This document shows, in pieces, positions 1 through 29,233 of a stretch of 29,233 bases of DNA (the first letter of the stretch is position 1; the number at the start of each line of letters is the position of its first letter). The DNA lies in IMG/VR virus record IMGVR_UViG_3300042465_005793, positions 1 through 29,233 of that record; one strand, given 5' to 3'. Source of the stretch: a virus. A program made the translations under genes and the position numbers. Under the pieces are notes generated by a model. That model made no database searches. It saw only the letters and a list, made by a program, of their open reading frames with translations, and was not told the DNA's origin.

Positions 1-1351
1 TTGCCCCCTTCGAGTCCGGCTTCATCATCGGCCCTGTCAGGTCGCCCTTCAGATACCTGTCGTTCGGGATGCTCGCCGTCTTCAGCCATTCCTTCATCGA
101 CCCCCACATCTCGGCCCGCTTGTTGCCATACATAATCGGCTTGCTGGACCGCATCCCGAAGTTGACGCCCCTGATCTTGTACCTCTGCTCCTTGAGCCGG
201 TCCACGACGCCCGCCCCCAGTCCGCCCTCGTCGATGACGACCAGCGCCGGGCTGTAGCTCTGTATGGCGTCGATGACGTGTCCCACCACCGTCATGGTGT
301 CGTCGCCGCGGTGCCGCTGTATCGCGACGATGTCCCTGCCCTGCCGCACCGCTATGACCGTCGCGTCCGACCCGAACCGCGCCGGATCCACCCCGATCAC
401 GATGGGTGCGCTCTGATCGTTCCACTTCGGCCTTGACGCGGCTTCGGCTACCAGCGACGCCGGGATGAACTGGTCATCCCCCGCGTTCGGGAACTCACCG
501 TAGACCTCGACGTGCGCCTGCGTGCTGTCCGGCCCATACTCGTCGATGATCTGCTGGTAGACCTGCTTGTCCGTCCCCTCGACCGATCTGGCGTCCACGA
601 TCTTGTTGCGCCAGAAGTCCCGCTTTGAGTTAAAGCACTCGTAGAAATACCCCGAGTTGCGGCGCGGGTTGCTGAACGCCAGCCAGAACCTGTTCGGCGT
701 GTTTTCCGTAAAGAAGCCGCTCGCAACCGACCATATACTGTCGTCGATACCGCTAGCCTCGTCGAAGATCAGCATGACGCCCGCGAAGTTATGGACGCCC
801 GCGTAGCTGTCGGGGTTCTCGGCCGACCACAGGCGCCCCTCGACGCCCCAGTAGCGCGTGCCGAGCTTCAGATCCCGCTCGACCAGTTCCGTGATCCACT
901 TGGCCGGGGCGACGCGGGTGGCCGACACCTCGAACCAGTGGCTCTGAAGCGCCATGCTGAGCCACTTCGTAATCTCGGCCCATGTGACGCTACGGAGCTG
1001 CGATTCCGAGTTGGCCGACACGATGGTCGTCGAGCCAATCCTTGTCGTCAGCATCCATATAACCAGCCAGCTTACCAGCGCCGATTTGCCAATACCGCGC
1101 CCGGATGACGTCGCCATCCTGAACGTCTCGTAGTCTATCTTCCCGTTGTTGGAGCGGATGTGATCCCGCAGCGTCAGCAGCACCTCGCGCTGCCACACAC
1201 GCGGGCCCTCAAAATGCTCAAGAGGCGTCCCCGGCTTCCCCCACGGGAACGCCAACCGCACGAAGGCCAGCGGATCGTCCTTGATCTGCTGGCTCCATAG
1301 CGTCGCCATAAGCTTCTGTTCGTCCTGCGGGGAGAATATGGGCGTCTGCAA
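1..1351 (-). CDS. terL: Terminase large subunit (C-terminus cut by window edge)
   Basis: This is the ATPase-nuclease motor that packages DNA into the prohead. The minus-strand frame stays open from about 1351 to the window edge, giving about 450 residues. A Walker A-like loop (SSGRGIGKS, about residues 82-90) is followed by Walker B (VMLIFDEAS, about 192-200). The C-terminal RNase H-like nuclease begins with GVDPARFGSD, whose acidic residue is about D322, and continues with VVIDEGGLGAG. I chose the TTG at 1351 because AGGG lies five bases upstream; an ATG at 1309 is the alternative. The TTG start overlaps the small terminase by 134 bases and the ATG start by 92. The family is normally about 450-500 residues, so little is missing. 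The family call is firm; the start is not. Confidence 0.95.
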   Translation of the reverse strand, partial: MQTPIFSPQDEQKLMATLWSQQIKDDPLAFVRLAFPWGKPGTPLEHFEGPRVWQREVLLTLRDHIRSNNGKIDYETFRMATSSGRGIGKSALVSWLVIWMLTTRIGSTTIVSANSESQLRSVTWAEITKWLSMALQSHWFEVSATRVAPAKWITELVERDLKLGTRYWGVEGRLWSAENPDSYAGVHNFAGVMLIFDEASGIDDSIWSVASGFFTENTPNRFWLAFSNPRRNSGYFYECFNSKRDFWRNKIVDARSVEGTDKQVYQQIIDEYGPDSTQAHVEVYGEFPNAGDDQFIPASLVAEAASRPKWNDQSAPIVIGVDPARFGSDATVIAVRQGRDIVAIQRHRGDDTMTVVGHVIDAIQSYSPALVVIDEGGLGAGVVDRLKEQRYKIRGVNFGMRSSKPIMYGNKRAEMWGSMKEWLKTASIPNDRYLKGDLTGPMMKPDSKGA

Positions 1352-1739
1352 TTGAACCCTCGATTACCCGCATCTTCGCCTCTTCAAGCGCGGCGGTGAT
1401 GCTGATTGTCTGGTTGACCTCTACGCTGACCGCCTGACGCGCCACCCATCCGTGGGTGTGCTTCAGTATGTCCAGCGCCGCCTTCGTATCCCCCGCCAGC
1501 GCCGCCGTGCGCAGCACCCCGGCCATCTCGGCTTCGGCCTCTGCGCGGCCGCGCTCCTCGGCATACTGGGCCATCTGATCGCGGCTGACCAGCGCCCGAT
1601 ACTCGGCCGGGGTCATGTCCAGCGCGAACGCCAGCGCGTCGCCTTTCAGACCCAGTTTGGCCGTCTGATAGATCTGCTCCAGACGCGCCTCGGTGGCGGC
1701 GATGACGCGCGGTTCATAAGGTAGGCTAACGAATGTCAT
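1218..1739 (-). CDS. terS: Terminase small subunit
   Basis: Probable DNA-recognition subunit of the packaging terminase, encoded directly upstream of the large subunit. The 173-residue product has an N-terminal helical region that looks like a helix-turn-helix (about residues 30-55, LKGDALAFALDMTPAEYRAL). An Ala/Glu-rich helix follows (about 58-85), then a segment resembling other small terminases (ALDILKHTHGW, about 88-98). The last 45 or so residues overlap the large-subunit gene and have a composition suggesting out-of-frame read-through. The conserved part therefore appears to end near residue 130. The call rests on position and general resemblance, not on a catalytic motif. The start codon has only a weak ribosome-binding site after an AT-rich leader. 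Confidence 0.75.
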   Translation of the reverse strand: MTFVSLPYEPRVIAATEARLEQIYQTAKLGLKGDALAFALDMTPAEYRALVSRDQMAQYAEERGRAEAEAEMAGVLRTAALAGDTKAALDILKHTHGWVARQAVSVEVNQTISITAALEEAKMRVIEGSIADAHILPAGRTEAYGDAMEPADQGRSAGLRAVGVPVGEAGDAS

Positions 1740-1856
1740 AGATTGTTAGATAGCATAAAAAATAAAAAATAAAAATTGTTTGCGGACCCTTCGTATTTTT
1801 ACAAGGAGATCCCAAGGCCGGCCCTCCCCGTCTACAATCCCATCAGCCTATATGTC

Positions 1857-1900
1857 AACGGTCAAGAGCCAGCATGAATGTCTACTTGCTCTTGACCGTT
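1857..1900. repeat. Perfect 13-bp inverted repeat between accessory gene and terminase operon
   Basis: The arms AACGGTCAAGAGC (1857-1869) and GCTCTTGACCGTT (1888-1900) are perfect reverse complements around an 18-base spacer. Read leftward, the repeat lies just past the stop of the 1910-2149 gene and upstream of the terminase genes. It lacks a T-tract, so it is not a classical terminator. The minus strand reads TTGACA across the end of the left arm, which could serve as a -35 box, though no good -10 follows at 16-18 bases. It may be a protein-binding operator or an RNA hairpin. Confidence 0.6.
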
Positions 1901-1909
1901 TACATTAGG

Positions 1910-2149
1910 TCAAATTGTCATGCGCCTGCGCCTTTCTGGCATGAGAGGAATATCGCCGCGCGGCGTGAACACGAACGCCACGAAGCGAGTGCCTGGACCT
2001 TTCAGCCATTTGACCTTGGCGCCCTGCCAGTCCGCGAGCGTGACGCGCCTAAGCGCCGCGACATGGCCGATCGGCCAGTCACCGGACATATAAAGGTCGA
2101 AAGCGGCGATTAACGCCGCGTCTCTGTCGTGGGCCGGAAATTCGTTCAT
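1910..2149 (-). CDS. Hypothetical 79-residue protein
   Basis: No family is recognised. The start is the ATG at 2149, preceded by AAAGG seven bases upstream; an in-frame start at 2176 has poorer support. The product begins MNEFPAHDRDAALIAAFDLY and ends with an arginine-rich tail (PERRRRMTI). Its mixed, protein-like composition argues against a shadow ORF, and the plus-strand ORF across it has poorer composition. It is the only gene on this strand between the terminase genes and the divergent promoter region, so it is probably transcribed from 2180-2300 toward the terminase operon. Confidence 0.55.
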   Translation of the reverse strand: MNEFPAHDRDAALIAAFDLYMSGDWPIGHVAALRRVTLADWQGAKVKWLKGPGTRFVAFVFTPRGDIPLMPERRRRMTI

Positions 2150-2441
2150 TAGCGTGCCTTTCGAATTATAGGTCATATTGGCAGTTTTCGAGGGTAGATT
2201 TTAACCGCTCAGAATATTACACTTTCTGCTACGCTATACAATATAAAAACTCCCTAAGATTCTAATCTTTTTTAGACAATATAACCAACACCCCTCTAGA
2301 GCCCCGCGTTTTCAAGCCTTTGCGATAGGTCATCCACCTGACAATCCCGCGCCCAAAAAGACAATTTTTTGTAAAAGATTATTTGACAAGCGCTTCGAAT
2401 CGCACTATTGTCATATTGTCATCCAAACTGGAGTCGGGTAA
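2150..2441. promoter_or_regulatory. Divergent regulatory region with repeated TGACAAT motifs
   Basis: This 292-base stretch has no credible gene and is much richer in A and T than its surroundings. It separates the leftward gene at 1910-2149 from the rightward operon starting at 2442. The heptamer TGACAAT occurs at 2339-2345, and as ATTGTCA at 2407-2413 and 2415-2421. AGACAAT occurs at 2274-2280 and 2359-2365, and a further ATTGTCA lies at 1914-1920. The tandem pair falls on the -10 and start region of the rightward promoter, as expected of an operator. That function is inferred from motif spacing alone. Confidence 0.45.
2383..2411 (+). promoter_or_regulatory. Sigma70-like promoter for the rightward accessory operon
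   Basis: A perfect -35 hexamer TTGACA (2383-2388) is separated by 17 bases from the -10 hexamer TATTGT (2406-2411), which matches the consensus at four of six positions. Transcription would start near 2418, about 24 bases before the first gene at 2442. The -10 box overlaps a tandem TATTGTCA repeat (2406-2421), so a bound repressor could block polymerase. Confidence 0.6.
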
Positions 2442-3041
2442 ATGCAAACGATATATCTGGAAACTAATCAGGTCCCGCCGGCTTTGCGCGGCGGTTATGA
2501 CGGGAAGAAGTTCGCGGCGCGCGTCGCCGAATCCGTTTCCGTTCCTTCCGACGCCGGCTTATGGTCGGGCGGAAGCCGGGACGTTTACACTCTAATTGAA
2601 CTCGCGAGCGGCGTGCGCCATCCTATGCCGGGCCAGTCAGCGTCGCCGTTCGACGGCGCGCGGCAAGAGCGAACTGTTACGCTTAAGCCGGGCTTTGCCG
2701 TCGTGCGCCATAGCATGTTTCAAGGCCGCGACATGGGGCTTACGTTTTTTGTTCACCCCGACAACGCTGCGGCGCTATTGCCCGCCCCGACGGCCGACTT
2801 GTCGCCAGTCGAAAGGCTTGTCCTCAAATACACCAAAGAGCGCAAGGCGTCTTACAACGGGCAAGACCGTTACGATATGGCGGCCGACGACATGCGCTAC
2901 GGCGGGAGCGCTATACGCGCGCTTGGCGTCGAAACCATGCCAGGCCGGGATGAATGGGGCGCTGCTAAGGCTTCGTTAATATCTGGCGGGTATCTCAACA
3001 AGGCGGGCGCCATCACCGTGAAAGGCAAAAACCATGTCTGA
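2442..3041 (+). CDS. Hypothetical 199-residue protein, first gene of the rightward operon
   Basis: No family is recognised. The ATG at 2442 has a GGAG ribosome site eight bases upstream. The N-terminal two-thirds looks like a beta-rich fold (for example SRDVYTLIELASG and FAVVRHSMFQGRDMGLTFFV). The C-terminal third (after about residue 120) is helical and charged (LSPVERLVLKYTKERKASYN). Its position as the first promoter-proximal early gene is one where phages often carry host-takeover or anti-defence functions. That is context only, not evidence of function. Its stop overlaps the next small ORF (ATGTCTGA). Confidence 0.7.
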   Translation: MQTIYLETNQVPPALRGGYDGKKFAARVAESVSVPSDAGLWSGGSRDVYTLIELASGVRHPMPGQSASPFDGARQERTVTLKPGFAVVRHSMFQGRDMGLTFFVHPDNAAALLPAPTADLSPVERLVLKYTKERKASYNGQDRYDMAADDMRYGGSAIRALGVETMPGRDEWGAAKASLISGGYLNKAGAITVKGKNHV

Positions 3042-3108
3042 GTTCATTATAGACGCCACAATCGCCGCGATCATCCTGATTCCCGGCTTATGCTACCTTT
3101 GGAGCTAA
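3034..3108 (+). CDS. Small single-pass membrane peptide (24 residues)
   Basis: The ATG overlaps the end of the upstream gene by eight bases (ATGTCTGA), an arrangement seen throughout this operon. The 24-residue product is almost entirely one hydrophobic segment (IDATIAAIILIPGLCYLW), long enough to span a membrane once. No ribosome site is obvious, so translation would depend on coupling. A similar hydrophobic micro-ORF lies at 4672-4731. It is supported only by the overlap and the hydrophobicity. Confidence 0.35.
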   Translation: MSEFIIDATIAAIILIPGLCYLWS

Positions 3109-3118
3109 CAAACCACTG

Positions 3119-3139
3119 GCGCGGGGCAGAAACCCGCGC
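3119..3139 (+). other. Intercistronic GC hairpin
   Basis: GCGCGGG (3119-3125) and CCCGCGC (3133-3139) form a perfect 7-bp stem with a seven-base loop. The hairpin lies in the 65-base gap before the gene at 3174. No T-tract follows on the plus strand, so it is more likely an RNA stability or weak pausing element than a terminator. Confidence 0.4.
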
Positions 3140-3153
3140 TATCATCCAACATT

Positions 3154-3176
3154 CATAAACAGGGAACGTAACAATG
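3154..3176 (+). repeat. Repeated translation-initiation leader, copy 1
   Basis: The 23 bases from CATAAAC through GGAACGTAAC to the ATG at 3174 match the 23 bases at 3460-3482 at 20 positions. Both copies end exactly at a start codon and contain the ribosome-binding site. They may mark a cassette boundary where small genes are exchanged by recombination. Confidence 0.6.
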
Positions 3177-3464
3177 GAAACGGCTTACACATTCAAAACC
3201 CGCCGATTTACCCTCGAACTGGCGGCCGAACCAGAGTTGTCTTTTGAGTGGCTTGGGGTAGGTGAGGACGCGCTTGTCTGTTTTTGTGCGCGCGTCCGCG
3301 TTCTGTTGGACGGGCGCGAACTGGCGTCCGACTATCTGGGCGGCTGCTGGTATGATTCAGTCGAGGCTTTCCGCCAAGACCCGTATTTTTACGACATGGT
3401 TCGCAGCGCGATCAAAGACGCCCGCGCCGCTATCCGCAACACGCCACGCCTTCGCGCGGCATAA
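3174..3464 (+). CDS. Hypothetical 96-residue protein
   Basis: No family is recognised. The start is supported by GGGA nine bases upstream inside a leader shared with the next gene. The predicted fold is alternating beta strands (YTFKTRRFTLELAAE, LVCFCARVRVLLDGRELA) followed by a C-terminal helix (DMVRSAIKDARAAIRN). The segment DYLGGCWYDSVEAF is reminiscent of small phage proteins of unknown role. A stop and re-initiation signal 15 bases downstream places it in one operon with the following genes. Confidence 0.65.
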   Translation: METAYTFKTRRFTLELAAEPELSFEWLGVGEDALVCFCARVRVLLDGRELASDYLGGCWYDSVEAFRQDPYFYDMVRSAIKDARAAIRNTPRLRAA

Positions 3465-3482
3465 ACGAGGAACGTAACGATG
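3460..3482 (+). repeat. Repeated translation-initiation leader, copy 2
   Basis: This copy differs from 3154-3176 at three of 23 positions and ends at the ATG at 3480. It also contains the stop codon of the preceding gene, so that gene sits exactly between two near-identical leaders. Confidence 0.6.
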
Positions 3483-3731
3483 ACTACATACAATGGTTGG
3501 ACCAATTACGCGACATGGCGCGTCAATCTTGAAATCTTCGACGGATATGACTCGCGAGACTTTATGTTGCCACGCGAACCGTCCGACGCGGCCGCGGCGC
3601 TCAAAGACATGGCGGAGACGCTTATTTGCGATCAGGCGCCAGAGGGCTTGGCGCGAGACTACGCGCTCGCGTTTATCAGTGACGTTAATTGGCGCGAGAT
3701 TGCGACGCATATGCTGGAGGACGCGCAATGA
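3480..3731 (+). CDS. YNGWTNYxTW-motif conserved phage protein (DUF7249-like)
   Basis: The N-terminus YNGWTNYATWRVNLEIF (residues 4-20) closely resembles a widespread small phage and plasmid protein family that starts with YNGWTNYETW. I believe this is catalogued as DUF7249, but I could not check. No biochemical role is established. The remaining 60 residues are helical and acidic, within the family's usual small size. The ATG lies behind AGGAACGTAACG, and the stop overlaps the next start as ATGA. Of the small accessory proteins here, this is the one with the clearest family identity. Confidence 0.75.
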   Translation: MTTYNGWTNYATWRVNLEIFDGYDSRDFMLPREPSDAAAALKDMAETLICDQAPEGLARDYALAFISDVNWREIATHMLEDAQ

Positions 3732-3883
3732 AAATCGTTTGCCCTCATTGCAAAAGCGAAAACATCGTGCGCGATGCGTGCGCAACATGGGACGGGACTG
3801 AATGGGTTTTGGCTGGCGTTTATGACGATATGACTTGCCAGGACTGTGACGCGGAATTTTACGAAGCGGAAAAAGCGCAATGA
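3728..3883 (+). CDS. Small zinc-ribbon protein (51 residues)
   Basis: The product has two Cys-x2-Cys knuckles, CPHC (residues 5-8) and CQDC (about 37-40), separated by a short beta segment containing WDGTEW. This is the classic layout of a zinc ribbon. Such small ribbons bind nucleic acid or proteins in phages, but this one has no known partner. The start at 3728 overlaps the upstream stop as ATGA; an in-frame start at 3689 would lie inside the preceding gene and adds nothing recognisable. Its own stop overlaps the next start in the same way. Confidence 0.7.
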   Translation: MKIVCPHCKSENIVRDACATWDGTEWVLAGVYDDMTCQDCDAEFYEAEKAQ

Positions 3884-4089
3884 CGAAAGAGCAATTAGAC
3901 GCGATTTGGAACGCGCCCGGCGTGCAAAACGCCGGCCACCTGAACCTATGGACGCGCGACTGGCGCGGCGACTGGCAGGCAAAGCAAGGCGCACGGCGCG
4001 CCCCGGCGTGGGACAAGGCGCTACTGAAACGCGCACGGCGTGACCTGCCAAAATGGCATGAGGGATACAAGAAAGGATACCGCACGTGA
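3880..4089 (+). CDS. Hypothetical basic 69-residue protein
   Basis: No family is recognised. The protein is basic and tryptophan-rich, with five Trp in its first 60 residues (IWNAPG, LWTRDWRGDWQ, PAWDKAL, KWHEGYKKGY). That composition could suit nucleic-acid binding but does not prove it. It is linked on both sides by stop-start overlaps: ATGA at 3880 and GTGA at 4086. Confidence 0.6.
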   Translation: MTKEQLDAIWNAPGVQNAGHLNLWTRDWRGDWQAKQGARRAPAWDKALLKRARRDLPKWHEGYKKGYRT

Positions 4090-4394
4090 ATATGGAATAC
4101 ACGATCGACGAGCTCGCGCTCCTGCCCGGCTGCGCCTGCTATGCCTACGGCGTCGCCGACGTCAACTACACAATCGCGCCGGCCGATCCTGATAGCGGCA
4201 TATTCCGCCCGCATATCGAGGACCTGTGCATAACCGGAATCGCCCTGGACGGGATAGACCTAAGCGATCCCGGCCGCCAGCTAGACTCTACCGAGCCTCT
4301 ATATAAGCTGATCGAGGCGGCTCTGTTTCGCGACGACGCCCTGACGCAAGCCTGTCTCGAACATTACGAAGGGGGCGGCGCATGGGACGAATGA
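4086..4394 (+). CDS. Hypothetical acidic 102-residue protein
   Basis: No family is recognised. It begins at GTG (4086), overlapping the previous stop as GTGA; an ATG two codons later (4092) is an alternative start. The sequence is acidic throughout (for example ALDGIDLSDPGRQLDS and CLEHYEGGGAWDE) and alternates short strands and helices. Small acidic early phage proteins often act by mimicking DNA or binding host factors, but nothing in the sequence shows this directly. Confidence 0.6.
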   Translation: MNMEYTIDELALLPGCACYAYGVADVNYTIAPADPDSGIFRPHIEDLCITGIALDGIDLSDPGRQLDSTEPLYKLIEAALFRDDALTQACLEHYEGGGAWDE

Positions 4395-4579
4395 AAGACT
4401 TGGCTCTCGACCTCTCTGAGATGAGTTATGGCGCCTTGCGCGCGATGTTAGACATGGGCGGCGGCCTGACGCCTTACGTGCAAGAGGAGCTTGATCGACG
4501 TGCTTTCGGTGAATCTATACCCGACGCCCCGCACGAAGGCGAAAGTAACCAACGACGCAGTGACGATAGAAACGCCTGA
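4391..4579 (+). CDS. Hypothetical 62-residue protein
   Basis: No family is recognised. The chosen ATG at 4391 overlaps the upstream stop as ATGA; a second in-frame ATG lies at 4382. The first 40 residues look helical (ALRAMLDMGG, YVQEELDRRAFGE). The last 20 are polar and disordered in appearance, and lie over the start of the next ORF in another frame. The ORF 4491-4751 overlaps it by 89 bases. Both may be real, but the tail of this one is the less convincing. Confidence 0.5.
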   Translation: MKDLALDLSEMSYGALRAMLDMGGGLTPYVQEELDRRAFGESIPDAPHEGESNQRRSDDRNA

Positions 4580-4751
4580 CGGGGCCGTCCGGCTTCACTT
4601 CCCGCACGCCGACGCCCGCGCCCTCGCGGCTGTCGCAAAAACCGTAAACTTCGCCTTAAGGTTCAAAGACCATGCAACTGATCAGTCTGCTAATCGTGGT
4701 GATTCTGGAAATCCTCATGGGGGTAAAGTAGATGGAATCAAACAGCCTTAA
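4491..4751 (+). CDS. Hypothetical 86-residue protein with TTG start
   Basis: No family is recognised. A TTG at 4491 follows the strong ribosome site AGAGGAGC almost directly. Codons for VTIETPDGAVRLHFPHADAR and the following helix (ALAAVAKTVNFALRF) look like a genuine small two-strand and helix fold. The last 25 codons overlap a hydrophobic micro-ORF at 4672 and the start of the gene at 4732. The exact start is uncertain, and a later start would remove most of the overlap with the upstream gene. Confidence 0.5.
   Translation: MIDVLSVNLYPTPRTKAKVTNDAVTIETPDGAVRLHFPHADARALAAVAKTVNFALRFKDHATDQSANRGDSGNPHGGKVDGIKQP
4672..4731 (+). CDS. Hydrophobic 19-residue micro-ORF
   Basis: The ATG at 4672 opens a 19-codon frame whose product is a single hydrophobic stretch (LISLLIVVILEILMGV). 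Its stop codon is immediately followed by the ATG of the gene at 4732 (TAGATG). It resembles the membrane peptide at 3034-3108 in size and character. Because it lies within another ORF and has only a weak ribosome site, it may be chance. Confidence 0.25.
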   Translation: MQLISLLIVVILEILMGVK

Positions 4752-4887
4752 ACTCGCGCGACTGCGCAAAGAACTAAACGAGGCCGAGTGGACTTCCGAC
4801 ATAGCGCGAGAGGACGCCTTGCGCCGTGAAATCGCCCGGCTAGAGCTTATGATCGAACTGGGGACGCACTATGACGAGCCATTTTGA
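4732..4887 (+). CDS. Hypothetical 51-residue coiled-coil protein
   Basis: The product is strongly helical and charged, with regularly spaced leucines (LKLARLRKELNEAE, ALRREIARLELMIEL), as expected of a short coiled coil. The start follows a GGGGGTAAAG ribosome site. It overlaps the next gene by 17 bases, in keeping with the compact operon. No family or function is recognised. Confidence 0.5.
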   Translation: MESNSLKLARLRKELNEAEWTSDIAREDALRREIARLELMIELGTHYDEPF

Positions 4888-5077
4888 GGACATGCTGGCG
4901 GCCTATGGGGCCGTTATCCCTGACTTGCCGGTGGACGAGCCCTGCTATCGCGTCAATCGCTCTCTGTGGGCGCTATACCGCCGCCTGGACCCTAACGCCC
5001 AGGAGCATCCCGTTTGCACAGAAGCGGAAATCGTCCGGCGCCTCGATTTGCTTTACATGGGGGACGGCACCTGCTAG
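4871..5077 (+). CDS. Hypothetical 68-residue protein
   Basis: No family is recognised. The ATG has GGGG about nine bases upstream. The product is a compact mixed sequence (FEDMLAAYGAVIPDLP, CYRVNRSLWALYRRLDP, AEIVRRLDLLYMGDGTC) with three likely helices. It is the last gene before the rho-independent terminator at 5107, so it probably ends one transcription unit. Confidence 0.55.
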   Translation: MTSHFEDMLAAYGAVIPDLPVDEPCYRVNRSLWALYRRLDPNAQEHPVCTEAEIVRRLDLLYMGDGTC

Positions 5078-5106
5078 AAACCATCAATCACGTTTCCTCC
5101 CCCACT

Positions 5107-5140
5107 GCCCGGCCCCTAAAAAGGTCGGGCGTTTCTTTAT
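5107..5140 (+). terminator. Rho-independent terminator
   Basis: GCCCGGCC (5107-5114) pairs with GGTCGGGC (5123-5130) in an eight-base stem with one G-U pair, around the loop CCTAAAAA. The T-rich tail GTTTCTTTAT follows directly. It lies 29 bases after the stop at 5077 and ends the operon from 2442, unless read-through reaches the gene at 5150. Confidence 0.8.
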
Positions 5141-5149
5141 GGGGTGCAT

Positions 5150-5422
5150 ATGAACGCGCACGAATACGAAGAACGCCTGAAAGCGCTTCAACAGGAAGTA
5201 ACGCGCGCCTATCTCGCCGGCTATAGTGAAGCCCGCGAGCGATCGCAGCACACGATCAAATTTGCTATCGACGAAAGCGACAGGCTACGGCGCGCGCTCG
5301 AAGAGGCGTTGGCGCATGTTGACGAGACCGCCAGGGTCCGTATTCTAGCAACAATGCTGCGAGGCAAACCGCAAGATCCAGAATCATCGCAAGAGCCTTA
5401 TCGCCAGAATCGTGACGAATAG
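5150..5422 (+). CDS. Hypothetical 90-residue helical protein
   Basis: The ATG at 5150 follows GGGG by five bases; a GTG at 5144 is possible. The product is nearly all helix and strongly charged (EERLKALQQEVTRAYLAGY, DRLRRALEEALAHVDE), suggesting a coiled coil. It lies just beyond the terminator, so it is expressed by read-through or from an unseen promoter. Its 3' end overlaps by 39 bases the convergent membrane-protein gene at 5384-5566. No function is recognised. Confidence 0.55.
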   Translation: MNAHEYEERLKALQQEVTRAYLAGYSEARERSQHTIKFAIDESDRLRRALEEALAHVDETARVRILATMLRGKPQDPESSQEPYRQNRDE

Positions 5423-5566
5423 GCACACGGGGCCGATCACAAGATGATCGCCCCATGTCGCCGGCTCGCGCTTGCCGATTCCGGCCGCATCAAGCGCAAA
5501 GTCGAGCAGGATCAGCGCCAGCGCTGGCAAACAGAAAATAACGATGCCCTGCCATAAGTCAGTCAT
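5384..5566 (-). CDS. Small two-pass membrane protein
   Basis: The 60-residue product has two clear hydrophobic segments (about residues 5-25, GIVIFCLPALALILLDFAL, and 41-58, LVIGPVCLFVTILAIRLL) joined by a short polar loop. Starts at 5566 or 5575 are both plausible. It is the last gene of the leftward replication operon, 40 bases after the primase-helicase. Two-helix membrane proteins of this size can be holins, but the lysis cassette lies elsewhere with its own candidate, so the role is open. Confidence 0.55.
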   Translation of the reverse strand: MTDLWQGIVIFCLPALALILLDFALDAAGIGKREPATWGDHLVIGPVCLFVTILAIRLLR

Positions 5567-5605
5567 AACGCCCATCGTCTCACGACGGGCGCATGTTGAC
5601 AACCA

Positions 5606-7969
5606 TTATTTCGCCAGCGGCAGGTTAACCACGCTCACGGGCGGCGCTCCAGGCGCGTCTTCCAGCAAGTCCCGGAGCTGGCTCTTCGTCGCCCCGGCCG
5701 CGAGCAGCCACGGGGCCGCCCAGCAAGCCTTTTTGGTCGCGTGGCGCGCGGAAGCGATGCGGCCCATGTCCTGCCAGCCGGCTTCTTTCAGGGCGTGCAG
5801 AAGCGCCGGCTGCACGATTTTGAGGCCGCCGGGCGCGTAAGCGCTTACGTCATTACAGACTGCATAAAACGGCGCCCCGACCACGCCCCTCGAGAACGGC
5901 GCTTCGCGCGCCTGAATCCGCCCCATGATGAACGATTCAGCGTTCGACATGCCGTTTTCGATCATAGACCGTTTGAAATCAGTTTCGATAGGCGTCGCGG
6001 CCGGGTTGAAGGCCGACACGTCCCGCGCCAGCAGCCAGCTCGCAACGGCTTCATACCCGCCCGACCGATACCAGTTCCACAAGGCGTCCGCCTCTTGCGG
6101 CGCCATGCGCGGCGCGCGCGACCATGTGCAGAACCAGCGGCGGTCTTGCGACGGCAACGTGATCGGCACAGGGTCATTCGTGAAGGCCAGCACGAAGACG
6201 CGGTTCAGCGCCTCATAGGGGTGCAGGCCCTTGCGATTGACGGTCAGGGTCTCGGGCGGTGCGGCGATGATCGGCTTAAGCCGGTTGGCGAGCGCCCGGC
6301 GCTCTTTCGCCTCCGGCTCCCGCAGCTCGTTAAGGATCAAAACCTCGCTCTCTAGCGCATACCCCCACTGGCCGGCGAGCCCGTCCGAGTCGATGATCCC
6401 GCGGTTCTTCAAGAACGGCCCGCACACGGCCCAAATAAAGGGCGCCCAGAGCGTATCCTTGCCGCAGCCTTCGTCGCCGCCGTGCAGCACGGCATGATTG
6501 ATCTTCACGTTCGGATTCTGAACTTTGAACGCCATAACGTCGAGGACATGCCGGCGCTCGTCGTCGTCCGGTATCAGGACCGCCGCATGGTCCAGCCACC
6601 TGGTAACGTCGCCCCTGTGCGCTTCCATCCACGCCGCCGTGTCACGGCCCTCGACAGGGCGGAACGGGCGCGCGTTGATCCATTTGTTGCCATACACGAG
6701 CCCGTCGCGGGAAACGATCTCGGTCTCGCCTGGCGCGTAGGTAATACCCGCGAGCGCCCGACCGCCGCAGTCCTGCCGCTGCTCGTCATACCACGTTGCC
6801 GCCTCGACCTTGCGGCCACTGTGGCGCGACTGGCAGTATTGATGACGGTAAATCGCGTTGAAGACCGGGCGGCTGATCTCCTGCCGGGTCGTGAGGTCGA
6901 AATAGCCGTCGTCGGACATGACATACGCGAAACGGTTGAACCATTGCGTGCGGTCTACACGAGCGGCTTCCTCGCGGTTGACACGCTCGATCTCCTCTCG
7001 CGCCTTGTCAGTGAACGCCTCGTTCGGCTTGATCTTTGACAGCGCCTCGGACATGACGCCGGCCGTCAGGTCGTCGCGCAGCCCATGCTCAGCCTGCGGG
7101 CCGCCGTTGTCGCACACCCATTGCAGGAACTCGCGGCTTCTTATGTGCGTGCAGTGGCCGTGATAGCAGCAGTAGGCGCGCGTCGCCGGCAGATAACGGC
7201 CGCCTAGTGAGCCGTCAGTGTGTTCGTGGGCGTTTGGACAAACGACTCCCACCCAACCCTCACGATTAGCTGGCTCAAGAACATATTTATTATCTGAGAG
7301 CCATCGCAGGACGCTGTCGTTACCAGTGTCCTTGACACGGATCGACGGCGCCGACGCGTTCTCCTCAAACGGCGTAATGCCCAATGCTTCGCAGATCTCT
7401 TCAAGAGTATACTCCAGCCCTTGATTGAACTCGACCAGCCGCGCCTCGAAAGCGTCCCGTCCAGGCTTCAGATTGACGGAGCCCGGCAGCCGGATGTTGC
7501 GCACCGGATTCGTGGCGCCGTGATCGGTAAAGTTCGCCGCAGCGATGGCGTTAATGGCGGCGCAGTAGGCGGCCTTGGTCGGCTGCTCGCTAAAGACGTA
7601 GCCCCACTGAAAGCTGCCGGGGCTGGTCTCCATGATCCATGTCGGCTTCAGCGGCGGCGTCTTGATGAGGACTTCCTCACCGTCATAGATCTTGATAGAT
7701 CCGACGTCGTCCAGCGGCAGGAACGCGACGTGTTCGATATTGGCGTGGCCAGCGGAGAAATTCTTCGCCAGCCGGTCTTTGATGAAGATACCCGTGTTGA
7801 CGTAGTAAGCGCCCTTCAGCGGCTTCGAGCCGGGCCGGAACGCAGGGTAGGTGTATTTCGGCTTGCCGTCTGCGTGATACTGCTGCTCACCGTCAACGAT
7901 GACGGGCTTTTGATACGTAAAGAGAAGCGTCTCGCCCTCTTGCGCCAGACCTAAAAGATATTCGATCAT
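5606..7969 (-). CDS. Primase-helicase fusion (archaeo-eukaryotic-type primase plus DUF5906-like SF3 helicase)
   Basis: The 787-residue protein should prime and unwind DNA at the phage fork. The N-terminal third resembles a RepB/AEP-type primase: LPLDDVG (84-90) fits the acidic motif I, and NIRLPGSVNLK (158-168) fits a later conserved motif. A Cys/His cluster (C244 to C273) may bind zinc. The C-terminal half is a helicase of the DUF5906 type. It has Walker A GGDEGCGKDT (497-506), Walker B VLILNEL (543-549) and a sensor motif FTNDP (596-600). It lies eight bases after the gene at 7977-8681 in the replication operon that also encodes the polymerase. The domain order is typical of phage and plasmid replicases. 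Confidence 0.85.
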   Translation of the reverse strand: MIEYLLGLAQEGETLLFTYQKPVIVDGEQQYHADGKPKYTYPAFRPGSKPLKGAYYVNTGIFIKDRLAKNFSAGHANIEHVAFLPLDDVGSIKIYDGEEVLIKTPPLKPTWIMETSPGSFQWGYVFSEQPTKAAYCAAINAIAAANFTDHGATNPVRNIRLPGSVNLKPGRDAFEARLVEFNQGLEYTLEEICEALGITPFEENASAPSIRVKDTGNDSVLRWLSDNKYVLEPANREGWVGVVCPNAHEHTDGSLGGRYLPATRAYCCYHGHCTHIRSREFLQWVCDNGGPQAEHGLRDDLTAGVMSEALSKIKPNEAFTDKAREEIERVNREEAARVDRTQWFNRFAYVMSDDGYFDLTTRQEISRPVFNAIYRHQYCQSRHSGRKVEAATWYDEQRQDCGGRALAGITYAPGETEIVSRDGLVYGNKWINARPFRPVEGRDTAAWMEAHRGDVTRWLDHAAVLIPDDDERRHVLDVMAFKVQNPNVKINHAVLHGGDEGCGKDTLWAPFIWAVCGPFLKNRGIIDSDGLAGQWGYALESEVLILNELREPEAKERRALANRLKPIIAAPPETLTVNRKGLHPYEALNRVFVLAFTNDPVPITLPSQDRRWFCTWSRAPRMAPQEADALWNWYRSGGYEAVASWLLARDVSAFNPAATPIETDFKRSMIENGMSNAESFIMGRIQAREAPFSRGVVGAPFYAVCNDVSAYAPGGLKIVQPALLHALKEAGWQDMGRIASARHATKKACWAAPWLLAAGATKSQLRDLLEDAPGAPPVSVVNLPLAK

Positions 7970-7976
7970 TGTTTCC

Positions 7977-8681
7977 TCACGCGGCTATGCGATATTCTTT
8001 GCGTTGATTTTTGATCCAGCTTTCGTCAGCATTAATGAAGCACGGCTGGATGAAGATCGGCTTGACCTCAGACAGGCCCTTGCCGACGCGCTGGTTGCGG
8101 ATGTGACCACGCCGCAGGTGCGGACGGACGGACGACTGTCCGTCGCCATCCCCGCGCTGCGTCTCGGTGATCTTGCCGATCTTTATGGTCGTGATGTAAT
8201 CATACTCACGCGGACGCTTACGGCTTTTTGGCCCGTACTTCTTGATCTTCTCTGTTGTTTTTTGAGCGTTTTTGGTGGCCAGTAACGCAAGCAGTGTGTG
8301 ATTTAGAAAACTGCTTATGTATTCAATTTCGCCGTGTAATTGAGCTGGATCAATGGAGTTATATTTGCAAATTTTTTCTATGTTTTGATGGTCAAGCCAA
8401 GATTCGTTGATTTTCAGCCGTGTTGTCAAATGATTGTTTTCTTTATCGTATTCATAGCGAAATGTGAATGTTCTTGTCGGTGCGTGGGCGCGCGTAATGA
8501 ACTTGTCCCACCCCGAAAACAATCGCGCCATAATTTTATGGTTAAGCGTAGCTTGAATGTCGAACACAGCATAAGGCGGTTGGTCTAGCCCGGCTTTTTC
8601 AAGAGCTGTGGCAGTGTCCAGAATAGTGTCGTAGTCTACGCTATCCCATATCTTTTCTTCTACCCTAAATAGATGTGTCAT
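7977..8681 (-). CDS. Conserved phage protein with C-terminal RPHxRRGHxR motif
   Basis: The start at 8681 overlaps the polymerase stop as ATGA and follows GAGAGG; the longer ORF start at 8738 would lie inside the polymerase gene. The 234-residue product is helical in its first 150 residues. It ends with RPHLRRGHIR followed by a Gly/Lys turn and a hydrophobic strand (VKPIFIQPCF). Proteins sharing an R-x-H-x-R-x-G-H signature are common in phages and mobile elements, but I know of no established activity. The reading frame is visibly richer in A and T, with more Lys, Asn and Ile codons than the flanking replication genes. This suggests separate acquisition. Confidence 0.6.
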   Translation of the reverse strand: MTHLFRVEEKIWDSVDYDTILDTATALEKAGLDQPPYAVFDIQATLNHKIMARLFSGWDKFITRAHAPTRTFTFRYEYDKENNHLTTRLKINESWLDHQNIEKICKYNSIDPAQLHGEIEYISSFLNHTLLALLATKNAQKTTEKIKKYGPKSRKRPREYDYITTIKIGKITETQRGDGDGQSSVRPHLRRGHIRNQRVGKGLSEVKPIFIQPCFINADESWIKNQRKEYRIAA

Positions 8682-10570
8682 TTCCCATACCTCTCCATAA
8701 TGCTGGCTTCTGCGTCCAGCGGTAACCCTGCCGCCCATGCCGGGGGCGTTGTCATAACCTTCTGCAATTCTTCGAGCGCCTCTTCAGGCCGATCAGTCTC
8801 AAGAACGATCTCGTCGTGAACATGCAGAACCACGTCATCAAGACGGCGCAGAGCCTCACGTAGAAGGTCATGGGCGGTCGCCTGTGTGACGTTCTCGCAG
8901 GCCAGACCCCGCCAGAGTCGGGCTCGGGGCCATTCTTTGGCGTCGGCTGCGGGCTTCCACGCCGCCTTGGCGTAGGTGATCGCATCGTCTTCAAACTTCG
9001 CGTAAGGGTAGCAAAGCACGCGGCCGGAAGGCAGAGCATACCAAAGATGCGTGCCATCATGAAGGTAAACTATCCGGCCGGCCTGAAACTGCTTGCCGGG
9101 GTTGCGCACCGCGCGCGTATAGGCCGACTCCAGTTCTTCCCAGAACGGCACGGCCCACTCGTTGGCGCGCCGCCATGCGTTGACCATGCGCCGGGCCTCG
9201 TCCTCGGGCAGAGACAGTCCGTAGACGCGGCCCATCGCGGCGAAGGCTCCAATGCCGCCGCCGAAGCCACAAGCCAATTCTTGCACCTTGCCGACCTGCC
9301 GCTGGTCCTTGGTGACGGCGTCATAGGTGGTCCTGAACGTCTCGGCGGCGTTGACCTTGTAGACGTCCAGTCCGTCCCGGAACTGTTGCAGCTTGGTGTT
9401 GTCGCCGCGGCCGGACAGCCACGGGTTGACGCGGCCCTCGATAGCGGACCAGTCAGCCACGACCAGCTTCTTGCCCTCGGCCGGGATCAGAGCGGGCCGC
9501 AGCATACCACGCAATACGTCTGTAACGCGCCGCCCAAATGCTGGCACGATGGCGTGGCTTCGCACCATTGCCTGTCGCACCCGTTCGGGCTCAGCGGCGC
9601 ACTTGCGCGTGAAATTGTGGACCTGGGCTCCGTAAGACGAAGCGCGCCCTGTAGCAGATCCGCCAGCAAATACGAAAGCGCCACGAACGCGAGCGTCGTC
9701 CCCAGCAAGATTCCACAGGCGGGCAAATTTCGCAACAGAAGACGCCCACAGGTCGTCAGCACACTGGATAACTTCTCTAACATCGGGGGGAACCTCCTCC
9801 GGGGCTTCAAACGCCAGCAAATTGGCGCGAACGGATTTGTCGATCGATTGCTTTCCGTCCTTGTCCATGAGCTTCAGCGCCTGCGGGCCAAGCCTCGCGG
9901 CGACCCACTCACGCATACGCGGGCTTCTCACCGACTGAATCTGACCACCTGTGATCTCGCGAACGGTGTCCTGTATCTCCTGAAGCTCTTTATCCGCGTA
10001 ACCGACCGCCGCGCGGCATAGATCGACGTCAACGCGAACGCCACGATCATTGATGCGCTCGTTAACATGGTAGTCCTCCAGCTCTTCCTCGGTCAGTTCG
10101 CGCATGGACTTGCTGACGGCCCGCATGGTTCGGACGTCCTGCGCGCAATATTCGAACAGTTCGGGCAGAAGATCTTCTCTAAAAGGAGGGACGCAACACT
10201 GACGCACAAGATAAGCGCCGCGATGGTCCTTACGCATCGACGAGCCTGCGAACCGGCCAACATCTTCAAGGCTTCCCGGCGCACAGTTCGCACGCGCCTG
10301 CGCAGCGGTGCAGTAGAAGTTATTCAGGAACGGCATGTTCAGCACGTTCCAGAAGATCAGCCGCTCGAAGGCGGCGTTGTGCGCCCGGATCTGGTGTGAC
10401 AGAATATGCCGCGGGAACGGCTGGTCAGGCGTCCAGACCTGCACCTCGTCGTCATCGACAGCGTAGGCCATGCAAAGCACCCGCGTTGACGGATGCTTCG
10501 CATAGTTATAGACGCCGGCTGTTTTTAGATCGCACTCGGATGCGGTCTCGAAATCCAGCCAGACGGTCAA
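8678..10570 (-). CDS. Family A DNA polymerase with 3'-5' exonuclease domain
   Basis: This is the replicative polymerase of the phage. The 630-residue protein begins with a DEDD exonuclease: D6 and E8 in WLDFETA, HNAAFE (64-69) and YCAQD (141-145). The family A palm and fingers follow: motif A VVADWSAIEGR (370-380), the O-helix motif B RQVGKVQELACGFGGG (424-439) and motif C VLHVHDEIVLE (581-591). All predicted catalytic acids are present, and there is no 5'-3' exonuclease domain. The start is a TTG at 10570 overlapping the upstream stop as TTGA, with a weak ribosome site, so translation is probably coupled. The length fits compact phage PolA-type enzymes. Confidence 0.95.
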   Translation of the reverse strand: MTVWLDFETASECDLKTAGVYNYAKHPSTRVLCMAYAVDDDEVQVWTPDQPFPRHILSHQIRAHNAAFERLIFWNVLNMPFLNNFYCTAAQARANCAPGSLEDVGRFAGSSMRKDHRGAYLVRQCCVPPFREDLLPELFEYCAQDVRTMRAVSKSMRELTEEELEDYHVNERINDRGVRVDVDLCRAAVGYADKELQEIQDTVREITGGQIQSVRSPRMREWVAARLGPQALKLMDKDGKQSIDKSVRANLLAFEAPEEVPPDVREVIQCADDLWASSVAKFARLWNLAGDDARVRGAFVFAGGSATGRASSYGAQVHNFTRKCAAEPERVRQAMVRSHAIVPAFGRRVTDVLRGMLRPALIPAEGKKLVVADWSAIEGRVNPWLSGRGDNTKLQQFRDGLDVYKVNAAETFRTTYDAVTKDQRQVGKVQELACGFGGGIGAFAAMGRVYGLSLPEDEARRMVNAWRRANEWAVPFWEELESAYTRAVRNPGKQFQAGRIVYLHDGTHLWYALPSGRVLCYPYAKFEDDAITYAKAAWKPAADAKEWPRARLWRGLACENVTQATAHDLLREALRRLDDVVLHVHDEIVLETDRPEEALEELQKVMTTPPAWAAGLPLDAEASIMERYGK

Positions 10571-10824
10571 TTTAATTCACTCATTTTTACGAATGGTAAC
10601 CCATCATGTCCCTTCGCCTTTATCATATCTATAAACTCATGCAGATCCGATATAGAATCTTCGTGAATTTTAAGAACGCTCATATAGACGCCCAGCGCGT
10701 GCGCCAAGGCATATACTATATCTCTACGAAGGGTAGGATCACCTTTGTGTTTTACTACATGGTCACTACATGCGATCATCAACTCTTTAGTTAATTCAAG
10801 TTGACGGTTCATTTGAGGGTCCAT
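10567..10824 (-). CDS. Hypothetical 85-residue helical protein
   Basis: No family is recognised. The ATG at 10824 follows AAGGA by eight bases. The product is almost entirely helical (QLELTKELMIACSDHVVKH, IVYALAHALGVYMSVLKIH, DLHEFIDMIKAKG). Its stop overlaps the TTG start of the polymerase, so its translation may set polymerase levels. Its place between the regulator at 10838 and the polymerase suggests a replication accessory role. That is inference from position only. Confidence 0.65.
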   Translation of the reverse strand: MDPQMNRQLELTKELMIACSDHVVKHKGDPTLRRDIVYALAHALGVYMSVLKIHEDSISDLHEFIDMIKAKGHDGLPFVKMSELN

Positions 10825-10837
10825 AGTTTATTTCCTT

Positions 10838-11218
10838 CTACTGACTTTTGGCCTTGATGCTGCGCATGTAACGACCGACTGTGCTTTCTTGCAGGTTCAG
10901 ATGCACCGCGATCCGCGCGCGGCCGTAGCCCATTCGCATAAGAGCCAGTATGTCTCTCTCGCGAGGTGACAAGGCGCCCGTCTGCGACTTCAGCGGCACC
11001 GGCTCTGTCCGGTAGAGGTGCAGCACGGTCGTGTGGTCGCGGTTAATAGCGCGGCCGATCACAGGATAGGATATCTTCAGTTCACGCCGCGCGCGTTTAA
11101 CGAACTCTCGCCGCGCCTCAACGATCAGACGCTCGCCGGCACGACCGACGACGTCCTCCAGCGGCACACAGCGCGTTTTGCACACGTCCGCAAGCAATGA
11201 TTTTAGTGAAGCTCGCAT
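10838..11218 (-). CDS. DnaA domain IV-like and LuxR-type HTH fusion protein
   Basis: The 126-residue protein joins two DNA-binding domains. Residues 5-70 resemble domain IV of the replication initiator DnaA: VPLEDVVGR, then an Ala/Arg-rich helix, and YPVIGRAINRDHTTVLH, which matches the DnaA signature ending in RDHTTV. Residues 82-122 resemble a LuxR/GerE-type HTH (LSPRERDILALMRMGYGRAR, STVGRYMRSIKAK). DnaA's ATPase domain is absent. It could bind DnaA-box-like sites in phage or host DNA, either to start replication, divert DnaA or regulate the operon. The start has a strong GGGAGGAAG site. Placement is between the early protein at 11263 and the polymerase. Confidence 0.75.
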   Translation of the reverse strand: MRASLKSLLADVCKTRCVPLEDVVGRAGERLIVEARREFVKRARRELKISYPVIGRAINRDHTTVLHLYRTEPVPLKSQTGALSPRERDILALMRMGYGRARIAVHLNLQESTVGRYMRSIKAKSQ

Positions 11219-11240
11219 TTCTTCCTCCCGAGAAGAAGAT

Positions 11241-11256
11241 GGGGGCCGAAGCCCCC
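11241..11256 (-). other. C(UUCG)G hairpin between replication genes
   Basis: On the minus strand GGGGGC-TTCG-GCCCCC forms a six-bp stem closed by the unusually stable UUCG tetraloop. It starts seven bases after the stop of the gene at 11263 and precedes the ribosome site of the gene at 11218. The following ATCTTCTTCT is only moderately T-rich, so it may attenuate transcription or protect upstream mRNA from decay. Confidence 0.6.
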
Positions 11257-11262
11257 ACCTGT

Positions 11263-11889
11263 TTAGCCACGACGACGACGGACGGGCTCTTCTGTAGACG
11301 GAGACGCATCACCTTCACCGTCCAGAGAGATCCAGTCCTGCACGTTGAACACGGGCGTATAGACGCGCCCGTAGCTCTTGTGCTGGTAGTGGTCGTTGGC
11401 CAACTTCACAAGCGCGACGGGGTGCGCCTGATCCTTCTCGATCTGCTCAGCGACATCCATAGCCAATGAGTGCATGGCCTTCTTACCGCCGACAGACGTC
11501 ACCGTGTAGCGCGCCTCGACGCCCTTATCCTCGCCGTGGACGCACTTCACGCTCATGCCGACCTGAGACTCCCAGCCACGCTTGGCCTGCGGAGGCGCCG
11601 GCTCCAGCTCCGGCAGCGGCTCGGTGATCGGCACCATCTTCTCGGACAGCACCTCGCCCTCGCCCCACGCGATATAGCCATGCGTGAACGAGAACGGGTT
11701 GACCGCCCACAGACCCTCGCGGTCGATCTCCGTCTGATCGGCGCCGTAGACCCAGTGGCCGGTCTTGTCCATCTTGATGATGACCTGACCGTCTGTGCCA
11801 GCGACGGCTTCCGTATTCCGTCGCAGGGCAGCCGCAAGATCCGTAGCGGCGGGAAGGTTGGCGTTACCGAACTTTACGATATTGGACAT
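11263..11889 (-). CDS. Conserved phage early protein of the replication module
   Basis: The 208-residue product starts MSNIVKFGNANLPAATDLAA. A beta-rich region then contains IKMDKTGHWVYGADQTEI and LWAVNPFSFTHGYIAWGEG, a pattern I associate with phage proteins encoded next to DUF2800 nucleases. A proline-rich linker (about residues 92-101) precedes a second conserved region. The end is an acidic patch and an arginine run (EEPVRRRRG). I cannot name its activity. A single-stranded DNA-binding or recombination role would fit the position but is unproven. The 375-codon nuclease gene ends two bases upstream, so the two are probably co-expressed. Confidence 0.65.
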   Translation of the reverse strand: MSNIVKFGNANLPAATDLAAALRRNTEAVAGTDGQVIIKMDKTGHWVYGADQTEIDREGLWAVNPFSFTHGYIAWGEGEVLSEKMVPITEPLPELEPAPPQAKRGWESQVGMSVKCVHGEDKGVEARYTVTSVGGKKAMHSLAMDVAEQIEKDQAHPVALVKLANDHYQHKSYGRVYTPVFNVQDWISLDGEGDASPSTEEPVRRRRG

Positions 11890-11890
11890 G

Positions 11891-12982
11891 CTATTTTACC
11901 TCTAGTTTAGAGAAGGCCCGACGAATGTCGGAGCCTATGGTCAGAACCGCAGGACGCGGGTCTGATTCGGGAGCCAGCGTATTACCGGACGAGACCGCAA
12001 CGATCAGTCCTTCTGGCATTGTGACCTTGTGCTTCTTCAGCACCTTCTCGACCTGCGCCGGAGAGCGCATCTCGATCAATTCTTCCGCCGGCACAAGCCC
12101 CTCAAAGGCTTCCAGCGCTTTCAGCTCGTTGACCCACTGGCGCGTTGCGCGCTTCGGAACCAGCTTGTAGCCCGGCACAGCCGCGCCCTTCTGCAACAGA
12201 TCCTGCGCCAGTTCGCGCACGTCCTTGATCCAGCCCTCCAGCTTGTCGGCCACGACCAGCGCGTCGGCCAGTTGCTGGGCGTCCAGCGCCTTGACCTTGG
12301 CGGCCAGCGCCCGGTCCACCTCGCCGCTGAGCGCCGGGCAGATCGGCTTGGCTGCACAGAAGCGGCAATGCGAGCCGTGATTGATCGGCGCGTCAGGACG
12401 AAAGGAAAGCTCGACAGCCTTAACCAGCTCGCGCTCGAAGGCAACGATCCGGCCGGGCGTCGTCACCCAGCGCCGGATGAAGGGCGGCTGGACGATGATG
12501 ATCTCTATTTCGGTAACGCCCTGAAAGACCCATCGCAGCTCGGGCGTGCGCATACCGGCGGCGGTATAGAACATGCCTTGCTCGTTTTCCTCGGCCTCGA
12601 CCTGCACGCCGTCGCCGAACTTCCAATCCAGCATGACTGCGCGATTGCGTATGCGCCCAGCGAGATCGCAACTACCAAAAACTCCGGCAAGAAAACCTCC
12701 AAAATGAACGCGCGTCTCGGTAACGAACTCCATCTCTCTGTTGGGGTCGATTTCTTCGAGGGCGGCGAGCGCGAACCGGATCTTGTCTTCCTGCGCCTCG
12801 GTGAGGTCTTCAGGAAACGGTTCGCCGGACAGGACACGGTGCATGACGTCATGCAGCATCGTGCCTTCTTCAGCGTAGCGGCCTGCGGGCCGCGGCGGAA
12901 CCTTGTCTATAAGCTGGCGGCTGCCGGGGCAAGCCATAAGGCGCTTGGCGGACGAGCCGCCGACAATCGTGCTGTGTGCCAT
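11891..12982 (-). CDS. DUF2800 family PD-(D/E)XK nuclease, Cas4/AddB-like
   Basis: Predicted recombination or replication exonuclease. With the start at 12982 (AAAGG seven bases upstream) it has 363 residues. The nuclease core is visible as EGTMLH (39-44), D106 in FGSCD and DWK (119-121), the expected PD-(D/E)XK acidic and lysine residues. Four cysteines, C18 and then C206, C209 and C215 (CRFCAAKPIC), match the split cysteine layout of Cas4 and AddB nucleases that hold a 4Fe-4S cluster. The C-terminal half is helical. Such genes usually accompany phage PolA, VRR-NUC and SNF2 genes, as here. It is the first gene of the leftward replication operon. Confidence 0.85.
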   Translation of the reverse strand: MAHSTIVGGSSAKRLMACPGSRQLIDKVPPRPAGRYAEEGTMLHDVMHRVLSGEPFPEDLTEAQEDKIRFALAALEEIDPNREMEFVTETRVHFGGFLAGVFGSCDLAGRIRNRAVMLDWKFGDGVQVEAEENEQGMFYTAAGMRTPELRWVFQGVTEIEIIIVQPPFIRRWVTTPGRIVAFERELVKAVELSFRPDAPINHGSHCRFCAAKPICPALSGEVDRALAAKVKALDAQQLADALVVADKLEGWIKDVRELAQDLLQKGAAVPGYKLVPKRATRQWVNELKALEAFEGLVPAEELIEMRSPAQVEKVLKKHKVTMPEGLIVAVSSGNTLAPESDPRPAVLTIGSDIRRAFSKLEVK

Positions 12983-13044
12983 TACCATACCTTTCTTGTG
13001 AGACGGACCTTGACACATTCATGAATTTTATGCAAGTCGTATTT

Positions 13045-13323
13045 ATGGAAAAAAATTACGAAGCCTATCTGGTCAAAACCGTCGAGGCCCTTGGGGGCAA
13101 GGCGTATAAATTCAACAGCTTGAGCAACAGAGGGGTCAGCGACAGGATCGTGTGCCTGCCGGACGGTAGCACATGGTTCATCGAGATGAAAACTGAGACT
13201 GGACGGCTGTCCGCCCTCCAGAAGGTGTTCGCCAAAGACATGGTGGCGCTCAATCAGAAGTATGCGTGCCTCAACTCAAAAAGCGAAGTTGACAGATGGG
13301 CCTTCGACCTTATCAAGAAGTAG
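13045..13323 (+). CDS. VRR-NUC domain nuclease
   Basis: A small single-domain nuclease of the VRR-NUC branch of the PD-(D/E)XK superfamily, which acts on branched or structured DNA. The 92-residue form contains the catalytic residues D33 (GVSDR), E47 and K49 (FIEMK) and a downstream Q (LSALQK), spaced as in the family. The N-terminal helix (YEAYLVKTVEALGG) is also typical. The start could be ATG 13045 or 13021; neither has a strong ribosome site. It is the first gene of the rightward block, transcribed away from the DUF2800 gene with only 38-62 bases between. It overlaps the helicase by 28 bases. Confidence 0.88.
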   Translation: MEKNYEAYLVKTVEALGGKAYKFNSLSNRGVSDRIVCLPDGSTWFIEMKTETGRLSALQKVFAKDMVALNQKYACLNSKSEVDRWAFDLIKK

Positions 13324-14576
13324 CCGCCGATTTCCTGTTTGAGCGTGACCGTGCGATGATCCTTGCGCCAGTCGGCGCGGGCAAAACAGCCATCACGCTG
13401 ACAGCGATGCAGGACATGACAGAGCGAAGGCTGGTCCGGCGCTGGCTGGTGCTGGCCCCCAAGCGTGTGGCGCAGTCCGTCTGGCCTGTCGAGCAGCCGA
13501 AGTGGGCGCCGAAGCTGACCATGTCCGTCGCGGTCGGCACGCCGAAGCAGCGCCGCGCAGCCTTCAAGGCCGACACGCAGGTCGTCGTCACCAACTTCGA
13601 GAACGTCGAATCAATCGAGGGGACGTTCGACGGCGTCGTCTTCGACGAGCTGACGCGGCTGAAGAACCCGTCCGGCGTGCGGTTCAAGAAGCTGGAGAAG
13701 CTGATCGAGGGCGTCGAGATCCGCTGGGGCCTGACCGGATCATTCACATCGAACGGCCTGGAGGACGTGTTCGGTCAATGCAAGATCGTGGACCGCGCGC
13801 TGCTGGGCCGGTCAAAAGGCGCGTTCATGCAGCAATACTTCTGCTGCATTCACCGCGAGTTCGGCATGTGGGAGCCGCTACCGGGCGCGCTGGAGCGCGT
13901 CATGGAGACGATCAAGCCGGCGACCTTCGTGCTGGAGCCCGGCGAATACAAGGACCGGTTGCCCGAACTGCACACGGTCGAGATGCGCTGCTCGATGGAT
14001 CTGACCGCCTACAACCAGATGAAGAAGGATTTCGTTCTTGAACTCGGAGAAACGATCACGGCTCCGACGGCGGCGTCGGTGACGACCAAGCTGCAACAAC
14101 TGGCTGGCGGATGGGTCTACGGGCCGTCGGGCGCTGAGTGGCTGTCCACGCACAAGTATGACCTGCTGGACGAGATCCTCGAAGAGAACCAGCACGACAA
14201 CACCATCATCGTCTACAATTACAAGGAAGAGCTGGCCGAACTCCAGCGCCGTTACCCGAAGGCGCGGATGGTGGACGGCAATATAGACGCCTGGAACGCC
14301 GGTAAGGTTGAACTGCTGCTGCTCCACCCCAAAAGCGCCGGTCACGGGCTGAACCTTCAGCATGGCGGCAACAAGATCATCTTTCTGTCGCTGCCGTGGT
14401 CGCTCGAACTCTACGAGCAGACCATCGGCCGGCTGCACCGCTCCGGCCAGACGCGCGACGTGTGGGTCTACAACCTGATCTGTGACAAAACTATTGACGA
14501 GAGGATCATGCAAGCGTTAAAGGATAAAAGATCTTTAGCAGAGGTGGCGCTGGATGAATTATCGAGAACTGCATGA
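13296..14576 (+). CDS. SNF2-type superfamily II helicase/ATPase
   Basis: A 426-residue ATP-dependent DNA translocase. Motif I is APVGAGKT (24-31), motif II is FDELTR (116-121) in place of DEAH, and motif III is GLTGSF (145-150). The C-terminal RecA fold carries SAGHGLNLQHGG (347-358) and the motif VI segment YEQTIGRLHRSGQ (373-385), a hallmark of SNF2 proteins. These short phage members lack accessory domains. They are regularly encoded next to a VRR-NUC nuclease, suggesting a shared role in processing replication or recombination intermediates. The start overlaps the nuclease gene by 28 bases. Confidence 0.92.
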   Translation: MGLRPYQEVAADFLFERDRAMILAPVGAGKTAITLTAMQDMTERRLVRRWLVLAPKRVAQSVWPVEQPKWAPKLTMSVAVGTPKQRRAAFKADTQVVVTNFENVESIEGTFDGVVFDELTRLKNPSGVRFKKLEKLIEGVEIRWGLTGSFTSNGLEDVFGQCKIVDRALLGRSKGAFMQQYFCCIHREFGMWEPLPGALERVMETIKPATFVLEPGEYKDRLPELHTVEMRCSMDLTAYNQMKKDFVLELGETITAPTAASVTTKLQQLAGGWVYGPSGAEWLSTHKYDLLDEILEENQHDNTIIVYNYKEELAELQRRYPKARMVDGNIDAWNAGKVELLLLHPKSAGHGLNLQHGGNKIIFLSLPWSLELYEQTIGRLHRSGQTRDVWVYNLICDKTIDERIMQALKDKRSLAEVALDELSRTA

Positions 14577-14742
14577 AATCATCATGGATCTGTCGGAGAC
14601 CGAACTCCGGCAGATGCTGGAGGAGGAGCGCCGCGGCGACCGCCGACGCACCTTCATGATCCGCCTGCATCAGCGCCTGTGTGCGCTGCGGGCGCAACGG
14701 GAACGGGAGGAGATTGAGCGTGTCTGTGCAGCAAACTCTTGA
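14554..14742 (+). CDS. Hypothetical 62-residue coiled-coil protein
   Basis: The ATG overlaps the helicase 3' end by 23 bases. The product is nearly all charged helix (YRELHEIIMDLSETELRQML, EEERRGDRRR, RLHQRLCALRAQREREEIER), so it is likely to be a coiled coil or dimer. Its 3' end carries the GGGAGG ribosome site of the next gene. No family is recognised. Confidence 0.65.
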   Translation: MNYRELHEIIMDLSETELRQMLEEERRGDRRRTFMIRLHQRLCALRAQREREEIERVCAANS

Positions 14743-14971
14743 GGATCGTAACGCGACGCACGGCGACTTTGCCGACCATGCGCGCGCGACGCAAATGCTG
14801 AAGACGGTGATCCAGAATCAACCAGGCTGGAAGAACCTGAACGCCATGCAGCGCGAGTCGCTGGACATGATCGCCCACAAAATGGGGCGCATACTGGCCG
14901 GCAACCCGAGCCACGCCGACCACTGGCACGACATCCAAGGCTACGCCAAGCTGATAGAGGACCGGCTGTGA
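14720..14971 (+). CDS. DUF6378-like conserved phage protein
   Basis: The start is a GTG at 14720, nine bases after GGAGG; the ORF can be extended in frame to 14681, but the added residues are out-of-frame shadow of the previous gene. The 83-residue product has the family pattern: THGDFADHA near the N-terminus, then LDMIAHKMGRILAGNPSHAD and HWHDIQGYAKL. I associate this with DUF6378, a domain common in phages and sometimes likened to small MazG-like all-helical folds. No activity is established. The next gene starts at the overlapping GTGA. Confidence 0.75.
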   Translation: MSVQQTLEDRNATHGDFADHARATQMLKTVIQNQPGWKNLNAMQRESLDMIAHKMGRILAGNPSHADHWHDIQGYAKLIEDRL

Positions 14972-15333
14972 ACAGAGTCAGCAAATACATCCATGTCCGC
15001 AGCGGCATCTCCTGCGGCCCCGGCGACGGGCGCCGTGTGCTGCTATCGTTACCGCGTGTGGAGTGGCTGGAGCGGCAGCCGGACTACGTGCCGTGGCCAC
15101 CGCTCAAAGAGCCGGAGCCGGAACCTGTGCCGGACTTCCAGCCGACGCGCTATGACTTCCGTCCGCAGTTGCGCAGCAACGAACTGTCCAATCGTCAGCG
15201 GCAAGCGTGGAATCTGCATCTCGCCGGGCTGTCTATGAAACAGATCGGGGAGAAGATGGATTGCACGGATAATGCAGCCAGCAAGCTGGTGTCGCAGGCG
15301 CGCGAGAAGTTGGGGATCGGGCTAGAGAAATGA
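14968..15333 (+). CDS. HTH protein (LuxR/sigma70 region 4-like), longer paralog
   Basis: A 121-residue product starting at GTG in a GTGA overlap. The first 70 residues are proline- and acid-rich (PPLKEPEPEPVPDF). The C-terminal 48 form a helix-turn-helix of the sigma70 region 4/LuxR type (LSNRQRQAWNLHLAGLSMKQ, NAASKLVSQAREKLGI). It probably binds DNA and may regulate phage promoters. The next gene encodes a shorter protein with the same kind of HTH, so the pair may have arisen by duplication. Confidence 0.75.
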   Translation: MNRVSKYIHVRSGISCGPGDGRRVLLSLPRVEWLERQPDYVPWPPLKEPEPEPVPDFQPTRYDFRPQLRSNELSNRQRQAWNLHLAGLSMKQIGEKMDCTDNAASKLVSQAREKLGIGLEK

Positions 15334-15521
15334 GCAGTAAAGGCGTCGGCAAAGCCGGTCAGCACAACGTCTTCATCCTGACCGACCGCGAGAAGCAGGT
15401 CTGGGAGATGCGCAAGACGAAAAGCACAAAGGAAGTCGCCGCGATCATCGGCACGTCAGAGGCGAACGTCCGCAAGCTGTTCGAAAACGCGCGGGACAAG
15501 ATAGGAGCGGGGGGTGACTGA
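15330..15521 (+). CDS. HTH protein (LuxR/sigma70 region 4-like), shorter paralog
   Basis: The 63-residue protein is almost only a helix-turn-helix: LTDREKQVWEMRKTKSTKEV, then a recognition-helix region (TSEANVRKLFENARDKIG). It aligns by eye with the C-terminus of the preceding gene product (LSNRQRQAW against LTDREKQVW, and KLVSQAREKLG against KLFENARDKIG). The start overlaps the upstream stop as ATGA. A DNA-binding regulatory role is likely; its target is unknown. Confidence 0.75.
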   Translation: MSSKGVGKAGQHNVFILTDREKQVWEMRKTKSTKEVAAIIGTSEANVRKLFENARDKIGAGGD

Positions 15522-15783
15522 CTGGCGCGAAGAACTGATTGAGGAGATGGCGAAGGCCATTGCTGCTCGCCCACAAGATAGCGAAGACCGCTGGTGGATT
15601 TGGGAACCGGAAGCCCGCGCCGCGCTCGCAGTCGCTGAGCCGGTGATACGGGAGCAGTGTGCGGAGATAGCCGACCGGGAAGCAAATGCTGACACGGGCT
15701 TTGAAACATCCGATTTTTTGGATGGTATCGCCTTCGGTGCGAGAGTGACTGCCAAAGCTATTCGGGAGGGAGGGAATGATTGA
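15514..15783 (+). CDS. Hypothetical 89-residue protein
   Basis: Starts at GTG 15514, eight bases inside the preceding gene. The helical N-terminus (DWREELIEEMAKAIAARP) is followed by WWIWEPEARAALAVAEPVI. Similar small proteins with a Trp-rich turn and the ending FGARVTAKAIREGG occur in many phages, but I cannot name a function. Its last codons are part of a 16-base repeat shared with the next gene. Confidence 0.65.
   Translation: MTDWREELIEEMAKAIAARPQDSEDRWWIWEPEARAALAVAEPVIREQCAEIADREANADTGFETSDFLDGIAFGARVTAKAIREGGND
15757..15772 (+). repeat. 16-base direct repeat at gene junction, copy 1
   Basis: GCTATTCGGGAGGGAG is identical to 15968-15983. It encodes the end of one protein (AIREG) and at the same time supplies the ribosome site for the next start codon at 15776. 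Confidence 0.7.
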
Positions 15784-15997
15784 CATAGAGCGCACCCTGC
15801 GGCTGCTCGACGTAGAAGCAGAAAGCCATTTCGTTCAGGCAGAAGCGATAGACGCGATTAACTATCTGCTCAGAGAAAACGCGCGGCTGCAAGGATTGCT
15901 CCGAGAGGCGCATGTAAAAATGGAAGCCAACAACTTATGGAGCAATTTGCGGCATCGCGTAGCCGCCGCTATTCGGGAGGGAGCAGAGAATGCGTGA
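15776..15997 (+). CDS. Hypothetical 73-residue coiled-coil protein
   Basis: A short helical protein with a leucine-zipper-like segment (AINYLLRENARLQGLLREAH, about residues 26-45). It ends RVAAAIREGAENA, echoing the C-terminus of the preceding protein. The stretch encoding ENARL is repeated in the next gene. It is likely to dimerise. Both the 3' repeat and the internal repeat suggest that this run of genes grew by duplication of small segments. Confidence 0.6.
   Translation: MIDIERTLRLLDVEAESHFVQAEAIDAINYLLRENARLQGLLREAHVKMEANNLWSNLRHRVAAAIREGAENA
15875..15890 (+). repeat. 16-base direct repeat in zipper segment, copy 1
   Basis: GAAAACGCGCGGCTGC is identical to 16122-16137. Both copies encode ENARL in coiled-coil segments of neighbouring genes. 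Confidence 0.7.
15968..15983 (+). repeat. 16-base direct repeat at gene junction, copy 2
   Basis: Identical to 15757-15772. Here it supplies the ribosome site for the start at 15990. Confidence 0.7.
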
Positions 15998-16283
15998 TGC
16001 TGACGATGTTGTTTATTGGCTTCAGGAAAGAGCCCTTAGAAGATACGGCGCGACGATGAACGCCGCGCACACAAAAACGCAAGAGTGGCTGTGGGCCGAC
16101 GAAATCACCCGCCTGCGCGAAGAAAACGCGCGGCTGCGATCAATCCTCGCGACGAAGATGCGCCCACCATTTGATGATGATCTGGCTGGCGAGCCATATG
16201 CAGCCGAGGATCGGCAGCCAGAGCCGGGCGGTCTCGGACGAGTTGGTCAGGTCGAAGGCGGGGGAGAGGATGGCGGCGCCTGA
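15990..16283 (+). CDS. Hypothetical 97-residue coiled-coil protein, 3' end antisense to holin-like gene
   Basis: The product starts MRDADDVVYWLQERALRRYG and carries a zipper-like segment (EITRLREENARLRSILATKM). The last 45 codons are Gly/Glu/Pro-rich and lie antisense to the membrane-protein gene at 16140-16358. That composition suggests the true protein function resides in the first 55 residues and that the tail is read-through. It is the last gene of the rightward block, and I see no clear terminator after it. Confidence 0.55.
   Translation: MRDADDVVYWLQERALRRYGATMNAAHTKTQEWLWADEITRLREENARLRSILATKMRPPFDDDLAGEPYAAEDRQPEPGGLGRVGQVEGGGEDGGA
16122..16137 (+). repeat. 16-base direct repeat in zipper segment, copy 2
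   Basis: Identical to 15875-15890, in a different gene but in the same relative coding context (ENARL). Confidence 0.7.
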
Positions 16284-16358
16284 TATCAGCGCGGTGATCT
16301 TCTCGTTGGTGGTCTCAAAGAGAGCCGAAATAAAGTCTGAAAGGCTCTCCTGCTTCAT
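16140..16358 (-). CDS. Holin-like two-pass membrane protein
   Basis: Last gene of the leftward late operon. The ATG at 16358 overlaps the o-spanin stop as ATGA; an upstream start at 16373 is possible. The 72-residue product has two hydrophobic segments (about residues 20-34, ITALISGAAILSPAF, and 45-63, RLWLPILGCIWLASQIIIKW) and a charged C-terminus (WWAHLRRED). These features and its place in the lysis cassette fit a class II holin that forms the membrane lesion releasing endolysin. Holins are too diverse for sequence alone to be conclusive. Confidence 0.6.
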   Translation of the reverse strand: MKQESLSDFISALFETTNEKITALISGAAILSPAFDLTNSSETARLWLPILGCIWLASQIIIKWWAHLRRED

Positions 16359-16546
16359 TTGACCCACCCGCATTTAAGTGCGATTCCGACCGCGTTGTGT
16401 TCCTTGATCTGGGCAATCGTCGGCTTCGTGTCGTGCCTACTATAATATATAGCGCGGGCCTGTGTACAGAATTCAGTCGCGGAGAAACGGGTCTCGCTCG
16501 TCGATTGACACGCCGTCACGAACGGTAGCAGCCCGCACAGCTTCAC
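16355..16546 (-). CDS. Outer-membrane lipoprotein spanin (Rz1-like o-spanin)
   Basis: Starting at GTG 16546 the product is a 63-residue lipoprotein precursor: a short signal MKLCGLLPFVTA, then the lipid-accepting Cys (VTAC-Q). Its 5' part overlaps the i-spanin gene in another frame by 74 bases, as in Rz/Rz1 pairs. Spanins fuse the inner and outer membranes at the last step of lysis in Gram-negative hosts. The mature part is short and polar. A longer form starting at 16612 is open but would place the Cys deep in the chain. The stop overlaps the holin-like start. Confidence 0.65.
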   Translation of the reverse strand: MKLCGLLPFVTACQSTSETRFSATEFCTQARAIYYSRHDTKPTIAQIKEHNAVGIALKCGWVK

Positions 16547-16709
16547 GAGCCGCCACGGCGATCTGGGCGTCGCGGACCTGATTATTGAGAGCGTCAAGTC
16601 GTTCCTGAACACGGCCCGCGTCCACCATCTTTACGGCATACAGCCACTCGAAGATCTTGCCAGCGACCGAAAACAGGCCGCTGACAACCGAAAGGATCGC
16701 GAGGATCAC
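16473..16709 (-). CDS. Inner-membrane spanin (Rz-like i-spanin)
   Basis: A 78-residue protein with an N-terminal hydrophobic segment (MILAILSVVSGLFSVAGKIF) followed by a charged helical ectodomain (RVQERLDALNNQVRDAQIAV), the normal plan of an i-spanin anchored in the inner membrane. It starts at GTG, overlapping the upstream stop as GTGA. The o-spanin gene begins inside its 3' part in a different frame. It is somewhat short for the class, and identification rests on topology plus the nested partner. Confidence 0.65.
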   Translation of the reverse strand: MILAILSVVSGLFSVAGKIFEWLYAVKMVDAGRVQERLDALNNQVRDAQIAVAAREAVRAATVRDGVSIDERDPFLRD

Positions 16710-16873
16710 CGCGTCCCGCCGGTCACGTTCCAGTCCTTTGCCGCGATCAGACCGATGGCGACCAGCGCGCCCTGGAGGTCTTCCCAGTTAACCGACTTCG
16801 TCTGCCAGGCGTTCCACAGGACCGTGAGCAGCGCGAGGATTCCGGGAATGGTCGTCATCCAGTTAGTCAACAT
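16706..16873 (-). CDS. Small conserved phage membrane-associated protein (55 residues)
   Basis: The 55-residue product begins MLTNWMTTIPGILALLTVLW. It ends with LQGALVAIGLIAAKDWNVTG, which resembles the tail of a short protein found beside lysis genes in many phages (GLIAAKDxNVTG). One hydrophobic segment (about residues 8-20) and a second weaker one (36-45) suggest membrane association. Function is not established. It overlaps the lipoprotein gene upstream by 11 bases and the i-spanin start downstream by four. Confidence 0.65.
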   Translation of the reverse strand: MLTNWMTTIPGILALLTVLWNAWQTKSVNWEDLQGALVAIGLIAAKDWNVTGGTR

Positions 16874-17048
16874 TTCGGCACTCCGTATAGTTGGGCCTTA
16901 CCTGTTTGCATACCACTTTCTGGCGTAGCCGGCCAGAGTTCTCGAACCCTGCACCCTCGACCGAGCAGCCCGTGAGCAGCGCGGCGCCCCAGAGCAGCAG
17001 CGAGAACATCGCGGACCAGATCAGAAAGCGGATGGTTTCCTGTGTCAT
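16863..17048 (-). CDS. Small lipoprotein in lysis cassette
   Basis: The 61-residue product has a signal peptide of about 27 residues (hydrophobic core FLIWSAMFSLLLWGAALL) ending in the lipobox LLTGC, with Cys 28 as the predicted lipidated residue. The mature chain is about 33 residues and has two further Cys (VVCKQV, TECRN). It starts with ATGA overlap to the endolysin. It may be a second outer-membrane lysis factor or a superinfection-exclusion lipoprotein; the sequence does not decide between these. Confidence 0.65.
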   Translation of the reverse strand: MTQETIRFLIWSAMFSLLLWGAALLTGCSVEGAGFENSGRLRQKVVCKQVRPNYTECRNVD

Positions 17049-17422
17049 GTCTCGATCTGAACGTGAGGGCCGTCTACAATCGACTTCCAGTAGACGCCGT
17101 AGGTGATCTTGTCGGTCAACCCGAGCGTCTTGGCTGCCGGCTTGAACGCCTTCTCGACGATAGTCTTATAGTCCTTCAGATCCCACGAGACCTTGCCGCC
17201 CGGCATGGCGACGAAGTCCATCGCCTTGCCGCGCAGGTGGTAGCTGTTCATCGTCCGGCTTTTGCCTGTTCGGACGAGGTAGCGCTGCCGCTCGGCCGTC
17301 CGCAAACCCTCGGTGATCTCGAACGGAATCGGGCTGATCTCACGGGCCTTCTTGGCGAGCGCGATCAGGTTGGCGTCTACGCCGCGCAGGCGGCTGATGG
17401 AGGTTGCGTTGAGCTTTGTCAT
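17045..17422 (-). CDS. Endolysin, peptidase M15 family (L-Ala-D-Glu or D,D-peptidase type)
   Basis: A 125-residue peptidoglycan-cleaving enzyme. The zinc site is visible as SYHLRGKAMDF (H62 and D69 in the SxHxxGxAxD pattern) and DGPHVQI (H120). The N-terminal region TEGLRTAERQRYLVRTGKS matches the conserved approach to the active site in phage M15 endolysins. There is no signal peptide, so export depends on the holin. It is the first gene of the lysis cassette, linked by ATGA overlaps to the ejection protein upstream and the lipoprotein downstream. Confidence 0.92.
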   Translation of the reverse strand: MTKLNATSISRLRGVDANLIALAKKAREISPIPFEITEGLRTAERQRYLVRTGKSRTMNSYHLRGKAMDFVAMPGGKVSWDLKDYKTIVEKAFKPAAKTLGLTDKITYGVYWKSIVDGPHVQIET

Positions 17423-19914
17423 CGTGCCATCGCATTCTGGTTCTGGGATTGAGTGATAGCTGCGCCCGCAACCGAAGCGCGGAGCGCCGGCGATTTACGG
17501 GTCTTTTTGGCCAGAGACTCGTTTATCAACCGCCCGAGGAGTTCCCGATCTTTGACTAGCAAGTTAGCCATCTCAACCTGCATACGCTGCGTTGCGACGT
17601 TTGAGATTCTGTCCAGCATAGACTTCGTAAACGTGATAGTTTTGGATAAAAATCCGGGTATCTGCGACGCTGACAATCCTTCTTGCGCCGCCAGATCCGC
17701 CGCAGTCCCTGTGGGGCGCACGTTTGACAGCCCAGATACTTTTTCAAGGCGGTCCATTTCCTGAAGCAAGACATTTATGTCCGTTAGCTGTTCAGGTGTA
17801 AACCTATCAATTTGCGTAGCCACTTCTTGCCTCGGCATGGGCGCAGCTTTTTCGGCCTTCTGTAGTACAGACTGAGCGTTCGCCAAGCCCCGGATATCAT
17901 TTATGGCTTCGTCTCCAATAGCGATCCGTAAAGGCTTGGCGTGCTTATCAAGGAATTTTATAGTCTTATCCGGCGTGTCTGCGCGGATAAAACCTAGAGC
18001 GCGGTCTGTGACCTGCTTGCGCAACGCTTCTCTTGCGTTAGGCCCTATGCGGCTTAAAACAAAATTCATTTCGGGCGCATTTTTAAGCGCCGCGTCCACA
18101 ACAGCGCCTGCGTCTGTTTTTCCGACTTTACGGGCGCGAGCGCTCAGCTCTGTCAGCCCGTCGTTTATGCGAATAGCCTCATCGCGTAACGGCTGAAGCG
18201 TCGCCCGCAGATCTACGCCGAGAGCGTCTAACGCCGGATTCTGTAGAAAGGCGTCTATCTTTTCCGGGCGGATAAATCCAGTAGTCGGATCTAACGCAGC
18301 TTCTCTGACGCGGCCTACGATGCTGGCGTTGAGCGCGCTCTGTGCAGCAGGATCGCCTCGGAAGGTATTTACAAACTGCTCTGCGTTTGTTTCGTTCTTG
18401 AGAACCGCGTCCACGATATCGTCAGGCAGCAGTTTAGTGACGCCCCGCGAAGTCCGCTGAAGCATATCCGCCGTAATGCCGGTCTTGAACCGAGGAGCAT
18501 ACTCTGTGCGGTAGAGTTCATTGGCCCGGCGATAGCCGGCTTTCACGGAGTCCGGTATCGCGCCAGTCTGCTCAACCGCTGCATTAAGTCGGCTGGACAT
18601 TTCTTTCAGCGCAGCGTAGCGCGTGGCGGCGCCAGCGTCAGTGGCCTGCGCCGCTTGCGCCAGATCTGCGTTTATGCCGCGTCGGATAGCGTCTATCTGT
18701 CTGAGGCTGGCGGTGGTCGGAGCAGGAGGCCCCGGCTCTCCATAGTATCCTGCGCCTTCACCAAGTGAAACCCAATCGCCTTGCGACGGCGGGCGGCGTA
18801 GCGACGCCAATTCTCTCGCCAATGCGCCGGGCGCGGTTTCCGGCTGAAAAGCCGTCAAAGGCCGCCCCAACACCTGTTCAGACAACGCCACAACAGGGGT
18901 GATATCTATCTGCCGGCGCCCCGCAGCGCGGATGGGCTGCTCATAGGCAGGCTCAATCTGTTGCTTTTTGGCGGTCTGTTTAAGTTGCGCCGCTGTTTGC
19001 TGTATGACCTCGCCTTGCACTCTCTGGCTAGCCGCAGGTAAATTTCCAACAAGCGCTTGGCCCTGCTGCGTCAGACTTTGCTGCTCCGCGGCAAGCTGAC
19101 GCATAAGGTCGTCACGAACTGTGCGAAGTCGCGCTACTTCAGCCGGAGACATGGTATCCGCGCGTCGCGCAATATCATTTTCTATGCGGCGTATTTGTTG
19201 CTGAATAGCCGAAAACCTTTGCTCCTGAAGACCAAATACCTCACGGCCGTAGGGCCGCGTAACATTCATCAGAGAAGACTCCATACCCGCAACGGCCGGT
19301 TCGGAAAGCCCTGCCGCAACAGCAGCCTGCGAGGCCGTAGCGGCTGGAGCGCCGGGCGTAACGGGAACAGGCCGCGCCATAGCATTGGCAAATGCTTGCG
19401 GTTCCGTAAGCTGGCCCATAACATTCTGAACGGCAGCGCGCTGAGGCTCAAGGACCGGCGCGGCGACCCGACGCGCGCCGCCCAACAACTTTGCGCCGCC
19501 TACCGCAAACGGAGTGACGCCGAGAAGCGTAGAAACCGGGCGCTCCCTAAAAGTCTCATACGGATGTTGCAGAAACTCACCGACGCCCGTGACTGCACTT
19601 TTGGCCGTCTCAAGAGGGCTCATAACGGCGCGATTGATTGTGCGGCTAAGTTCCACAGGCGTGAGACTCTGACCTATGGCCATCACGTCCGGTTCTATGT
19701 TGCCAAGTATTGTATTGACTTCAGACGCTATCGTCTCCAAAGCGCCCGGCTCTTGCGGTGCGAGTCCGAGATGTTCAAATATCTTAGAGTCAGCAACGCC
19801 TTTAGATCGCGCTTGCTCCACGAGAGGATGATCCATAAGAAATTTTCTTATGGCTTCGTCGGAGACACCTCGCTTGCGCGCGGTTTCGATCTTTCCATAG
19901 ATCTCATCGGTCAT
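17419..19914 (-). CDS. Large internal virion / DNA ejection protein (831 residues)
   Basis: Presumed ejection protein carried in the capsid and injected with the DNA. Identification is from position after the tail and other ejection genes and from composition: Ala/Gln-rich, helical, with coiled-coil segments (FSAIQQQIRRIENDIARRA, and LRTVRDDLMRQLAAEQQSLT). A semi-hydrophobic stretch lies about residues 126-142 (LLGVTPFAVGGAKLLGG). The N-terminus has a repeated short motif (GVSDEAIRKFL, GVADSKIFEHL), which could be a capsid-attachment element. There is no sign of a transglycosylase motif. P22 gp16 and gp20 are functional counterparts, but I do not see clear homology. Confidence 0.65.
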   Translation of the reverse strand: MTDEIYGKIETARKRGVSDEAIRKFLMDHPLVEQARSKGVADSKIFEHLGLAPQEPGALETIASEVNTILGNIEPDVMAIGQSLTPVELSRTINRAVMSPLETAKSAVTGVGEFLQHPYETFRERPVSTLLGVTPFAVGGAKLLGGARRVAAPVLEPQRAAVQNVMGQLTEPQAFANAMARPVPVTPGAPAATASQAAVAAGLSEPAVAGMESSLMNVTRPYGREVFGLQEQRFSAIQQQIRRIENDIARRADTMSPAEVARLRTVRDDLMRQLAAEQQSLTQQGQALVGNLPAASQRVQGEVIQQTAAQLKQTAKKQQIEPAYEQPIRAAGRRQIDITPVVALSEQVLGRPLTAFQPETAPGALARELASLRRPPSQGDWVSLGEGAGYYGEPGPPAPTTASLRQIDAIRRGINADLAQAAQATDAGAATRYAALKEMSSRLNAAVEQTGAIPDSVKAGYRRANELYRTEYAPRFKTGITADMLQRTSRGVTKLLPDDIVDAVLKNETNAEQFVNTFRGDPAAQSALNASIVGRVREAALDPTTGFIRPEKIDAFLQNPALDALGVDLRATLQPLRDEAIRINDGLTELSARARKVGKTDAGAVVDAALKNAPEMNFVLSRIGPNAREALRKQVTDRALGFIRADTPDKTIKFLDKHAKPLRIAIGDEAINDIRGLANAQSVLQKAEKAAPMPRQEVATQIDRFTPEQLTDINVLLQEMDRLEKVSGLSNVRPTGTAADLAAQEGLSASQIPGFLSKTITFTKSMLDRISNVATQRMQVEMANLLVKDRELLGRLINESLAKKTRKSPALRASVAGAAITQSQNQNAMAR

Positions 19915-21410
19915 TTTTTAGACCCAAATATATCGGTGAGGATAGCACTTTCATCCTGCTGCGAAGGTTTGCGCTCGCCAATGATAGGCTGCGCGCGGAT
20001 TTGCGACAGATCCATAGGAGTATAGTTGTATCCGGCCTGCTTGGCTTTGATGCGCAGCACTTCATCCCACGCTGCCAGACGCTGATTGGGCTGGACGCTG
20101 GGGTCGTTTATCTGCGCCTGCGCTTCTTTAAGAAGACGAACGTCCGCATCCGAGACCTGCCCACCAAGTTTATTGTTTGCAGCGGCCAACACCATGTTGT
20201 CGATGATAGTGTTCAGGCGGCCGACATTTTCCATTTCCGGTGTAGCTTTACCCGCAAATGCGCCGGTTTTCTGCTGCGCGTAGGCTCTGAAAGCGCTAGA
20301 CGGCGTATTCTTAATAAGGTCAGCTACACGATTTGTGCCTTTGTCAAGATCAACACCGGCAATGTCAAGAACCGAACGTGCTGAACGTCTGACCTCATAT
20401 TCAGGCGTGCCAATGGGGGGCATAGGTGCAGCCGTAGGCTTGATTCGCCCCGGCGCAGGCGGTTCTTCCGCTGCTGGCGCAACGGGAACCGCAGGAGCCA
20501 CGGGGGCAGCAGGCGTCATAGGAGTCATAGGAGTCATAGGCTGCCCTGTAAACGCATTCTGCGGCATTGCCGATGGCGGCGTAACCATAGCGTTCGCAGC
20601 CGCTGGCATAGCGCCGGGCTGACGCGGAGCCTCCAGGTAGAATGAGTTAGTAGTGGGGTCGTATCTTTGAATATAGCCGGGCGCAAAAGCCGGTGTCTGA
20701 GGCGCGGCAAACTCCAACTGTGTCCGTTGCCGGATGGTATCCTCTGCTACACGACGAACCATGTCGGCATTTCGCATAGCAGCGCTGATCAATTTCTGGT
20801 CTGGCGGTTTATTCGGGCTAAAACGAGCGGCGAACTCCGGCGAAGTCTGTTTTAGGCTTTCATAAACGCTTGGCCATGTATCAGACGATGAAGGATCATA
20901 TTGCGCCAACAAATCCTGCGCGGACGCGGTTCTTTTTATGCCCAGATCAAGCGCAGCGCTATCGGCTTTAGATAGCGCTTCTCTCGCGTATCGTTCTTCT
21001 TTTGTTACCTCAGAGGCAAGTTTCTTTTCTTCGAGCGGAAGTTTTGCCCGAGCGATATCCAGCATACCAGTGTGATATTTTGCGGTCGCGGCTTGCGCCT
21101 CTTGCTGAGCCTGTAATGCTGCGAGTTGACGTTGAGTATTGGCTATACGGACGCCTTCTTCAGGACCGCCAAGCTCAAACGCGCGCCCTACAAGGCGGGG
21201 GTCTGCAATATTGAACCCCGGTTCAGAGGCTAAGCCTCGCATAGCGGCGCCGGCCTGTATCTGCCGCTGATATTCCTGCATCTGCATCTGCGCCAGCGCG
21301 TTCTGCTGCTGGCGGTAGCCCATAGCCTGATACTGGGCCATCATGTTCATGATGTCCGGGCCGGCGGAAGCCTGCGGAACCATGCTGGCTATGTCATATC
21401 GAACGGGCAT
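19911..21410 (-). CDS. Internal virion / DNA ejection protein (499 residues)
   Basis: Second presumed ejection protein, between the 300-residue and 831-residue ones. The N-terminus is rich in Met and Gln (MNMMAQYQAMGYRQQQNALA), followed by long helices. A low-complexity Pro/Ala/Met region (about residues 276-315) contains MTPMTPMTP and AAPVAPAVPVAP and probably acts as a flexible linker. A helical C-terminal domain follows. Its stop overlaps the 831-residue gene as ATGA. The role is inferred from place and composition. Confidence 0.65.
   Translation of the reverse strand: MPVRYDIASMVPQASAGPDIMNMMAQYQAMGYRQQQNALAQMQMQEYQRQIQAGAAMRGLASEPGFNIADPRLVGRAFELGGPEEGVRIANTQRQLAALQAQQEAQAATAKYHTGMLDIARAKLPLEEKKLASEVTKEERYAREALSKADSAALDLGIKRTASAQDLLAQYDPSSSDTWPSVYESLKQTSPEFAARFSPNKPPDQKLISAAMRNADMVRRVAEDTIRQRTQLEFAAPQTPAFAPGYIQRYDPTTNSFYLEAPRQPGAMPAAANAMVTPPSAMPQNAFTGQPMTPMTPMTPAAPVAPAVPVAPAAEEPPAPGRIKPTAAPMPPIGTPEYEVRRSARSVLDIAGVDLDKGTNRVADLIKNTPSSAFRAYAQQKTGAFAGKATPEMENVGRLNTIIDNMVLAAANNKLGGQVSDADVRLLKEAQAQINDPSVQPNQRLAAWDEVLRIKAKQAGYNYTPMDLSQIRAQPIIGERKPSQQDESAILTDIFGSKK
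20513..20539. repeat. Three 9-base tandem repeats in ejection-protein linker
   Basis: Three copies of GAGTCATAG (the first with one mismatch) lie end to end and encode MTP repeats on the minus strand. Slippage here would change linker length without breaking the frame. Confidence 0.75.
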
Positions 21411-21419
21411 CGCTACCTC

Positions 21420-22322
21420 TTAAAAGCCAAGAAAGCCGAAGGCGCCGGTATTATCGGATAGTTGCGGGCCATACGCCATACCGGCATTTTTGTTAAACCC
21501 GCCAATCGACGCCGCGCCCTGCGGCGCAAAGCGGTTCATCATGCTGTAGGCCAGATAGTTCTGGGCCGGAGCCTGGAGCGCCTGACCGAGCGCCGTGGCG
21601 CCGCCCATATAGCCGGACGCTCTGGCCTGACCCATGTTCTCAAGACCCTGACCAAGAGCCGTCCCGGCCGCCAAAGTGTTGGCTGCCATACCGCGTCCGG
21701 TTTCTACGGCTTGATTGCCCATGTTGGATGCGAGCTGCGTGCCATACCCGGCAGCCTGTATGCCGCGCCCGGCCAGACCGGACATGGCCTCCGCGGCCTG
21801 CATTCGGTTGGCCATGAAGCGGTTGTAGGCGTTCTGGTATTCCTGCGTGCCCATGCCCTGACCAAACTCGGTCGCAGCCTTCAGCGCAGCGCCGGACTGG
21901 AGGCCGCCCCGCGCCGCAGCGGAGGCGTTCACGCCGCGCATACCTTGCTCGAACCGGAACTGGTAGCCGGGGTCCATCTGGAGCTGCGCCATTGTGGGCA
22001 TCTCAGCGTAGCTGCCGTAGCCCGCAGCGCCCGCGTTGCCGCTTGTGCCGTAGAGATCCGCCAGCCGGTTGGTCGCCCCGACACCGCCCTGCCGAAACGG
22101 CTCTGCACGCTGGACCGCCTCCTGCTGGAGCGCCACCGCCTTGTCGAACATCTGCTGCTGCTGCTGTCGAGCGGCCTCGGCTTGCTGTGCCTGGATGATG
22201 GCCGACATCATGGCAGCTTGCGACTGCGCGCCGGACGCCTGACTCGCGGCGCGCTGGCCAAGGATTCCGCTACCGACGCTGGCTGCGGTGCCCCCCAGCA
22301 TTGCTATCGTGAAAGGGTCCAT
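21420..22322 (-). CDS. DNA ejection protein, gp7-like (300 residues)
   Basis: The product begins MDPFTIAMLGGTAASVGSGI, a Gly/Ala-rich amphipathic start common to phage ejection proteins of the P22 gp7 type. A Gln-rich helix follows (AQQAEAARQQQQQMFDKAV). The middle region carries LQMDPGYQFRFEQGMRG, a segment I recognise from many podovirus and siphovirus proteins annotated as DNA transfer proteins. The remainder is Gly/Ala-rich. It precedes the other two ejection genes and follows the tail protein, matching the order of P22-type genomes. Confidence 0.75.
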   Translation of the reverse strand: MDPFTIAMLGGTAASVGSGILGQRAASQASGAQSQAAMMSAIIQAQQAEAARQQQQQMFDKAVALQQEAVQRAEPFRQGGVGATNRLADLYGTSGNAGAAGYGSYAEMPTMAQLQMDPGYQFRFEQGMRGVNASAAARGGLQSGAALKAATEFGQGMGTQEYQNAYNRFMANRMQAAEAMSGLAGRGIQAAGYGTQLASNMGNQAVETGRGMAANTLAAGTALGQGLENMGQARASGYMGGATALGQALQAPAQNYLAYSMMNRFAPQGAASIGGFNKNAGMAYGPQLSDNTGAFGFLGF

Positions 22323-22329
22323 TACTGCC

Positions 22330-23625
22330 TCACTCGTAGAGAATGTTGACGCTACCGCCGTTGAAATTGTTAACGCCCACGGCGTCCACTCGTAGCTGAG
22401 TGGTGACAGCGCCCAGCGTAACCGTGCCCCCGCCGACTATACATGCGCCAGCGGCCGTCCCGAAGGTCCATGACGCCACGTAAATATTAGACGCACCCAT
22501 ACGTGTTATCACCATATGCCCGGATAACAAAAAGGAAGCGTTTGCTATATAAGCATAGAAGCCCGTTGTAGCACCTGTCGCCACTATAGCAGCAGCATTA
22601 GGTAATTGCGCGGACGTGCTTGCATATCCTGATGTAACAAACACCGGACTTCCGCTGGTGCCTGTTCCCAAATACACTGCTATGCCTGTTGTCGTCCCGG
22701 TTATGCCAACAGCGCCAAAAATTACTGTTATACGCTGGGCCCACGAGGGTATGTCGTTAAAATCGACGGCGGCGCTGACAGTGTTTTGCGTCGTAGCCAA
22801 AGAAAGAGGCGTGTAAGCCGCATTGATTGCACTATCCTTTACCAGAACGCCGTCAATCGTGACGCCCGCCGCTGCCGTGCGTTCGCTGATAGTGTCAGTA
22901 ATGACGGAAGTTGTGGCGGTAATGGTAGCAGAAGACGCGATGTCTCCCAGCACGTCCAGCTCAACGCCTGCGGACGGCGTCTTACCGATGCCGACAAGGC
23001 CGCCGCTCGTAATGTTGATGCGCGGGGTGCTGTTGGTTGAGAGCGACAGCGCTCTCGCGCCATCAGCGGCGATGTCTGTGACAGAGGCTCCCGGCGTTAC
23101 CTTGGCGTAAAGTGTGCCGCCAGCAGCCGTAAACGCCAGATTGCCGCCAGAAATATCCACCAGCTCAGATGGCGATACGGTCCCGACGCCGAGTCGGCCC
23201 TGATTATCAATAACCGTCGCGGTCGAATCCGGGTCCGCGCTGTCCTGAACCCGGAGCGCGTAGCCAGCGCCCGTCTGCGTGATTTTAAGCGCCGGGCTGG
23301 ACGAGTTGGTGTCTATCGTCACATTGCCTGACAGCGCCGGAGAGACCCCGGACGTGGGCGCGGAGATGTTGTCCACGGTCCAAATCTCGACGTCGTTGGC
23401 GTCGGTCAGCTTGAACTTGTAAGTAGCGCCGCCAAGCCAGATGTTGGCTTCGCCGCGGCTGTCCAGAATGACCGGGTTGGTATTAGCCGTGCCGCCGGCG
23501 CTGTCCGTAAAAGTCGTCTGCGGTGTCGTCGTGCCGGCCGTATAGGTATAGAGTTTTCCGCCGACCAACGGCGTGCCGTCGGCCTTAAAAAACTGCATCT
23601 TGGCGGTGGGAGTAAGGGCTGCCAT
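22330..23625 (-). CDS. Tail fibre or spike with podovirus-type head-binding domain
   Basis: The 431-residue protein starts with a domain common to tail spikes and fibres: FFKADGTPLVGGKLYTYTAG, then NPVILDSRGEANIWL and YKFKLTDANDVEIWTVDNI (to about residue 86). This region attaches to the tail machine. A middle section reads like repeated beta strands typical of fibre shafts (LRVQDSADP, NQGRLGVGTVSP, SGGLVGIGKTPSAGVELDVL). The C-terminal 170 residues form a Ser/Gly/Thr-rich beta domain likely to bind the host surface. No enzymatic depolymerase motif is seen. Stop and start of neighbouring genes overlap at 23625. Confidence 0.8.
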   Translation of the reverse strand: MAALTPTAKMQFFKADGTPLVGGKLYTYTAGTTTPQTTFTDSAGGTANTNPVILDSRGEANIWLGGATYKFKLTDANDVEIWTVDNISAPTSGVSPALSGNVTIDTNSSSPALKITQTGAGYALRVQDSADPDSTATVIDNQGRLGVGTVSPSELVDISGGNLAFTAAGGTLYAKVTPGASVTDIAADGARALSLSTNSTPRINITSGGLVGIGKTPSAGVELDVLGDIASSATITATTSVITDTISERTAAAGVTIDGVLVKDSAINAAYTPLSLATTQNTVSAAVDFNDIPSWAQRITVIFGAVGITGTTTGIAVYLGTGTSGSPVFVTSGYASTSAQLPNAAAIVATGATTGFYAYIANASFLLSGHMVITRMGASNIYVASWTFGTAAGACIVGGGTVTLGAVTTQLRVDAVGVNNFNGGSVNILYE

Positions 23626-24197
23626 TATTCACCTATACTACACGTCACGGTCAGGATGACCGAAGGAATGGCCGGAGCCGGGGCAACAGCAGAGTTGGCG
23701 TGGATTTCTACTGTCGTATTGTCAGTGGACCATATAAGCTCAAAATAATCGCCCGTATTCATTCGTAGCACAAAATTCCACGCAGCAACATAGGCTTCGC
23801 CCGCACCCTTCATAGTGATCCGAGTGGCCGAATTAGGAACATCCGTTCCGTTAACCCGCGCCCATATCTGGACCAGTTTAGCCGCAGCATTCGTGCTTTC
23901 GAGCTGAAGAGAAAACTGGAAGTTGTAAGCCCCCGGTCTGTCTACATATATACGGGATGTCGGCGCGCCGCGGTAGACCCCCGCTGATAGGTCGGTAGTG
24001 TCGAACGTAATGGCGTAGGCTGTGTTTATGGCGGCCGCATTCTGGGTTGTCGTGTCGTAGAACGTGCCGTAACGGAGCGATCCGCTGCCAAGGATAGCGT
24101 AAAGATTATAGAGGAACCGATACCATTCGCGCGTTATCAGCTCTGTAGGCGTCAGCGGAACGCGCGCGGCCGGGATGCGAGTGATATTCTCAGGCAT
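23625..24197 (-). CDS. Tail protein with beta-sandwich (C1q/TNF-like) domain
   Basis: The 190-residue product has a short N-terminal helical region (LTPTELITREWYRFLYNLYA) and a beta-sandwich: VDRPGAYNFQFSLQLESTN, LVQIWARVNGTDVPNSATRI and GDYFELIWSTDNTTVEI. This pattern occurs in phage tail-tip or fibre proteins with a C1q/TNF-like fold. It lies between the gp10-like plug protein and the tail fibre, so it may be an adaptor or auxiliary receptor-binding protein. It overlaps the gp10-like gene by eight bases. Confidence 0.65.
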   Translation of the reverse strand: MPENITRIPAARVPLTPTELITREWYRFLYNLYAILGSGSLRYGTFYDTTTQNAAAINTAYAITFDTTDLSAGVYRGAPTSRIYVDRPGAYNFQFSLQLESTNAAAKLVQIWARVNGTDVPNSATRITMKGAGEAYVAAWNFVLRMNTGDYFELIWSTDNTTVEIHANSAVAPAPAIPSVILTVTCSIGE

Positions 24198-25620
24198 TGG
24201 TCGGGCTCAAGATGAGTTCGGCGCCCATGATGGCGATCTTGACCGGATCGGTCCCCGACACCTCGTAGACCCGGTCGCGGATCTTGGTCGTCATGCCGAG
24301 CCGCCGCCAAATAACGCGCTTCCCATATTGACCAATCTGCCCCATCGACTTCCAATGTTCATTCGACCACGTATGGCCGCCGTCGTCCGACCAGCGCAGC
24401 ATGACCTGCGGATCGCTGCCCTGCCCGGTTGTAAGCCCAACGCCTGATTCGCAGTCGAGCTGGAGGCTGTGCTGCGTCGTCCGCTTCAGGTCATTCTGCC
24501 CGGTTGGAAGCGCCCGCCATGACCGAAGCCATTTCTGGATGGTGTCCGCTTCAGAATAGACGTTCATGTCATATGCATAGAGGATGCCGCCAACGTAATC
24601 GCCGATGACAATTTCGTCCGCAAAGTTCATCTGACACTGGCCGCGGTGGCGGGTAAACTGGTTGTTTTCCCATCCGGCGCGCTCGTGCCAGACTTCGGTC
24701 GATACGTCGTAGACCCATGTCGTATTGGCGGTCGGGAAATTCAGCACATAAAAAGCGTGGCCGTCCTGCTGGTAGGTATAGGCAACCGCGTCAGCCAGCG
24801 TCGTGTATTGCTGGATCTGCCACTCGACCGCGTGCGTTGAGACGCGAACGCCTGTATAGCCCTTGGACCGATAGACGATGCCATTGCCGCGGGCGTCGCG
24901 CCCGAGCCAGAACAGCGCGTTGTCCAGCTTGGCGACTGAATACGGAGCCTGACAGCCGATCTCGTTAAACGCGCCTTCGATACGCGCGAGAGGAAAGTCG
25001 GGCAGTCCGGCGTTATACCAGACCTCAACCGACGTCGTGCCAAACAGCCAGACTTCTCGGTGGTCAACGATCAGCGTGACCAGATCGTCCGGCGAACCCT
25101 CTGCGCTCGCAAAATCCAGAGGATCAACCGACGTGCCGTCATAGAGAGATGTGACCCAGAATTTTTGGCTATCGGGTTCGTTGAATACGAAGTATCCATC
25201 GAGGAATCCGACACCTACCGCGCCATAGAAGTCCGGGTCCGTAATCTGGGCGAACACATCCGTATTGGCGTTGTAGATATAACCGTTAGCCCCGGCCGCG
25301 ATGAAAAGCTGGATGCCGTTATCAGACATGTTGACCGGAGCAGTCCCGGCCACAGTCCCTTTTTCAACATACGCCCAATTTGAGTCGATCCGATAGAGTT
25401 TGGTCCCCGACACCGCGTAGGCGTAGTCACCAAACGTCCACAGCCCCCGCACCGGCCCGGTTGGCAACTGGACGAGCTGACGCAACCCCGGCGCGCGTTG
25501 AAGGAAGGCGGCCTCCTTGCCGCCTTCCGGCACGATCTCGGGAAAGATATTTACCATCCGGTTGTCGGCGGCGTTGACCGACCGGGCGACGTAACCAGAG
25601 CCGAGAATTGGACTTTTCAT
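24190..25620 (-). CDS. Packaged-DNA stabilisation protein, P22 gp10-like
   Basis: Tail-hub protein that closes the portal channel after packaging. The 476-residue length is the same as usual for P22 gp10 (472). The N-terminus SPILGSGYVARSVNAADNRM followed by VNIFPEIVPEGGKEAAFL is characteristic of the family. Repeated beta elements follow, such as LFIAAGANGYIYN, GVGFLDGYFVFN and EVWLFGTTSVEVWYN. In P22 this protein attaches after gp4 and receives the tail needle. The gp4-like gene is immediately upstream, in the P22 order. Confidence 0.92.
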   Translation of the reverse strand: MKSPILGSGYVARSVNAADNRMVNIFPEIVPEGGKEAAFLQRAPGLRQLVQLPTGPVRGLWTFGDYAYAVSGTKLYRIDSNWAYVEKGTVAGTAPVNMSDNGIQLFIAAGANGYIYNANTDVFAQITDPDFYGAVGVGFLDGYFVFNEPDSQKFWVTSLYDGTSVDPLDFASAEGSPDDLVTLIVDHREVWLFGTTSVEVWYNAGLPDFPLARIEGAFNEIGCQAPYSVAKLDNALFWLGRDARGNGIVYRSKGYTGVRVSTHAVEWQIQQYTTLADAVAYTYQQDGHAFYVLNFPTANTTWVYDVSTEVWHERAGWENNQFTRHRGQCQMNFADEIVIGDYVGGILYAYDMNVYSEADTIQKWLRSWRALPTGQNDLKRTTQHSLQLDCESGVGLTTGQGSDPQVMLRWSDDGGHTWSNEHWKSMGQIGQYGKRVIWRRLGMTTKIRDRVYEVSGTDPVKIAIMGAELILSPTNA

Positions 25621-25647
25621 GCCGCCACTCTATGAGTCCTTGATTTA

Positions 25648-26358
25648 TCAAAAATTTCCCGCGTATACATTGTATCTTTGCCTAGTCCCCACGATGCTGT
25701 AAGGCAGCGCCATGATGTCGTCAGGATTATTGATGCGCTTCAGATTGCGCTTGCTATACATGGCGATGCGCTGGACCTGCGCCGAGGGCTCAACGCCGAA
25801 CTCCGGCGCAATCTCGCAGGCCAGATTGTAGCGAAACGCGCGCAGATAGCCCGGCGGGAACGACAGCGTCGTCGCCAGCGTCGCCGGCTGCGTCAGCTCC
25901 TCAACCGAAATGAAATGCCACTCCAATGCGCGGAGCGGCACCGGGTAGACATACATCTCGATGTCGGGGAACGACATGTTGATCCAGATCACCTGTGGAT
26001 AGGTGCTGGTCACAGTCTTGACAGCGATGCCATCATACTGCTGCTGGTTGATGATCTTGATGCCGTAGGAGACGTTGGTCTGCGGATCGCGGAAGTAGGT
26101 CGCGTCGTCTACCAGAACCGGACGGTTACCGACAAAATTACCTGTCGGCCCCAGAGTCCTTGATCTCTGGCTTGACGGCCATGTGAACACCTGATCCTGT
26201 GTCGAAAACACTGACAGGCGTTCCGTGTTCCAACTGTCGATCATCTGGTTCAGCGCCATCAGCGCGTCCTGCGACGTTTCGGACGAAGGCGTTTCGCCCT
26301 CTGCGAGGACGCCCAGAAGACGCAACGCTCCGTTGATCTGCTCGCCCGCTGTCGTCAT
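25648..26358 (-). CDS. Tail accessory factor, P22 gp4-like
   Basis: Portal-adapter protein that binds below the portal ring and supports gp10. From ATG 26358 it has 236 residues; a TTG three codons upstream is possible. The N-terminal helices (INGALRLLGVLAEGE and ALMALNQMIDSWNTERL) and the stretch VFTWPSSQRSRTLGPTGNFV are typical of the gp4 family. So are the central strands (IWINMSFPDIEMYVYPVPLR) and the helical end (CEIAPEFGVEPSAQVQRIAM). P22 gp4 also has a lysozyme-like activity; I see no motif that tells whether this homolog does. Confidence 0.9.
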   Translation of the reverse strand: MTTAGEQINGALRLLGVLAEGETPSSETSQDALMALNQMIDSWNTERLSVFSTQDQVFTWPSSQRSRTLGPTGNFVGNRPVLVDDATYFRDPQTNVSYGIKIINQQQYDGIAVKTVTSTYPQVIWINMSFPDIEMYVYPVPLRALEWHFISVEELTQPATLATTLSFPPGYLRAFRYNLACEIAPEFGVEPSAQVQRIAMYSKRNLKRINNPDDIMALPYSIVGTRQRYNVYAGNF

Positions 26359-26464
26359 CAGGTTCAAACCTTTCCCAGCCGTTCTGCTCGTCGTAGTCGG
26401 CTTCGAGATCCATAGTTGCGACTTTAGCCCCGTGGACAGGATGCCGCAGATAAATTACCGCCAT
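26138..26464 (-). CDS. Conserved short phage protein with over-long frame overlapping gp4
   Basis: The first 35 residues contain AVIYLRHPVHGAKVATMDLE and YDEQNGWERFEP, resembling a short conserved phage protein found next to gp4-like genes. The ribosome site AGGTGG lies just before the ATG. From about residue 36 the frame continues for 73 codons inside the gp4-like gene with a basic, disordered composition (RPRRGRNAFVRN), which looks like antiframe read-through. The relatives I recall are longer than 35 residues and end in their own lysine-rich tail. A lost stop, a frameshift or a real overprinted extension are all possible. Confidence 0.6.
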   Translation of the reverse strand: MAVIYLRHPVHGAKVATMDLEADYDEQNGWERFEPDDDSGRADQRSVASSGRPRRGRNAFVRNVAGRADGAEPDDRQLEHGTPVSVFDTGSGVHMAVKPEIKDSGADR

Positions 26465-26479
26465 TTTCCACCTGTGGTA

Positions 26480-26505
26480 AGCCCTCCGGCCGTAACCGGA
26501 GGGCT
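26480..26505. other. Perfect 10-bp hairpin between structural genes
   Basis: AGCCCTCCGG (26480-26489) and CCGGAGGGCT (26496-26505) pair perfectly around a six-base loop. It lies between the stop at 26512 and the start at 26464 on the minus strand. There is no T-tract on either side, so it may adjust mRNA stability or cause partial termination between highly expressed upstream genes and tail genes. Confidence 0.65.
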
Positions 26506-26511
26506 ATTGGG

Positions 26512-26925
26512 TCAGGAGACGCGGTAGAGCGTCCAGGCGCCCGCCGCTGTCTTGCGGGCGACGAGGACCGCCCCGGTCGTGACCGGGATAGTCATCGTCA
26601 ACGAACCGGACACCGTCCAGCCCGTGCCGGCAGCAACGATCGCCGTGCCAGACGACGTTCCAAGATTGACGAGCCGGACGACGAACGTGCTTCCGATCTT
26701 GTCAAAGTTAGGAAACGCCGCCTCAAGGTCCGCCACCGTCGGAAGCGTATAGGTCTGCGCTGCCGTGATGCCGCTGTTGGCGAGGATGAGCCCGTTGGCG
26801 AGCTGCGCCGGCGTCAGAGTCGCCGTGGCAGTAATTGACAGCGGGGTAGGAGTGTTTTCAAAGGTAACCTCGTTGAGATTACCGTCACCGAGCTGGTAGC
26901 CGCCAGCGCCGTTCGGAAGTGCCAT
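26512..26925 (-). CDS. Structural protein, possible capsid-associated (137 residues)
   Basis: The product begins MALPNGAGGYQLGDGNLNEV and is rich in Thr, Ala and beta-strand stretches (TPLSITATATLTPAQLANG, TFVVRLVNLGTSSGTAIVAA, AGAWTLYRV). The pattern resembles virion beta-barrel proteins encoded just after the coat in podoviruses, including decoration or head-fibre candidates. I recognise the general type but no named family. It lies between the coat-proximal gene at 26937 and the gp4 cluster, so a late structural role is likely. Confidence 0.6.
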   Translation of the reverse strand: MALPNGAGGYQLGDGNLNEVTFENTPTPLSITATATLTPAQLANGLILANSGITAAQTYTLPTVADLEAAFPNFDKIGSTFVVRLVNLGTSSGTAIVAAGTGWTVSGSLTMTIPVTTGAVLVARKTAAGAWTLYRVS

Positions 26926-26936
26926 TCTGAGTCTCC

Positions 26937-27251
26937 TTAGATATTGCCGTCAGTGACAGCCCGATCCGGGCGGCTAACAAGAACCAGATAGGTCTCGCTG
27001 GCCGTCGGCGTAATCGGACTGGCTGTGAAGTTACCGAAAGTGATAGCCAACGTATTGACGGCCGAAACGCGCGTTCCGACAATAGCCAGCCCCGCCTGCG
27101 CAGAAGGCTTGCATACTGCCACATGGTCGCCAGCCTGGAGGCCGTTGACCGTGAACGTCTGTTCTGCCGACGTGTTGGCCGACACGGCAGCCGGGGACAG
27201 CGTCACGCTAATCACCGACTGCTTGGGAATGTTCCCGAGGACGTAACTCAA
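26937..27251 (-). CDS. Hypothetical coat-adjacent structural protein (104 residues)
   Basis: The start is a TTG at 27251, six bases after GGGG and two bases after the coat stop; the longer frame from 27323 would lie inside the coat gene and its extra residues are shadow. The product starts MSYVLGNIPKQSVISVTLSP. It appears to be one beta domain (EQTFTVNGLQAGDHVAVCKP, VNTLAITFGNFTASPITPTA). The position after the major coat gene is typical of decoration or head-completion proteins, but the fold cannot be assigned. Confidence 0.6.
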   Translation of the reverse strand: MSYVLGNIPKQSVISVTLSPAAVSANTSAEQTFTVNGLQAGDHVAVCKPSAQAGLAIVGTRVSAVNTLAITFGNFTASPITPTASETYLVLVSRPDRAVTDGNI

Positions 27252-27253
27252 GG

Positions 27254-29194
27254 TTAACCCCAGAGCCGAACGGCCATCTGCGGACGGATGACGCTGTAAC
27301 CATACAGAACGTCGATACGGCACGGGAGACGGTCGTTATTGATGTCATACTGACGGACAATACGGAGCGAGATGCCGTTGTGGACCTGACGCGACGCCAT
27401 ATCGACGCCCTGCGGCATCAGCAGGTCGGCGGTGGCGAAGGCGATAGCGTCCTTGTGGTAGATCAGGTTCTGCGGATACTGCGTGTTCGCGGTCCCGACA
27501 AACACAACCGACTTGCTGTTGCCCGGCAGCGCATCGACAGTCGCAAGCGCCTGCGAAGACGAATACATCGCCGAAACAGTGACCGTGGCGTTACCGCCCG
27601 CCGCCGTGACGTCCGCCAGAGCGACGAACTGGAACAGCGAACCGGTGGATTCACGGGTCTGCGGGTTGACGGCAAAGCAGTCGGCAATCGTGAACACGTC
27701 GCCAGCCTTGATGGTGTTCGTGCTGAGACCAGTCAGAGCGATGCTCGCCGCGCCTTCAGTCGTAACAGCCGCCGAAGTGGACGCGCCCGTCGCGGCGCGG
27801 GTGCCCGTCGTGAACTGCTTGATCGACTGCGACATATTCAGCTCGTCATAGCCGAGGATGCCTTCACCGAACATGCCGTTCTTGAACTGCTTCGAGATAG
27901 CCGAGACCGGGTTGAAGAGACCCTTCATACCCTCGATCAGCGCGGCGTTGGCGGCCGGATTGACCGTCGCATAGCGCGGCGACATGACAGCGGCGTTCTC
28001 GTTCAGCTTCTGCTGCGCCTGAAGCAGGACCAGCGACGTAGCCGGCGTCGTGCCGGGCGTGCCGACCGAGTTGCCGATATACTTGAAGCTGTTCGCAACG
28101 TCCGCGTCAATAGAAGCGGCGAGCTGCGAAATACGAGGCTTGAGAACGCGGTCGGCAAAGTCGTCCAACTGCATCGTCAGCTCGGCGGTCGTGAAGTTGA
28201 CGCCGATGTGCTTCTGGCTGGAGACCGCGAGCGTGGTATACTGCTCGTTGTCGTCCTGAACCTGAAGCGCCGCGCCGTCCGTGACCAGAGCGCGGTCGGG
28301 CAGACGGATGCGGAGGGTCGAGCCGATCTTGGCGCCCTCTACAGCAAACGAATCGTCATCACCATGTTCGAAGCAGATCGCTACTTCTGCCCCCGCTTGC
28401 GCGGCTGCCGCTTTCACGGCAGGTCAGACTATATCTTTAGATATGACGCCAAATACGCCCACTACGGATCATAGACACCAGTGACGGGGTCACTCCGTAT
28501 TGAGCCGCTATTTCGCGGTTCGTGCCTCGAAAAGCGCGGATTTCTCGCACCTGGTCTTCCGTGAGTTTTGCGTGTCCGTTCCGGGTTCCGTGCGCCTGTC
28601 GATTCTTATCCACCATGTCTTGCATGTTGGCGTCAAAATCTCCGGCAAACAGATGCGCGGGGTTCACACACTTACGGTTGTCGCACGAATGAAGGATGTA
28701 AGCCTGACCCGGATCGCCGTAAGCCAACTCAAAGGCTACGCGGTGAGCATAGGCAGTCTTGCCGTCCTTATGGATTTGACCATAGCCGTTAGGCATCAGG
28801 CATCCCGTCCATTCATGGCATCCGTTTTCACGTATCGCCACCTTTGCGAAGAATCGCTCTTTCAAGTCACGCTTCATATCTACCCCGCATTTCGGGCCGC
28901 TTGGCCCTACGAGCTTTCGCTCTAGTCGTTGGACCTTCATCATATCACAGTAAGTGATAAGATGCTTGGCTGCTGATTGCCCAATCCACAGGCTTTTCAG
29001 ACCGTCGCGCTTGTCATTTCTAACTACGCTGTGGTGCATGTGGCTCTAAGGGGTTTCCAGCAATTAACGGGGTTTAACGTCAGCTAGACTTACGTTTACT
29101 GACGGTTAACAGTGCGGGTCAGGACAAGATTATTCTCAAGGATTTCAAGGGCCTTGCGAGTAATCATGTCAATCGTAAGAAGCGAATTGCTCAC
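27254..29194 (-). CDS. Major coat protein, P22 gp5-like, split by group I intron (exons 29098-29194 and 27254-28359)
   Basis: The capsid subunit, encoded in two exons. Exon 1 starts at GTG 29194, eight bases after AAGGA, and encodes 32 residues (SNSLLTIDMITRKALEIL, then TRTVNRQ). Without splicing it meets TAA at the next codon. Exon 2 begins at 28359. Joining T at 29098 to AT at 28359 makes the codon for Tyr and restores VNRQYDDSFAVEGAKIGSTL, the conserved N-terminus of the P22 coat family. The spliced protein is 400 residues (P22: 430). Downstream motifs also fit (LRIRLPDRALV, TAELTMQLDDFADRVL). An ORF from 28417 gives a false N-terminus made of intron sequence. Confidence 0.92.
28360..29097 (-). 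other. Group I self-splicing intron in the coat gene (738 bases)
   Basis: The conserved core is readable on the minus strand: P element AATTGCTGGAAAC (29053-29065), Q AATCAGCAGCCAAG (28965-28978), R GTCCAACGACTAGA (28921-28934) and S AAGATATAGTC (28427-28437). P7 forms between GACTA in R and TAGTC in S. For P1, the 5' exon CGTCAGT (29098-29104) pairs with the internal guide GCTGACG (29078-29084) over seven positions, ending in the required U-G pair at the splice site. After S come hairpins CTGCCG/CGGCAG (28405-28422, P9) and CCGC-GCAA-GCGG (28393-28404). The terminal G is at 28360. The 3' site is inferred from the protein frame and the terminal G. Confidence 0.95.
28437..28877 (-). CDS. HNH homing endonuclease inside the intron P8 loop
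   Basis: From ATG 28877 (GGGG upstream) the product has 146 residues. The HNH_3-type core reads AYAHRVAFELAYGD (42-55), ILHSCDNRKCVNPAHLF (61-77) with H63, N72 and H75, and Cys 65 and 70. A C-terminal HTH-like domain (LTEDQVREIRAFRG, REIAAQYGVTPSLVSMIRSG) should read the target site. It lies between the R and S elements, that is, in P8, and its stop TAA shares one base with the S element. It is expected to cut intronless coat genes at the insertion site and so spread the intron. The frame opens further to 29039, but those residues cover the intron core. Confidence 0.92.
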   Translation of the reverse strand: MKRDLKERFFAKVAIRENGCHEWTGCLMPNGYGQIHKDGKTAYAHRVAFELAYGDPGQAYILHSCDNRKCVNPAHLFAGDFDANMQDMVDKNRQAHGTRNGHAKLTEDQVREIRAFRGTNREIAAQYGVTPSLVSMIRSGRIWRHI

Positions 29195-29205
29195 GGTTGA
29201 GTTCC

Positions 29206-29232
29206 TTATCTACGTTGTGCTTCCAGCTTCTT
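29206..29232 (-). CDS. Possible 3' end of the gene before the coat (scaffold expected)
   Basis: Only nine codons remain (KKLEAQRR then stop), ending just before the coat ribosome site, in the place where P22-type phages encode the scaffolding protein. The basic, helical end fits a scaffold C-terminus. Two other frames are also open at the edge: one stops at TAG about three bases earlier on the transcript, and one runs into the coat gene and stops near its tenth codon. The choice is therefore uncertain. Confidence 0.3.
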   Translation of the reverse strand, partial: KKLEAQRR

Positions 29233-29233
29233 G

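Follow-up and report, generated by a model that had tools for sequence, protein, structure and literature searches.

A podovirus protein joining DnaA domain IV to a sigma-4/GerE-type helix-turn-helix, and its possible role as a GafA-like transcription switch

A 126-residue protein with two DNA-binding domains in the replication operon

The window, that is, the whole 29,233-nucleotide stretch of viral DNA analysed here (IMG/VR record IMGVR_UViG_3300042465_005793), carries a minus-strand operon in the order exonuclease, SSB-like gene, 126-residue gene, 85-residue ORF, family A polymerase, unknown gene and primase-helicase, the last of which contains RepB-primase and DUF5906 domains. The features around the 126-residue gene are as follows.

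11891..13018, minus strand: DUF2800/PD-(D/E)XK exonuclease, first gene of the operon (profile matches)
11263..11889, minus strand: SSB-like upstream neighbour (PHROG 9528, "nucleotidyltransferase")
11237..11260, minus strand: stable hairpin whose loop is UUCG, separating the SSB-like gene from the 126-residue gene
10838..11218, minus strand: protein with DnaA domain IV and a GerE/sigma-4-type HTH, 126 residues (Pfam, AlphaFold2, structure matches)
11009..11194, minus strand: DnaA domain IV (Bac_DnaA_C) part of this ORF (Pfam match, 37.5 bits)
10847..10972, minus strand: GerE/LuxR-type HTH part of this ORF, residues 83-124 (Pfam; fold matches)
10567-10824, minus strand: 85-residue ORF between the 126-residue gene and polA, without family match
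8678..10570, minus strand: family A DNA polymerase (polA), downstream neighbour (profile matches)

The 126-residue ORF runs on the minus strand from an ATG at 11218 to a stop codon ending at 10838. A sequence-only reading had claimed that it joins DnaA domain IV to a LuxR/GerE-type HTH, and both domains were recovered by Pfam above their curated gathering cut-offs. Residues 9-70 matched Bac_DnaA_C (PF08299) with an E value of 4.3e-9 and 36.7 bits against a cut-off of 31.5, and residues 83-124 matched GerE (PF00196) with an E value of 8.8e-8 and 32.1 bits against a cut-off of 23.5. NCBIfam and PDB sequence searches concurred with this assignment. By profile, the protein belongs to both Bac_DnaA_C and GerE. 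In PHROGs, the protein itself gave no match to phrog_27829 and a weak one to phrog_3855 (4e-4). The DnaA-box-reading signature GRAINRDHTTVLH is present and the ATPase domain gone, as had also been claimed: Pfam found no match to an AAA+ ATPase domain in the 126 residues, which leave no room for one. The protein thus carries neither the AAA+ ATPase domain nor the domain I that are features of DnaA; it is not a DnaA initiator.

The AlphaFold2 model (19-row alignment, mean pLDDT 84.6, pTM 0.62) places helices at 5-16, 20-24, 30-46, 51-57 and 62-70 in the DnaA-IV half and at 85-95, 100-106 and 111-125 in the HTH half, joined by a short linker of ~12 residues that is weakly defined about 71-83 (mean pLDDT 60 for block 71-80). 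A profile match and two separable HTH domains had been set beforehand as the test of the two-domain claim, and both were found. When the model was searched against solved structures with Foldseek and VIA-align, the nearest fold of residues about 1-79 was DnaA domain IV (1j1v, Z 11.2 over residues 3-78; 3pvp, Z 11.6). Residues about 78-126 matched the NarL/LuxR, DosR, LiaR and sigma-4 domains with Z about 8-9 over ~47 residues, most at an rmsd below about 2 Å (1je8, Z 8.7, rmsd 1.5 Å).

The assignment of the second HTH to the LuxR/GerE type held as far as the profile cut-off goes, but it needs a qualification. The GerE profile is covered at positions 3-44 of 57, and the chain stops directly after the recognition helix, so that the model shows three helices there. 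The protein therefore shares a tri-helical HTH with the LuxR/GerE-type regulators NarL, DosR and LiaR and with sigma-70 region 4, and differs from the former in lacking the fourth, C-terminal (dimerisation) GerE helix. Taken on sequence and model, the protein is best described as a putative podovirus regulator that would bind specific DNA sequences with a minimal set of two domains, a DnaA-IV fold and a sigma-4/GerE-type HTH, and without an ATPase. We regard its anatomy as solid and the case for its mechanism as moderate.

The gene had been placed just before the polymerase. Its link to the replication operon stands, although in the window the 85-residue ORF lies between the two genes. This ORF is missing at that place in two relatives (G002 and G004), in which the 126-residue gene adjoins polA, and in a close relative (L003) the fused gene adjoins polA directly, with overlapping codons. 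The upstream neighbour is named "SSB-like" for where it sits in the DUF2800/PolA cassette; nucleotidyltransferase is the name of the family in PHROGs.

Fused, split and duplicated states in one podovirus clade

Six close copies of the protein, 89-100% identical, were found in IMG/VR. The wider scans yielded 80 loci, and the candidate loci that encode a relative number at least 148. Stand-alone DnaA-IV proteins of phages had been called little described, which was half right: phrog_27829 bears the name "DnaA-like replication initiation protein", several GenBank phages annotate one and the candidate loci are numerous. A literature search found no direct study of their function. These stand-alone proteins resemble the window protein in having DnaA domain IV without the ATPase and differ from it in having no second HTH.

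The neighbourhoods of the relatives show one podovirus clade with three states. In group A (the window and G001-G004), the 126-residue fusion occupies the slot that separates polA from the SSB-like gene. This slot holds, in group B (G005-G007; loci L027-L032), a fusion of 228-234 residues with an N-terminal extension. The neighbours of the group B gene are mostly 62-77% identical to those in the window, whereas the fused protein is only about 30% identical. The A and B fusions have 32 invariant residues in common, spread over both domains, and the group B model, of moderate quality (pLDDT 68), has the same helix order as the window protein. Group C has no fused copy. There, a lone sigma-r4/GerE HTH of 59 residues (Sigma70_r4_2, 5.6e-8) fills the slot in five genomes (G011, G013, G014, G016 and MW202483), and a single-domain DnaA-IV gene sits between terS and the primase-helicase, overlapping an upstream GerE-like HTH gene in four of them (G011, G013, G014 and G016). 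In G009 and G010 the single-domain gene is present, and the slot showed no matching HTH. The two-HTH form had been thought unusual; the fused form is indeed the rarer one, but it is present in two lineages of the clade.

Fusion and single-domain copy occur together in G003 of group A and in G005 and G007 of group B. The window and G004 have no single-domain DnaA-IV gene and retain only the fused copy; in the window, the usual upstream neighbour of the single-domain gene remains at 4491-4751. A terminator-like hairpin follows the SSB-like gene at the same place in groups A, B and C, with a UUCG loop in A, and its stem in G004 shows a compensatory change from GGGGC/GCCCC to GGCGC/GCGCC.

In a tree, the fused DnaA-IV domain fell among the single-domain proteins of phages, apart from bacterial DnaA. 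The idea that the fusion was copied recently from the single-domain gene of the clade itself was unsupported, the single-domain copies clustering apart; the DnaA-IV domain nearest to group A came from another phage (L026, 51% identity). A single origin of the A and B fusions was compatible with the data (AU p 0.70, the constrained tree scoring higher), on 61 alignment columns only.

Two other phage DnaA-IV proteins (L036:3929-4600 and L066:22-600) have long C-terminal tails. The L036 tail gave a weak HTH_28 match (E 0.0017), from which we consider that the combination of DnaA-IV with an HTH may have more than one origin.

DNA-reading residues, DnaA boxes and candidate-origin repeats

The major-groove residues D433, H434 and T435 of DnaA are retained in the 126-residue protein as RDHTT. 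This helix is the same throughout our common alignment, a constancy that is partly built in, since RDHTT served as the search pattern. Arg407 is invariant in the same alignment. The position equivalent to Arg399, the minor-groove contact of E. coli DnaA, behaves differently: the group A fused proteins all have Gly there and the group B fusions Q, Q and R, whereas R/K is found in 57/59 phage proteins of the single-domain kind, in 8/8 of those in the clade and in 25/25 bacterial DnaA proteins. Arg399 is a feature of DnaA-box binding and is not demanded by the Pfam family PF08299. Because this minor-groove contact is lost, the fused A proteins probably do not read the standard DnaA box. In GafA, the minor-groove Arg position of DnaA is Glu (PMC9638019).

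DnaA boxes of the form TTWTNCACA (at most one mismatch) numbered 20 in the window, with 22 expected, and the relatives had exact boxes at close to the chance rate. Slight excesses over the maximum of 30 simulated sequences were confined to G013 and the larger MW202483 piece, with scattered sites. One exact box, at 11176-11184, falls inside the 126-residue ORF itself and has no counterpart there in G002-G004.

The window also carries iteron-like repeats of the TATTGTCATATTGTCA type at 2150-2441, which are dissimilar to DnaA boxes. A cluster of this kind lies between terS and the early genes in most members examined, often around an AT-rich stretch, and its sequence varies by lineage (window 2150-2441; equivalent regions in L129-L152). 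The repeats of G005 bear no relation to those of G007. Between these two phages, however, the fused proteins share 90% and the single DnaA-IV proteins 93% identity, and the primase-helicases are 90-98% identical over the N-terminal 300 residues and 48-68% over most of the rest. G009 and G013 have TTGGG-type repeats in common, with helicases 75% and DnaA-IV proteins only 45% identical; G011 and G013 differ in their repeats, with helicases 52% and DnaA-IV proteins 74% identical. These few pairs are suggestive of repeats that are tracked by the C-terminal part of the primase-helicase and not by the DnaA-IV proteins. Given this, the repeat region at 2150-2441 and its equivalents may be a P4-alpha-like replication origin, for which the primase-helicase, with its RepB-primase and DUF5906 domains, is the better candidate reader. 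We consider these repeats an unlikely target of the 126-residue protein, as near-identical fused proteins of group B face unrelated repeats. The earlier suggestion that it loads the replisome at DnaA-box-like sites was not supported: boxes were near chance, and the 2150-2441 repeats are unlike boxes and do not co-vary with the protein.

A conserved element upstream of terS

A different element was found upstream of terS.

1852..1906, no strand assigned: 12-bp inverted repeat with three ATGTMWAC-type elements about it, lying upstream of terS (putative site for a regulator of the DnaA-IV type)

ATGTMWAC occurred at 27 sites in 11/12 regions of 260 bp upstream of terS and at 46 sites in the remaining 311 kb, with a mean of 0.35 and a maximum of 4 in 1000 shuffles. 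The motif had first been picked by eye in these same regions; an unguided 7-mer list put TGTAAAC first, in 11/12 regions. The ATGTMWAC/GTTTACAT elements are conserved upstream of terS in nearly all relatives. The 126-residue protein is a candidate reader of the element, as are TerS, a host factor and, in G003, G005 and G007, the second, single-domain DnaA-IV protein.

Likeness to GafA and a possible role in late transcription

The nearest parallel among characterised systems is GafA of the Rhodobacter capsulatus gene transfer agent. It has a DnaA-DBD-like N-terminus and a sigma-like C-terminus, and activates the terminase-first structural operon from a binding site 76-125 bp ahead of its first structural gene (PMC6363796, PMC9638019). 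In Caulobacter crescentus, GafA is split into GafY, a DnaA domain IV homologue, and GafZ, a sigma-like HTH protein, acting in anti-termination (PMC9632790, PMC11150451). GafY/HdaB was first taken for a replication regulator and afterwards reassigned to transcription (PMC9632790).

The window protein joins an N-terminal DnaA-like DBD and a C-terminal sigma/GerE-like HTH in one chain, as GafA does, and in neither protein is the Arg399 position an Arg. In contrast, GafA is a 42-kDa protein with a central region that binds RNAP-omega, whereas the window protein has 126 residues and only its ~12-residue linker. A phage homologue of GafA, RDJL Phi 1 gp38, carries DUF6456 (PF20057); this domain was not found in the window protein or in four clade genomes, in a search whose Caulobacter positive control was found, and gp38 gave no BLAST or hhalign match to the window protein. 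Membership of the GafA family was ruled out on these two grounds. The operon of GafY and GafZ, a DnaA-IV protein with a sigma-like HTH, is mirrored by the overlapping genes in part of group C, although there the order is reversed (HTH first) and DUF6456 is lacking.

A regulatory role is the one favoured by our analysis, and the comparison with GafA points to activation rather than repression. Since the clade repeats the fused (GafA) and split (GafY plus GafZ) pattern, we tentatively propose, at somewhat less than an even chance, that the protein is a GafA-like two-domain switch that turns on phage transcription. Of its two domains, the DnaA-type one would bind an element in the upstream part of the promoter, and the other, the sigma-4-like HTH, would bind near the core promoter or contact RNA polymerase. 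What is switched on would most plausibly be the terS-first late operon with its upstream ATGTMWAC/GTTTACAT elements and, the protein being made from the early replication operon, replication would be coupled to late expression. We counted in favour of the switch that both domains are above their cut-offs in a separable fold, that the fusion is conserved in two lineages, that Arg399 is lost and DnaA boxes are not enriched, and that ATGTMWAC is in excess upstream of terS. Weighing against it are the lack of homology to gp38, of DUF6456 and of any counterpart of the central RNAP-binding region of GafA, the place of the gene in a replication operon, which suits a replication role too, and an ATGTMWAC element that is a candidate not tied to the 126-residue protein. 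A more specific reading is rather doubtful: DnaA domain IV would have been repurposed, independently of GafA and DUF6456, as the promoter-reading half of a small podovirus activator acting on the terS operon via the GTTTACAT-type element, with the clade preserving both split and fused states and GafA/GafYZ forming one branch of a wider phage design.

Phage genes receive the label "DnaA-like replication initiator" on domain IV alone. The clade offers a compact, testable case in which DnaA-IV is probably a transcription module, with fused, split and duplicated copies beside conserved candidate sites. If the proposed switch is real, a common annotation would be corrected, the coupling of replication to late transcription in a podovirus would be explained, and the GafA/GafYZ regulators of gene transfer agents would gain a phage context.

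Alternative roles

The protein might instead be a replication initiator or an origin-binding accessory whose two HTHs bind a bipartite phage origin and recruit PolA or the primase-helicase, as a small Rep protein does at iterons. Its location in the operon of groups A and B, with the SSB-like gene on one side and polA on the other, the DnaA-type reading residues that it retains and the candidate origin at about 2150-2441, with repeats around an AT-rich core, would suit such a role. We nevertheless think it unlikely: DnaA boxes are not enriched, the repeats do not co-vary with fused or single DnaA-IV proteins (G005 versus G007) and have a better candidate reader in the primase-helicase, and the group C phages lack any fused copy.

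An equally improbable role is that of a local repressor or autoregulator, which would bind the promoter of its own operon to control how strongly the replication genes are expressed and would not act as an activator. Small HTH proteins are typically autoregulators, a lone sigma-4/GerE HTH occupies the slot in group C, and a hairpin or terminator precedes the slot gene in all groups. Against this, no inverted repeat was found at the exo/VRR-NUC divergent promoter of the window, and the lone slot HTH resembles sigma region 4, a fold that serves in repression less often than in contacts to polymerase and the -35 region.

Very unlikely is an anti-host factor that occupies host DnaA boxes (oriC and DnaA-regulated promoters) and blocks or mistimes host replication: the RDHTT reading helix is retained and the near absence of boxes from the phage would leave them mainly in the host, but the loss of the Arg399-equivalent in the A fusions predicts weaker affinity for the DnaA box, and Caulobacter GafY/HdaB has moved from a replication to a transcription role (PMC9632790).

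Apart from the operon, the window encodes two more small proteins with a sigma-70 region 4/GerE-type HTH, at 14968-15333 and 15330-15521 on the plus strand after an SNF2 helicase, which brings the domains of this type in the phage to three.

Follow-up and report, generated by a model that had tools for sequence, protein, structure and literature searches.

Background

Introns in capsid genes of bacteriophages have been described before. In mycobacteriophage LittleE, splicing of an intron in the major capsid gene was established by RT-PCR and N-terminal sequencing, and an excerpt of the report calls it 'most likely a group I' (PMC3706429). The same excerpt cites an intron in a capsid subunit gene of the lactococcal phage Tuc2009. 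Co-conversion of the flanking exon and its asymmetry have been described for T4 (excerpt of PMC2988022), and in the phiPA3/phiKZ system an intron-encoded HNH enzyme acts against the competing phage (excerpt of PMC11620839).

The window, by which we mean the whole stretch of DNA analysed, comprises 29,233 nt and corresponds to positions 1 to 29,233 of the IMG/VR record IMGVR_UViG_3300042465_005793. Pfam domains are matched at 5606-7969 (DUF5906 and RepB-type primase), 8678-10570 (family A DNA polymerase), 11891-13018 (DUF2800 and PD-(D/E)XK nuclease), and 25648-26367 on the minus strand (P22 tail accessory factor).

Based on sequence comparisons we propose, with a probability of roughly 0.93, that the coat gene of this P22-type environmental phage carries a mobile group I intron, which would splice and home as outlined below. 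Like the LittleE intron, as far as the excerpt of PMC3706429 describes it, the intron resides in a major capsid gene, is preceded by U, ends with G, and carries a homing endonuclease gene. However, the LittleE capsid is related to HK97 gp5 and its insertion measures 819-bp, whereas the coat of the window is P22-type and one site is used in 56 contigs. In addition, the LittleE endonuclease is encoded on the opposite strand and called LAGLIDADG-like in that excerpt, whereas the window has an HNH gene on the same strand within P8. Tuc2009 also has its intron in a capsid subunit gene, which is known from one citing sentence given without a sequence comparison (PMC3706429). The phiPA3 gp210 intron is a putative group I intron with an HNH gene in a conserved essential gene as well, but there the host gene is an RNA polymerase subunit, and hindrance of the competitor has been shown (excerpt of PMC11620839). 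With respect to phiKZ-like introns, a phiKZ stretch matches the 5' core in the window with 68.6% identity across 24% of the intron length. The td and nrd introns of T4 and the Bacillus phage I-HmuI intron are likewise phage group I introns with encoded endonucleases, but reside in host genes other than the coat, and td co-conversion is biased to exon I, whereas the putatively converted tract of the window is longer on exon 2 (excerpt of PMC2988022 for the known introns).

According to the first-pass annotation of this DNA, an intron in a P22-type coat gene is not known. This claim to novelty is only partly right: no such report was found in the open-access full-text literature searched, which largely leaves out subscription papers, but for LittleE an intron of a major capsid gene has already been published. 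Thus, the kind of element is already known, and the novelty lies in its family, in the site fixed within P22-type coat genes, and in a likely before-and-after pair.

Results

The interrupted coat gene

Exon 1 of the coat gene (29194-29098, minus strand, 97 nt) begins with GTG, and its last base is the first base of codon 33. Read unspliced, it immediately encounters a stop, T29098-A-A forming TAA, so that the first-pass description of a 97-base GTG exon with an immediate in-frame TAA is borne out. Exon 2 (28359-27254, minus strand) contains 1106 nt including the stop codon and starts with A28359. Excising the 738 nt in between brings both exons into one open frame of 400 codons. The predicted spliced protein matches the Pfam profile PF11651 (P22_CoatProtein) over its full length (1-423 of 423, E 7.2e-36), in agreement with the earlier assignment to the P22 coat family, whereas the unspliced ORF 28417-27254 matches profile positions 72-423 only (E 1.2e-29). 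The latter ORF, with a GTG start and 387 codons, is the one that an automatic caller would pick, exactly the mis-start at 28417 with loss of exon 1 that had been foreseen. The ORF 28417-27257 matches phrog_283 (major head protein). Matches of the coat to solved structures are weak and partial, the best being 8skg, a putative coat protein (E 3.2e-6, residues 244-394). The G+C content is 52.8% in the intron and 61.4% in exon 2.

Altogether 45 phage records match the coat, and among the matches listed MW202483 (88.3%) and phage DSL-LC05 (77.0%) are uninterrupted relatives. The N-R-Q-Y-D codons are contiguous across the junction in all 82 intronless loci (L001, L002, and L005-L084); the IMG/VR part of this set consists of the best 80 loci, a choice that favours uninterrupted genes, and the prevalence of the intron can therefore not be read off. 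Between the window and L088, a further intron carrier, 24 of the 97 bases of exon 1 differ, while the peptides differ at two places, one of which is the GTG/ATG start. These few peptide differences among many base differences suggest that exon 1 is still coding and selected as protein.

Identification of the intron and its splice sites

The proposed intron (28360-29097, minus strand) is 738 nt long and ends with G28360. The Rfam scan suggested in the first-pass annotation yields a match to the group I family RF00028 at 29136-28405 on the minus strand with 82.5 bits (gathering score 50) and an E-value of 8.6e-20, the sole Rfam family in the window at gathering score. With a different windowing of the same record, the match is split into two partial matches of 44.7 and 25.1 bits, both below the cut-off. 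All 19 relatives tested have RF00028 above the gathering score. Taken together, the sequence evidence confirms 28360-29097 as a group I intron in a P22-type coat gene, as predicted.

Because the Rfam alignment begins within exon 1 and puts P1 elsewhere, the splice sites rest on the P1 and P9.0 pairings and on the relatives. In all 55 introns extracted, a T precedes the intron and a G terminates it. In the window, the exon side of P1 (29104-29098, CGUCAGU) pairs with the internal guide sequence (29084-29078, GCUGACG), both on the minus strand, and P1 closes with U.G at the 5' splice site. Three combinations of exon side and guide occur in the family (CGUCAGU/GCUGACG, CGUGAGU/GCUCACG, and ACUCAGU/GCUGAGU), and both sides change together in L124, L125, L128, and L129. 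The outermost pair is non-standard in 12 of the 55 introns, that of the window itself being intact. At the other end, the P9.0 strands AC (28423..28424) and GU (28361..28362, adjoining the terminal G28360), again on the minus strand, are replaced by compensated dinucleotides in relatives. Six types were found (AC/GU, AU/AU, GU/AC, UU/AA, CU/AG, and GC/GC), all 64 cells are paired, and these types support G28360 as the last intron base. In L092-L094, the 3' end was placed at the end of the reading frame, and the P9.0 pairing agrees with it. Through such compensatory changes in relatives, P1 supports the 5' splice site and P9.0 the 3' splice site. The seven-base P1 ending in U-G at 29098/29097 and the exact, pairing-supported splice sites noted in the first pass were thus corroborated by co-variation.

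The heptamer CGTCAGT is found in 51 of the 55 carriers versus 32 of the 82 intronless relatives (Fisher p 4e-11, the contigs not being independent). Such an excess is expected if guide pairing or co-conversion fixes CGTCAGT.

Co-variation in the ribozyme core

The structure was drawn with 75 pairs in 14 helices (P1, P3, P4, P5, P6, P6a, P7, P7.1, P7.2, P8, P9, P9.0, P9.1, and P9.2) and evaluated over 2382 cells from 32 distinct cores. In this alignment, P3 is formed by 29067..29073 and 28882..28888, P4 by 29057..29063 and 28970..28976, P7 by 28923..28927 (GACUA) and 28427..28431 (UAGUC), and P8 by 28875..28881 (AGAUAUG) and 28439..28445 (CAUAUCU), all on the minus strand. P7, already recognised in the window alone, is paired in all cells and has double changes in three of its five pairs; in P8 these affect six of seven pairs.

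Standard pairs make up 93.7% of the cells, compared to a mean of 81.0% and a maximum of 82.3% in 200 shuffles, and double-sided changes are present in 45 of the 75 pairs, compared to a mean of 24.8 and a maximum of 34 in the same number of shuffles; the aligned rows are kin, however, so that the shuffles overstate independence. If the partners are slid by one to three columns, just 31.5-41.2% are paired. The comparative data thus indicate that the drawn structure is not due to chance. Some helices hardly vary, namely P4, whose 5' strand is nearly invariant and devoid of double changes (200 of 200 shuffles equally good), and P9.1 (9 of 200). P10, between the guide region and exon 2, consists of three nearly invariant pairs and gains no support from variation (52 of 200 shuffles equally good). 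A candidate assignment is subgroup IA2, which is characterised by two extra hairpins between P7 and P3, P7.1 and P7.2. Both are present and co-vary in the 32 cores.

The HNH endonuclease gene

The loop of P8 contains a predicted HNH homing endonuclease gene of 146 codons (28877-28437, minus strand, the same strand as the coat), which matches Pfam HNH_3 (E 5.6e-8) and phrog_1872 (5.2e-30). Neither this gene nor the same-site family was part of the first-pass annotation. The AUG of the HNH gene belongs to the P8 5' strand, and the first base (U) of its stop codon to the 3' strand. Ribozyme folding and synthesis of the enzyme may therefore be in competition. The dS values for L091, L092, and L095 are 0.46, 0.40, and 0.57, compared to dN values of 0.027, 0.039, and 0.070, from which the HNH gene appears to be under purifying selection in close pairs; seven of 12 rows were used here, L098, L105, L107, L112, and L180 being dropped because their ungapped comparison shifted the codons.

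In the phage collection, none of the HNH matches (1335 records) attains 60% identity, and in bacterial genomes 14 matching loci with 35-47% identity were found. Another 37 HNH loci (L130-L166) were collected, 20 of which were scanned with Rfam, giving a group I intron at gathering score in L130 alone. There, the intron (2670-2944) is followed by a related HNH gene, and the locus is devoid of a coat match. A second HNH gene, 34-41% identical to that of the intron, is located about 220-300 nt past the coat match in L099, L107, L108, L110, L112, L115, L117, and L123. An HNH gene of this second type also comes after the coat gene of L142, which is intronless.

The same-site intron family

Including the window, 56 IMG/VR contigs contain an intron at the identical base, and the coat proteins of the carriers are 36-100% identical to that of the window. 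The loci were obtained by an HNH search (best 80 of 386 relatives) and a pattern search (105 stretches), and the match to the coat is interrupted in them around residue 32/33. We analysed 55 of the 56 carriers in detail, leaving out L126 with an S motif off by one base. Of these, 41 are distinct in exon 1, intron, and the start of exon 2, and 32 in the core; some carrier contigs may represent one virus assembled repeatedly. Intron lengths range from 347 to 789 nt, and a stop directly follows exon 1 in 52 of the 55. The shortest intron, of 347 nt, is that of L219 (IMGVR_UViG_3300010397_000102), which occupies the same site without an HNH gene and reaches 78.6 bits in Rfam. Among the 55, only L117 has a premature stop in exon 2, located at codon 36 of this exon.

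Outside the family, phiKZ as well as Aeromonas and Alicyclobacillus phages are among those with stretches similar to the 5' core (20-24% of the query and 68.6-82.2% identity in the 30 of 124 records listed), and none of the 124 records matching the 5' core covers 80% of the intron.

Another P22-type coat gene, L003 (MW202674.1 13569-21096), is split at a different site by an insert of about 270 nt (3250-3540) and is annotated as two coat genes and a hypothetical protein. By eye, a P1-like pairing, R- and S-like motifs, and the P3/P8 order can be seen in the insert (fold z -3.3), and it has a 76% match to Roseobacter phage CRP-118 over 36% of the query. It does not have any Rfam match up to E 1. 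Given the other insertion site and the missing Rfam match, L003 was rejected as a second carrier.

Probable mobility and homing footprint

Intron and first 150 bases of exon 2 are identical between the window and L088, while exon 1 is 75.3% identical. In contrast, exon 1 of the window differs from that of the intronless L015 at two bases (-11 and -5) and from that of L005 at three (-14, -11, and -5). The window was also compared site by site, L088 being taken as the donor and L015 as the empty allele. Between -97 and -20, every one of the 23 informative sites in exon 1 of the window has the base of the empty allele, and the 11 informative sites between -5 and +41 all have that of the donor, so that the lineage switches between -19 and -6. 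Past +41 the pattern is mixed, with donor matches at 92, 122, 140, 320, and 329 and matches to the empty allele at 155, 206, 263, and 416. Bases upstream of -97, where indels were not checked, were left out of this count; the footprint rests on a handful of contigs, and the window extends 39 nt beyond the start of exon 1. An exon 1 like that of the empty allele combined with a donor-like junction is what co-conversion after homing would leave.

The carrier pairs with introns at least 90% alike (n=46) point in the same direction. Exon 1 is more than five points below the intron in 29 of them and as alike as the intron or more in eight. For the part of exon 2 past base 100, a gap of over five points to the intron is seen in 20 of the 40 pairs measured. 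For example, L101 and L104 share 97.8% in the intron, 83.7% in exon 1, and 77.7% in exon 2 beyond base 100. As individual carriers occur in several pairs, and rates are not the same for coding and non-coding sequence, this comparison is taken as supporting evidence only. In the coat tree, the presence of the intron needs at least seven changes, at least four of which are forced by well-supported branches. The tree, computed by a quick method with long branches flagged, includes 49 of the 55 carriers and 81 of the 82 intronless rows after short ones were dropped, and was used only for counting changes, gain and loss not being separable by it. The features of a homing intron found in the family are an endonuclease gene, one cognate site, intron-bearing as well as intronless alleles, and a co-conversion footprint.

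Discussion

It could be imagined that the coat gene is truly split and never spliced, the protein either starting at GTG 28417 inside the intron or associating from two pieces, as is reported for the NrdA of Aeh1, which is split by an insertion with mobE. The open frame of 387 codons that leads from this GTG through the intron end into exon 2 would fit, and unspliced genes split by an HNH element exist (excerpt of PMC7344957). However, 23 of the 55 introns lack any start codon in that frame, and where one is present (32 introns), its position varies from 5 to 29 codons upstream. With no start being conserved, a coat start inside the intron was rejected. In addition, exon 1 is still constrained as protein, and P1 and P9.0 are maintained by double changes. 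A split, unspliced coat is therefore very improbable.

Concerning mobility, the intron might once have been mobile and now be inherited only vertically, with an inactive HNH enzyme and a patchy distribution due to loss. L219 with its missing HNH gene would agree with this, and so would the tree, which cannot tell gain from loss. But vertical inheritance does not account well for an intron shared at 100% next to an exon 1 shared at 75.3%, nor for the lineage switch so close to the junction, and in close pairs the HNH gene, whose frame is open, has a dN lower than its dS. A decayed intron is also not favoured, given that the drawn pairs stand in the window and the HNH frame is uninterrupted. We thus regard purely vertical inheritance as improbable. 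It is slightly less probable still that exon 1 of the window owes its mosaic pattern to chimaeric assembly, in which case the intron would be real and no homing event would be recorded there. The record ends at 29233, near the junction, where strain variants can be mis-joined. However, the last 20 bases of exon 1 match neither the donors nor the empty relatives, the window having its own T at -11, and the lower similarity of exon 1 compared to the intron is seen in other carrier pairs, too.

According to the mobile intron reading that we prefer, the guide sequence would pair with the end of exon 1 in the transcript to form P1, and a guanosine would attack after U29098. The freed exon would then attack after G28360, held by P9.0, and the joined mRNA would encode the full 400-residue coat protein; splicing is what we infer here. 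Encoded in the P8 loop, the HNH enzyme would cut intronless coat genes at or near the junction of NRQ and YDDSF. Repair from the intron-bearing copy would spread the intron and, along with it, a part of the flanking exons that is larger for exon 2. A transfer of this kind, with an L005/L015-like coat gene as recipient and an L087-L090-like donor, probably gave rise to the window itself.

Each virion requires hundreds of coat protein copies. An intron at this place thus demands efficient splicing late in infection. It is a tentative and rather doubtful idea that the homing-intron lineage has accompanied P22-type coat genes while these diverged deeply, to as little as about 36% identity, and that its HNH enzyme cleaves this gene in co-infecting relatives without the intron, which would make the lineage a weapon against the capsids of competitors in addition to a selfish element. 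For annotation, a gene caller that misses exon 1 and starts the coat in the intron would spoil coat-based trees and structure models. A family fixed to one base in divergent coat genes, together with a likely before-and-after pair, would represent a natural experiment on homing in uncultured phages.
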